NCBI GenBank assembly: GCA_963931925.1
Contig: OZ007570.1
Coordinates: 48,390,556-48,454,555, forward strand
Source of the DNA: Onchidella celtica
Taxonomy: Eukaryota > Mollusca > Gastropoda > Systellommatophora > Onchidiidae
Reading direction: 5' to 3'
DNA length: 64,000 bases
Of the stretch, positions 1-64,000 are shown piece by piece. Under the pieces are notes generated by a model. The model did no database searches, was not told the origin of the DNA, and worked only from the letters and a program-made list of their open reading frames with translations. Made by a program: the position numbers and the translations under genes. Each line of letters starts with the position of its first letter. Positions within the stretch are counted from its first letter, which is position 1.

Positions 1-1146
1 CTGGTAACCCTTCCAGCCTTACAGAAATCCTATATTAACCTATGTAGGAGTGATATAGGGATTGTGGCCGGGTTTACAGTGACAATTGTGATTGTAAAGA
101 ACAAGCACTGTATTCTGAGATTTCGAATCTGGCAGCATGTCTATTGATGACGTGACTTACTGTGATAATTAGATTGATGGTGATGTCAGACATTGACTGA
201 TCAATGTAAAATGCCTATTGTTTGTATGGTAATGCTGTGATATCATTTGCGTACCACCTTCTGGAACTGAGCAATTTCCCATGTTAACAAAGCTGTTTAC
301 AAAGGCAGGCAACATAAAATAGAAAGTGTACCTCTACCAGAGCAAAGTTTATGGTTCAGAGTTGCACTTTCCAGCAGGACAATTCCCTATATGAAATGTA
401 ACTTCTCTATTAACAAAGATACACCTTCATCACACCTCTAAAAGAATTGTGCCCACAGTTTGCACACAGATGGGAAGCGGGGCCCATGGCGCATTGCCTG
501 AAAAGAATGCTTGATGTAATGATAAATTAATGATAGGGATTTGTTACAGTGCTACGGCAACTAAAAAAAAAAGAAAGTAAAATAACCAGAGTTTTCTTAA
601 AGCGATTGAAGTTGTAATTACCAAATAAGTGACTTCCATCAAGGCCTACAGCCACAGCTGGACAGTGAACAAAATTCTATGTTTTCCTTGAGTTCGCCAT
701 GTAAATTACGGCATTGATCGTGACTTTTGCTCATTCGCCGCAAGGTAGCAGGGCCAAATTTGTGCACACTAAACACGCCAGCTATCTTAATATGTTATTG
801 TACCTCGTATTTTTGTATTAGTTTTATGATAACCACCATGTCCCTGCCGCAACAAACACAATAAAGCAGTGAAAAATAGGAACAGCTTCAAGGTTCAAGT
901 CTTAAGTTTATTAAAAATTGAACTGGAAATTCAAAAGATTTCAAAAGAAAAAAACAACGAAAAACATGTACGCAGTCATTCAGGCCCGAATGTGTGGCAT
1001 GCAATTTTCAACTATCAATAAAGCATATTTTAACTTAATGTGTGGTTTTCATGCATATATCCGAAGAATTCAGTATGCCTGTGGATCCATGAAAGAATTA
1101 TCTTCTAACGTGCACCCACAGCTTGTCTTGTCTTTTCTGAAAGATG
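1..1146. other. Non-coding flank, no feature recognised
   Basis: AT-rich sequence. The only open frame of note, at the right end, is short, has no recognisable motif and runs into the LTR that starts at 1151, so I treat it as chance. I see no repeat, exon or RNA gene here. Confidence 0.5.
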
Positions 1147-1150
1147 CTAG

Positions 1151-2128
1151 TGTTGTACTTCGGTTCACCGTGTGTAATTTGCAATTGTTCTACTCTAAGT
1201 GATGGTATCATAGCCCCTTAGAGTTTGTTTATACCTTCAGTGGTCTTTTGGAAACCTTTGAATTGATGTATGTGTCACGTAAGGGACTACGTGACCTAGC
1301 AGGGGAGAATGTGAGAGGATGAACGACTTTTTATTTTTAATGTGCTTTCATGGTAGCTCTGGTGCGTGAGTGAGGGACGGCCACTCATAGTAGTTTAGGG
1401 ACACTTGGCCGAGTACCATTAATTGGATTATTTCCCTTGTAATACTAGCGCGGGACCCGAAATGATTAATAAGAGGATCTCGGATTTAAAGTAAACCACG
1501 AGTTAGACGCATGTTATCCCCGATAAATCCAACCTGGGTCAAATTTATTCAATTATTGCTGGAGGGGTCGTTAGAGTAATTTCTGCAGTTTACTGGGATA
1601 CCTAATTGACTTTTGTGTGCACCCTTTTAACCGTACTGTAAATTCGATTGTGTTAGGACCCTAACCGGTTATGTTGTTCGGCTGGACTCCATGTCCGAGC
1701 CTTTCACTTGTGCAACACGGGCTACGTAATAGCTCTCTCGGACGTCCGCGCGGGCTCATAAATAAGATGCGGTTCGAGTGGTCAACACACTCCATCATAG
1801 ACGCAGGAGACAAGAGCCGACAGCACAGTGAACCCAGCCCAGCAACCCGGGCCCGTAGCAGCTCAGAGGCTTGCCGACGCTTGCCATCGCCACCCCGCCC
1901 CATAAGGCATGTAGCGGTAGCACAGGACCCGGAGAGACTTTGGCTTATGGCTGGTTGGGCTTCTTTTGTTGGGCTTCTTTTTCTTTTCCTTTTTTTTTGT
2001 TTGGTAGTGATACCGTTGTTAGGATTTTTGAATAAATAAGATTGCCAGCAGAACCCTGTGTTTGTTAATCCTGTGTATCCTTAAGGGAGTTACTATTGAA
2101 CCCACGCAGTAACCACATTAGCCACTCG
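1151..2128 (+). repeat. 5' LTR, internally deleted and lacking its last bases
   Basis: Matches the 3' LTR at 9043-10438 in the same orientation. The match runs from the LTR start to GGGACCCG near 1459, jumps over about 400 bp, resumes at AAATGATTAATAAG and continues to GCCACTCG at 2128. The last 14 or so bases of the LTR (TAGTTCATCCAACA) are missing, and a different LTR piece follows. The 80- and 122-codon open frames in it recur in every LTR copy and show no protein motif. Confidence 0.75.
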
Positions 2129-2236
2129 CTTCCAGCTCTTATATCATGGCTTTAAGTTTCTTACAACTCGCTCACTCGTTGTTATCCACCGACAGAAAGA
2201 CGGGAACAAAAAAATATAAAAAAAAAAAAAAAAAAG
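2129..2236 (+). repeat. Plus-oriented LTR fragment and A-rich junction
   Basis: 2129-2208 matches the part of the 3' LTR near 9409-9488 (CTTCCAGCTCTTATATCATG through GACGGGAAC). This is the segment deleted from the 5' LTR just upstream. An A-rich run follows and leads directly into LTR sequence of the opposite strand, so this is a rearrangement junction. Confidence 0.65.
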
Positions 2237-2755
2237 AAGCCCAACAAAAGAAGCCCAACCAGCCATAAGCCAAAGTCTCTCCGGGTCCTGTGCTACCGCT
2301 ACATGCCTTATGGGGCGGGGTGGCGATGGCAAGCGTCGGCAAGCCTCTGAGCTGCTACGGGCCCGGGTTGCTGGGCTGGGTTCACTGTGCTGTCGGCTCT
2401 TGTCTCCTGCGTCTATGATGGAGTGTGTTGACCACTCGAACCGCATCTTATTTATGAGCCCGCGCGGACGTCCGAGAGAGCTATTACGTAGCCCGTGTTG
2501 CACAAGTGAAAGGCTCGGACATGGAGTCCAGCCGAACAACATAACCGGTTAGGGTCCTAACACAATCGAATTTACAGTACGGTTAAAAGGGTGCACACAA
2601 AAGTCAATTAGGTATCCCAGTAAACTGCAGAAATTACTCTAACGACCCCTCCAGCAATAATTGAATAAATTTGACCCAGGTTGGATTTATCGGGGATAAC
2701 ATGCGTCTAACTCGTGGTTTACTTTAAATCCGAGATCCTCTTATTAATCATTTCG
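2237..2755 (-). repeat. Inverted LTR fragment 1
   Basis: Reverse complement of the LTR from about the AAATGATTAATAAG motif to the repeated TTGGGCTTCTTTT motif. It ends at ATTTCG, the same point at which the deleted 5' LTR is joined, so the two share a breakpoint. Confidence 0.7.
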
Positions 2756-2766
2756 CACTGAGAAAA

Positions 2767-3286
2767 TGTTGGATGAACTACGAGTGGGTAATGTGGTTAC
2801 TGCGTGGGTTCAATAGTAACTCCCTTAAGGATACACAGGATTAACAAACACAGGGTTCTGCTGGCAATCTTATTTATTCAAAAAGCCTAACAACGGTATC
2901 ACTACCAAACAAAAAAAAAGGAAAAGAAAAAGAAGCCCAACAAAAGAAGCCCAACCAGCCATAAGCCAAAGTCTCTCCGGGTCCTGTGCTACCGCTACAT
3001 GCCTTATGGGGCGGGGTGGCGATGGCAAGCGTCGGCAAGCCTCTGAGCTGCTACGGGCCCGGGTTGCTGGGCTGGGTTCACTGTGCTGTCGGCTCTTGTC
3101 TCCTGCGTCTATGATGGAGTGTGTTGACCACTCGAACCGCATCTTATTTATGAGCCCGCGCGGACGTCCGAGAGAGCTATTACGTAGCCGGTGTTGCACA
3201 AGTGAAAGGCTCGGACATGGAGTCCAGCCGAACAACATAACCGGTTAGGGTCCTAACACAATCGAATTTACAGTACGGTTAAAAGG
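2767..3286 (-). repeat. Inverted LTR fragment 2
   Basis: Reverse complement of the 3' part of the LTR. It begins with the LTR terminus (TGTTGGATGAACTACGAG at 2767) and runs to the AATTTACAGTACGGTTAAAAG segment. It is preceded by GAAAA, as is the next fragment. Confidence 0.7.
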
Positions 3287-3294
3287 TGTGAAAA

Positions 3295-5992
3295 TGTTGG
3301 ATGAACTACGAGTGGCTAATGTGGTTACTGCGTGGGTTCAATAGTAACTCCCTTGAGGATACACAGGATTAACAAACACAGGGTTCTGCTGGCAATCTTA
3401 TTTATTCAAAAAGCCTAACAACGGTATCACTACCAAACAAAAAAAAAGGAAAAGAAAAAGAAGCCCAACAAAAGAAGCCCAACCAGCCATAAGCTGGAAC
3501 AAGAGAAAAAGACAAAAATATGATTAGGATATAATGACAACATTAATCAGGCAATCAATGGTGGACATACATAGTAATAGTATTAAGTATTAAATCAAAC
3601 AACAACAATATAATATAGAATTTAAGCAATAACCAACTGGATATGTATGCATGGAATAAAATAGCGCTAAGGTTAATGAACAACAACTACAAGAGGCTAT
3701 ATCATATACACAAGGAGTTTCCTAGTACACTGGCAACATAAACTAATGTACTAATCAAAGTATGAAGGACATAACAAATGAAGGGGCAAGAACACAATAG
3801 CTTCGCTCCACTGAGCCGGTGTACAGCACATCCAGAGTGGCCATTCCATAAAATAATAACGCAGTGGCCAACATGGCCCACTGACCGTCCATAACACAGA
3901 CGCTGCATCCCAATGCAGGCCATCCTCATAGGCCCACTCCCATTATTAGTACTAACCCGCCCCAGGGCTATTGTATTGGTTACTTCCCTTCCCAATCGAT
4001 ACTGAAGGGTCATGCCCTTTGACCTTAGCCGCGGAGCTATGCCGCCAGGCTAACATGTGTATGACACACCACTAGATACATAAAGTAATGTGTACATTCC
4101 TTAAAATGAAACTGTCCCTCACACACTTACGAAACTCATATAGAAGCATAATACATCTGGATAACTATAATGCATGCACATGATATATATACATATGTCG
4201 GCGAGACTCATTGCAACATGTGTAGACTCACTGAAACATTGTTCATCCACCGCCGCACATAGAACAATCCTGGGGCTCACCCATGTGAGGCCCAACTAAT
4301 ATTATACATCTCCAATACATGTAATTAATTACACATCTTAAACACTAAACACGCAATCACAATCACACTGCTCTCTATAGCACAGTGGTACTGGCAAGGT
4401 ACACAAATACCCGTAATACAATCAAGTGTGGAGTGCCGCTCGCTGTAACATAAGCCATCCACATCAACATGTCAGGAAATCCTCACTGCCTACCACAACA
4501 AGGCAATGCTACACATACCCTATATATATGCACACAAGCAAATCGTGATAGCTTGGTTAGCGAGCCATCATTATCATCTAGCACCGCAAACGTTAACTTT
4601 GACATTAAAGTCACAATATCAAGACACTGCGCTGCATCGCGCATGTTACACGTCCAATGACAATGGCAATTACCGTTGAGCCGGACTCATAATGGTCTCT
4701 GTAGATCAGCGTTCTCTACGCGGCATCCAAGAAAAGGGGGGGGGGGTGCGCAAATTAAAGTCACCTCTAATATAATAGTCTCCAACTTACCCAAAGTCTC
4801 TCCGGGTCCTGTGCTACCGCTACATGCCTTATGGGGCGGGGTGGCGATGGCAAGCGTCGGCAAGCCTCTGAGCTGCTACGGGCCCGGGTTGCTGGGCTGG
4901 GTTCACTGTGCTGTCGGCTCTTGTCTCCTGCGTCTATGATGGAGTGTGTTGACCACTCGAACCGCATCTTATTTATGAGCCCGCGCGGACGTCCGAGAGA
5001 GCTATTACGTAGCCCGTGTTGCACAAGTGAAAGGCTCGGACATGGAGTCCAGCCGAACAACATAACCGGTTAGGGTCCTAACACAATCGAATTTACAGTA
5101 CGGTTAAAAGGGTGCACACAAAAGTCAATTAGGTATCCCAGTAAACTGCAGAAATTACTCTAACGACCCCTCCAGCAATAATTGAATAAATTTGACCCAG
5201 GTTGGATTTATCGGGGCTAACATGCGTCTAACTCGTGGTTTACTTTAAATCCGAGATCCTCTTATTAATTATTTCAATAGGATATGTGCATCAAAGTACA
5301 ACAAAATTGGTACCATTATAAAGTAGAAACTTGCTGCTAAAATTCTAACTGACTACTTATACCAGAAACCCGGTAATAGTTTTAATATAAATTTTCAAAG
5401 TGTCAGGACTAACAACATTCGACAATTTTGTGCGGGATACTTTCGTCCATTAATACGACGTATCTCCATTGATAACAAACGTTATCATGAGTACCCATTT
5501 TGTACCGATAGGGTATTGTCTACTCTCAAAAATGAATTCGGGTTCCCGTCTTTCTGTCGGTGGATAACAACGAGTGAGCGAGTTGTAAGAAACTTAAAGC
5601 CATGATATAAGAGCTGGAAGCCCGGTGGTCAAAATTTCCAATTGACCAATCAAAATGCGCGCTTTCCACTGTGATGTGAATAACGGGTCCCGCGCTACTA
5701 TTACAAGGGAAATAATCCAATTAATGGTACTCGGCCAAGTGTCCATAAACTACTATGAGTGGCCGTCCCTCACTCACGCACCAGAGTTACCATGAAAGCA
5801 CATTAAAAATAAAAAGTCGTTCATCCTCTCACATTCTCCCCTGCTAAGTCACGTAGTCCCTTACGTGACACATACATCAATTCAAAGGTTTACAAAAGAC
5901 CACTGAAGGTATAATCAAACTCTAAGGGGCTATGATACCATCACTTAGAGTAGAACAATTGCAAATTACACACGGTGAACCGAAGTACAACA
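3295..5992 (-). repeat. Inverted LTR copy 3, split by a 1.3-kb insertion
   Basis: The two parts, 3295-3494 and 4791-5992, together equal a near full-length reverse-complement LTR. The first part runs from the LTR terminus TGTTGGATG to CCATAAGC. The second resumes at CCAAAGTCTCTCC and runs to the other terminus, TACAACA, ending at 5992. This copy keeps the roughly 400-bp segment that is deleted from the 5' LTR. Together with 5993-6187 it is the left arm of a large inverted repeat whose right arm is 8853-10438. Confidence 0.75.
3495..4790. mobile_element. Insertion of unknown origin inside inverted LTR copy
   Basis: About 1.3 kb that interrupts the LTR between CCATAAGC and CCAAAGTCTC. It has no long ORF, no clear terminal inverted repeat and no target duplication longer than one or two bases. 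A short stretch near 3960-4050, read on the minus strand, looks weakly tRNA-like (an A-box-like TAGCTCCGCGG and a small stem around GGGCATGACCC), but not well enough to call. It could be a solo piece of another retroelement or filler DNA. Confidence 0.5.
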
Positions 5993-6187
5993 ATGGTCCA
6001 TCCTCTTTATAACTACTAACAGGTGGCGTGAACCGGCTAAGTTACTACTGGCATCCTGAAGATGTACACAACAGTCTCAGCTCTGGCTGTAGCAAGTTAC
6101 ATCATATGGACAAAACAACAGGTCCCAGACCTGCAACGGTGGTCCCAGACCACTATCAGGGTTAACGTAGGATCGAACAGTACAAAA
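5993..6187 (-). repeat. Inverted copy of the element's 3' internal end
   Basis: Reverse complement of 8853-9042, the stretch between pol and the 3' LTR. The inverted repeat therefore crosses the LTR boundary into internal sequence. The switch to unique pol sequence is at about 6188, after GAACAGTACAAAAAAA. Confidence 0.75.
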
Positions 6188-6188
6188 A

Positions 6189-8591
6189 AATACCATTGGC
6201 GTCAGGTTAAATCCCAACAAGTGCTCATTTGCCCGCTCTTCAGTACCCTTCCTAGGACACACTATCTCGAATGAGGGGATCTCTACTGATGAAGACAAGG
6301 TCCGCGCCATAACGGAATATCCTATGCCGAAGACCATGAGAGACCTAAGGACTTTTCTGGGGATGGTGGGCTATTACCGTCGTTTCATAAAGCATTTCGC
6401 CAGAATGGCCCGCCCCCTCCATGAAGTCATCAGCAAGGCAAACCAGCAGAACCAAGGCAGCTACAAGAAGCACCAAAAACTGGGTGAGCTATGGACGACT
6501 GAATGCCGACAAGCCTTCCTGGAACTGCGAGATGCCCTCTACAGCGACGCAGTAATGTTGGCCTACCCTGATTTCGACAAGCCTTTCGTCTTGGAAGTAG
6601 ATGCTAGCCATGAAGGTCTAGGTGCTGTCCTCAGCCAGGAGAAGGACGGACGACGACGTGTAATCTCTTACGCAAGCAGAGGATTGAGGCCCAACGAGAG
6701 GAAGATGCGTGGATACAGTTCATACAAGCTGGAACTACTAGCAATGAAGTGGGCCATAACCGAGAAATACCGGGGATATTTGATGGGCAACTGCTTCACC
6801 GTATACACCGATAACAACCCCCTAAGTCATATTCTGTCTTCCAAACGCAGTGCAGTGGAACAACGCTGGATAGCTGAACTCGCAATGTTCAACTTTGATA
6901 TCAAGTACCGCTCGGGGAAGGAAAATGCGAATGCTGATGCTCTGTCCCGACACCCCCTTCCGGCACCACCCGACGAGGACGCTGATGAATTGGTAACTAT
7001 TGCTTCCGCCGGCCTGCAGTCTACCACACACCTCCCATTGGAAGTTGCCACCACGGTTGGAGAGGAGGTGTTTGTGAACCATCTGCACTTGTCTCCTGCC
7101 AAAGCCCTTATTCCCTCCCTCAATAACGAAGACCTAGCAGCTGCCCAAGAAGATGATCCAGCCATCCAAGTTGTCTACCGAGCAGTAAGGGCGCAACAAA
7201 AACCCACAGCCATAGAGCGCAAAGACCTAACTAGTGACACCCTCGCCATACTGAAACAGTGGCACAAGCTTTCCATCCACGACAGCATACTAGTGCGGAA
7301 GATTCTCGACCCAGTCCACGGAGAAGTAAAACAGGTAGTTTTACCATCCAAATATCGTGAAACTGCTATTAGGTTTGCACACGACGGCACCGGACATCAA
7401 GGCCCCGAGCGAACACTCGCCCATATACGACAACGGACCTATTGGCCAGACCAAACCAGTATGGTTCAACAGTATTGCCAACAGTGCGAGCGGTGCCAGC
7501 GATCTAAGCATCCCCCTGTCCGTGTTGCCAAACCCACTGGTCATCTTGTGGCCACTCACCCCTTGCAAATTGTGGCCATGGACTTCGCAAAAATTGAGCC
7601 CACTACTGATGGCTACGAAAACATACTGGTCATGACAGATGTTTTCACCAAGTGGACAGTAGCAGTGCCAACCAAGGACCAGACAGCAGCGACAGTTGTT
7701 CGCCACCTCATTCACTCGTGGATTGTCCACTATGGGGTTCCAGAGAGGCTACATTCCGACCAGGGACGGCAGTTCGAGGCTGAAGTGGTACGCCAGCTCT
7801 GCAGCCACTATGGCATCACCAAGTCCCGCACCACCGCTTATCATCCACAGGGCAACGGCCAGTGCGAACGGTTCAACCGCACTATGTTCAGTCTGCTGAC
7901 CACCTTACTCCCAGAACAGAAGTTAAGATGGCGAGAATACCTGCCGGAATTAACTTTCTGTTACAATGCCACCCCCCATTCTTCCACTGGAGTGTCCCCT
8001 TACGAGCTCTTGTTTGGCAGGAAACCACGTCTGCCATTAGATGTCTATCTGGGCGACGAGACACCAGCCTCCACTTCGGTAGGCGACTACGTCCAGCGGC
8101 ATATACAACGGCTCAACGAACTGAGGGCGAAGGTAGCGAGGAAGGTGGAGTCCACGCACCTTCTGCAGGACGCACGAAGGACGACCCCCCACAACGCCGC
8201 CCATCTTCAGCCGGGCGACCATGTCCTTGTCAAGCACCACTATCCTGGTCGACACAAGATCCAGGACCCGTACCCCGGTCCTGTGCACACCGTCCTGTCT
8301 GTTCCCCCGCCTCATGGTGGTTACTTTACCATCAGAAACCCAGATGGAGATGCCTCTGCGGTCAACGGAGACCTCTTGCGGTTATTTCACCCCCCAGTGG
8401 TCAACACACATCCACAGCACCCGCCTCCACTGCCTGCGTCGACCGATGTCTGGTACTTCCCGGCTCACCACCCTTGCCAGCCACCTGCAGCCCGACCGGA
8501 CCGTCAACCTGGGATGACAACTTCCCAGCGCCTACCTCCTGTGCGACGGTCCAGCCGCCCACACAGACAACCCCAGAGATTGGACCTCTGA
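6189..8591 (+). pseudogene. pol: Gypsy-type pol, 5'-truncated (RT thumb, RNase H, integrase)
   Basis: The frame is open from about 6189, before the first ATG at 6324, and runs to a stop at 8591. The start is a breakpoint and not a real initiator: it enters the reverse transcriptase at the NPNKCSFAR...FLGH segment, so the fingers, palm and catalytic YxDD are gone. Numbering from the ATG, the RT thumb/connection (RTFLGMVGYYRRF) is at residues 8-20. RNase H follows with Asp 93 (VDAS), Glu near 137 (YKLELLAMKW) and Asp near 162 (YTDNNPL), ending at NADALSRHP. Integrase has an H2C2 zinc-binding region near residues 352-395 (CQQCERCQ) and DDE residues at about 419 (MDF), 478 (HSDQGRQF) and 514 (CERFN). 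The C-terminal tail is proline-rich. The RNase H-then-integrase order is standard for Gypsy. Integrase may still be intact, but with no gag, protease or RT palm the element cannot replicate alone. Confidence 0.8.
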
Positions 8592-9042
8592 CTCTCATTA
8601 GTGATTAACATTAGACATTGACTGTGAGTGCAGAAAGAGCAGGGGAGCGCACCCATCAAGACCCCCCCCCGAGTTTCCATCAGGCCAGATGATAGACCAC
8701 CGAATCCAAGGGAGCCCCGCCTCCAGATTTTAAGTTAGAGAGTATGCCCATGTTAGCTTTCTCCACAGCTTAGTTACGATGACTTTTAATGCCTATGTTG
8801 ACCTTACCTTTTTCATTGCACTAGTGCCCTTATAGCATATTGTCTTTTTTTGTACTGTTCGATCCTACGTTAACCCTGATAGTGGTCTGGGACCACCGTT
8901 TCAGGTCTGGGACCTGTTGTTTTGTCCATATGATGTAATTTACTACAGCCAGAGCTGAGACTGTTGTGTACATCTTCAGGATGCCAGTAGTAACTTAGCC
9001 GGTTCACGCCACCTGTTAGTAGTTATAAAGAGGATGGACCAT
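8592..9042 (+). other. 3' untranslated internal region and polypurine tract of the LTR element
   Basis: Lies between the pol stop and the 3' LTR. The purine-rich stretch TAAAGAGGATGGA just before 9043 is a candidate polypurine tract (plus-strand primer). The part from 8853 on is also present inverted at 5993-6187. Confidence 0.55.
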
Positions 9043-10052
9043 TGTTGTACTTCGGTTCACCGTGTGTAATTTGCAATTGTTCTACTCTAAGTGATGGTAT
9101 CATAGCCCCTTAGAGTTTGTTTATACCTTCAGTGGTCTTTTGGAAACCTTTGAATTGATGTATGTGTCACGTAAGGGACTACGTGACCTAGCAGGGGAGA
9201 ATGTGAGAGGATGAACGACTTTTTATTTTTAATGTGCTTTCATGGTAGCTCTGGTGCGTGAGTGAGGGACGGCCACTCATAGTAGTTTAGGGACACTTGG
9301 CCGAGTACCATTAATTGGATTATTTCCCTTGTAATACTAGCGCGGGACCCGTTATTCACATCACGGTGAAAAGCGCGCATTTTGATTGGTCAGTTGGAAA
9401 TGTACCGGGCTTCCAACTCTTATATCATGGCTTTGAGTTTCTTACAACTCGCTCACTCGTTGTTATCCACCGACAGAAAGACGGGAACCCGAATTCATTT
9501 TTGAGAGTAGACAATACCCTATCGGTACAAAATGGGTACTCATGATAACGTTTGTTATCAATGGAGATACGTCGTATTAATGGACGAAAGTATCCCGCAC
9601 AAAATTGTCGAATGTTGTTAGTCCTGTCACTTTGAAAATTTATATTAAAACTATTACCGGGTTTCTGGTAAAAGTAGTCAGTTAGAATTTTAGCAGCAAG
9701 TTTCCACTTTATAATGGTACCAATTTCGTTGTACTTTGATGCACGTGTCCTATTGAAATGATTAATAAGAGGATCTCGGATTTAAAGTAAACCACGAGTT
9801 AGACGCATGTTATCCCCGATAAATCCAACCTGGGTCAAATTTATTCAATTATTGCTGGAGGGGTCGTTAGAGTAATTTCTGCAGTTTACTGGGATACCTA
9901 ATTGACTTTTGTGTGCACCCTTTTAACCGTACTGTAAATTCGATTGTGTTAGGACCCTAACCGGTTATGTTGTTCGGCTGGACTCCATGTCCGAGCCTTT
10001 CACTTGTGCAACACGGGCTACGTAATAGCTCTCTCGGACGTCCGCGCGGGCT

Positions 10053-10060
10053 CATAAATA
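10053..10060 (+). promoter_or_regulatory. Candidate TATA box of the LTR
   Basis: CATAAATA in a locally GC-rich part of the LTR, about 270 bp before the AATAAA. The position suits a U3/R promoter, but nothing else confirms it. Confidence 0.3.
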
Positions 10061-10326
10061 AGATGCGGTTCGAGTGGTCAACACACTCCATCATAGACGC
10101 AGGAGACAAGAGCCGACAGCACAGTGAACCCAGCCCAGCAACCCGGGCCCGTAGCAGCTCAGAGGCTTGCCGACGCTTGCCATCGCCACCCCGCCCCATA
10201 AGGCATGTAGCGGTAGCACAGGACCCGGAGAGACTTTGGCTTATGGCTGGTTGGGCTTCTTTTGTTGGGCTTCTTTTTCTTTTCCTTTTTTTTTGTTTGG
10301 TAGTGATACCGTTGTTAGGCTTTTTG

Positions 10327-10332
10327 AATAAA
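10327..10332 (+). terminator. Candidate polyadenylation signal of the LTR
   Basis: AATAAA in the 3' LTR, conserved in the plus-oriented 5' LTR near 2031, as expected for the R/U5 polyadenylation signal. Confidence 0.4.
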
Positions 10333-10442
10333 TAAGATTGCCAGCAGAACCCTGTGTTTGTTAATCCTGTGTATCCTTAAGGGAGTTACTATTGAACCCA
10401 CGCAGTAACCACATTAGCCACTCGTAGTTCATCCAACACTAG

Positions 10443-11620
10443 GATCTACAACTTGATTTAAAGACTTTTATACACATTTACAAAATATTTTTTAAGACCT
10501 ATACAAAACAGTTTTTGAGAATTTTTCCAGTGTAATCAATTCTGTATATATATATTATGGAGCTATTTAATTCTATTCGTGACATTTAAATTGATGAAAC
10601 TCCCTAAGCAAAGCACCCTAAGAAACCCACAAACAGTGCAAAGTGGCCATTATCGTGCCTATGTGCCGTAAAACCCAAAATCAGAGAGGGAAGATGAAGG
10701 CGTGGATGAGTGGAGGGACCCTAGTCAATGAAATTGTATTATAGTTAGGGATGCACTAAATATTATGTTAGATCTTACCATATTTCATCAAACAGTTTTA
10801 TTAAGTTCCCTGATCGCACTGTGAATACAATTTATTGATGGTTGGTATTGGACAATAGCTGAAATGTGACGATACCAGGTTGCTATTTCATAATTTATGT
10901 TTATGTGATTGTAAATTTGTGAATAACTTGTTGCCTGTTGCTCGTTCATTTTCCATTTCGAGTCATTGGTTTATATCTGAAGTTTTTATGCCATGATGTG
11001 AATAACTTGTCCATTGAATTCTTTTTTCTATTCCAACTTGATTTTGATATATTATGTGGAACTCACAACACTTTTTAAAACTGACCCAGGTATCTGCACC
11101 TTTCTATTCCATTTAATTATTTTTACGAAATTTATGATATATTTTGGTATGTTAATTTGTACCGAATTGATTAAAATTATTAAATAAATGATGTGTTAAT
11201 TTTTATTTGGGTATGTTTTGGAATCCTCATTTGGAATGAAGCTTATCCTTGGTCCAGTGGTGGAGGGAATTCAATGTAATATGTAAACAAACAAGCAAAA
11301 AAGATGTTAGAAATGAAAGGGAAAAACTCAAGTTCTGGTCTTAAGAGCCCTTATCAGGTTAAACAACAACAACACTATAACATCAATTAACAACTAAAAC
11401 AGTATTTGAAAAATGACTGATAGAGTGTGTTTTTCCCTTCTATGGGGGGGGGGGGGGGAGGGAGCGGCTTTGCAAAATAAAACCTGTTTTTCTTTTTTTT
11501 TTTGTTCTAAGCCTTGCTGCCACCCCACAGATTTTTTGGGGTAGTTTTTCAGGTATTTTTGTCCAGGGCGTAGACTATGGAGATGGGGAACCAAACGGTC
11601 TGCTGTACACAATAAACCAT
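10443..11620. other. AT-rich gap, no gene
   Basis: AT-rich sequence with no long ORF. It contains a poly-G run near 11446-11460 and short A/T homopolymers. No repeat family recognised. Confidence 0.5.
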
Positions 11621-11680
11621 TGCACTATATATGGCCTTTAGCGTCTTTACAGACGGTCTTAGCAGCTAGAATATTCACTT

Positions 11681-14600
11681 TCACTTTAACTGACAGCTTC
11701 TCTCGTGGCTTATTCTACCAATGTTTGACCCGAGAGTGCGATGGCAGTGATTGCAGGTCAGTCTTTTGGGTTCACTTTGGCGAGTGTTTTCATTCCGCCT
11801 CTGTCGTTTTGTCAGGTATGTTTCTTTTGCCTTGAAGTCTATTGCGAGCGTGCCACTGCGCAATTTTTGTCTCCATCTGCTTCGATCATTTGCAAGGTTC
11901 TCCCATTCATTGGGGTCGATGTTGAATGCTTTCATCGTGACCTTGCAAGTGTCTTTGAATCGCAGATGTGGCCTACCTCTGGGTCGGTTGCCAGTAGCAA
12001 GTTCCCCGTAGAGAATTTGTCTGGGGATGCGATCATTTTCCATACGGTGGAGATGTCCAAGCCACCGCAGTCTTTTTTTGCCTAGGAGAGCCTGAGTTGA
12101 TGGAATGTTGGCTCGGCTCAGAACTTCGATATTTGAGATCCTGTCTTGCCACTTGATCTTGAGAATTTTGCGTAGGCAGCGCAGGTGGAAGGAGTTGAGG
12201 GATCTTTCATGTTTGGAGTAGGTGGTCCATGTCTCTGAGCCATACAGCAGGGTGCTTAGGACGCAAGTTTGGTACACGAGTACCTTTGTTTTGATGGTCA
12301 GCTTGCTATTGTTCCACACCCTTTTTGAGAGTTTGCCAAAAGCTGTGGCCGCCTTTCCTATTCTGGCATTTATTTCAGTTGTTATGTCTGTGCTACCACT
12401 GATGGTTGAGCCTAGGTAGCAGAATTTTCCCACTTGCTCCAGAGGAGAGCCATTCAGCATGATTGGGTTGGGGTTTCTCAAGCCTTGTGTCAAAACTACA
12501 GTTTTTGAGACACTGATCTTTAGCATGAATTTGTCACAGGCTTTGGCAAGGCTATTGATGAGAGCCTGGAGCGTGGTTTCATCGTGGGCCACGATTGCAG
12601 CATCATCTGCGAAGAGGAGCTCTTGTAACATAATATGCTCTGTACGAGATTTTGCTTTTAGTCTGGCAACATTAAAAATGGAGCCGTCCACTCTGGTGTT
12701 AATAAGTACTCCACCTGAACATTGACCAAAGGCATTCTTGAGTAGGGCTGCAAAATATATACCAAATAAGGTAGGAGCAAGAACACATCCCTGCTTCGCA
12801 CCGCTGTTTACAGCAAATGAATTGGATGTGCAGCCCTCAAAGTTGACACATGCCCTCATGTCAGTGTGGAAGGATGCAATAAGTTTTAGCAATGTTGGTG
12901 GACAGCCTATGGATTTAAGGACTGCATACAGGCCAGATCGGCTTACGGTGTCGAAAGCCTTTGTTAGGTCCACAAAGCATGTTATAAGCGGCCTGTTTTG
13001 TTCATTACATTTTTCTTGGATTTGCCGAAGTGCAAATATCATGCCAATAGTTGATCGTTTGCTTCGAAAGCCACATTGTGTTTCTGGTAAGACTTTTTCC
13101 GCCAGTTGTTGAAGGCGGCAGAGGATGACGCGAGCAAAAGCCTTTCCAGTAATGCTGAGGAGGGATATGCCTCGATAGTTGTTGCAGTCGCCTTTGTCTC
13201 CTTTGTTCTTGTAAAGTGTGACAATTTTGGCGTCTCTCATATCATGTGGTATCACGCCTTCTTTCCAACACTGCAGTAACAGATTATACAGGTGTGGTAA
13301 TAGTGGGCCTTTTAGGTCTTTTAATACCTCTGCAGGAATGTTGTCACTTCCTGTGGCTTTTCCAGCAGACAGGTGGTCGATTGCATTGGAAAGCTCGACT
13401 AAGGAAGGTTCAGCGTCAAGTTCGGCCATTATTGGCAGTTTTTGGAGGTGTTCCTCAAAATCTGGTGGAATATTTTTCTCAGTTGAATACAACAGAGAGT
13501 AATGCTCTACCCACCTATTCAGTTGTTCATTTTTATCTGTGATGGGTTCACCATTTACAGACTTAAGTGGGGCGCTCTTGGTGATGATTGGCCCAAGAGC
13601 TACTTTCATCTGACTAAAGGCGGTTTTCATATCTCCCTTTTCATTTGCCTCTTGTATGCTGTTACACAAGTCTGTCCAGTATTTGTTGGCGCAACGTCTT
13701 ACCTCCAGCTGAAGTTTAGCTTTTGCATTTTTCAAACAAGTTTTTGTACTCTGATTGCAATTTTTGTTATACTCATTGAAAGCAGATTTCTTTTGCTCAA
13801 TGAGAGGTAGGAGAATTTCGCTGTTCTGGGCTACCCAGTCGTTGTTTGAAACTTTATGCTGTCCAAAAGACTTGATGGCACAGTCATGAATTTTTGAACT
13901 GAGAGTGTTCCATGTTTCATCTACCGAGTCACATTGGGTGACATTATCCATGCTTTCAGCAAATAACTTTTCAAATGACTTTCTATTTGATTCATCTCTG
14001 ATTGCTGTTACATTGATCTTAGGGATTGAAGGGGCTTTTGATCTGTATATTTTCTTGGCCGAAATTTTGATTTTGCTGACTACCAGTGCATGGTCGGTGT
14101 CACAGTCAGCACTGTGGAGGGAACGAGTTATTTTTATACAGCCCAAACTCTTCCTCCTTGAGAGAATAAGATCTAATTGATGCCAATGGCCAGACCTGGG
14201 ATGGCGCCATGATGTTCTTTGGCATCTCTTAAGGTCAAAGTACGTGTTTGTAACACATAATGAGTTTACGGAGCATAGCTCCAGAAGGCGCTGCCCGTTT
14301 TCGTTGATGTTGCCAATGCCGAAGTGCCCAATGCACTTTGGCCATGCGGAGTGATCTGCTCCCACTCGAGCGTTAAAGTCACCCAGAATTAGCAGGCCTT
14401 CGGTGAGAGGGATGTTGTGGAGAGTCCTCTGCAATGCCTCGTAGAAAATGTCTTTGGTTTCGTCAGAGGAGGTAAGTGTTGGGGCATAGACACAGATAAT
14501 GTTGGTAAAACCAGACCGGGTGTTCAGTCTGAGTGTCATGATGCGTTCTGACACTCCAATTGGAGTTGCGATCGAATTGATAAGGGAGTTTTTTACGGCG

Positions 14601-14812
14601 AAGCCCACGCCGTGGATTCTCGGCTGTTCGCTGCTAAGGCCCTGCCAGAAGAAGGTGTAGTTTTCTTCTTTGACTGACCCGGAGTCGGGAAGTCGAGTTT
14701 CTTGAAGGGCAGCGATGTCGATGTTTAGTAGCTGAAGTTCTCGATCAATAATTTGGGATTTCCTGATGGAGTCAATATTAGTGAGATCTTGCTGTTGCAA
14801 GCCTGGGCGCAT
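11681..14812 (-). CDS. LINE ORF: AP endonuclease plus reverse transcriptase, intact
   Basis: A 1043-residue uninterrupted frame. It would nick target DNA and copy the element RNA at the nick (target-primed reverse transcription). The N-terminal quarter is an AP-type endonuclease: LQETRLPDSG, YAPT, GDFNARVG, the RTSWRHPRSG...QLDLIL block and CDTDHALV carry the expected acidic and His residues. The reverse transcriptase occupies the middle: NNYRGISLLSITGK, FVDLTKAFDT, SGAKQGCVLAPTLF and the catalytic LLFADDAA. The C-terminal part holds RWLGHLHRM and RPRGRPHLRFKD blocks and ends with a Cys/His finger (CNHCHRTLG...HERSC). Upstream of the ATG the frame stays open for about 30 codons and reads LKLGTWNVRT, the usual start of this endonuclease, so true translation probably begins upstream, perhaps at a non-ATG codon. 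No frameshift is seen, so this copy looks young. Confidence 0.85.
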   Translation of the reverse strand: MRPGLQQQDLTNIDSIRKSQIIDRELQLLNIDIAALQETRLPDSGSVKEENYTFFWQGLSSEQPRIHGVGFAVKNSLINSIATPIGVSERIMTLRLNTRSGFTNIICVYAPTLTSSDETKDIFYEALQRTLHNIPLTEGLLILGDFNARVGADHSAWPKCIGHFGIGNINENGQRLLELCSVNSLCVTNTYFDLKRCQRTSWRHPRSGHWHQLDLILSRRKSLGCIKITRSLHSADCDTDHALVVSKIKISAKKIYRSKAPSIPKINVTAIRDESNRKSFEKLFAESMDNVTQCDSVDETWNTLSSKIHDCAIKSFGQHKVSNNDWVAQNSEILLPLIEQKKSAFNEYNKNCNQSTKTCLKNAKAKLQLEVRRCANKYWTDLCNSIQEANEKGDMKTAFSQMKVALGPIITKSAPLKSVNGEPITDKNEQLNRWVEHYSLLYSTEKNIPPDFEEHLQKLPIMAELDAEPSLVELSNAIDHLSAGKATGSDNIPAEVLKDLKGPLLPHLYNLLLQCWKEGVIPHDMRDAKIVTLYKNKGDKGDCNNYRGISLLSITGKAFARVILCRLQQLAEKVLPETQCGFRSKRSTIGMIFALRQIQEKCNEQNRPLITCFVDLTKAFDTVSRSGLYAVLKSIGCPPTLLKLIASFHTDMRACVNFEGCTSNSFAVNSGAKQGCVLAPTLFGIYFAALLKNAFGQCSGGVLINTRVDGSIFNVARLKAKSRTEHIMLQELLFADDAAIVAHDETTLQALINSLAKACDKFMLKISVSKTVVLTQGLRNPNPIMLNGSPLEQVGKFCYLGSTISGSTDITTEINARIGKAATAFGKLSKRVWNNSKLTIKTKVLVYQTCVLSTLLYGSETWTTYSKHERSLNSFHLRCLRKILKIKWQDRISNIEVLSRANIPSTQALLGKKRLRWLGHLHRMENDRIPRQILYGELATGNRPRGRPHLRFKDTCKVTMKAFNIDPNEWENLANDRSRWRQKLRSGTLAIDFKAKETYLTKRQRRNENTRQSEPKRLTCNHCHRTLGSNIGRISHERSCQLK

Positions 14813-14905
14813 TGTTCTGACGTTCCAGGTACCAAGTTTTAGTATTTTTCTGTTTTTGCCAGGTGCACACTTTACGTCAGCTTTTTGACTTTTGGTCTAG
14901 CTCCA

Positions 14906-15590
14906 ACCACCTTATGAAGCAGGCTGACGTGGCGGGACAACACCCAACTGCCTGGGGGCTGCCCAGGTTACGGCGGGCGGTAGTTGATCAATGCAGCTGA
15001 AAAGCCGCTCCCACCGACAGAGGGGACCCCTGGCGCTCATCCGTACGCCAAATGGATTGAGCTTATCACCGGTAACTGCCACCTCCCGTGTTGTGCCCAT
15101 CCGTAACGGATGGCTGGAGTGTCCTCTCCAAATCGGAAATGGGTGGGCTTATAGAGGAGAGACAGACGCTTGCCAAGCCCGAGCAAACGCCTCCTCGTTT
15201 TGCTGCCTTGCCTGGGCTATTTTTAAGAGATGGTGCTTTGCCCAGAGGCACCACCCCTCTCTCTGCCATTCTAGTTAAACCCAAGGGAGAGACCAGGTCA
15301 ATACATTTGGAACTAGTCCGGCTGCAGGAGATGCTGGAAGCCAGTTTGATGCAGTTCTCCCTGACAACCACCTTCGGGTCTCCACTCCTGATTTTCTGTC
15401 TGGGTTTACTCCCATAGCCTTTGCTATCATAGCAACACACAAGGCAGTGTGGTATTTGTATTCAGGGTTACCTTCCCCTAGTCTTCCTCTCTCCCGAGAT
15501 GACCCACAAGACAGTGGGGGTGACAGTAGCAGGCTGTATTGTGTACTGTCATACAATAGCAGAAAACTCTGGCCTGACATCCCATTGCAC
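14906..15590 (-). other. Candidate 5' leader of the minus-strand LINE
   Basis: GC-richer than the flanks, without a long ORF, and directly upstream of the LINE ORF. The element's 5' end is not marked by any target duplication I can find, so the extent is a guess. Confidence 0.4.
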
Positions 15591-15877
15591 TGCTTTCAGT
15601 AATATTACTCAGCTTTCACTGTAGTAGTAGAAGAATTGGCTGGCATTGAAGCCCAGTATTTGAAATACGGTGGAATCTGTTCTGCTGAAATTCAGGGGAC
15701 CAACATTTGTATTTTGTATTAAGAGTATTGTGGATACAGAGCAACTATTGTTCCCAAGTCACTAATTTTGATCTCATAAAGGGAAACAACATTAGACATC
15801 TTGGTAATTATATTAATTTTTATTACCCCCCTTGATGCATTGTATCCAAAAGCAAATTTTAAATCCATTCTGTATGT

Positions 15878-16722
15878 GAGGGAATCTATGTGAATGAGAG
15901 TGCGACTCCATGTGAATGAAGGTGCGAGTCTATGTGAATGAGGGTGCGACTCTATGTGAATGAGGGTATGACTCTATGTGAATGAGGGTGCGAGTCTATG
16001 TGAATGAGGGTGCGACTCTATGTGAATGAGGGTGCGGGTCTATGTGAATGGGGGTGCGAGTCTATGTGAATGAGTGTGCGAGTGTATGTGAATGACGGTG
16101 CGACTCTATGTGTATGAGGATGCGAGTCTATGTGAATGAGTATGCGACTCTATGTGACTGAGGGTGCGAGTCTATGTGAATGAGGGTGCGACTCTGTGAA
16201 TGAGGGTGCGAGTCTATGTGAATGAGGATACGACTCTATTTGAATGAGGGTACGACTCTATGTGAATGAGTGTGCAAGTCTATGTGAATGAGGGTGCAAC
16301 TATGTGAATGAGGGTGCGAGTTTGTGAATGAGGGTACGAGTCTATGTGAATGAGTGTGCGAGTCTATGTGAATAGGGGTGAGACTATGTGAATGAGTGTG
16401 CAAGTGTATGTGAATGAGGGAGCGACTCTGTGTGAATGAGTATGCGAGTCTATGTGAACGAGTATGCGAGTCTATGTGAACGAGGGTGCGAATCTATGTG
16501 AACGAGGGTGCTAATCTATGTGAATGAGGGTATGAATCTATGTCAATAACGGTGCGACTCTGTGTGAATGAAGGTGCGACTCTATTTGAATGAGGGTGCG
16601 AGTCTATGTGAATGAGGGTGCGACTCTATGTGAATGAGGGAGCGACTCTATGTGAATGAGGGTGCGACTCTATGTGAATGAGGGTGCGACCCTATGTGAG
16701 TGAGGGTATGAGTCTATGTAAA
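15878..16722. repeat. Minisatellite, 22-bp unit, about 38 copies
   Basis: Tandem array with unit close to TGCGACTCTATGTGAATGAG plus GG. Copies vary by single bases (GCGAG/GCGAC, GGG/TAT) and a few carry 2-5 bp deletions. About 845 bp in all. No protein signal. Confidence 0.9.
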
Positions 16723-17458
16723 TAAGATTCACGTTTGTGTACATTAACCTGAAAGTACAGTCAAAACTGTGGGTGGTGTTCAACCAGTTGTATCGAGTAT
16801 AACGTATATATTGAACTACTGGACAAATACTGTTCCTGTATGGATTATGGTCGATGTGACACCCATCACACATTCGTAATGGTCCACCGAATAGTGAGAA
16901 GATGTGAGGGTATGGAAAAAAAGAAGAAAAAATCTCTCCTCGCGTCAGCGGTGCCTTTCTGTCTGGTACCCTCGTGGGCCAGTTCGACGACACCATAATT
17001 ATATCCACCACCCCCCACCCCCCCCCCACCTCAATGGCATTAAGTCGTGTATAGCTGTGCATGAAATTAATAATGCGGGATTGGGTGGTTTTTTTCCAAG
17101 TCCACATCAAAGGCATTGAACTTTCGAGTAACAGCACCTCCAATATTGTCCCCAATGTTGAATGTAATCCACAAAATATCAATAAATCGATATTTCGATA
17201 TTGATATGCCTACCATTGGACAGCAACTCGCTGGACCAAGAAAGTGAGAATTTTTCGGTTAAAGGGGAATTGCATGCTTTTCTTTATGTGTAACGAAGCG
17301 TGAACTTTTGAGGAATATGCAAATGCAAGGCTTACGCTGGCAGCATGGAAATCTTTCGGACAAAACGACATTTCTTCCCCTTTCGGTTTAAGCAGGTTCC
17401 ACTATAATTATTATTATGATGATAGAGTGACCATTTCATAATGTAAGTAGTGGAATTC
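16723..17458. other. Non-coding interval
   Basis: No exon or repeat family recognised apart from a poly-C run near 17017-17028. The 170-codon minus-strand frame across it has no recognisable motif and low-complexity composition. Confidence 0.45.
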
Positions 17459-17725
17459 ATGCTACAACAAAAGTGGAATTGGGCCGGACATGTGGGGAGG
17501 ATGAATGACAATAGGTGGACAAAACGCCGCACTAAATGGCAGCCAAGGACAGGAAAAGAGGACGACCAGGAAGAAGAAGATGGAAGGACGACATTATAAA
17601 AGAGAGGAGGAACAACATGGATGAGGACAACAACAGACAGAAGAGAATGGAAAGCATTATCGGAGGGGGGGGGGGGCTACATCCTGCCGTGGGTGGACAA
17701 CGCCTAGGTGAAAGGTGAAATGTTT
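17459..17725 (+). pseudogene. LINE C-terminal remnant
   Basis: A continuous frame reads WNWAGHVGRMNDNRWTKR and then GKRGRPGRRRWKDDI. This is the characteristic tail of RTE-like LINE proteins (compare RWLGHLHRM...RPRGRPHLRFKD in the 11.7-14.8 kb copy). A poly-G run interrupts the following bases, and then HPAVGGQRLG-like sequence continues. Only the 3' end of the element is present, as with many 5'-truncated LINE insertions. Confidence 0.7.
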
Positions 17726-18000
17726 TTTGTGACATTGTGGACATTCTCTGAGCAAAGTTTGGAATCTTTTAACCACTGAGTAACTGCCAGTATTAGAATA
17801 AAGAGTTTTCATAATATTATTATATAAACGACCACATTTTTAAATGTTTACTTTTTTTCTTTCACCGCGTTTGGGCAGATAAAAACTGACCAAAGAACGC
17901 CAATATAATTCAACAGCAGACATGTTTTATTTTCAATCATTAATTAAAACAACATAATATAATCACCTTGCTTCATTTCAGTGAAAACAATATACACAAT

Positions 18001-18057
18001 AAAAGAGAGAGAGAGAGAGAAAGAAAGACAGAGAGAGAGAGAGAGAGAAAGAAAGAC

Positions 18058-18105
<48 letters not shown>

Positions 18106-18110
18106 AGACT

Positions 18111-18158
<48 letters not shown>
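18001..18158. repeat. (GA)n microsatellite
   Basis: GA dinucleotide tract interrupted by AAAGAAAGACA units. The SLSLSL and RERERE open frames here are products of the repeat. Confidence 0.9.
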
Positions 18159-18419
18159 TGAGGGGTGCGTGCAATAGGCCGGCTACCCATTCAAATCACA
18201 ATAATTATTGAGCCTTCCGCCCTTTTTTTTTTTTTTTAACGAACAAAGCAACGAACAATAAAATAACATTAACAACAACAAAAGACAGGCGCGACGATCC
18301 ACGGTAGTGGACGATTCGTAAAAGTTAAAATAATGCACAAAGTATTCGTCTAACTTCATACGCATCCACTTCTATAGGGCTCCAAAAACGTTGCATTACA
18401 TGTTTACTGGTGACACGGG

Positions 18420-18671
18420 CTTCGTTCTTTTTTTTTTTTTTGATCCCAAATTTTTGTTTTTTTTTCACACCCGAGAAATTCGACGTTAAGCGTTTGTGGC
18501 TTTAGTATTATGATAGAGCCGGGATAAATCGGAACTGTGAAACAGCTTGATAAGTGCCACGACGCAATTTCAACAAGTGTCAACTCAAAGTGTGCATTTG
18601 TTACACCTCTACTATTTGCTAAAAGGTCTTCAGTTTTCTTCACAAAATGGGGATTGAACGAAAAAGAACTA
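18420..18671 (+). mobile_element. MITE family A, copy 1
   Basis: Shares with six other copies in the window the segments AGAAATTCGACGTTAAGCG, TTTGTGGCTTTAGTATTATG, GGAACTGTGAAACAGCTTGA and AAAAGGTCTTCAGTTTT. The left end is overrun by poly-T. The right end is the degenerate ATTGAACGAAAAAGAACT. No coding capacity. See copies at 24930, 34790, 40087, 47662/51288, 52447 and 54007. Confidence 0.65.
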
Positions 18672-18673
18672 AG

Positions 18674-18857
18674 CATGGGTGAAAGTTCGCCGGCTGCCGG
18701 AAAAATTGAGGCTGTCGGGCCTCATGCCGGAAATCGTCCGGGAAAGCTTCTTGTTATGTGTTTTACACTTCTTGTGTTTGTGGCATTGATCCGCGGGATT
18801 TTGTGTGGCAGAAAAAATGTTGCAGGAAAATTTTGAGTTGGCTAACTTTCACCCATG
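18674..18857. mobile_element. MITE-like element with about 20-bp inverted ends
   Basis: Left end CATGGGTGAAAGTTCGCC and right end GGCTAACTTTCACCCATG are inverted copies of each other with one mismatch, 184 bp apart. A 53-codon frame inside, starting at the ATG within the left end (18675), contains a hydrophobic stretch LLVMCFTLLVFVALI. I consider it chance, because the ATG lies in the terminal repeat. Confidence 0.5.
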
Positions 18858-19997
18858 GAACCAAGGCAGCGTTCTGCCCTTTTGTAACAAATGTAAGCTC
18901 ATATAAGATGATCCAGGTTAATACAATTATGTATTAATACAATTTCCATTGTCAATTTGCATCTCGTTGAGGTAATGATCTTCGGCACCACAATAGTAAG
19001 GGTTTATACTGCATGGTAGCAATTACAATCAGCCACGGTGGAAGTGCACTAATCTAGATGTAAATCAACAGCATTCTGTGGGACATGTGATAACTGTAAA
19101 GTTGCTGTTTGATTAACCTATTCACTACTGTCTCTTTGTATCAAGCAAGGAACAAAATGCACCATCAGAAAACAAGTAAAAATGAAAGACCTGTATATAA
19201 TTTCAATTAAAAAAAATCTGTCAATCAATCAATTAATCAATCAATCATCCAGCCAATCAACCGACCAATCAACCAATCATTCAGTATGCAATTCAGCCAA
19301 TCAAAATGATTTGTGCTGAAACATCATATTACATGTAATTACATTACCATTATTTAGAAGTCAAAAACATTGTTGTTCGTTGACCTCCACACCATCTCTC
19401 AAACTTACTGACCACATGCTTAAAATCCAATAATTACACATTACAAGGCACTGAGTGAAATAGATATCAAATTCACAACGATAATTTCTGTACCCATATG
19501 AACTAGTGCGATTACATGCTGAATATTGAAAGACACTCAAAAAATCCTTCATTGTGTCTTCATGTTTGAGATTTATTTTTTTTTGCTTAAAGAAAAAATG
19601 TATTTCACCTTAACAAAAAATTCCGGCATTAATGGGTTATTCGATGTCTACTGCTTATTTCAAAATTTAAATTGGATTTACAACTAAGCAAAGCTCGAGT
19701 GTGTTCAGGAATCCAAATAAAGCAATATATTCTAACATTGCACATATTCGGCGCGATAACTCAAAGTGTCAGTGTTGTTTCTACCCAGTCTTGAGTGGAG
19801 GATCGACCAAGGTTAGATAATCCACTTCTACTCATTCACTGTTTTAGTTTAGCAGTTTGGGATTTATGGAGCGTCGGCACGATAACGGCCATTTTGCGCC
19901 TTTCATTTTGGCAATAAATTTTTTTTTACTGTTTTCCAATAAGAAAACAATAAGTGAATAAAATTCCAGTTTCGTTTTCAGCATAACAGTCTCAGGG
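18858..19997. other. Non-coding interval with (CAAT)-type simple repeat
   Basis: No gene. 19217-19310 is a degenerate CAAT-type tract (TCAATCAATCAATTAATCAA and variants). The rest is AT-rich with no recognised feature. Confidence 0.5.
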
Positions 19998-20414
19998 GAC
20001 GTTCAAATAATAAATCTTACACCTCTTTGGGGACTTTTTGCTCCCCCCCCCTTCTTACACTTTTCTTACATTTGCTCTCCCCCCCCCCCCCCATCCCGTA
20101 AAATTACAATAATACATGTAATAATTATACATTGCACACGTACTCTTCCTCACAAATGAGGGAAAAATGAGACTCGTGTCAAAGTCAATGTCAAAATTGC
20201 CTTAAATTAGTTATCATCAACAAAGGGGTTTTTCATCATATAAATGTCAAAGATATTTCTAAAAACAGGGGCATCTGCTGACACAAAAGTGTAATATTAC
20301 ATTGGTTAAAGACCCTCCCCTCCCCCCCACGTTCTTACACTTTTCTTACAGGAGCCAAACACCCCCCTCCCCCAACCCCCCTCTGAGGCGTAGGATTATA
20401 TTTGAACGAAAGAT
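19998..20414. mobile_element. Foldback element with imperfect inverted ends
   Basis: The left end, GACGTTCAAATAATAAATC followed by TTACACCTC, is matched in inverted form at the right by GAGGCGTAGGATTATATTTGAAC. Poly-C blocks and the motif TTCTTACACTTTTCTTACA occur near both ends (20050 and 20332). No ORF. Probably a non-autonomous DNA transposon. Confidence 0.45.
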
Positions 20415-20587
20415 GGCGTAATTTATTTTATCTTCGTTCTTTTCGAAGAATTTATTGTATATTTTTCTTGTTGCTTATTTCGAAAATTGAGGGGATTAGA
20501 ATTAGAAGTGATCTATGGGCCATTTGACTGTTTTTGAGAAGACAGCAGAACATATCATTGCAGTACAAATCAATTGAAATTAATATT

Positions 20588-20960
20588 TTAATGATTTACT
20601 CAAAGAGAGGAGATCCTTACTGCAAACGTTTATTAAATTCGATTGGTTTATACTGAAATGATGCTTTTTGCTTTTTCTCAAAGCAGTCAAATGGCACTTC
20701 AGACCCTTCCATTTGTAATCTACCCCCCCCCCCCCCCCAATTGGGGTTTTGCGAAATACATTTTTACTGAATTGAATTGAATATCTTACTGATTTACTCA
20801 AAGAGAGGAGATCCTTATTGCAAACGTTTATTAAATTCGATTGGTTTATACTGAAATGATGCTTTTTGCTTTTTCTCACAGCAGTCAAAATGGCACATCA
20901 GACCCTTCTATTCGTAATCCAACCCAATTGGGGTTTTGCGAAATACATTTTTACTCAATT
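20588..20960. repeat. Direct tandem duplication of about 195 bp
   Basis: The segment from GATTTACTCAAAGAGAGGAG to AATTGGGGTTTTGCGAAATA occurs twice in direct succession, starting near 20593 and 20793. The first copy holds a poly-C run that the second lacks. The intervening bases (TGAATTGAATTGAAT) are themselves repetitive. Confidence 0.75.
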
Positions 20961-21558
20961 TCTTTTTTTGGGTCATATTTTGATATTTTTGACTTCGTCC
21001 CGTTCACGTCGTCATAATACGTCACATCCCTTTGAAACAGGGAAAGCGCTGACTACTTAAATTTGCGACTAAGGGTCTGCCAGAACTGACATTAAAGGAA
21101 GTTCAGCTACCAAAGCTGTTCTCATATCATTTCATATCACTTTGACAGACCTCGTTTCAAGTTCTAGACGTGAATTCGTCAGAAATCTATTTGATGTCAA
21201 AACAATGCTTATCCCTTTACTAAACCTAACATGAATTACCTTGTCTAAACATTCTACAAGTTACAAAATTCATGTAACATTAATCAATAATTGAACGCAA
21301 AAATATAAACGTCTGTTTTTGGACATCGTGTAAAGATAAATTAGGAAACAATCCACATGCAGAACACTGGACAGGTTTTAAATACACGTAATAAATTTGT
21401 AATACTAATAAAATGGAAGAGTAGGCATTAGAGGATCATACACTGCGTTGTGAGTAATGGACGTGTTGGCATTGGAAGCTGTCCTTATACAATCACGTGT
21501 TCGAAACTCCCATTTAAAAAAGAACTAATATAATAATATTTGATGTCATCAGTGTAAC
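20961..21558. other. Non-coding interval
   Basis: AT-rich, no gene or repeat recognised. Confidence 0.45.
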
Positions 21559-21812
21559 TGAAGACATTAGAGCAACACCAGGGTCAAGTCTCAAAAAGAT
21601 GATTTTGAGAAAGAGGTAATAAGTTTGAGCTTGGCCATGTGTTGTATTAGGACTGGTGAACTATATGCACAACTAGCTCAGCTCCAAGGCCAAAAATAGT
21701 TTCGCCAGAATGATCAATAAATGAGGCTTTCCAGGTGGTTTCCTACCGTATCAAAAACACTATTTTCAGAAAATTGTGACTTGACCTTAGTGTTGTTCTA
21801 GCTAAGGTCTTC
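21559..21812. mobile_element. MITE-like element with about 35-bp imperfect inverted ends
   Basis: Left end TGAAGACATTAGAGCAACAC then CAGGGTCAAGTC. The right end is the inverted form, GACTTGACCTTAGTGTTGTT then CTAGCTAAGGTCTTCA. About 254 bp, no ORF. Only one copy seen. Confidence 0.45.
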
Positions 21813-22112
21813 AATTCTATATACGTGCATCTCAAACTTTTGGCGAGTTACTGTTAAATATTTTAAATTTTTACATTAACCATTGCTATAAATTTGCGAT
21901 CGCGGCTGCTGAGGGTTTGAAAATAAAAAAATCCTTTACATACTGCGTGAAAACAATACCACAGATATGGACAAATGCAAAAACAGGTAAAGATCGAATG
22001 AAACCTGACAGGACATGAACTTTGCATAATACTTCACTCAGCAGAATAATTCCCTGTGCAGAATCAAAGCCCCACAAAATTCGTAGTACCTGTACACGTA
22101 TTTCCCCGAATT

Positions 22113-22330
22113 GGGGGTTTCATACTGAGCCCGGAACGTCACAGCCAGTAAAGCTGCTGCCAGCAAACTGTACACCCAAGAAATAATGGCAGAAGCTGAC
22201 TTTGTCTGACCGGGCTTAGTATGACAGGGTCTTCCCGCACTGACTAAGAAAATATGGGAAATTATGGTGTATTCTTGTCTGCCAGCAGCTGACTGTGCCG
22301 TTGCGGGCTTAGTTTGATACCCCCCCCCCC
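22113..22330. mobile_element. Foldback family B, copy 1
   Basis: Inverted ends of about 50 bp: GGGGGTTTCATACTGAGCCC at the left and GGGCTTAGTTTGATACCCCC at the right, each next to matching GTCACAGCCAG / CTGACTGTGCC. The middle (TGTACACCCAAGAAATAATG) is shared with the copy at 55757-55985. Confidence 0.65.
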
Positions 22331-22639
22331 TTTTTTTTAAATACAGAAAACAGGGTTATAGATCGCTATCGATCACACAGAAATAACCTGCAATCTAAAT
22401 GTGAGATCAGTAAAATGAAGTCGATAATCTTGAGATGTGCCGCTCAGTGATCCTCTAGTAGGTATATCTGAAGACAGAACATCAGTGTTAAATGGAGAGG
22501 CTATGTCATCCAAAAGGCAATGAGCACATTAAATGATGCTGTTGAGAAATCCAAATTTGACGTTGTTTTTTTTTTGACACAAGGAGTCCGGAATTTGCCT
22601 TTGACTAACGCATGCCAGTTCAGATTCCACAGAGTGATG

Positions 22640-22890
22640 AGATGAGAGTGTTTGTTCTGTGATCAAGTGACCAGGTAGACCGGATCTTCCCGCTGGCAAC
22701 AATGGCGGATCTGCTATGAAACTTGTGAAGCTTAAGCTTTAGGGCCACTAATCCCCGAGGAGCCTTGGAGAAACTTTTTATTAATGAGTGAATTTTGGAT
22801 GTTGCCGTATTTTTACTGGCTGTGAAGGGGCCCCATAACGATTCAAACTTCAGGGTCCCAAAAATGTAGGTCCGCCACTGGCTGGCAATA
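22640..22890 (-). mobile_element. hAT-like transposon fragment
   Basis: On the minus strand it begins CCAGTGGCGGACCTACATTT, the typical start of many hAT-type elements (CAGTGGCGGA). It continues with GGGGCCCC and a residual frame. The second end is not clear. A TTTATT at 22777-22782 (AATAAA on the minus strand) is the only polyadenylation-like signal downstream of the host gene's last exon. Confidence 0.4.
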
Positions 22891-23030
22891 CTCACAATTT
22901 CGTCTCATCTCAGCATACCCCACTGGGAACAAATAACAATTAGGATCAATGACGCCCCAATCATACGGCGGCCATCGTGTGGGAATTCTGACGGATTATT
23001 AATAAAAAATAATTGAACTGTTCAGGTGGA

Positions 23031-23317
23031 TTAAATGAGACAAGTCACTTCTTCAATCACCACAGATTTTTGCTCCTGACCCCTGAGTTTCCAGAGTCTG
23101 ACGTTCCTCCTTAGAATATCCTCATAGGACTGGTCTTGATCCTCACCGCCACCTCCACCTACGTAGAATGTGGCGCTTGGAACTCGGGAGTTTGAGAAGG
23201 TTCGAGATTTAGGTGAAGTGGGAGAATTTGGCGAAAAGATACTGTTCAGCGAAGATGTGGACTCTTCCAGCTCGCTTTGGGAGTCGAATTCACTCTCGTC
23301 AAAGGAGCTCAGAGAAT
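23031..23317 (-). CDS. Host gene, coding exon 3 (last), FAM167/DUF3259-like protein
   Basis: Opens after a clear 3' splice site (TTTACATTGCAG, AG at 23318-23319) and ends at a stop at 23031-23033. Its first two bases complete the codon begun by exon 2, so the phase fits. It encodes about 95 residues: a Ser/Pro-rich acidic stretch (DSLSSFDESEFDSQSELEE, then SIFSPNSPTSPKSRTFS), a Gly run (GGGGGEDQDQ), and a C-terminal helix-like segment DILRRNVRLWKLRGQEQKSV. The first ATG of the open frame lies in the intron and is not used in this model. The intron before it (24008 to 23318) is about 690 bp. Confidence 0.65.
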
Positions 23318-24008
23318 CTGCAATGTAAATATTAACAGTGGTTGGAAACACAATCATAATGCTATGTATTTATTGGAAAAAGCAACAGTGCATCTAAGCA
23401 TCATAAAAGGCTTTTTAACCGCTGAATCTTAAATTCTACAGAAGATCGTATTATACATAGAAAGACGTAAAGGTGTGTGCGCGCATATTTTAAAGTTCTC
23501 TGTACTTCTAATTCTTTCGTTGGATTTTGAGCTACAGCCGAATTGAATGAAGAAACTGTTCGGACATGAATCAAACGGTGTGACTGGAAATTGCATTCTA
23601 GTGTTAATAAACTAGGAAGTGTATCAAAACAAAAAAAAAACCCCATAAAATTGGACAATGGGGTCCAGGTGATCCGTTTCAAATACATATAATATAAGGA
23701 AACCCATATGGAAAAAAGGACCATGGCAACATATCCATGAAACTGAAAAAAAATCGATTTTCTAAGTTTGAAAGTCCCCAAGTGTTCAGAGGGAGGCTTT
23801 TCTTAAGTGGAGAAATTTGTGCTTTGGGGCAAAGCTGTTTTTTTCTTCTTCTGTATTTTGTATACTTCTTTAATCCCATTTGGGAAAAAAATTCCCTAAA
23901 CAGTTATTGTAATAATCTTTCAAAATAACAACAGACAAATTTAATTGGGCTCTGGTAGTTCTTCAGTCCGGGTCTTCGGAATACTGGGTGCAAGAGGGTT
24001 CAACTTAC

Positions 24009-24264
24009 CCCCAATTTCTTCCTCCATGCTAGCCGTCAGATTACTGAACATAAAACGTCTTCTTTCTACCGCATGCGGAGCGCTGTTCTGTCTCTCTAGC
24101 GGTCTGTATCTCCGCTGTATGGGTTTATGGTGGAGCAGTTGACTGCTGGAGAATGACAGAGATTTGCTCACTCTCAGCACTCGCGACCTGTGGATTCTCT
24201 GAATGGTCTGGCTTATGTTGATGAGTTGCTTCAGCAATGCCAGGTCTTGTTCTCTCATCGCCAT
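24009..24264 (-). CDS. Host gene, coding exon 2, FAM167/DUF3259-like region
   Basis: Bounded by acceptor ACGTTTCCAG (AG at 24265-24266) and donor GTAAGT (24008-24003). It is 256 bp, entered in phase 0 and left in phase 1. Joined to the last codons of exon 1 it gives a helical segment, LKSEL then MAMREQDLALLKQLI. This resembles the conserved L-x-E-L-x-x-M-R-x-Q-D-x-x-L-x-x-Q-L pattern of FAM167 (DIORA) proteins, whose function is poorly known. A basic stretch follows (RSRVLRVS, RRYRPLERQ, VERRRFMFS), then MEEEIGG at the donor. The family match is from memory of the motif and is moderate. The exon structure itself is well supported by splice sites and phase. Confidence 0.65.
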
Positions 24265-24317
24265 CTGGAAACGTTAGCATTAAAAGTAGAAATATTAGTT
24301 TTACGAAAAAGATTTAA

Positions 24318-24418
24318 GTTAACCCCCCCCCCCCCCCCCAAACAAACAAAACATGTGAATGATCCAATGAATTTCAAAAACAGTGTGAGAGAGGGAAAGA
24401 GAGGGAGGGAGGGAGGGG

Positions 24419-24478
<60 letters not shown>

Positions 24479-24654
24479 AAGATTGAGAGAGAGAGAGAGA
24501 GACACACACACACACACACACAGGATGAAACTAAAAGGGAACGAGTGAATATGTTTGAATGAATTTAAGAGGGGGAGGGGGAAGGGGAGAGTGAGTGAGT
24601 GTGTATGCGTGTGTGTGTGTTTGAGTGAGAGAGATATTGAGAGAGAGAGAGAGG

Positions 24655-24702
<48 letters not shown>
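24318..24702. repeat. Microsatellite cluster: poly-C, (GA)n, (CA)n
   Basis: Poly-C at 24325-24339, GA tract at 24391-24502, CA tract at 24503-24521, and a second GA tract with GTGTGT at 24566-24702. It lies in the large first intron of the minus-strand gene, shortly upstream of exon 2. Open frames here are repeat products. Confidence 0.85.
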
Positions 24703-24703
<1 letters not shown>

Positions 24704-24929
24704 CCGTAATAAATGAAATGGTTGATGAAATACAATTTAAATATTTCCAAGGTTTATTATATATTTGCAACGTCAAAACTGGGCAAAAAGAAAAAGTTGT
24801 ATAAAGTAAAGCCCCGCGAAAGAAATAATACCCACAATTTTTCTGTGGTTTTTATAATATAGTTGCAGTTGTTGAGTGTACAAACAGATAAACAGAATGA
24901 GAATTTTAGATGATGTACAGTTCTTCAAT

Positions 24930-25172
24930 CGTGACTTTAGTACTTGTTTGTTTTATCTCCATTTTCTGAAAAACTGGAGATCTTTTAGTATGTGGAAAAG
25001 ATATAACAAATGCACATTTGACACTTGTATCAAATACCCTGTGGCACTCATCAAGCTGTTTCACAGTTCCGAATTATTCTAAGACCTTAACATATAATAC
25101 TAAAACCGCAAACGTTTAAAATCGAATTTCTCAGTTATGCAATAAGTGGAGTTCCAACAAACAAGGACGAAA
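24930..25172 (-). mobile_element. MITE family A, copy 2
   Basis: Reads opposite to copy 1. Left end CGTGACTTTAGTACTTGTTT followed by ATCTCCATTTTCTG; right end AAGTGGAGTTCCAACAAACA then AGGACGAAAGT. It contains CTGGAGATCTTTTAGTATGT and CACAGTTCCGAATTATTCTA. The ends are imperfect inverted repeats with the core TTGTTTGTTCCAACTCCAC. Confidence 0.7.
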
Positions 25173-25571
25173 GTTGGGCAATGCCAGCGACTTAACATGT
25201 AATTTTCGTAAGACTTCCGTCGTCTACGAAACGTTTCGGAAATACCTTATATATAGTGACACTAGTAAAGTTCGGACTTACCGGAACCCAACAAGCTAGT
25301 TTTTGTGAAGTGTATAAACACTGTATGGTCTAACCGACCAGCATAAATCCACATAAGTACGCTCTTGCGTTGAATACCTTTGTCAAAAGGGCGCCGACCT
25401 GCATAAATCATTATGGCTTTAGACTTTGAATGCCGTTGTCAAAATATGGGATTTATATTTCTTACAATGTTTTGCACTCGTGATTCTTCTATAAAGGTTG
25501 CTCTTACATGGGTGTCATAGCGAGCGAGGAAGGAACACCGGAGCCGGTGTTTATGTAATAACAACTATATG

Positions 25572-26012
25572 CTAGTGGTTCTCAACCTTCTTCAGACAAT
25601 CGCCCCCTTAAGCTCCAAAGTTTCTTTCATCGTCCCCCTTCCTCCCCAGTCCCTACTCAAACCCAACGGATACACTCCACACACAGACAGATTAAAGGCA
25701 AATCATAATGTTAAGTTTTTCAAAGCCTCATTAATGACAGTAGATGTATTGATTATTCATTATAAAAGAGAAAGCATATATTGCACTTAAAAAACAACAG
25801 CAAAAAACAACAACAACAACTGCACAGGCCAGCCCTTTTCTGTTCATAAAACCCATCTCCGCCTGCTGTTGAAAAAGTCAATCCAAATCGTCCTCCATTC
25901 ATGTTTTCATCCTAATCTCCCCCTTTCACTTTCATAATTTTCTCCCGGCTGGTCGCCCTTTTCGTCGTAATCGCCTCCCCTCTGGGCCGATATCGTCCAC
26001 GTCGAGAACTCT
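25572..26012. mobile_element. hAT-like MITE family C, copy 1
   Basis: Left end CTAGTGGTTCTCAACCTTCT and right end CACGTCGAGAACTCTTG form imperfect inverted ends. The interior, with CCCTACTCAAACCCAACG and GATTATTCATTATAAAA, matches the element at 44888-45855. CAGTGGTTCTCAAC is a common hAT-type terminus. No ORF. Confidence 0.6.
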
Positions 26013-26333
26013 TGTTCTTTGCTATGTTGGGCTTAGTTGAAATGTATGTATGTTCGGGCAAGGGGAGTAGGGGTGTCCTTGTCAAAACCCCAGCTCAGCA
26101 GAAAGTAACACGGAAAATGCACCATGAAGTCTGTGAGAAATAATTTATATAGTCTAAAGGAAAATAGACATATTATGCTTTCGGTAATAAGGATATTTGT
26201 TAGGTTCAGACAGCCAGAAAACATGATACAAATTTGAAATTAACAAAATTATAGTTTGATACTACAAATGTTAGAAATATAATTCCCTTTAAACCGTTTC
26301 CTTGTTTTTCAAAGCTGCTAATAGTCTTGAACT

Positions 26334-28733
26334 TTATGCCTGAATGCACAGTCCTGTCGAAATAAACGTGAAGAAGTGTGTAGCCTAGTGGAAGATATGA
26401 ACATGGACATACTTTGTATAACTGAATCATGGTTGCAGGAGACAGGAGATGACCCTATACTTGTTGAACTGTCACCACCTGGTTTTACATGTAAATCATT
26501 CCCAAGAGAGGGTCGAAGGGGAGGAGGCATTGCTTTTATATATCGGCAAGACATCAAATCTGCAAATGCATTCAGGAATCTACCATCACTCGAAACAAAA
26601 TTTGAAAGTTTTGAGGCAGCTTTTCTTACGTTGTCACCAATGCAAAATGTACTGTTTTATGTTGTTTGCATTTACAGACCTCCGCCATCTAAGAAAAATA
26701 CATGTACCATCTCACAATTTCTGGCCGAGATGCAACAACTCCTATACCATCTTATATCGAAAACAAAAAAATTCATTATAACGGGAGATTTCAATTTACA
26801 TTTCGATTCAACTACATCTCTAGATGTTCTTCGTTTTAAAGAACTGTTAGAAGAGCATGATGTTATTCAACATGTTAATCAAGCTACACATAAATCCAAC
26901 CATATTTTGGACTATGTCATTGCACCATTATCAGAAATGAACATTTTAAGTGTCAACATTCTTGATAAAGCTATTTCAGATCATTTCTTGATAACTATTG
27001 ACACTAATTTTCCTAAACCTCTGACGATAAAGAAAACGTTTGAATCCAGGAACTTAAAGAACATCAACGAGAAGGATTTCAGACATGATCTAAAAAAAAA
27101 CTTGAATCAGGCAGCAAACAACATGACAATGGAAAACTTCAATGTTGCTCTAAAAACAACATTAGACCAACATGCTCCGGTAACACCAAGGACAGTATCA
27201 CATCGACCATGGTCACCATGGTTCGCCCTTGAAATTAAAGAATTAAAACGTAAAAGACGCCAAGATGAACGGCGATGGAGGAAATCGGAATTGCAAGTTC
27301 ACAGTGACATTTTCAAAGAAAGTAAAAACAATGTTGTAAAATTGATTCAGAAACTCAAACGGGGTTATTTTATCCAAAAATTTAGCAGTGTTAAAACATG
27401 TAGAGATCTTTTTCTGCTCTCTGACAAACTTTTGGGGAAAGAAACAAGTTCGGTTTTTCCACAGGGTGACCATAAAGACTTATGTGAAATGTTTTCATTG
27501 TATTTTTATGAAAAAATTGAACGTATCAGATCTAATTTTAACAATGTTGCCAATTTATTACCTGAACTATGTGTTTTTGAAGGCAGGAAATTGACTGATT
27601 TCCAGATGTTGGCTGAGACTGAGATTAAAGATCTTATCAAAAACTCACCATCCAAATCATGTGAATTAGACCCACTTCCGATGACATTTGTGAAATTGTA
27701 TCTTGATGAGTTATTGCCATCCATTACTCATGTAATCAATGTTTCTCTGAGAACTGGTGTTGTACCAGATTCTTTCAAACAGGCAATTGTAAAACCTTTG
27801 ACTAAAAAAGCTGGGCTCGACGTAAACAATGCGAAAAATTATAGGCCTGTGTCAAACTTACCAATTATGTCTAAGATCCTTGAAAAATCAGCGTTGAGGC
27901 AAATCATGGAGCACATTGAAATAAATAATTTGAATGAGATATTCCAGTCGGCATACAAAAAGGGCCACAGTACTGAGACTGCTATCCTCAGAGTAGTGAA
28001 TGATATTCTTCTAGAGCTCGATGACAAAAGAGTATGTATTCTTGTACTTCTGGACTTGTCTGCTGCCTTTGATACTTTAGATCATAACATTCTATTACAT
28101 CGTCTAGAAAAGACCTTTGGTATTGCAGGAAATGCACTGTCATGGTTTCAGTCCTATCTTTCAAATAGAAAACAATGTGTGAGAGTCAATGATAGTTGTT
28201 CTAATGTCCAAACACTCAATTTTGGGGTACCTCAAGGTTCTGTTTTGGGCCCAATTCTTTTCACATTATACACCCAACCTCTTGCTGATATTTTCAGAAA
28301 ATATGATCTTCAATACCACCAATACGCTGATGATAGCCAAATATATAAAGCATGTGATCTTGAAAACCTAGATGATACGATAAAAACAATGGAGCATTGC
28401 ATACAAGAAGTTAAGAAATGGATGGATGATAATAAGCTAAAACTAAATGATGAGAAAACAGAAGTTATGCTCATAACGAATCCAAAACAAAAAATCAATC
28501 CACCAGATCTCAATGTAAATGGCCATCTTATTAAAATGACAAGTAAAGTAAAAGATCTGGGCACAATCTTAGATGCAGAGATGTCAATGTCACCATTTAT
28601 TAGTCAGCTGTGTAAGAATCTTAATTTCCAGTTACGGAAAATCAGCAGTATACGGCACTGCCTAACTACTGAAGTAACAAAACAGCTTGTAACATCGCTG
28701 TTTCTCTCTAGGCTGGACTATTGTAACATACTG
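26334..28733 (+). mobile_element. L2/CR1-like LINE, 5' part (interrupted by a second LINE)
   Basis: The coding frame enters near LNAQSCRNKR, the usual start of the endonuclease, so the element is 5'-truncated or only its last ORF is present. The endonuclease shows ITESWL, VCIYRPPPSKK, ITGDFNLHF, NHILDYVI and SDHFLITI. The reverse transcriptase shows YRPVSNLPIMSKILEK, LLDLSAAFDTLDH, FGVPQGSVLGPILFTLY and YHQYADDSQIY (catalytic YADD). The frame is cut at SRLDYCNIL by an inserted LINE at 28734 and resumes at 31423. It lies in intron 1 of the minus-strand host gene, in antisense orientation. Apart from the insertion the frame is uninterrupted. Confidence 0.8.
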
Positions 28734-31417
28734 AGATTATGGAGCTATCATTAGATCTTGGCACCAAAGTCTTTCATTTGGTCTGCATTTATCGAGCGTC
28801 AGGCAGTAAAACCAATTTTCTGAGTGAACTTGAAGTTCTCCTACCACGCTTAACCTGCGAGAAAGGATACCCTGTTCTTTTGGGTGATCTTAATTTTCAT
28901 TTTGATTCTGAAACATCATCTGAAGTAAAACGACTTAAAGAACTTATCGACCAATCAACATGTCTCAGATAATCAAATGTCCAACTCATCGAGCTGGTCA
29001 CATCTTAGATTTAGTGATCATCAAACAAACCTTGAGCACCTTCACCAACACCGCCGTCCTAGAAAAACTCATTTCGGATCATAAAACCATCGTACTCGAT
29101 ATTGATTTCGCAAAGCCAAATATCATCAAAAAAGTTGTGTCGTCCAGAGACATAAAAGGTATCGACATCAATGCCTTCAAGACGGAAATGGCCAATGCTC
29201 TCGAGAACTTTGAAGGCGACATCACATCTTATAATAACATCCAGCAAGATCTACTACAGCGACATGCACCTATCAAGACCAGGTCCATCTCCAACAGACC
29301 GTTCGCTCCATGGTACACCCTAGATGTCAAAGCAGCCAAAGCAGAATGTCGCAAAGCAGAAAGGAAATGGTTAAAGACAGGTCTTACAGTCCACAAGGAC
29401 ATTTTCAAACACCAGAAGAACAAATGGAAATGTGTTATTAAACTGGCAAAAAAAGACTTCTATGTCACTAAACTTCAAAATTCTACATCTTGTAAGGAAC
29501 TTTTTAGTATTTGTGATGAACTCACAGGGAAAAGAAAGGAAACACCTCTACCCACAATTTACGAGAACAATTTGTTGCCCAATGTTTTTGCTGATTATTT
29601 TGGTAAAAAAGTTACAACTATCCGAGAAAATCTTGACAGTTTTGATGCCATTGATCATTTTGATGAGTTTCAGGGAAATCCTATAGACACTTTTGGTGTT
29701 GTGTCGAATGAATCTGTAAAATCTATCATCATGGCATCGCCATCAAAATGTTGTGACCTCGATCCTATTCCTACATTTTTTGTTAGATCTTGTATTGATG
29801 AACTGGTTCCAACTATTACAAAAATAATAAACAACTCTATTTTAAGTGGGTCTGTCCCTGATTATTTTAAAACAGCCTGGGTAACACCACTTTTGAAAAA
29901 AACGACTCTTGATCAAAACATGTTGAAAAATTATAGACCCGTCTCAAACCTTCCTTTTCTTTCAAAAATCCTTGAAAAGGTGATATTACAACAACTAATG
30001 TGTCATTTGAGAAATAATGACCTGTTGGAACCATTTCAATCTGCTTACAGAAGTAACCACAGTACTGAAACTGCACTATTAAGAATCATGAATGACATAT
30101 TAGTAAAGGCAGATTCTGGAAATATTACTCTGCTAAATTTGTTGGATCTATCAGCAGCGTTCGACACCATCGATCACGAAATCCTGCTCAGAAGGCTAGA
30201 AACATCGTTTGGAATCAGAGGGGTCGCCCTTAAATGGGTCGAATCTTACCTGTCAAATCGCCACCAATTTGTTGTAACCAACAAAATAAGATCTTTTTCT
30301 TATGCGCTTCAGTATGGCGTACCACAAGGCTCAGTGCTTGGTCCTATTTTGTTTACTATCTATACTATTCCACTTGTACATGAAATAAAGAAATTTAATT
30401 TACAATATCATTTCTATGCTGATGATACCCAGCTCTACAGTTCTGCCTTGCCATGCGATGTTGACAGCCTTCTGCAGCAGGCTGGAAACTGTATAACAGA
30501 AATTAAAAGCTGGATGAACCAAAACAAACTGGCACTAAATGAGGATAAAACTGAGGTTATTTTATTAGGCCGTGAGCGGGTTCTGCAAGAAGTGGACAGA
30601 ACTGAGATGATAATTGGCACTAATTCAATAGAAATTTCAAAAAAAGTAAAAAACCTAGGGGTTTACATTGATTCAAATCTTTCTATGTCATCTCAGGTTA
30701 GTCACCTCATTCGTATTCTATACATGGAAATCTGGAAAATTGGTAAAATCAGACATATTATTTCAACTGAAACTGCGGCTGTTTTAGTAAATTCTTTTGT
30801 ACTTTCAAAGCTTGACTATTGCAACTCCCTTTTGGCTGGAATTTCACAAAAAAATATTAGAAAACTCCAAATTGCTCAAAACAATGCAGCGAGACTTGTT
30901 TGGAAGAAAAAGAAAAGAGATTCAGCACTGCCACTTCTGCAGAGTTTGCACTGGCTGCCAGTCGAGAAAAGAATAATGTACAAATTGTCATCCATTTGTC
31001 ACAAATGTGTCAATAATACTGCTCCATCGTACCTAGTTGATTTAACTGATTACTATGTTCCATCTCGTCAACTAAGATCATCATCTGACACTACAAAATT
31101 GAAAGTACCTAAAATGAATCTGTCCACTGTAGGAGAAAAGTCCTTTTCATTTCTTGGCCCTACCATCTGGAACACTCTTCCAAAGACAACCAGGGAAATT
31201 AATGACATTGGTTCTTTCAAACGCCATCTGAAGACCCATTTCTTTCAGACAAACTAGGCTAGGTGTTTTTCGGCAGCAACAATAGTAAATATTTTTGAAT
31301 TTCTTTTGTGTATGCGTGTGTGTGTGTGTGTGTAAGAGTTTGTTAAAGCGCCCAGAGCTTGTCATCGACGGGGTTGGGCGCTATATAAATGCAATATATT
31401 ATTATTATTATTATTAT
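28734..31417 (+). mobile_element. Second L2/CR1-like LINE nested in the first
   Basis: 5'-truncated within the endonuclease (first residues ELSLDLGTKVFHLVCIYRA). The coding sequence is broken once by a frameshift near 28960: frame 28739-28972 gives LLGDLNFHFDSET, and frame 28960-31257 continues from IIKCPTHRAGHILDLVI. The rest is open for 765 codons with YRPVSNLPFLSKILEK, LLDLSAAFDTIDH, YGVPQGSVLGPILFTIY, YHFYADDTQLY and the C-terminal GPTIWNTLPKTTREI block. The 3' UTR carries a (TG)n tract, then AAAGCGCCCAGAGC...GGGCGCTATATAAATGC and an (ATT)n tail. The host LINE sequence TACTG (28729-28733) reappears at 31418-31422, a target duplication. Confidence 0.8.
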
Positions 31418-32012
31418 TACTGCTAAGTGGTCTTCCAAAAAGTAAAATCAATAAGCTTCAGTTAATCCAAAATAATGCTGCAAGACTAATAACAAGAAGA
31501 AAAAGGATAGATCACATAACACCAATATTTAAGGAGCTCCACTGGCTACCTATTGAGCAGCGAATAAAATATAAGTTGGCTTTATTTTGTTATAAAGGTG
31601 TCAACAACATGTCGCCAGAGTATATTTCAGAACTTATAGAACTGCATCGCCCTGCAAGAGCATTAAGATCATCTTCTGACAACCTTAGACTAAAAGTACC
31701 CGTAGTGAACCTAAAAAGTTTTGGTGAAAGGGCTTTCAGCCATGTTGGGCCCAGGGTGTGGAATGAGATTCCTTTAGATGTCCGCAGTTCGCAAGTATTG
31801 TCACAGTTTAAAAGGATGTTAAAATGTCATTTGTATGAGAGTTTCTAGTCTATGTAAAAGCTATCTATTATTATTATTATTATGTGTGTATCAATGTGGG
31901 TTGTGTGTGTGAGTTTACCCATGTATTTCTTGACATGTTTCTGTAAAGCGCATAGAGCATTTTTGTAATGGATATGCGCTATATAAATGCCATCCATTAT
32001 TATTATTATTAT
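31418..32012 (+). mobile_element. L2/CR1-like LINE, 3' part after the nested insertion
   Basis: Continues the frame cut at 28733: LLSGLPKSKINKLQLIQ, then RRKRIDHITPIFKELHW and GPRVWNEIPLDVRSS, with a stop at 31848. The 3' UTR has two (ATT)n tracts, and GTAAAGCGCATAGAGC...GATATGCGCTATATAAATGC precedes the terminal one. The same type of 3' end closes the nested element. Confidence 0.8.
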
Positions 32013-34789
32013 ATTTGAAGATTTGCTCGTTACCAATTCATTCCTGCTATTGCACGGCTTTTTCTAAATACAGCAAACAACAGATCAAATGACTTGGACA
32101 TCTTATGAGAATACCGCCATACCAGCCAGCACACTGAGCGTATACCACGATAACCTCCAGATCTAAAGCCAGAGTAAGACCAAGAAGGCGATGGGTACAA
32201 GGAGTGACTGAGATTCTTAACTCTTTGTGTGCCATGAATTTTTCCACGTTTGCCGATACAGGAAGAAAAGAGTGGGGGAGATGAATGAAGACTAATTACA
32301 GCAACATTTATTAATAGAAAGTCGATTTTCATTCTTCCTGAAACAAAATAGCCTAGCATTCTTGTGCACAGAAACATCTGCGATTGGCCCAAACGTGACC
32401 AGTGGAAGAACCGATATATCGGTGACTCGCACAAAAAAATTAAATTAAGAAACACAACCTCACTCCAACAGAGGCCAGACACAACTCGCCCTGGACCGAC
32501 ACTCTGACAGACCCCAGACATTCACTCTCTTCACCACAACAGCTCCCAACAGAATGTAAAATAGGGTTAACAATGAAACTTAATGAAGTTTTTAAATGAC
32601 CTGAAAGTTTAATGATAATGAAGTACTCAGTGCCCTGATATAATCAACCATTAATCTTGACATTCAATCGCAAGTCAACTACGTTAAGTTTACAATTTCA
32701 TGGGGATTATTGCTATTCTGATGTCCTGAATTGATTAAGTAAGTAATGATTGTTTTCCCAGGCTATCTGACGGGTAATTCCGTGCTTTAGGTTGCAGGAT
32801 AAGAAACCATTACCCTCACTTCGTAAATTCAGTGGCATCACCGACAGAGGGACCCTCGGGGCCATCCATAAGCTACGTACGCTAGGGAGAAGGTGGGTGG
32901 GTTTGTGGGTGAGTTTACCTCATTGTATAAAAAGCGCATGCGCGGGGAAGGGGCGTGTCTCTACAGTGTACGTGCGCTTTTCGGGTACGGTAATGAATTT
33001 ACAAAGTTTGGGTTAATTTTTTTTTTTTTTTGGACAGTAAAATGTCATAAAACTCAAATTACAGACTTTGTTTCTCTAATGAAACAGTTAAATAGTCAGT
33101 GGAAAATGCCATTTAAAACTTCAGAATATCAAGGTCTTAGCATGAACATTCAACACTTTGAAAAGCCGTACGCGTACGTATGTATAGTGGGGTGGCGCTG
33201 AAGCCATGCGTGCGTATGAAAAACGTATACGAGAGTGTGGGCGGGGGAGGGGGAGTGTAAAAAGAAAATCGCCAAAATGGAGGGTACATACTTTAGGGAT
33301 GGCCCCCTTCTGGACGGAAAATTCGTTCCATTACTGTTCCACCCCAAGGAAACTTCAACGACATAGTAAATACCAAACGGCCTTGCATGGCTGATTTAGC
33401 TCTTCAAACTGAAGGTGTCAATCGTTAGAAACGTTATTCTGTGTTTCTGTCCACTAAAATCCGAGCTTGAAATTTTGAACGGAGGCATCAAAAAAGTGTT
33501 CAGTAAGGATATGATCCCCCCTTTTCCATACACTCTAGACCAGTAAGGTCCCCGCGGTGCCCAAAAGCCTGGTAACGCCTCTGTTAAAAATAATGAAAAG
33601 GACAGGTCGACCGATTGTTGTGATTTCAAAGACTATAGACTGAATGTGTGAACTTAGCCCATATCAGTCTAAAAATCCCCACGTAAAAACTTGTAGCTTC
33701 TTCCGTCTCATATTTCTTCTTTGAACCCCTGCCTTCCTTTCCTTCCTCCAGTTTGTTGACACCGTCTTCTCCAATCTCCTCTTCCCCCAATACACATGAC
33801 CCTCTCAAATCCTCACGTATAAATGACATGCGAACCAGTTACCTAACAGACACGCCATAAACAAAGAAGTCGTTTTTAAATGAACTTTACTTCATTAGCA
33901 CCTCGGTGTCAGAACGAATTCAAAGTCACAGCATCGACCCTGGGGCTAAATACGGCAATGAAGATTTAAAGCTGACATCCTAGACAGGGCACGCTAATAG
34001 CATTTTACACCAGAACTTCATCGTGACATTTCGAAACAAAACGTCAGCCTTCATACTTCAAGCTCTCGCCATTTCACAAAAATGTCTAAGCGTCTAGTTT
34101 GTCCTTTTCTAACGAGTTGTTCAGAAAACACTATCATTAGTGGCGATCTTTCTGTAACACAAGATTTAAAAATGCTTTAAAAGTTTTTTTTTTTTTTTTA
34201 ACAGGAGGTTTTAAGATGCTTAGAGGGTTTGCATTTCTGAACACGAGATTTTGAGTTGCTTCGAGGGTTTGCAAAATGCTTAAAGGGTTTGGTATGAAAA
34301 TTGTCACGTTAATCGTTGCCGAAGTTGTACTAAAGGAATAGGTGTCGATCGCAACATACCAATTGGTATTTGAACCTTCAGGCCTGAATAAATGTAAAAT
34401 GTCGAGACCGGTACCAAAGGTGCAAAGCCATTAAATACACGCTAAATTACTGACATAACAGAGAATAGTGGTATAAACTGTTGAATGTTCACATGACCCT
34501 ACATAGCCTTCTGTCAATATTTGATGTAAACCTGAGTTTCTGCTGTAGCGAAAGAATGGTAGAGTGGGCGTCATAGATAGACATGATCACTGTGCTAATG
34601 TAAAGGCCTAAGTAAGGCTTTAGCCTGAATGGCATGCAGCATTCATGTTCTTGTTGCGGTCAAACCCACACGTTCATGTAACACATACGCACACACAGAG
34701 ATGCACCAATATGTTCCCCACAATAATGCTGTTGGTGAAATGTTACTTTAGACCCATATTATGTCTAATGACAGCCTAAAAGACAGTTC
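32013..34789. other. Intronic non-coding interval
   Basis: Within intron 1 of the host gene. No exon, ORF with motif or well-supported repeat. A poly-T tract lies near 33018-33031 and a poly-T near 34185-34200. The 163-codon minus frame at 32030-32521 has no recognisable domain. Confidence 0.45.
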
Positions 34790-35193
34790 GCGACTTATTT
34801 GTTCTATTTTCATTTCTGAAAAAAAACAACAAAAACCAACTGAAGATCTTTTAGAATGTAAAGGAGGTATGGCAAAATGCACACTTTGGCACTTGTTTAA
34901 AAGTCATTGTGACACGCAGCCGTTTTAACGCATGGGCACACTGAGCAGTGGGGCCCAAAGGGCTTAGGGGGCTCCATGCATGCATATTTACATTGGTTTT
35001 TGAAAAGGGGGAAAGCAGCCTATTGCCATGCCCAAGGGCAAATAATGATGTTAAGACAGTCCTGTTACGGCACTTATCAAGCTTTTCAGATTTATTCCAA
35101 CTCCTTCATGTATTACTAAAGCCGCAAACGTTTAACGTGGATTTTTTAAGTTGTGCAAAAAGTGGAGTTGGAACAAACAAGATGTATGGTCGG
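34790..35193 (-). mobile_element. MITE family A, copy 3, with an insertion
   Basis: Ends CGACTTATTTGTTCTATTTTC and GTGGAGTTGGAACAAACAAG then ATGTATGGTCG. Internal family motifs: GAAGATCTTTTAGAATGTA and AAAGCCGCAAACGTTTAACG. It is longer than other copies because about 130 bp (near 34930-35065) interrupts it; that segment matches repeat D at 59660-59830. Confidence 0.65.
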
Positions 35194-36489
35194 GAGTTTT
35201 ACTCGACCGTCTCAAAACTATAAAAAAATTGAGATAGGCCATTATATCAGCACAGGGCCGATATGTAGTATACTACGGTTGGTTTTACAGCTCCACAACA
35301 ACCAGATCAGGTTCACCTGCGACCAGAGTGGGACGTGAACTGAAAGCTCCAATTTGATATCACAGGTTAAACACCTACCATAAACCAATATGGCCAGAAC
35401 ACCATAATTCTATAGTTACGAGAACGATAAAATCTTGCACGTAGGTACTAGATGTCTTTCACTGCCTTGAGAGTATACTACATGTATTACTAATGTACTT
35501 TGGCAAAAACGCCTAAATCTCGATAACGCAGCTCCAAGAAAATCGCAATTTAGCCTTGCGGTCTATTATACTTTTTTCTTTAATATGTAGCAATAAAATG
35601 AACATGTTTTTTCTATCTTGTGAAGTTTTATTGATGTGGGTGTGAAAATTAGTGATCTATCAAGAAAAAGCCGTTTTGTCGAAGGTAGTCCAGGCATACG
35701 AGACCACTCTTGTCTTCTTAGTTGAAAATATACATTTTTGGCTCAGCAAAGGCTTAAAATAAATGTCCTCAGGATTAAAGCACTTGAGATCACCAGAAAA
35801 CATGACTATCCCAAAATATTCAGGAAGAAACAGAAATATTTCTGAAAACTTTCAGAAGTCCACCAGATTTCACCACTGATAAGAGGACAATATTTTCACT
35901 GCCATACGGTACTGGCATTATGTCAGACTTATGCCAAAAGGCAACTGACGGTTCATTGCATTTCTGAGCATCAAGGCTACCAGATAATATTATAGAAAAA
36001 GAATTGCGCCAATAGAATCATCATGGCATAAGACACCAAATGCCAGGAAAAAGAAACATCTTTTTTTTATATATCTTAAATGGGTCAAAAATGACTTTTT
36101 CGCTTAGGGCAGTAACGATAAAAGCTGTTGAGCTTACAGAAGTTTATATTAATGAAACCCAGTTTGCTCACGTGAATACTCCAGAAAGACATTGATTTAC
36201 GCTTGCAGCTCTTGAAAAACAGAATCAACAACAACGCAGCTGTATTGGAGTGAAGGTTAGACGTGATCAAGGGAAAACAAACCAAGACAAACAAAGACTC
36301 GCCAACTTCGAAACAGCCCCTCTTGTTTGCTCTACGCGCCTTCTACACAAGGTGTCAAGGCAAGGGAACATGGAAATAAAGGGGTCGTAGCCCTGCTTTC
36401 TTTGCATTTCAAAATGTCACTCTTATAATTAACTTGGTGACATAAAACCTTGTAAATTCACTGCTGTTTGATTGGCACACCTACTTTCT
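35194..36489. other. Intronic non-coding interval
   Basis: AT-rich sequence in intron 1. Nothing recognised. Confidence 0.45.
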
Positions 36490-36640
36490 TACTTACTGAG
36501 TCAGTCAGTCAGTCAGTTAATCAGACAGTCAGTCAGACAGTCAATCAGTCATTCAGTCAGCCACTCACTCACTCACTCACGCACTCACTCACTCACTTAC
36601 TCACTCACTCAGTTTCCTCTCTCTCCCTCCCTCCCTCATT
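36490..36640. repeat. Simple repeats (CAGT)n and (CACT)n
   Basis: CAGT-type units at 36500-36560 pass into CACT-type units up to about 36610, with a CTCC-rich end. Low complexity, intronic. Confidence 0.85.
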
Positions 36641-36859
36641 AGCTTGAAATAATAACAAGTGGCTGAGAGAGTTACTATTCAAAGACAACACATTCAAACA
36701 AAACTTAAGCTGTCAGAAACAATTAACAACTAAACAAACAGTCAGACAGAAGGGGATCGTCATCACTCAAAATATTACCAAAGAATTACACAGTTACTGT
36801 TGTGCAGATGACCATCACGCACTTTAAGATCAGTGGACACGAAACTTCAGGATACACTC

Positions 36860-37200
36860 ACAGTCAGATTGTCTCTTACTGAAAAGCCTGTTCTCTATTG
36901 GTGGGCCTAAATTTTGGAACAACATTAGCGCTGACACCATCAAAAGTGAGAATATCATGCCATTTAAAATAGATTCAAACCGAATTGTTTAGAACTGTTT
37001 TCTTTGAAACTGAATGATGTCCATTTTAGGCCCTGAGGTTTGAAGATAAGAGTAGATTAAGTTTTGTTAGTGTGTGTAAGTGAGAGCATTATGAACTGAC
37101 CTCATGTTAATATGTTTCTCCTTTGACTTCAGCGCCTTGGACCATATTATTTTTGTGTGGATTTGAGCGCTTTACAAGCGAATTACATATTTATTACATT
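36860..37200 (+). pseudogene. Decayed L2-like LINE 3' end
   Basis: A degraded frame reads GGPKFWNNISADTIKS, like the GPRVWNEIPLDVRSS block of the intact copies. The 3' UTR then has TTTGAGCGCTTTACAAGCGAATTACAT and an ATTACATT-type tail. It ends about 50 bp downstream of the host gene's exon 1 donor. Confidence 0.5.
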
Positions 37201-37250
37201 ACATTAAATCACCCCCGTACCGAAAACCACCAAGAAAACCTTTTACTTAC

Positions 37251-38987
37251 CAGTTCTGACTTGAGTGTATTCAAAGCGTTGTTAATCCTTAAACTGGCTT
37301 GACTGTACTCCGATCTGGCATCACCAACATCTTCAGACTCGTTGACGATCGTATCTGTTGTAGACTCTCCACTTAGAGAATTGTCCCTTTGCTCTTGTCC
37401 AATGTAAGGATGCTCGGGATATTCGTTCATTTCCTCGGTCTGTCCATTATTCTCTTCCGGATACTCGTGACCTTCTCTTTGAACTGAATCATTTGTGAAA
37501 GTGTCATGGTACAAAGGGGAATATCCTGGTACAGAAATGTGAGCATTAGACAACTGGTGTATGCAGTGATTTTCAGACTCTGTCACTGTAGAACTTTCAA
37601 CATTTTTGCCCGACTGTCTGGCTTTGTGAGGTTCTGATTCACTTACTAATACTGAACTATTATCCTCTGTTGGCTTGTTATCAACTGGGACTTGGGGAAT
37701 ACGTGAATCTAACAGGGCATTGTCTTGAGCAAATGTTTGAGGCTTGTTTGTGCGATTGATTCCTGCATTTGAACACACAGACGTGGAATTGTACACTTTC
37801 ACCTCTTTTCGTGCATCTTGAGAGTTTATGGTTATGGACGATCCAAGGTGAAAGTTGACAGAGTTTTGCTGAGAATACAGGTCCGCACATTGAGCCCCTT
37901 TTGTGGACTCAGGCCGTGTACGTTCTGATGTATCTTCTGGCGATGGGTCGTTGGCTTTGGTCTCCTTGTGAACATCCTTGTGGATAGTGACAGTGGATAT
38001 GATGTTTTCATTCGCATCGACGTTTTTCTTATCATCCCTCATACCAGTATTGGAAGATAGATGTTTCCGCGGTGGAGAACCTTTACGTCTTTCTCCAGTC
38101 TCTTTTTGCCGGTTTGGCGTGGTCTGGTCTCTGGATGATCTATTGATGCTCATGGCCATCCGTTTAACGAAAGAATCTGTACGGCCCAGTGATTTGCTTT
38201 TAGATTCACGTTGTTTACTTTCAGCTGGCAATGACTTTTCATTGGAAGTCTGGTCAGGAGACGGTTGATGTGTTGCAATGTTCTGGCGACTTCTTGGCTT
38301 TACTGCTGGTTTGTCTTTAACACTCACCGATGACTTTGAACCGTCCCCTGTGGCAGTACTTAGCGGTGTAATATTCAGTGTTTTGGTGTTGTCCATCTCC
38401 ATCCTGACAATGTTCGGTTCCCTCTTGTCTTCCTTTTGGCCTATAACAATCAGAGTTGACACATTTGACAATGGCACATTTCTAGTTTGAACTTGAGCCG
38501 CTACATCAGAGTGGTGTGTTTCAGTGACCTGATGTTCTTCGCCCAAACCACTCGGAGATTCCACCCCGTCACACTGATTATTTACATGCATTCTCATTTT
38601 CTTTGGTGGTATCGTGGACTCATTAATTAGAGTTTGAGAATGCTGTCGAGGGTCAGCAACAACACTGTTGAACTGACTTATCAAAGCAGAGACTTTCTTA
38701 CTGGGTTTTCTCTCGATTTTGATATCGTTTTCTGCCTCACATTCACCGTCACTTGGAGGGTCGGTTGAGCTTTCTCCCTGGAGTTCTTGATTCACGTCCA
38801 GTACGATCTGGATTCCTTGCTCCCCAGCAGATACGTGCCGTAACCTGGAGTCATATCCACTGGCAACTGGGATGATTCTGAATTCATTTCTTTGGGCTGG
38901 ATTACCGACTTGTATATCTACTTTAGTACTGTACGTATTCTCTTTCCCACCGGTCTCCATTGCCTCGATGTTGTTAGGTCTGGGCAT
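37251..38987 (-). CDS. Host gene, coding exon 1, FAM167-like protein N-terminal region
   Basis: The exon starts at ATG (38985-38987) with an in-frame TAG four codons upstream, so this is the likely initiator. It ends at a good donor (CTG then GTAAGT, donor G at 37250). It encodes 579 residues in phase 0. The sequence is polar and probably disordered, rich in Ser, Thr, Asn, Asp and Lys: MPRPNNIEAMETGGKENTYS at the start, basic patches such as SKSLGRTDSFVKRMAMS and RRKGSPPRKHLSS, and acidic stretches near the end (EYPEENNGQTEEMNEYPEH). The last 20 or so residues (SQASLRINNALNTLKSEL) begin a helix that continues into exon 2. No signal peptide, membrane span or enzymatic motif is visible. FAM167 proteins I recall are much shorter, so this long N-terminal extension would be unusual. 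The exon-2 junction lies about 13 kb away because of LINE insertions in the intron. Confidence 0.7.
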
Positions 38988-40086
38988 ACTTGTTATCTAC
39001 GTCCACAGGTTTCTGATCAAGTTCAAGTGTCACACATTGAAACTTTTCTCAAAACCGCACACAATAATACATGTTAAGCCAAAAGTAGTGTTCTTTGCCC
39101 AACACAGGTGTTCAGCGTTCATTTACTGCAATGCACACTTGTTCGACATAGGATAAAATATTGCCAAGGCTGACAGTAAATATTTCAATTCCATCTACAT
39201 AGCTATTGATACTCGGTCGCCTCGAGCTGGTAACAGATCGAATGACACTGGTTTCGGATAGAATCTCTTGACATTTACTGCGGTTTCACTCTAACACTTT
39301 TATTGGCCCATCGTAAAAAGACCTTAGACATTGATAACATGTAGTGTTTATTCACAGTGAGACACCCACTGTAAGTCAATCAAATTTCACCACCGACAGT
39401 AGGACTATACGGTAAGTTGTTACACTGCACAATTGAAATCCAGTTTACCCATCAGGAAATCCCTGAAACGAGAGAAAAGGCAAATGTTATTAGAAAATAA
39501 ATAATTAACAATTAAAAAAATAATTAATTTACTATTATTTTTAGTTTTCCTAAACCGGCGTCTGTCGACCTTTCTTATCCCGGGCCCGACTTCAGTTTCT
39601 CCAAACCTGCCCCCCCCCCCCCCCAATGATCGGACAAAATTGGTGCACAGTAGCCTATAATATCCCTACCCCTCCATTCTGAAGTGTCACACCTCACCGG
39701 GGCATGTGCCCCATTTTAGAAACACTGATCGAGACATTAAAAGGTAGCCACTTCACATGCAGGACAAAATTTTGAACGCGATATCTCTGCTTGAAACTCC
39801 AAGCTTCTTTTTATAACATCCCATTATCACTGTAAACTGTTATCCCGCGAAACACGTTTCATTTGACATTTAGCTTCCAGCACCTATATGACCACTAGAA
39901 AATGTAAACAGAATTACTGTCAAAATGAAACAGGCCAGGTCATGCCCTGGACAGCCTGTTATAATAATACACTGGTGACTCATGCCATATACTTTGATCT
40001 TAATCATGCCAGATCTCGCTACGGCCGGGTCAAAATAAATTACAACACTTCAAAGCAAATGTTCAGAGTTCATGTATATTATATAT
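38988..40086. other. Upstream region of the host gene, no further feature
   Basis: Holds the 5' UTR and possibly the promoter of the minus-strand gene, but no convincing TATA or further exon. A poly-C run lies at 39609-39625. Confidence 0.4.
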
Positions 40087-40334
40087 CGTGACCTTAGTTT
40101 TTGTTAGTTCCAACTTCACTTTTTGAACAACTAAGAAACTCGGCGTTAGACGTTTGTGGTATTTAGTACTATGATAAGGAGTTAGAATAAATTGAAACTG
40201 TGACACAGCTAGATAAGTGCAACAATGAATTTTAAACAAGTGTCAGAGTGTGCATTCGTTATACCCTTTCTACATACTAAAAGGTCTCCAGTTTTTCAGG
40301 AAGAAGAGATAGAACGAACAAGAAGTAAGGTCGT
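40087..40334 (+). mobile_element. MITE family A, copy 4 (best-preserved ends)
   Basis: Left end CGTGACCTTAGTTTTTGTTA then GTTCCAACTTCAC; right end AGATAGAACGAACAAGAAGT then AAGGTCG. These are imperfect inverted repeats of about 30 bp. Internal motifs: GTTAGACGTTTGTGGTATT, AATTGAAACTGTGACACAGC, CTAAAAGGTCTCCAGTTTTT. About 250 bp, no ORF. Confidence 0.75.
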
Positions 40335-41235
40335 GGGTATTTCTATCTAACCAAAACACTCCGCTTACAGTCATTTCTTTGTACTGAACGAAGACAAGAA
40401 GATTTCACGGAAAGTAAACTTACTGTATTTGTAGTAACAAAATAAAAAGAAAAAACAACCTGATCTCACTTAGAATTAAAGAAACTTCGTAAAAACTAAA
40501 TTGCCAATTTCTTATTTTCTTCACCGAATGGATTCTTTACCACACTGCGATATTATTATTATTACTATATTTACGGAGTTAACACCCCGGAAGACTGTGT
40601 TGGTTGTCAAAACAAGAGAAAAAAAGCGTTGGCAGTGACGAACAACTGTTCTGTGCATAAAATTTACATGGTTGTATTAAACAGTACAAATGACAGTAGA
40701 AATTACGCGTTTTCAGAATTCAAAATGATTTCATCACCGTCGAATATTAGTCAAATTTTGACTTCAACGCAAGAAGAATAAAAGAAAAAAAAATGAACAT
40801 CGCAGAATGAATCACATCTACAGACTGGTATGGACAACTTCAGCTCAGTCTGGACAGAAACAAAGCCTCCAGGCCTCCGGGTCTGAGATGGTTGAAGATC
40901 CAAATTTTATAAGCGGTGATAGCCGTGCGGCAAAGTTGGGCTCTTTCTGTTTGTATAGTCGTGTGAGATGTTATCTCCTTTGCTGAGATTATAACAAATC
41001 AGCTACAGGTTAAGTGATCTGGTAAAACCCATTCATGTTAGGATATCAAATACCAAAAGAAGGCCTAACTGCTGAATTCGTATCCGGGGCTTCAAAGAAT
41101 GCGGAATAACTGCCAACTTCCCATTGGACGACAATGTAGGCGATCGGTGGGCGGTTGCCAATTTACGTGAGGGTAGGGAAACGCCCCGGATAGTTTCAGT
41201 AGTGCTGGTTTCATGGCAGAGTGTCATAACTACGG
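40335..41235. other. Non-coding interval
   Basis: No gene or recognised repeat. Confidence 0.45.
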
Positions 41236-41236
41236 G

Positions 41237-41328
<92 letters not shown>

Positions 41329-41373
41329 CATCCATCCATGCCTGCCTGCCTGTCTGTCTGTCCATCTCTCTCT

Positions 41374-41405
<32 letters not shown>

Positions 41406-41453
41406 ATCCATCCATCCATCCATCCATCCATCCATCCATCCATCCATCCATCC

Positions 41454-41537
<84 letters not shown>

Positions 41538-41560
41538 GCACTCCTGCTTGCCTGCCTGCC
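41236..41560. repeat. Compound microsatellite (TATC)n (CATC)n (CTGT)n (TC)n
   Basis: Two long TATC arrays (about 41238-41330 and 41456-41537) flank CATC and TC blocks, with CTGC/CTGT units at the edges. The 199-, 128- and 105-codon frames ([16 protein letters not shown]) are products of the repeat. Confidence 0.95.
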
Positions 41561-42824
41561 TATCTGTCTGTCTGTATTTTATCCACATACTATCTTTAAG
41601 TCTGTCTACGCACATTTGCTCGTCTCTGTTAATCCCACTCACTCGCCATTCGTGAAACTATCTTTCAGTCTGGTTCCTTCTTTTTATGGCCAAAAATCCA
41701 CTCATTACTGTTTCAACGGTTGAAACTCCGATTCAAAGAATAAATAAATAATAACAGACCTCACGCAGAACGGCGCGCCTCCGACTCGCCCATTCAATGT
41801 GCGCTTCGCCCCTGCTCGATTATTGACAAGTAATGGCAAACTGTCATAGGAGGTGAGTTAAGGACTGTGCAGGAGCACACCACTGCACTTCACAGCATGC
41901 AAATATGAAGTGCGCACTGGCAATGGCGATACGGAGCTAGTTCATATTGACATGCCAGAGTAGAGGGCACAATGTCCTCCCCTCCTTTGATCTACAATTT
42001 AGGGCCAATTTTGTGTTGACACTGAACCTCGACTTCTCGCACTGGCTTTTATGCAGGTCTTTCTCTTTCTCTCTTTAAGCTTTCCCCTCTTTCTCCCTTT
42101 TTCGCGCTCTCTCTCTCTCCGCCGTTTTGTAAGTCTGCCTGTCTCTCTCTCCCTCTCCCCCACTGCCCCTGCCTCTCTGTCTGCCCCCTCCTCTCTCTTT
42201 CTCTTTTTCCCCCCATGTGTTCTCTGCCCGACTTCTCTACTCACTCATACTAGTATACATTATACCCTCCACCCCTCTTTTTCACCACTCACATATTCTC
42301 TCGTTTCACAACTACTAGTGGCGTTTTACTTGTCCTTCTGTCTTCCTCCGTCTCTCTCTCTCTCACACACTTTGGCCCCGATAGATCTGCTTGATGCTTC
42401 TATTACCTCCTCCCCCCTTTTCCCCAGATTTTTTTCCTTTAAGTTCTGTCATGTCATTCAAAGATTGATTTTACCACCAGATATTACATAGCCAACATTT
42501 ATTAATAGGATAAAATCTTCATTCGTTTTCATAACAGGTGCCTGTAGGATTTCTCGAACCTCTTAATTAATCACAAAGTTTGGCTGTTTTTGGTGATTAT
42601 GGTTCGAAATAACTCTCCAAAAATTCTAGAAATTTATAGTTGTTGTTGGAAATAATATCTTTAACTCCATACATGTTCGATGCTAAATTTTCAACTCCGT
42701 AAACCTGGCAGTTTGTCGTGTAAACTGTGTCACAGATCGCTAATTTCACATAATAATGTTTTGTTTCTCCAGTTCTATTCATAGCTCTATGAAATGTTGG
42801 TGGAGCTGAAGAAATTGGGCATAA
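41561..42824. other. Non-coding interval with pyrimidine-rich tract
   Basis: 42056-42370 is strongly CT-rich (imperfect CTCT and CCCT tracts). Its open frames are low complexity. Nothing else recognised. Confidence 0.5.
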
Positions 42825-43040
42825 GGTGAAAGACCAAATTCCTCAGATTACTCCCAAAAAGGTGGTCATTTTTTCCATATGAAAAATTAGATTTGCTTAT
42901 ACAATCAAAGATACGCCATTATTCTGCATTCAGTTAATTAAAATATTTTGCTTGAAATCTTCTTAGAAATATTTAATTTTGATTTGTTAAAGAGCTAGAA
43001 AACTTTCACCTTCAGCACGGTTTTGTCAGATCCACCCCCA
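42825..43040. repeat. Dispersed repeat E, copy 1
   Basis: Shares with 57790-58000 the segments TTCTGCATTCAGTTAA, GCTTGAAATC and TTTCACCTTCAGC(A/C)CGG then TTTTGTCAGATCCA. AAGGTGAAAG at the left and CTTTCACCTT at the right may be inverted ends. Short, non-coding. Confidence 0.5.
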
Positions 43041-43340
43041 GATATTTATAGTTATTCGTTTATCGTTTCACTTGGCCTAAAAATTTGGATCAACTGAACC
43101 AAACCAATACGCTTTCAAAATAAACAAAGAGACAAAAAAAAAAAAAAAGTAACATAAAAACATCCTGTTACTATCTAAGGTGAAATAGCAAATTTACCAC
43201 CAAACTGCATTTTTAATGCACAGGTGTAAGCCTGCGGTGGGGCACTCTCTCATTTGATATTTCGATAGTGGTCTTAAAAGTATTAATGAGTGATCCTTCC
43301 TCGATTTCCCTATCACTGACATACATAGACTTTCCCCTAA

Positions 43341-43588
43341 AGCAGTGTTTCTCAAGATGGGGTGTGGCAATAATTATTTTGGAGAGGCATGGGACTTCAG
43401 AATGGGACACAGGGATATAATACAGGGTGATTCAAAAAGAAGGAACCGATTTTATGGGCAATGTTCATTCTTTTTTAATCACCCTGTACAAGTAAACTAA
43501 CTCCGTCCGATCTTGGTGTGGCGCACATTTTTTTCTTTAAAAAAAAAACTGAAGTGGGGCGTAGACGAAAAAGGGGTGAGAAACACTG
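43341..43588. mobile_element. hAT-like MITE with 8-bp target duplication
   Basis: Ends CAGTGTTTCTCAAGATGGGG and GGGGTGAGAAACACTG are inverted repeats. It is flanked by CCCTAAAG (43333-43340) and CACTAAAG (43589-43596), an 8-bp duplication with one mismatch, as hAT transposition makes. No ORF, 248 bp, with a second element inside (43421-43488). Confidence 0.75.
43421..43488. mobile_element. Tiny foldback element (68 bp) nested in the hAT-like MITE
   Basis: Starts TACAGGGTGATTCAAAAAGA and ends TCTTTTTTAATCACCCTGTA: inverted repeats of about 21 bp with one mismatch and only about 26 bp between them. The terminal TA dinucleotides suggest Tc1/mariner-type origin. It could fold into a hairpin. Confidence 0.65.
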
Positions 43589-44084
43589 CACTAAAGCAAA
43601 ATCCAAAGTTAATAATTGTCATCTCTAAGATCTAAGTGCAAAAATGGTTTGAAGTTATTTAGTAGCCTACAACTTTACTGGAATGCGCCCAATCAAGATC
43701 ATTCTGATCTTATTCAACCGGATTTTCCACACGAGTTTGCACTTGCTAATAGTTGAAGCGTCAAAGGCTCAACATTATTTTAAGTAGGGTAGTTGCTTCT
43801 CTATCGGTGCATGCAGTGGAAACAGATAACACACGCTTATTCAAATTTCTAAACGCTTTAATTCGTCAAGGGCACTAAGACTTACACACGATTAATTTTG
43901 AATGCTAAGAGAATATTAACGTTCTGCCCTTTACAACGGTACAAACCCAGCACTGCATTTAGAGAGAAAGTCTATTAAGAATGCAAGAGCTCGTTACTTT
44001 AGACACGGTCTCAATATAAAGAGGGTAGAAAGAGGGAAGGTTATATATACATAGCTGAAACCTTGCTTCAGAAGGGATCAGTTA
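43589..44084. other. Non-coding interval
   Basis: Nothing recognised beyond the target duplication at its left edge. Confidence 0.4.
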
Positions 44085-44345
44085 ATGACAAATACTGACG
44101 TTCAAATTCTGTTTTTGTTTTTTTTTCGTTAAAAACCCCAACAAAACCGAGTGAACGCTGAAGAATCGGCCAAGGCAAATACTGAAGTTCAAATTAAGGT
44201 ATAGTTGTTGTTTTTCTTTAAAACCCCAACAATGCTGAGGGAATGCTGAAGAGAATCGGCAAAGGCAAATACTGACATTCAAATTAAGTTGTTGTTGTTT
44301 TTTTTCTCTTCAAAACCCCAACAATACTGAGGAAATGCTGAAAGA
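44085..44345. repeat. Minisatellite, about 90-bp unit, three copies
   Basis: Each unit has AAATACTGA(C/A)(G/A)TTCAAATT, a T-rich stretch and AACCCCAACAA followed by GCTGAAGA or GCTGAAAG. Units differ in the length of the T run. Confidence 0.75.
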
Positions 44346-44887
44346 GGAAGAATTCCCATTCGCACCTGCGTGAAGCCATCTATGAACACCTATACTGCTA
44401 TGAATTGTCATTTTCAGCAAAGTACAGTTATTTATAAAGGTTGACTGCAATAACTGCATCCAAATTTTTAATATCACACTCAGTATTACTATACAGTATC
44501 ATAAAATTAACTTGTTCGTGAAACATGTAAAGGACATGTAAATTCTTTACATAGCTGGTATATTGTTTTCCCTTTTAAGTTGGAAAGTTATTCTTACCTG
44601 TACACCTGTCTTTCCTGTATAGAGAAACTCCGTACTGTATTTCATACACAAACACACATGTGAGCAATTATCCAATAATTTAAGATTTAAATTAACCAAT
44701 ATCTGCAAAAGCAAGATCCATACGTACTGAAATAATCCATGGCTCTGACTGATGTGAAATTGGAATTAAAAATAATCCACCTTACTAAACCGACACGTTA
44801 ACTTCACTTGACGGTGCGGTGACCTCAGCTCTGATGTCAAGTCAGTGGTAGAGACGTGTTGCTGCTGCTGTTTGAGAACTCACAGGA
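44346..44887. other. Non-coding interval
   Basis: Nothing recognised. Confidence 0.4.
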
Positions 44888-45185
44888 CAGTGGTTTTCAA
44901 CTTTTTTCAGGGAATCTCTCCCTTACGCTCTAATTGTTCTGTTATCGTCCCCGTTCTCCCCCAAACTCCCACCCCAACCCCTACCAAATCCCTACCAAAA
45001 CCCAACAGATACATTTCACAAGAAGACAAACTACAGACAAATGATGATATTATATTTTTCCAGAGCTTCATTAATGGCCATGATTATTCATTATAAAATA
45101 GGAACGCATTCTTTATCAAAATGCACTAAAAACAAAACAAAGCAAAAAACACAAGGTGCGTCGTATTTATCTGTTGATGTAATAG

Positions 45186-45405
45186 TTGTGAGTTGTGAAC
45201 TGTTGTGAGTTGTGAACTGTTGTGAGTTGTGAACTGTTGTGAGTTGTGAACTGTTGTGAGTTGTGAACTGTTGTGAGTTGTGAACTGTTGTGAGTTGTGA
45301 ACTGTTGTGAGTTGTGAACTGTTGTGAGTTGTGAACTGTTGTGAGTTGTGAACTGTTGTGAGTTGTGAACTGTTGTGAGTTGTGAACTGTTGTGAGTTGT
45401 GAACT
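45186..45405. repeat. Minisatellite, 17-bp unit, about 13 copies
   Basis: Near-perfect tandem copies of GTGAGTTGTGAACTGTT. The homogeneity suggests recent expansion. The HNSQQFTTHNSSQLTTV frame on the minus strand is its translation, not a gene. Confidence 0.95.
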
Positions 45406-45444
45406 GGGCCTAACAGGCTGCATTACAATTTGCTCTTGAGACGT

Positions 45445-45561
<117 letters not shown>

Positions 45562-45564
45562 TGC

Positions 45565-45652
45565 AAATCGGGAGAACAAGACTTTCTGTAAAGCGCCTAG
45601 AGCGAACTTGTTCGGATTAGGCGCTACATAAACATTATTATTATTATTATAA
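45565..45652 (+). mobile_element. L2-like LINE/SINE 3' tail
   Basis: GAACAAGACTTTCTGTAAAG, then CGCCTAGAGC...TAGGCGCTACATAAAC and an (ATT)n tail. The inverted CGCCTA/TAGGCG stem and TATAAA-like end are the same type of 3' end as the LINEs at 31.3 and 31.9 kb. It is either a severely truncated LINE or a SINE that borrows its tail. Confidence 0.6.
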
Positions 45653-45855
45653 AACCCGTCTAGGCGTGTTGTTGGACAAGTCAATTGCTGCCCTGTATTT
45701 GCCCTCCAAATCGTCTTCTATTCATGTTTCTGCCCCCCTATCCCCTCTCTTCATCGTTTCCAGTCCATTGTCACCCTGTTCTTCGCCCCCCCCCCCGCCC
45801 GGAATCAAACTCGCCCTCCCTCCTCGAGCGATATCACCCACGTTGAGAACCACTG

Positions 45856-47661
45856 ATAAAGGCGTCGCTTAAAAGGGGCAGAAGGGAGAGCTCTTCCTTT
45901 CGGCCAGTGTTTAGCAAAGCTGCCACTTGAAAAATATAAAGCTGTAGACACGAACTGCAAAAATATATATTTGAGTCACATATTACGATTCTGATAACGA
46001 AAACATTTTTATACTGTGTACATGTACGCTTAAAAACTCGGCTTATTGTGTAAACGCAGCGACAGGCAATCTCTTCTATGCACACGTACGAACAGGAACA
46101 TAAAAATAATATTATCATAAAGTTGAATCTAACGACGCGGGAGGTCGCCACAGAGATTCAAAATTGCAGAGCTATGCAATAATAATTACATTATTTACAT
46201 TCACACAGGTTTGCAAATCGGGCTTCCATAACTTTTTCGCGTCGTCTGTTTCATTTTTTTCCTCTCCTTTCTCTATTCTCACCTCCTCCCTCCGTTCCTC
46301 TTTCCGGGCTCAGTATCTCGCCTAGATCAGTCTTGAATCTCACGCGCCCATGACCACCCGAAACCTGAGAACCCACCAGAAATATTCTGTGGCATGAATC
46401 CATTCAGCGAGGCAAACAGAAAACTTGAGGCTATTATGAAGGAATTCAGAGCACCCGAAGAGACAGGTCTGACATGTTTTCAGTAAGAATACGAACAAAG
46501 AATGAGGAAGCCAACAGGAATGGTTTGCGAGCTACAACAAAAACGAAGCAAAACATAACGGAACGTCGTGGAAGGAAAATACCCGAAATCACTTTTAAAT
46601 CTTACACAAGCATAAGAATCAAAGAAAGAACATTCCCGTGAACCAATGTTTGTCAGTTAACTATATAGAATGATGCATACAAACATTTCCAACATTTCCA
46701 TCTAGAAAAATGCGGCAGTAATGCTTAAATCAACAAGATTAAAACAAAAACATCGACAACAACAGCAATAAAAACCAAGAACACGACTGTTATCTGTTGT
46801 AACGCCGTGCATTCGCCATTAACTCTGAAGAAATTTTACAAAACAAATTATCGCAAAAGGCGACAAATCAAATCAACTGAAAAGCTTACCAACCAAAAAT
46901 CAACTAAAAAGGTTCCGAAATGAAAAATCAACATTAAAAGCTTACGAACCAATCAAAAATTTACTAAAAAGCTTACCAATCAACCAACCGCAAATAGATT
47001 AATCCGACATTCATTTCTGGTAAGAGACTGAATAATTGAATGCCGACAACGGTAAATTAACAACTGGTTTTTGTTTTTTTCTTCTTGTTTTATTCAAAGC
47101 CTGAACCTGAAAGTTAAGAAGGAGAACTCGTTCAGTCCAATAGGAAATAGAAAAACGAAATGAGAAATTTGAAACTCTTAAAACTGTTAAACCTACAGTT
47201 GAATTTTTTTAATTTTCCCAAAGCGATGCAATCAGTACTAATTAAATAGGCTTTCTAGAAATGTTTACTGTGTTGGAGTTTTAAGACCCATACAAATGTG
47301 AAGTACCAAATGTATAAGGTTACAACGTGCGGCTCAAAATCTATTGGCAGGACACAGTGATTGCGCGCTGACAGTTGTAGAAGGGTTAAAACGTTACGCC
47401 CATAGCTCAAGTCACAGACACTGTCGACACTGCTACCATCAGAACCACCTGAAAACATCAATCTACACACTGTCTCTGTCTACACAGAAAAACTAAACAT
47501 CACGAGCACCTCAGATTTACCGTAGACAAAGGTGAAAACATCTTCATCCAAGCATCAATACACAGACCACCATCAGACCGATCCCTATGAACAGAATTAG
47601 TGCAAATACTGTAGCGACAACCAACTGAAAAGACAATTTCAGTGTAAACCTTTCTCTATAT
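45856..47661. other. Non-coding interval
   Basis: About 1.8 kb of AT-rich sequence with A-rich stretches. No gene, splice-bounded exon or repeat family recognised. Confidence 0.45.
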
Positions 47662-47706
47662 CGCGATATTAGTTCTTGATGTTCTATCTCCACTTTCTAA
47701 AAAAAA
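47662..47706 (-). mobile_element. MITE family A, copy 5, left piece (split by a LINE)
   Basis: CGCGATATTAGTTCTTGATG then TTCTATCTCCACTTTCT. This is the end of a family A element in minus orientation. The rest lies at 51288-51487, beyond the LINE. Confidence 0.65.
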
Positions 47707-47912
47707 GCTGTTAGCACAGACCTACACGTTGGTGGCTGTGGGCTATGGTCGCTTCATCGTCGATTGAAGTGGAGGCGTGGGGAGGCAGCACCCACAGTAG
47801 CTGAGCAGCCTTATTTAAGGATAGCACTGCTCACCTCAACTGAGGAAGGGGCTAGAAAAGGTGCCCTAAAGAAAGCCCACTTCACATCACCCTGACTGGT
47901 ATACCGCGACCG

Positions 47913-49100
47913 GTGGGGATCCCTTTTTGCGGTCGAAACAAAAAGAAATTCAGCTTACTCAGGCTAGGAGCCTGGAATATACGCACACTACAGGACAACT
48001 CAAACAACCCGGAAAGACGCACTGCACTTATTGCCATTGAGCTCAGCAGGTACAACCTGGACATAGTGGCACTCAGTGAGACCAGACTCCCTGATAGTGG
48101 CCAACTCAAAGAGCTCAGTGGTGGATACACCTACTTCTGGAAAGGCAAGGGTGCAGTCGAACCGAGACAGCATGGTGTTGGGTTTGCAATTAAAAATGAC
48201 CTTGTCAGAAACTTGCAGTCCATGCCAACTGAAATAAATGACAGGCTAATGACACTCAGGATCCCAGTTGGGAAAAGCCAGTCAGCCACCCTCATTAGCG
48301 CATATGCGCCCACCATGACAAACCCAGATGAAGCCAAAGACAAGTTCTATTCTGATCTAGAATCTGTCATATGCTCTGTCCCGGCAGCTGATAAGCTGAT
48401 TCTCTTGGGGGACTTCAATGCTAGGGTTGGCTCAGAAATCTCAGCGTGGCCAAATGTTTTGGGCCCTCGTGGAGTTGGTTCATGCAATAACAATGGGTTG
48501 CGCTTACTTACTTTGTGCGCTGAATTTGGCCTGTTCATTACCAACACAAATTTTAGTCTCCCCGTGAGAAACAGAACGTCATGGATGCATCCCCGCTCAA
48601 AGCATTGGCATCTCATAGACTATGTCATTGTGAGGAAGACTGACAGAAAGGATGTCCTTGTAACAAAGGCGATGTGTGGTGCCGAGTGTGGAACTGACCA
48701 CAGACTCATTGTTTGCAAGCTCAGACTAACATTGAGACGCAATAGACGCCCTCAAGGGAAAGCGCCACCTAAACGCCTAAATGTTTCAAAACTCTGCTCA
48801 GCTGAGAAACAGAGCGAGCTCTCCTCAGAACTCTCCTCAAAATTGGATTGCGTGACTTTTGACCCTGAGAACATTGAACAGAGCTGGACTGACCTAAATA
48901 CGACTGTACACTCTTGCGCCAGCAGTACAGTTGGTTTTCCTGTCCGCAAGCACCAGGACTGGTTCAATGATAATGATAATGAAATCAAAGTGCTCATCAA
49001 AGAAAAAAATAGTCTCATCCAAGCTCACTGCAGTGACCCCTCTTCACAGCAAAAGCTGATGCACTGGGTGCATGTAAGGGTGTACTCCAGAAGAAGCTGA
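47913..49100 (+). pseudogene. LINE coding frame 1: AP endonuclease
   Basis: Starts MGIPFCGRNKKKFSLLRLGA, then WNIRTLQDN. Endonuclease motifs: LSETRLPDSGQ, SAYAPTMTNPDEAK, LLGDFNARVGS, RTSWMHPRSKHW, IDYVIVR and CGTDHRLIV. It leaves frame at about 49050 (SSQQK), where one base is missing or extra relative to the family, and the protein continues in another frame at QKKLRKMKNDW. It is a homologue of the intact LINE ORF at 11.7-14.8 kb. Confidence 0.8.
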
Positions 49101-49105
49101 GGAAA

Positions 49106-50908
49106 ATGAAAAATGACTGGCTAGAAGATCGAGTAAGAGAAACTCAGAAATATGCTGACACAAACAACACTAGAAAGTTCTTTGAGAGCCTCCGAGCTGT
49201 GTTTGGACCATCCCGCTCTGGCACTACGCCACTTCTTGCGTCAGATGGTTCAACACGCATTGTAGAATTGAATGCCATAATTCAGCGCTGGGCAGAACAT
49301 TTCGGAGGTGTGCTAAATCGGCCATCAAATATAAATACTGAGTCCATTGACCGCCTCCCTCAGACTCCTATTAATGCAGCTCTTGCCAAGCCATTCACAG
49401 CAAATGAGACCCGGACTGCCACAAATCAGATGTCCTTTAACAAATCACCAGGCGTGGATTCAATTCCTGCTGAGGTGTATGCCTTCGGTGGAGAAAAGCT
49501 TATTGAAAGGTTGACCGAATTGTTCAATCATATGTTGAAAGCAGGGAAGCTGCCACAGGACTTCAAAGATGCTTCAATCATCCATCTGTACAAAAACAAA
49601 GGGGACAGCCAAGTCTGTGACAACCATCGGGGAATCTCTCTACTTTCAATTGCTGGCAAAATATTGGCAAGAATGCTTCTGAATCGCCTTCTTGATCACC
49701 TCTCGTCAAATGACTTGCTTCCCGAGAGCCAATGTGGCTTTCGTAAAGAGAGGGGAACGGCGGACATGATCTTTGCTGCCAGACAGATTCAGGAAAAATG
49801 CATGGAACAAAATAAAGCGCTGTACATCACATTTGTTGACCTCACAAAAGCATTTGATACAGTGTGTCGTGAAGGCCTCTGGAAAATCTTGGCGAAGTTT
49901 GGGTGTCCACCCGAATTCATCACAATAGTGCGCCAGTTTCATGATGGCATGCAAGCTGCAGTCAAAAGTAACGGCAGTGTTTCAGAGCCCTTTGCGGTCA
50001 CAAATGGGGTAAAACAGGGTTGTGTCTTAGCCCAAACTCTGTTCAGCATCATGTTCTCTGCAATGCTACAAGAAGCCTTTAGCTCTCCTCCTCAAGGGGT
50101 AAGCATCAAGTACCGAACTGATGGCAGTCTATTCAACCTCAGGAGACTTCAGGCAAAAACCAAAACCAAAAGTACTCAAGTCTGTGACCTACTATTTGCT
50201 GATGATTGTGCACTTCTGGCACACGATGAGGATAGCATGCAAAACTGTGTTGATAAGTTCTCTAGTGCCTGTGACAACTTTGGCCTCACAATAAGCACAA
50301 AGAAGACGGAAGTGCTCCATCAGCCTACTCCAGACGACAAGTATCCTGTGACCCCAAATATCAAAGTCCATGACAGTCTTCTGAAGGTGTCGGAGAACTT
50401 CACCTATCTTGGCAGTACACTGTCTTCCACGGCTCGTGTTGATACTGAAATTCCCTCAAGAATCAGCAAAGCCAGCTCTGCATTTGGCAGGCTTCGAAAG
50501 AGAGTATGGGATGTTGCCGGCATTCGCACAGACACTAAGCTGAAAGTGTACAATGCTGTGGTCCTTCCCACCCTACTCTATGGGGCTGAAACCTGGACAG
50601 TGTACCAATCGCATGCCAGAAAACTAAATCACTTTCATCTGGCCTGCCTTAGAAAGATCCTAAGGATCAAATGGCTGGATAAAATTCCAGACACTGAGGT
50701 CCTCAATCGTGCCAAGGAATTGAGCATCTTCTGTCACCTGAAAAAAATTCAGCTAAGTTGGGCAGGACATGTTGTCAGAATGCCCGACTCCAGACTCCCT
50801 AAGCAAATCTTCTTCTCTGAGCTCTCCAATGGAACGAGGAATGTTGGGGCCCCAAAAGAGACGTTACAAAGACACTCTCAAGCAATCACTGAAGGCCTTT
50901 GCCATTGA
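49106..50908 (+). pseudogene. LINE coding frame 2: reverse transcriptase
   Basis: Contains the RT blocks SPGVDSIPAEVY, NHRGISLLSIAGK, FVDLTKAFDTVCREG, GVKQGCVLAQTLFS and the catalytic DLLFADDCAL. C-terminal LYGAETWTVY and SWAGHVVRMPDSRLPKQIF follow. It leaves frame near 50850 (NVGAPKE), where a second single-base shift moves the protein into frame 3. The first ATG is not a true start: the frame is open upstream. Confidence 0.8.
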
Positions 50909-51140
50909 TGTGAGTGAGTGGGAAAAGCTCTCGCTTGATCGAGCAAATTGGAGGGCGGCCCTTACCAGAGGCAGCAAAGCATGGGAAGCTGACAGAGTCC
51001 AGCAGGCTATCAAAAAAAGAGAACGGCGCAAGAAAAGGCCCAGTGGTACTGAACCAACGGAGCACTCTTGTCACTTATGCGGAAGGGTCTTCAGGGCAAA
51101 AATAGGACTTATCAGTCACATGAGAAGCCATAAGTCATGA
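50769..51140 (+). pseudogene. LINE coding frame 3: C-terminal region with zinc finger
   Basis: Real sequence begins at about 50850 with GPQKRRYKDTLKQSLKAF. It continues WEKLSLDRANWR and ends in a C2H2-type finger, CHLCGRVFRAKIGLISHMRSH. The finger is clearer here than in the minus-strand copy, and its conservation in both suggests a role in RNA or DNA binding. Confidence 0.75.
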
Positions 51141-51287
51141 AAGAACAGTCTTTCCATTCTGTCCTCTGTGTCCTTTACTTCTCTTTATTGTCCATGTGTT
51201 GAAATTCTCAACAATTTCTGTTCTTTATTCCTCTGCTGCTGTTAAGGTCATCATACCTGATGGACGAACTATTATTATTATTATTAT

Positions 51288-51487
51288 TATCTCCACGTTC
51301 TAAAAAAAAACAAAAAACTGGAGATCTTTTAGTATGTAGAAGAGATATAAGTAATGCACACTTTGATACCTATTTAAAATGCGTCAAGGCACGTCTTGTC
51401 AAGCTGTTTCACAGTTCCCATTTATTCAAATCCCGTATCATAATTCTAAAGCCGCACACGCTTAACGTTGAATTTCTCAGTTGTAAT
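51288..51487 (-). mobile_element. MITE family A, copy 5, right piece
   Basis: TATCTCCACGTTCT, then ACTGGAGATCTTTTAGTATG, AGCTGTTTCACAGTTCCCA, AAAGCCGCACACGCTTAACG. It ends at TTTCTCAGTTG without the terminal repeat, so the end is lost. Confidence 0.65.
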
Positions 51488-52446
51488 GGTAAGGATCAAA
51501 ACATCTTCACCAAAGCGGCGAGTGCTATAGTCTAGTATAAAGCCCTCCGATTCCAACAGAAATAATCAAATACTGAGCGCCAATAACTGCAAAGGCAACT
51601 TCAGTGTAATATTAATTATCTATATTCTCCGGGAACAGATTAGATACAGTAAACTAACCTGTTTCCACCGACTGCATCGCTGATTTGAAATGCAGAAAGG
51701 ATTTTGTATTTAAAAAATTCAAAGGATCTGCCTTTACCTTGGAAGAGATTCTACAGACAAAAGGCATCCTTTATTCTGTTGTGCCACAGCGTAGCTAGAA
51801 TCCTCTCTGCCTGGTAAACACCAATTTATTTAGGATTAGGATGACTTAATAGTTGCGACAACATTGCACCCCCTCTACGTTATTATCTTTTTTCCTTGCA
51901 TGTATATTAAAAGTAGGCGCCAACATTTAGGTAAACAGCATACTGTCTTAAATATCAGACATCAGCTTTCCGAATGCCACGATTAATATCGCAATATTAA
52001 GTTAATAAAATCGATTGTTCTGACCTTATGGCTCCTCCACTGTTGAATGTGCACTGTATACGAGCAAGAGGTGAGACCAACACAGCCAGCATGATGATTA
52101 TGCAGCGGAAGGGCTGGATATTTGTAATGTCTACTCATTTTAGATATTCAAGATACGCCATTTTTTTGTTACCTACTTTGTGACATGTCACGTTATGCAT
52201 TATTCATGAACTGGAAGGGATTCGCCTATGAACAACTGGTTATGTCAGGCACAGGTTTAGATCCCAGGAAGTGTACGTAAGGCTTTGGAAAGATGTGTTT
52301 TTGTTAGAGCGAAAAGTCAGACGTGTACGTGTCTGGATGCACAGCGGCGAAATGACAGTTTATGTAATACTAGACAGCCCTGTGACTCATTTGAGAGATG
52401 AAGTTTTGTTGCCAGGATTCAAACATTCATTCCAACGGGCCACTCA
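51488..52446. other. Non-coding interval
   Basis: Nothing recognised. Confidence 0.4.
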
Positions 52447-52692
52447 GTTCTTGTTTGTTCCAGCTCCACTCTGTGCACAACAGAGAAATCCAACGTTAAA
52501 CGTCTGTGGCTTTAGTTAATATGGTAAGGAGTTAGAATAAATCGGAACCCTGAAACGGCTTGATTAGTGTCAAAAAGCATGTTCAACAATTAATGTCAAA
52601 GTGTGCATTTTGTTATATCTCTTCCACAAACTAAAAGATCTCCAGTTTCTCAGAAAAAAGCAGACACAGAACAAACAAGAACTGAGGTCGCC
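52447..52692 (+). mobile_element. MITE family A, copy 6
   Basis: Left end GTTCTTGTTTGTTCCAGCTC; right end CACAGAACAAACAAGAACTG then AGGTCG. Internal AACGTTAAACGTCTGTGGCT, CTAAAAGATCTCCAGTTTCT. Plus orientation. Confidence 0.75.
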
Positions 52693-53072
52693 AAAAGGCA
52701 ATCAGAATTATGAGATTGTGATATTGCACATCTAGATTTTTAAGCATGCTTCAGTTTAAGTGAACGTATTTAAGGTACGTTGATTAAAAAAAGTTGTTTC
52801 GCTATGGTGCAAAATGTTGGTAAATTGAACACTCCAGAATAGACAAACAGATAAACAGAATGGGAATTTTAATATAGATTCGTACTTCGAATAAAAAAGG
52901 AGAAGGAATTAAAGAAGCAACAAAAAGAACAAAACTAGAACTCAAATGTCCTGTAAGAATTCAGAGTTCATAAAGGGCATTATTACAAACTAAAGGGGGA
53001 AAAATGTGTGAAACAAGGAAAAAAAAAAAGGCCAGAGAGAAATTCAGATAATTTATATTTTAAGGATTGGTT
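52693..53072. other. Non-coding interval
   Basis: AT-rich, no feature recognised. Confidence 0.4.
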
Positions 53073-53548
53073 TGGATCTCTCTGGTAATAATTTGTATTT
53101 GTATTTGTATAAAGTTTCTCTTTAATCCCATTTGGGAAATTTGCCTTTGTGCCATTGCAGCCCAGTTACAACTGGAGCAGGCACGTCGTCGCCATAGTGC
53201 ACCGCCGGTCGGCTTTTTTTTTCTGAGAGGGGGGGGGGGGGTGAGGGAGGAGTGGGGGGAATGGTAGGGATGAATTTTATTTAATTTTGCCCGGGCAGCG
53301 GCCTGTTCGGCCTGCTCTTTTCGATTTCCAACTGCCAAGGTATCTTTAACGTGCGCAACGTGCACACGGGCCCTCCGAATTTACTTATCCGAGAAGACTA
53401 GGTACTCGATCCTACCCCCCAATAGGATCAGGGACACGAAAATATGAAAAAAATTCCAAACTTCCAATATGCCGGGTTTTGAACCCGGGACCCTTGGCAT
53501 GAGAGGCGGGCACCTTGCCTCAAGACCACCTTGTCCCCTTGAAAATTT
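53073..53548 (-). mobile_element. tRNA-derived SINE, minus strand
   Basis: The head, read on the minus strand from 53548, is tRNA-like: an A-box-like TGGTCTTGAGG, then CCCGCCTCTCATGCC and a B-box-like GGGTTCAAAACCC. These are the internal RNA polymerase III promoter elements. The body contains AAGATACCTTGGCAGTTGGA and GGCCGAACAGGCCGC. The end, near 53140-53080, has TTCCCAAATGGGATTAAAG and an (ACAAAT)n-like tail. A piece with the same TTTAATCCCATTTGGGAA occurs at 23870-23887. Confidence 0.65.
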
Positions 53549-54006
53549 CTCAAAAACTGAGAGAAAAGTAGAATGCCTGCCAATCCCCCCAAGAGGGGAG
53601 GAGGCTACTTTCAGGCCAAACTCAGATAATACAACTTTTTTTGTTTCTTGTATATTTTAAAAAAATGTTTCTTTTGTGAGGTTTGATTGTTTCTTTTGAT
53701 TTTTTGTTTTTCAGACTTCCTGGACATTTTGAGACACAGAGTATGAGAACCTCGGGAAGACTGATACGATTCCAGTTGGTCAATTGTCATATCGTCAAAC
53801 AGACCACAATCACGAACTACTGATAATATTAGAGAGAAACCAAAGAGTTACACGCCGCGGTCTTACTTAATCTTTCATAGCTATAGCAAATATTTGCATT
53901 CGCCCACCGGTCAGTCAGTCCACAGAGAAGTTCGGGAGAGGTAAGGTTATTAAATTCCAAAGTACTCTTCAGGTGGACTGGCTGGATGAGGTCATGGAAG
54001 TGAACT

Positions 54007-54262
54007 CACGACCTTAACTCTTGTTTGTTCCAACTCCACCCTTTTGCACAACTGAGAAATCCAACTTCACACGTTTGCAGGTATAGTTATTATGAAAAGT
54101 AGTTAGAGTAAATCGGAACTGTGAAACAGCTGGATAAGTGCCATAACGTGTTTTAGACAATTGCAGAGTGTGCATTATTTTGTTATCCCTCTTCTACATA
54201 CTAACAAATCTCAAGTTTTTCAAAAAAAATGGAGATATGACTTACAAGAATGAAGTTCGCGA
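54007..54262 (+). mobile_element. MITE family A, copy 7
   Basis: Left end CACGACCTTAACTCTTGTTT then GTTCCAACTCCAC, the clearest left terminus. Right end ATATGACTTACAAGAATGAA then GTTCGCG. Internal AACTGTGAAACAGCTGGATA. Confidence 0.75.
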
Positions 54263-54616
54263 ACTGTCAAATAATGTAGAGGTTACTCATTGTCAACACT
54301 ATGAACCACACAGAGAGATTGATTTTCAATGGATCATCGCCGGTTCATTGGAACGGAAACAGTTAATTTCACCTGAATGTACCCATCCCAGGGAGCCTCT
54401 CTACGTTAATTCCACGCAGATTTGTACAGAATTTCCGTAGGGTTGGTACGATTACCGTAGGGACGGATTCTCTACATCAAACTGGTGTCGGCAAGATAAA
54501 CTTAACCAATGGATCTATGTTGGAACGACCACATTCCTATGTGCAAACTTGACGTCAGTCCTAAGTATAGACCCTTTTAATTTACCGTCCTCCATATCAC
54601 GTGATTTGCAAACAAA

Positions 54617-54950
54617 ATGGCGGCGTGCCCAACTTGTAGGGCGGAAGCGGTGGACGACGGTCGAACGATGCCATCCTCTTGTTGGGCACCCAACTGTACA
54701 AACCCGTTACGTGCTGGTTCTGGCATAAAAAATGCATCTTTGCTTTGAATGTGCACATATTATTATTCAGATGCCATCATCAAGGCAAGTTGAGGTTTTT
54801 GCCCTACACGGTGCTTTTCGAAGCCGTGCGGCTCCCCGCAAACAACCGTAACGCGGAAGCTGAAAGGATTGCTGGTTGGGAAATCTATATAAAAAAACAG
54901 CAAGGAAAAAAAAATTCACTGCTGCGAGGAAGAAATGCCCAGACCTAAAA
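54617..54950 (+). pseudogene. Decayed THAP-domain fragment
   Basis: A 43-codon frame from ATG 54617 reads MAACPTCRAEAVDD and then MPSSCWAPNCTN, the start typical of THAP zinc fingers (MP.SC..PNC.N with C-x4-C), followed by GSGIK. The frame stops at 54748. Further on, another frame reads RLPANNRNAEAERIAGWEI, vaguely like the next THAP segment. THAP domains occur in P-element transposases and in host regulators. With the stop and no visible splice donor this is probably a remnant. The ATG lies in AAAATGGCGGC, 15 bases after a CACGTG. Confidence 0.35.
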
Positions 54951-55061
54951 AAATTACATGTGAAAGATAGTTCTTTTTGCTACTATGTCTATTCCTTTGA
55001 CATGAAAGCGAAGTATCGTAATTTTGTAATAAATGAAAGTAGGCCTAAAAATATCAAATAA

Positions 55062-55318
55062 TGTTTTCTCCTCAACAATGATGGCCTCCCTCCTGCCTTT
55101 GTTTTGTTTCGACTTTAGTACCGTGCATGTCATAAAAAATAATCATATCAAGCTTGGTGCGCAGTGTCCTGGGGCGCATGAGTTCTGAAGCAGGACTGCA
55201 GATTACTACTTTTATTGTAAGAGAGAGAGAGAGGGAGAGAGAGAGAGTACGTCATCGAATAATGCTTTCTCCTCAACAATGGTTGCCCCCCTCCTGCCTT
55301 TGTTTTGTTTCGACTTTA
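55062..55318. repeat. Direct duplication of about 60 bp
   Basis: 55062-55122 and 55258-55318 share TTCTCCTCAACAATG, CCTCCTGCCTTTGTTTTGTT and TCGACTTTA. The spacer holds a short GA tract. They could be the two arms of a local duplication or of a small element. Confidence 0.6.
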
Positions 55319-55756
55319 AACTTCCGGTTGCGTTTCAAAGTTTGAAGGCATGAGTTTCTGTGCCGTCTGCCTTATGCACGGTACGGGCCATGCGGGTGTT
55401 GCTGTGCCAGTTGTGAGTTGTTTTCTTCCTAGATCTACATATTCTGTATGCTGATTGTGCGTGTTGTTTGCAACCCGGTCTTTGAACGGGCCCTTACACT
55501 AGTATATCAAAAGAAAATTAGTGGTTCTTCAACTGTATGGATTGTTCTATACAGTGCCTACGTCACACACACTGAAACTCCAGATATTCAGCGAAAAGTG
55601 TACTTTAGTGCACGCGTTGATCCTGAAAATTTCAGCTCTGTCCAGGTGGCTCACTCAGATTAGTATTAACAATCCTGGGTTTATGTGCTCTGCACGGAAG
55701 AGATTTTAGTCGCTGATAGGTTGTTTTGGAGTTCAGGTGGACTGAGTGTGTGTGTG

Positions 55757-55985
55757 TGGGGGGGGGGGGGTATCATACTAAGCTGGGAATGTCATAGCCA
55801 GTTGCTGCCACCTAAATGTACACCCAAGAAATAATGGCAGAAGCTGACTGTGTCTGACCGGGTTTAGTATGATATGGTCTTCTCGGATTTACTAAGAAAA
55901 TATAGGAAATTATGGTGTGCACTTCTTGTCTGCCAGCAGACGACTGTGTCATTCCTGTTTTAGTAGGACCCCGCCCCCCCCTCGC
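55757..55985. mobile_element. Foldback family B, copy 2
   Basis: Left end GGGGGGTATCATACTAAGCT, middle TGTACACCCAAGAAATAATG and GACTAAGAAAATAT-like sequence, and right end TGTTTTAGTAGGACCCC. It is homologous to 22113-22330. Its C-rich right end runs directly into the satellite array. Confidence 0.65.
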
Positions 55986-57515
55986 CCTTAAACACGATAT
56001 ACAACTACAGACTCTGATAGGACCCCGCCCCCCCTCGCCCTTAAACACGATATACAACTACAGACTCTGATAGGACCCCGCCCCCCCCTCGCCCTTAAAC
56101 ACGATATACAACTACAGACTCTGATAGAACTACGCCCCCCCTCGCCCTTAAACACGATATACAACTACAGACTCTGATAGAACTACGCCCCCCCTCGCCC
56201 TTAAACGCGATATACAACTACAGACTCTGATAGAACTACGCCCCCCCCTCGCCCTTAAACACGATATACAACTACAGACTCTGATAGAACTACGCCCCCC
56301 CTCGCCCTTAAAAACGATATACAACTACAGACTCTGATAGAACTACGCCCCCCCTCGCCCTTAAACACGATATACAACTACAGACTCTGATAGAACTACG
56401 CCCCCCCTCGCCCTTAAACACGATATACAACTACAGACTCTGATAGAACTACGCCCCCCCTCGCCCTTAAACACGATATACAACTACAGACTCTGATAGA
56501 ACTACGCCCCCCCTCGCCCTTAAACACGATATACAACTACAGACTCTGATAGAACTACGCCCCCCCTCGCCCTTAAACACGATATACAACTACAGACTCT
56601 GATAGAACTACGCCCCTTCCTCGCCCTTAAACACGATATACAACTACAGACTCTGATAGAACTACGCCCCCCCTCGCCCTTAAACACGATATACAACTAC
56701 AGACTCTGATAGAACTACGCCCCCCCTCGCCCTTAAACACGATATACAACTACAGACTCTGATAGAACTACGCCCCCCCCTCGCCCTTAAACACGATATA
56801 CAACTACAGACTCTGATAGAACTACGCCCCCCCTCGCCCTTAAACACGATATACAACTACAGACTCTGATAGAACTACGCCCCCCCCCTCGCCCTTAAAC
56901 ACGATATACAACTACAGACTCTGATAGAACTACGCCCCCCCTCGCCCTTAAACACGATATACAACTACAGACTCTGATAGAACTACGCCCCCCCTCGCCC
57001 TTAAACACGATATACAACTACAGACTCTGATAGAACTACGCCCCCCCTCGCCCTTAAACACGATATACAACTACAGACTCTGATAGAACTACGCCCCCCC
57101 TCGCCCTTAAACACGATATACAACTACAGACTCTGATAGAACTACGCCCCCCCTCGCCCTTAAACACGATATACAACTACAGACTCTGATAGAACTACGC
57201 CCCCCCTCGCCCTTAAACACGATATACAACTACAGACTCTGATAGAACTACGCCCCCCCTCGCCCTTAAACACGATATACAACTACAGACTCTGATAGGA
57301 CCCCGCCCCCCCCTCGCCCTTAAACACGATATACAACTACAGACTCTGATAGGACCCCGCCCCCCCCCCTCGCCCTTAAACACGATATACAACTACAGAC
57401 TCTGATAGGACCCCGCCCCCCCCTCGCCCTTAAACACGATATACAACTACAGACTCTGATAGGACCCCGCCCCCCCCTCGCCCTTAAACACGATATACAA
57501 CTACAGACTCTGATA
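55968..57515. repeat. C-rich satellite array, 52-54 bp unit, about 29 copies
   Basis: Each unit is C6-8, then TCGCCCTTAAACACGATATA, then CAACTACAGACTCTGATAG, then a 7- to 8-base variable link. Two link types exist: GACCCCG in the first three and last four units, and AACTACG in the interior. Length differences come from the C run. The array is very homogeneous, so it is recent or maintained by gene conversion. No ORF of note. Confidence 0.95.
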
Positions 57516-57789
57516 GAACTATGTCCTTCCCTTCAACTGTATGAGTACTATCTAAACAAAATCAATATTACGTAGTTATAATTTCTGTGCCCATTTTCGT
57601 ACGCTAAGTCGGAAGTCCGAAGATTTTAACAAACTTCAAGCCCAATTGTTGATCATTAAATGTTGCATATTGGCGTCATATTGATAACTGAAAACGGCGC
57701 GACCAGAGTGGGAAAATTTCCAAATTTAGACAAATAACGAAGAAATACGCCATGCGAGTGGACCTGACGAAATCGGGTTTAAAGTAAAT
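57516..57789. other. Non-coding interval
   Basis: Nothing recognised. Confidence 0.4.
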
Positions 57790-58000
57790 GTAAAAGACTT
57801 AAATCTTGAAACCCCCCCCCCCCCCCCAAAGATGAACATGTTTCTATGGAAACCGAGATTTGTTTATGATGTGAAAGATCAGCCATTTTTCTGCATTCAG
57901 TTAAAAACTAAGCTTGAAATCATCTTAAGAACAATTACATTGATTTTTTAAAAAGGGGAATACAAATTTCACCTTCAGCCCGGTTTTGTCAGATCCAACG
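57790..58000. repeat. Dispersed repeat E, copy 2
   Basis: Matches 42825-43040 (TTCTGCATTCAGTTAA, GCTTGAAATC, TTTCACCTTCAGC then CCGGTTTTGTCAGATCCA), with a poly-C run near 57811-57827. Confidence 0.5.
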
Positions 58001-58017
58001 ACATGATTATGGTTATT

Positions 58018-58085
58018 ATTGGTTTCTTCTGTAAAGCATTTTAAAAACGGATATGCGCTATATAAAATAATAATAATAATAATAA
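58018..58085 (+). mobile_element. L2-like LINE/SINE 3' tail
   Basis: TTCTGTAAAGCATTTTAAAA, then GATATGCGCTATATAAAA and an (ATA)n tail. Only the last 70 bp or so of the element are present. Confidence 0.5.
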
Positions 58086-58141
58086 TTATCTTAATAATGC
58101 CTTTCTAAGAATGTAAATTAATAAAGAATGTGCCGTCTTAC

Positions 58142-58226
58142 CTTTCCACATCTCCTGTATGAAATACATTCACAAATTCACAGGATGTAATCAAATCACT
58201 CGCCTCTTCTTTCTGTATTTTCAACT
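58142..58226 (-). CDS. Candidate internal exon, minus strand, unknown gene
   Basis: An 85-bp open stretch with a strong polypyrimidine tract and acceptor (TTTTCTCTCCGCAG, AG at 58227-58228) and a good donor (GTAAGA, G at 58141). It encodes LKIQKEEASDLITSCEFV then NVFHTGDVER, a helical-looking sequence. There is no neighbouring exon that I can join to it, so it may belong to a gene extending outside recognisable sequence, or be chance. I do not recognise the family with any confidence. Confidence 0.3.
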
Positions 58227-59034
58227 CTGCGGAGAGAAAACCCATGTAGAAAATGAAAATGAAAGAAAAAAGAACAACAACAATACACAAAACCTTAACA
58301 ACTGGTGGATGAAGCCCCAGACTCTCACTATACAGATTACAGAGAGGTCCTGTTACAATGGGGCCGCCTGTTACCCTGGCATACTCACACACTCACACAC
58401 CACGGGGCGATATTTATCTCCAGGGGCGTGTCCTGACCTCCTTTATAAAATTACTGTTATGGAAGAGTAAGAGAGTGAATGGATTAGCGCTTTACTGGTA
58501 CAACTTGAACTGCCTCTGAACCCAATGAATCACCTTATAAAAATAATGCCAGGAGCCATCTCGATTAGAATTAAAATGTAGCCAAAAACAAAAAGAAAGG
58601 CCTACATTTTGCAAAGCCTCACTATCTGTGGAAATAAAGAGCAAGAAACAAAAATACAAAAGGAATTTTAATGAAAGTAAAATTAACCATTCAGAAAGCT
58701 AAAAGCCTGGAAAATTATAAACAACAACAAAATTGAAAGGATTTTTTAAAATGAATAAATAACTACGAATGGGCTATTTAGCCACTGCTGGTCTTTGCTT
58801 GCCTTATCGACCTTTGTACCAGGTAATGTAACTCCGCAGGCATAAATTATACGCCGAGATGAAAGAGAAAAAGCACATAATTCGACCTATAATTCTACGT
58901 GTCTTTTGTATGCATGTGAACAAACATTATTTTGGCTATTTATGCCTTATTTATCCCTATATGCCTATTTTATGTGTGTTTGCGCGACCTCTAGTATATT
59001 AAGAGTGCCTTCAAAAGACTGTACATGAGATAGA
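58227..59034. other. Non-coding interval
   Basis: No further exon or repeat recognised. Confidence 0.4.
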
Positions 59035-59210
59035 AAGAGGGGGAGAGAGAAAGAGAGAGAGAGAAAGAGAGAGAGAGAAAGAGAGAGGGAGAGAGAGAGA
59101 GAGGGAGAGAGAGAGAGAGAGATGTGGACGGAACAAGACTTTCTGTGATGCGCCTACAGCACTTTTTTGGATGGGGAGCTATATAAATGATCCTTATTTT
59201 ATTCTTATTA
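59035..59210 (+). mobile_element. (GA)n tract with L2-like tail
   Basis: GA microsatellite (59035-59122), then GGAACAAGACTTTCTGTGAT, then GCGCCTACAGC...GGGAGCTATATAAATG. This is the same arrangement as 45445-45652. The terminal repeat is degenerate (TTATTTTATTCTTATTA). Confidence 0.55.
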
Positions 59211-59659
59211 TGTTTAATGATATCTTTCAATAGCAATATCACACTGATCAGGTAAATATGGATTTTGCAGTAACTAGAAATGTGTGAAGAAAAATAAAAT
59301 AAAAGCTCGAAGAAGATCGATATCGCCTCGAACTATACACAAACTGTTTTCTTTCTTGCCAAGTGTCAAATTACAGTCAGCTAAGGTTGGGCATTCACGT
59401 TAAGCTCAGAGATGAGACAAAACTAGACTGTTTCTTATGACAAGATGACGCACATTCGCCCTACACAAATAGGTTATGTAGGCACAGCATAAATTACAGA
59501 GATTCAGAAAATGCGTTTTCGGTAATCTTAAGAAGTGAACTAAATATTGCTCTACGTTTGTTTACAACTCACCGCGCCTCGATTCTGACTTAACTTATAC
59601 ACCGCAGATAAGTTTCCGAAAGTGAAGATACGAAAATACATTAAAATTATCTTTTTCAA
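59211..59659. other. Non-coding interval
   Basis: Nothing recognised. Confidence 0.4.
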
Positions 59660-59830
59660 CGTGACTAGTCCTAGCAGGGTCGTCTTAACATCGATAATTT
59701 ATAAGCCCCTGAGCATATTCTTTTGTAATACGGGGGATTTTCTTCCCCGTTTCAAAAAACCAATGTAAATTTGCAGGCATGGGACCCCTAAACCCTTGGG
59801 AGTCCATGAGCAACTGCCCAGTGTGCCTGT
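59660..59830 (-). repeat. Dispersed repeat D, copy 1
   Basis: Read on the minus strand: GGCACACTGGGCAGT, CATGCCTGCAAATTTACATT, GGTTTTTTGAAACGGGG and GATGTTAAGACGACCCTG. The same order of motifs is found on the plus strand at 34930-35065, inside MITE A copy 3. Non-coding. Confidence 0.5.
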
Positions 59831-60418
59831 GATGTTTCCACTTTCTCTCACTAACTTTCTTCTGACACCAGCCGTGATGGGCACGGCACAAACACACTAA
59901 ATAATCGACTATCTCTCTTCTATAAGTTATAACAAACGATATCTGTATTGCTTACATATATACAATAATTATTAATTCATTCAATAATAATAGGAACATA
60001 GGTCATACAATTTCATGTGAATTTCGATGGAATGAAGTTGATGCAAATCAGTACATGCTAATTAAATGGCTTCGTAATATTCAATCTCTAGCACATTTTA
60101 TAAAACACATGGGAACATTCAGCATAAGGAAACCTCTCCTTTAGGGGTGTATGGCGCTATCTGGGCACTGGTTCTTCCTCTCTACCCTGGCTTGACTGCG
60201 CAGTTAGATCAACAGGTATCGGCAGGTACCAATAGGTCGGGAAGCCAAGAAGCCACGATGTCGTTAATCAAAGTACAAGAAGTTGAGAAGCCAAGAAGGT
60301 GTTGTTCTTCCTCCTCTGTAGAAAAACAATCGCAAAGTCCTAATCTACTGCTGGAAGGCATGACTTCCATACTTACTCCATGACGGATATTCATCATTAA
60401 CACTTTTAACCGCTGACA
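59831..60418. other. Non-coding interval
   Basis: Left flank of, or possibly part of, the LTR element to the right. No gene recognised. Confidence 0.35.
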
Positions 60419-61209
60419 CTGTTATAAGTCAGGCTGCAGCTCCCATACTCCATAGGCTCCCATATAGGCAATAGAATAAACGATCAATACAGTTTTAATG
60501 ATATTTACACGTTCCCCACGAAGAATAACGCTCTCTCTAACGGACCCCATCCTATAAGGTTTCGTAACATATATATAACGGCGTTTCCGTGACTCTCTCA
60601 GAGGCAGTAGTTATACCAAAGTAAACCCACTAGATTTAGGTTCTACAATCATGAACATTAAGTAAAATACACATACATCGTACAATTAACTTACCACTCA
60701 GCAACAGCCCAAATGCCGACAAGATACCAAAGATACCACGCTCTGACAAAGGATGTTTGCGGGTTCCCTGACCTTCCCCACTCACAAGACTAGTACAAAG
60801 TTACAGTTGCAGTTGTGGTCTCCTCTTCGGCACGAAGCTGGTGAGTGCTCTCAGCGGTCTGAAGTTGGAAGGAGCGTTCGGGGATTTATACCCAGTCAGG
60901 TAGCGTCCCAAGACGCCCACCGAGTGTGCATTAGTTATCCTAATAGCCACCCCCGTCGGCTCCACGTCAAATACTGTTGAAACAGCTCTACCCCCCAAGC
61001 AATTCCCAGGTGATCTGATCGACAAGTACGGCGGTCAAGTAAACACTACCCTTTTCGGGTGTCAAAGCGCTTCAGTTGCATCCCATACTTTCCCCCTCTG
61101 GCCTACAATGACTCTGTCTCCCCGCCGTTAACTATCTTCCCACGCTAGTTATAGGCACAATATTATTATAACTACTAGTTATACCTTGCCAAACTATCAC
61201 CCTGTTACA
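60419..61209 (-). repeat. 3' LTR of the Gmr1-like element (left limit uncertain)
   Basis: On the minus strand it starts TGTAACAGGG at 61209, right after a polypurine tract, and I place its end at ...CTTATAACA near 60419, giving TG...CA ends and about 790 bp. The TATAAA at 60890-60885 (minus) is a candidate promoter. The second LTR lies outside the window, so the left limit and target duplication cannot be checked. Confidence 0.5.
60885..60890 (-). promoter_or_regulatory. Candidate TATA box of the LTR
   Basis: TATAAA on the minus strand inside the LTR, about 320 bp from its start, followed by GC-richer sequence. Inferred from position only. Confidence 0.35.
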
Positions 61210-61211
61210 AT

Positions 61212-61223
61212 CGCCCCCACTTA
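61212..61223 (-). other. Polypurine tract
   Basis: AAGTGGGGGCGA on the minus strand, two bases before the LTR start TGTAACAGGG. It fits the plus-strand primer of an LTR retrotransposon and fixes the orientation and the LTR edge. Confidence 0.7.
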
Positions 61224-61260
61224 AGTCGATTTTCCCTGGCAAAATCGGCTAATAAAATTA

Positions 61261-64000
61261 TTAATCTACTGGTAATCTAGATAGAGTGTCGGCCCATAGA
61301 GCGTCTCGCCCCCTGATGTTGCTGACTCGAAAGTTATATGGTTGCAGCGCCAGGTTCCATCTAGTTACCCTCGCGTTCTTCTGGTCTTTAGTTCGCATCC
61401 AAGTTAGAGGTCGGTGGTCCGTCTCTAACACGAAGTTTCTCCCATACAGATACGCCTGCAACTTACTAACGGCGAAAACTATGGCCAGGCATTCCTTTTC
61501 AATTGTTGAGTAGTTCTTCTCCGCGGGTTTCAACTTTCTGCTAACATATACAACTGGATACTTCGTACCCTCGTCTTCTTGAAGTAGGCAGCCACTCACT
61601 CCAAGGTTAGATGCGTCTGTCTGGAGAATCAGTTCCTTGTTCCAGTCTGGCATCCGTAGTATCGGCTCGGAACTCAAACAAATTTTTAGGGCATTGAACG
61701 CGTTCTCCTGCGCGTGTCCCCACGCGAACTTTGTGCCCTGGGACTTCTTTGTGAGGTCTGACAACGGCGCCGAGATTGCACTGTAATTTGGTACAAACTT
61801 CCGATAGTACCCCGTTAGCCCCAGGAAACTCCTCACTTGTGTCTTGGTCGTCGGTCGGTCACAGTCGACAATGGCTCGCACCTTACTCTCCTGCGGTCTT
61901 ACAGTCCCCTGTCCCAGCTTATGGCCTAAGTACTCGACTTCTGTCATCCCTATTAGCGTCTTGGTAGGTCTAGCTTTTAAATTTGCCCGTCTCAGTCGCT
62001 CGAAGACATTCCGACAACGTTCCAAGTGGTCAGGCCAATTTGCACTGTGTATAAGACAGTCGTCTACAAATGCATCTACCCCTTCGCCAGCATCTTTTAA
62101 TACTTTCCTCATGAGCCTGTTAAATGTGGCGGGGGATCCCTTCAACCCGAACGGCATGACCCTGTACTGGTATAGCCCAAACGGTGTGGCGAACGCCGTC
62201 AGGTGTTTATCTTCCTCGGCCATCGGAACTTGATAAAAGCCCTTTGTCAAGTCCAGCTTGGTGAAATATTTTGCCTCCGCTAGATTGGAAATAATGGCTT
62301 CTACCTCAGGCATCGGTTCGGCGTCATCGGCAGTCACAACATTTAGCCGCCTGTAGTCGTTGCAGAAACGATGTTGACCATCGGGCTTCTTAACTAATAC
62401 AATTGGACTATTGTACGGGGACTCGGACGGTTCGATGATTCTGGCCGCAAGCATCTTGCCTACCTCAGCCTTGACAGCTTCTCTAGTTGAGTACGGTAGT
62501 TGGTAGGGTCTTACCTTCACAGGTTTTTGATCTAGCAATGGGATTTTGTGCTTGATCAGGTCAGTGAGCCCCGGTACATCGGTAAATATATCTTTGTATT
62601 CTTCCATGAGCTCTTGCATCTGTTCTCTCTGATCCTGATCTAGCGTGTCCCCTAACTGTACATCCCTGTAGGTTTCGGTCTGTTCTAGCCTAGGCATGAC
62701 TGTCTCCAGAGGCATCGAAGTCGCTTCCTCTCCTCCATCGGTCTCGTCAATTATAGCTGCAGCTATTGCCTCTGTGTTTTCCTGTTCGTCTTCCCTCTCA
62801 ATATACTTCTTCAGCATATTCGCGTGATACAATCGTCTCTTCCCCTTGACGTTCACCATGTAGTTCACTGACCCTCTCTGCTCTTCTACTTTGTAAGGCC
62901 CTTTCCAAGTCATCTGTAGTTTCGATCCGTCACTTGGGAGAAGTATGAGGACGGAATCGCCCACTTGGAATTTCCTCTGTTTGGCCCCCCTATCGTAGTA
63001 TTCCTTCTGCCTGTGTTTTTCGACGCTGCTGTTCTCGGCTACGACTTTCATGGCATCCTCCAATCGTTCCCTCATATCTACCACGTATTCGTACGATGAC
63101 CTCGTTTCTGACTCCGCTTCCCCAGTCCACAGATTCTTCAGTATTGCAAGTGGTCCTCTCACAGGGTGACCGAACACTAGTTCAAACGGCGAAAAACCTG
63201 TACTGGCCTGTGGGGTTTCGCGATACGCGAACAGCAGTGGACCCAACATTCTGTCCCAGTCCTTGGGTCTGTCATGAGCTACTCGGCGAAGCATATTCTT
63301 CAGCACTCCGTTAAATCTTTCACACAGACCATTGGCCATCGCGTGGTAGGGCGAGCAGAATATCTGTTTCGTTTTGAGAAGTGCACTGACCTCTCTCATC
63401 AGCTCACCGGTAAACTGTGATCCCCTATCTGAAACTATTTCCTTTGGTATGCCTAACCGAGAAAATATTTCCATTAACGCTTCACTGACCTGCTCAGCTG
63501 ATATCCCCCTTAAGGCTACGGCATCCGGGAAACGCGTGGCATAATCTACTAGCGTCAAAATATAACGCGATCTCCCATGTTCCGTACGCGGAAGTGGACC
63601 AACCAAATCTATGGCGACGCGCGAAAAGGGCGTGTCGATCAGGGGTGTCGGCACTAGGGGTACCTTTGTCACCCTACCTTTGTTGGATGTCCTTTGACAC
63701 GCGTCACACGATCGACAGAAACGACCTACGTCCGCACCTATCCCAGGCCAAAAGAACGACTGCATTATTCTGTCCTGTGTGCGCGAAATTCCTAAGTGTC
63801 CCCCGAACACTCCTTCGTGAGCTATCTTCATCAGCTCACTTCGGTACTGCTTAGGTACCAACAACTGCTCCACATCAGCGCGTCCAGCCCCGGCCTTCTT
63901 TACCCGATAGTAAATTCCCTTACTCTCCTTTATGTGAGTACCTACCTCAGCCGATTGCTCCAACGTGGCTCTCTCCCTTAAAACTCTCAAAGTTTCGTCC
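61261..64000 (-). CDS. pol: Gypsy-type pol, partial, order integrase-RT-RNase H
   Basis: An open frame of at least 909 codons running off the right edge, with its stop at 61261. Domains in order, numbered from the first complete codons in the window: integrase zinc-binding region (HEGVFGGHLG...CRSCDACQ, about 58-98); integrase core with DDE at AIDLVGPL (about 130), VSDRGSQF (about 187) and CERFN (about 223); a GPY-like module (WKGPYKVEEQRG...YHANMLKKY, about 360-395). Then a complete reverse transcriptase (RPYQLPYSTRE, VLVKKPDGQHRFCNDYRRLN, LDLTKGFYQVPM, AFATPFGLYQYRVMPFGLKG) with the catalytic FVDD in place of the common YVDD, thumb RSFLGLTGYYRKF, and RNase H (QTDASNLGVSG, STIEKECLAI, ETDHRPLTW, ADTLSRLP). 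The stop is followed within 50 bp by the polypurine tract and LTR. Integrase before RT is the Copia-like order, seen in Gypsy relatives called Gmr1-like. Gag and protease would lie to the right. No frameshift is seen. Confidence 0.9.
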   Translation of the reverse strand, partial: DETLRVLRERATLEQSAEVGTHIKESKGIYYRVKKAGAGRADVEQLLVPKQYRSELMKIAHEGVFGGHLGISRTQDRIMQSFFWPGIGADVGRFCRSCDACQRTSNKGRVTKVPLVPTPLIDTPFSRVAIDLVGPLPRTEHGRSRYILTLVDYATRFPDAVALRGISAEQVSEALMEIFSRLGIPKEIVSDRGSQFTGELMREVSALLKTKQIFCSPYHAMANGLCERFNGVLKNMLRRVAHDRPKDWDRMLGPLLFAYRETPQASTGFSPFELVFGHPVRGPLAILKNLWTGEAESETRSSYEYVVDMRERLEDAMKVVAENSSVEKHRQKEYYDRGAKQRKFQVGDSVLILLPSDGSKLQMTWKGPYKVEEQRGSVNYMVNVKGKRRLYHANMLKKYIEREDEQENTEAIAAAIIDETDGGEEATSMPLETVMPRLEQTETYRDVQLGDTLDQDQREQMQELMEEYKDIFTDVPGLTDLIKHKIPLLDQKPVKVRPYQLPYSTREAVKAEVGKMLAARIIEPSESPYNSPIVLVKKPDGQHRFCNDYRRLNVVTADDAEPMPEVEAIISNLAEAKYFTKLDLTKGFYQVPMAEEDKHLTAFATPFGLYQYRVMPFGLKGSPATFNRLMRKVLKDAGEGVDAFVDDCLIHSANWPDHLERCRNVFERLRRANLKARPTKTLIGMTEVEYLGHKLGQGTVRPQESKVRAIVDCDRPTTKTQVRSFLGLTGYYRKFVPNYSAISAPLSDLTKKSQGTKFAWGHAQENAFNALKICLSSEPILRMPDWNKELILQTDASNLGVSGCLLQEDEGTKYPVVYVSRKLKPAEKNYSTIEKECLAIVFAVSKLQAYLYGRNFVLETDHRPLTWMRTKDQKNARVTRWNLALQPYNFRVSNIRGRDALWADTLSRLPVD

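What the first reader, a model, noticed from the sequence alone, without database searches (positions are those of the whole stretch)
61261..64000. Gypsy-family pol with integrase upstream of reverse transcriptase (Gmr1-like order)
Seen directly: one open frame holds a Gypsy-type integrase with a GPY-like module, then a complete Gypsy-type RT, then RNase H. The stop is followed by a polypurine tract and LTR within 50 bp. Known: almost all Gypsy elements have RT-RNase H-integrase. The reversed order was described for Gmr1 of cod and relatives in deuterostomes. If this genome is a protostome (mollusc), the lineage is wider than its first description. Active-site FVDD is also unusual.
Basis: partly seen in the sequence, partly recalled or inferred. 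Interest (0 to 1): 0.7.

Follow-up and report, generated by a model that had tools for sequence, protein, structure and literature searches.

The report
Young integrase-first Gypsy retrotransposon in mollusc
This is a recently jumping, complete LTR retrotransposon of a mollusc whose enzymes are encoded in an unusual order (integrase before reverse transcriptase), a known but uncommon type called Gmr1-like that had been reported in vertebrates, crustaceans and an annelid.

Summary
One open frame on the minus strand encodes a Gypsy-type integrase, then RT, then RNase H. The host genome is held, and the DNA to the right completes the element: gag, protease and integrase follow one another with no RT between. 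The two 1382-bp LTRs are identical, with a 5-bp target duplication, primer site and polypurine tract. So it is neither a chimera nor a nested pair. The host is a mollusc by its haemocyanin domains. The family has at least 93 near-identical copies. Ten other copies all show 5-bp duplications, and 7 of 10 have identical LTR pairs, so it moved very recently. Two more families in the genome have the same order, and Gags of all three match the SCAN domain, which vertebrates took from Gmr1-like Gag. I found no mollusc report in the library held; a 2018 mollusc survey did not recover Gmr1. Verdict: a new member of a known kind.

The parts
59828..61209 (-). 3' LTR, 1382 bp, TGTAAC...ATCACA; identical to the 5' LTR, which lies outside the window (L011 2263-3644 = window-equivalent 65963-67344)
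   Evidence: exact match over 1382 bp, diverging on both sides
59823..59827 (.). 3' copy of the 5-bp target-site duplication (GGCAC in element sense)
   Evidence: same five bases precede the 5' LTR
61210..61222 (-). polypurine tract next to the 3' LTR
   Evidence: same tract in 10 of 10 other copies
61261..63999 (-). pol part of a single gag-pol frame; the frame runs on to L011 position 2114 (window-equivalent 65814)
63682..63858 (-). integrase zinc-binding domain (Integrase_H2C2)
   Evidence: 1.6e-19
63343..63630 (-). integrase catalytic core (rve), DD35E spacing
62803..62931 (-). integrase C-terminal, GPY/SH3-like part
   Evidence: below Pfam cut-off; Ty3 integrase aligned to residue 413
61915..62394 (-). 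reverse transcriptase (RVT_1), active site FVDD at 62059-62070
61336..61647 (-). RNase H (RT_RNaseH)
   Evidence: 2.3e-37

Best explanation
[quoted passage not shown] Likely cycle: the 5' LTR drives an RNA. One polyprotein is made and cut by the protease (DTG type). Gag, with a SCAN-type capsid C-terminal domain and CCHC knuckles, packages the RNA. RT starts from a tRNA at the primer site and second-strand synthesis starts at the purine tract. Integrase inserts the copy with 5-bp duplications. Because the enzymes are released by cleavage, integrase can sit before RT, as it does in Ty1/copia. Shown: anatomy, order, identical LTR pairs, duplications, many near-identical copies. Inferred: expression, cleavage and each step of the cycle.
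For: Order and intact ends. Domain identity. Gag SCAN 2e-11 and zinc knuckle. Two further integrase-first families whose Gags also match SCAN over cut-off, against no SCAN match in one canonical control Gag. Integrase before RT in 20 of 20 fetched places, the window copy being one. 93 of 93 scored places (window copy included; capped list) at 100% (rounded) identity over 452 aa, 88 of them with frames of 1489 aa or more. 11 of 11 copies, window copy included, with perfect 5-bp duplications; 8 of 11 LTR pairs identical. RT tree separates integrase-first from canonical elements at 100/99.
Against: No Gmr1 reference sequence could be placed in the trees. The integrase tree is only 84/87 and not decisive. 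In the third family's Gag piece, Retrotrans_gag scores above SCAN (35.2 against 30.7 bits), so SCAN is not its best match, and only one canonical Gag served as control. The protease pieces matched no Pfam or PDB entry and are named from the LRDTGC motif and position. No expression data.
Confidence: 0.87

Rival explanations
1. An independent reversal of pol order in lophotrochozoan Gypsy elements that only resembles Gmr1.
For: Direct kinship with Gmr1 could not be tested. The mollusc survey (PMC6238403) names 16 mollusc Gypsy clades, most of them not grouping with known clades, and did not recover Gmr1.
Against: SCAN-matching Gag in three integrase-first families; SCAN is reported to come from Gmr1-like Gag. 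Two traits shared by chance are less likely than one origin.
Confidence: 0.1
2. A chimera or nesting of two ordinary Gypsy elements, giving an apparent reversed order.
For: The window alone ends inside the integrase, so it could not exclude this. The integrase tree is weaker than the RT tree.
Against: gag, protease and integrase run on in one frame with no RT between; one LTR pair, one 5-bp duplication; 19 other fetched places alike; two other families alike.
Confidence: 0.02
3. A Gmr1-like family that entered this mollusc by horizontal transfer recently, explaining the near-identical copies.
For: Very low divergence among copies; patchy reports across protostomes.
Against: Two other deep integrase-first families, and relatives in which no RT was found (L055, L062), live in the same genome, pointing to long residence of the lineage. 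This does not exclude transfer of this one family.
Confidence: 0.1

Closest known systems
Gmr1 and Gmr1-like Ty3/Gypsy elements (Goodwin and Poulter 2002; cod, tunicate; known here only through citing papers)
   Same: Gypsy-type RT and integrase with integrase upstream of RT; SCAN-related Gag
   Different: Host is a mollusc; kinship by tree not tested; at least three deep families in one genome
Crustacean Gmr1-like elements (GyRex4, Gychoro2, GyMaja1, GyLiva4; PMC3587641, passages)
   Same: Protostome Gmr1-like elements, described there in 2013 as the first in protostomes
   Different: GyRex4 and GyRex5 are non-overlapping partial sequences; the mollusc element is complete with both LTRs
Annelid LGF3 family, Lamellibrachia (PMC8220671, passages)
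   Same: Lophotrochozoan, placed in Gmr1 by RNase H, RT and integrase trees (bootstrap 95, 99, 100)
   Different: Annelid host; no sequence to compare here
Ty1/copia elements
   Same: pol domain order protease-integrase-RT-RNase H
   Different: RT and integrase here are of Gypsy type (RVT_1, RT_RNaseH, Ty3 best)

Membership tests
Gmr1-like Ty3/Gypsy | integrase upstream of RT in pol | tested here: met
Gmr1-like Ty3/Gypsy | Ty3/Gypsy-type RT, RNase H and integrase | tested here: met
   Ty3 polyprotein 7q5b is the best solved relative of the integrase half and second-best of the RT half, after 4ol8 (recalled as Ty3 RT)
Gmr1-like Ty3/Gypsy | Gag related to the SCAN domain | tested here: met
   SCAN 43.9 bits against cut-off 27, its best match; a SCAN structure (PEG3, 4bhx) only at E 0.0074; sister families 32.0, 32.9 and 30.7 bits (in the last, Retrotrans_gag scores higher, 35.2); one canonical control Gag has no SCAN match
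Gmr1-like Ty3/Gypsy | RT and integrase cluster with Gmr1 reference elements | not testable with these tools
   no reference sequence held; scans of viral and genome contigs found no relative
Gmr1-like Ty3/Gypsy | RT and integrase each separate from canonical Gypsy elements | tested here: inconclusive
   RT split 100/99; integrase split 84/87, 82% of 200 bootstrap trees. Earlier trees with fewer canonical rows: RT 99/98, integrase 93/96
LTR retrotransposon | paired LTRs, target duplication, primer site, purine tract | tested here: met
   which tRNA primes was not tested
Ty1/copia | copia-type RT (Pfam RVT_2; name recalled) | tested here: not met
   RVT_1 and RT_RNaseH, no RVT_2
canonical Ty3/Gypsy | RT-RNase H upstream of integrase | tested here: not met
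   canonical elements in the same genome for contrast at window 6171-8591, L070, L072, L073

The most novel reading that the evidence does not exclude
The package of SCAN-type Gag with integrase-first pol arose once, before protostomes and deuterostomes split, and has persisted with bursts into the present. Molluscs would then hold a diverse, living part of the lineage that gave vertebrates their SCAN transcription factors, missed by surveys that classed elements by RT/RNase H without scoring domain order.
Probability: 0.5. Interest if true: 0.5.

Novelty: new member of a known kind. Interest (0 to 1): 0.4.

Why it matters
It gives a complete, young, multi-copy Gmr1-like element in Mollusca, with a SCAN-type Gag. 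In the papers seen here the type is reported from fish, tunicate, frogs, crustaceans and one annelid. It shows that integrase-first order is compatible with recent, repeated transposition, and it offers material for asking how old the SCAN-Gag/integrase-first package is.

Tried and rejected
Chimera or nested insertion: rejected as a local accident. Copia membership: rejected on RT type. FVDD as a special feature: sister families have YVDD and YFDD (in one of nine loci, L059, the script found no such motif). External relatives: IMG/VR with RT and integrase singly and with an integrase alignment and GTDB contigs with the integrase alignment gave none. The RT alignment was never built (one search failed on coordinates and was not repeated), and the second GTDB scan that was allowed was not used. 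NCBIfam gave bacterial transposases and a group II RT, all below cut-off.

Random survey of Gypsy order in the genome: only 8 regions of 10 kb could be had. They held one element with both domains, in canonical order (L070), so no proportion of integrase-first elements can be given, and the sample speaks neither for nor against their being common. The H2C2 list is picked by best score (150 scored of 12,725 candidates) and is no census. Genome-wide searches for SCAN domains, for the integrase piece and for the IN-RT junction did not complete. Paper search used 'mollus' as a whole word and so says nothing on molluscs.

Rows dropped before the trees: near-copies of family 3 (L054, L056-L061; L060 was in the earlier tree), L063 (frame broken), L062 (near-copy of L055), L001-L010 (partial, same families). 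The window's canonical RT row is partial (254 aa).

Full report
What was checked. The frame at 61261-63999 (minus) is open for 912 aa. Searched in two pieces, the upstream half is a Gypsy integrase (Integrase_H2C2 1.6e-19, rve 1.2e-12; Ty3 integrase aligned over residues 44-413) and the downstream half is RT plus RNase H (RVT_1 3.4e-32, RT_RNaseH 2.3e-37; best solved relatives 4ol8, recalled as Ty3 RT, 4.6e-81, and the Ty3 polyprotein 7q5b, 1.4e-80). The integrase C-terminal models of Pfam match below their cut-offs, so the GPY-like module rests on the Ty3 alignment. The acid residues have DD35E spacing (positions).

The part outside the window. The host assembly is held: 1.14 Gb in 43 contigs, window at C4:48390556-48454555. 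L011 overlaps the last 300 bases of the window and covers the next 8.4 kb to the right. The same frame continues up to L011 position 2114 (window-equivalent 65814) and holds Gag with two CCHC-like knuckles, then LRDTGC (protease-like), then the start of integrase. A search of L011 with the RT-RNase H piece gave no hit.

Ends. The 3' LTR (59828-61209) and the 5' LTR (L011 2263-3644) are identical over 1382 bp. Both begin TGTAAC and end ATCACA, and are flanked by the 5-bp duplication GGCAC. One base (A) after the 5' LTR comes TGGTGTCAGAAGTGGGATCC, the likely primer site (I recall it as complementary to tRNA-Leu; not tested; the first 19 of these bases were seen unchanged in 9 of 10 other copies and with one difference in the tenth). 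The 3' LTR is preceded by AAGTGGGGGCGAT. From LTR end to LTR end the element spans 7517 bp.

Copies. With the RT-RNase H piece, the genome search scored 93 places (of 14,990 first-look candidates, so a lower bound; the window copy is one of them). All 93 match at 100% (rounded) over 452 aa with no internal stop, and 88 of 93 have frames of 1489 aa or more. In the 20 fetched places (19 besides the window copy), integrase lies upstream of RT in 20 of 20, and the RT-RNase H DNA differs by 0 to 7 of 1356 bases from the window copy. For 10 copies other than the window's, picked by me from the list, I fetched the LTR regions only, as separate pieces. Over the LTR stretches aligned (1313-1474 bp), 7 of 10 pairs differ by nothing, one by 1, one by 2, and one by 8 mismatches with 2 gap columns. 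All 10 have a perfect 5-bp duplication: five read (GTGAC, GGCGT, CCCTG, CCGAG, CTACG) and five (GGGGG, ATCCT, ATGGG, ATTAC, GCAAT; in the second and fifth, one and two bases before TGTAAC that the two LTR sides share by chance were counted as flank). LTR lengths vary between copies (1339-1474 bp), yet the two LTRs of a copy agree, as expected if each copy was made by a recent reverse transcription. I give no age, because no mutation rate for the host is to hand. For scale, the largest LTRharvest family in the nine-genome mollusc survey had 23 sequences (PMC6238403).

Other families with the same order. Of the places in the best-scoring H2C2 list, 19 distinct ones were examined (L001-L010; L055-L063; L052-L054 are wider cuts of three of the first ten). 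In 17 of 19, RT follows integrase. In the other two (L055, L062), a protease-like stretch, seen by eye and not by the search, runs up to integrase, and no RT was found in the 2.4 kb after it; these look like elements that lost RT. None of the 19 had an RT match before integrase in the DNA fetched. They fall into at least two families besides the window's; between the three families RT is 43-47% and integrase 47-53% identical. The list is ranked by score and is not a census.

One lineage or a patchwork? With one row per family, the three integrase-first RTs are 43-47% identical to each other and 32-39% to canonical ones. The RT tree separates them from five canonical rows (four from this genome, plus Ty3) with support 100/99. 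For integrase, the four integrase-first rows (L055 included) are 40-53% identical to each other and 24-34% to canonical ones. The tree again separates them, but support is 84/87 (82% of 200 bootstrap trees), and L070 and Ty3 are long branches (with fewer canonical rows it was 93/96). So there is no sign that RT and integrase come from unrelated elements, and the RT result is firm; the integrase result is suggestive. The sample is small, and no Gmr1 reference could be added.

Gag. The window family's Gag matches Pfam SCAN at 2e-11 (43.9 bits, cut-off 27) and zinc knuckle; against solved structures it finds a SCAN domain (PEG3) only weakly, E 0.0074. Gags of the second family (32.0 and 32.9 bits) and third family (30.7 bits) also pass the SCAN cut-off, though in the third Retrotrans_gag scores higher (35.2 bits). 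The Gag of canonical element L070 matches DUF7041 and not SCAN. Only one canonical control Gag was in hand. Passages in three papers state that the vertebrate SCAN domain derives from, or is homologous to, the Gag of Gmr1-like elements (PMC3424704, PMC7231272, PMC4592553); the primary paper they cite is not held. SCAN in Gag is thus a second mark of Gmr1-like identity besides pol order.

Host. Search for the haemocyanin beta-sandwich domain found 33 matches in three clusters on contig C7, and in none of 14 control genomes, which the answer does not name. That this domain marks mollusc-type haemocyanin is recalled. The species was not identified.

Literature (passages seen, not whole papers, unless said). 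[quoted passage not shown] PMC8220671 (2021) places annelid family LGF3 in Gmr1 with strong support in all three domain trees. PMC8556966 (2021), 26 annelid species, says of that Gmr1 clade that it was not found in its own analysis. PMC6238403 (2018), section 6 read in full and passages elsewhere, put 989 mollusc Gypsy sequences in an RT/RNase H tree. It recovered six known clades, Gmr1 not among them, and 16 new MolGy clades; Gmr1 is mentioned once, in the background. Of 33 papers that hold both 'gmr1' and 'gypsy', five also hold 'mollus' and 'ltr'; in the passages of these five that I was shown no mollusc Gmr1-like element is reported. This speaks only for the library searched, and a MolGy clade may contain this lineage unrecognised.

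Verdict. Observation right; family call well supported by order and Gag but not proven by a reference tree; the protostome novelty claim is overtaken; mollusc host, completeness, recent burst and SCAN-type Gag are the additions.

Noticed in passing
G000:C6:10234474 and 10240610 (minus); C5:22871540 and 22877687 (minus): Two same-strand pairs of the window family spaced 6136 and 6147 bp, close to the length of an element minus one LTR (6135), as if neighbouring copies share an LTR. LTR-LTR recombination is the likely cause.
   Followed up: no
G000:C13:23550441-23599265 and C1:118319426-118343233 and C7:59369283-59393129: Longer arrays of integrase-bearing elements at regular spacing (7 at 8108 bp; 4 at 7877 bp; 4 at 7890 bp) in the H2C2 list, suggesting tandem LTR-sharing arrays or other tandem repeats.
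   Followed up: no
L001 and L006, sense position 892: In family 3 an in-frame TGA lies between the Gag and protease matches at the same place in two loci, while L003 lacks it there; gag and pol may be separated by a stop in some members, unlike the single frame of the window family.
   Followed up: partly
L055 and L062: Protease-integrase elements with no RT found downstream; by eye both frames diverge after a shared LS-SEI stretch, consistent with loss of RT-RNase H in a common ancestor copy.
   Followed up: partly
window 6171-8591: A canonical-order Gypsy element (RT-RNase H-integrase), a member of another large young family with over 100 full-length matches at 98% or more (capped list, window copy included).
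   Followed up: partly
window 11681-14896, 26331-31257, 47856-50908: Long frames with LINE-type endonuclease and RT look (by eye); not analysed.
   Followed up: no
window 57000-57580: Tandem array with a unit of about 53-54 bp close to the element (the search began at 57000, so the left end is not known).
   Followed up: no
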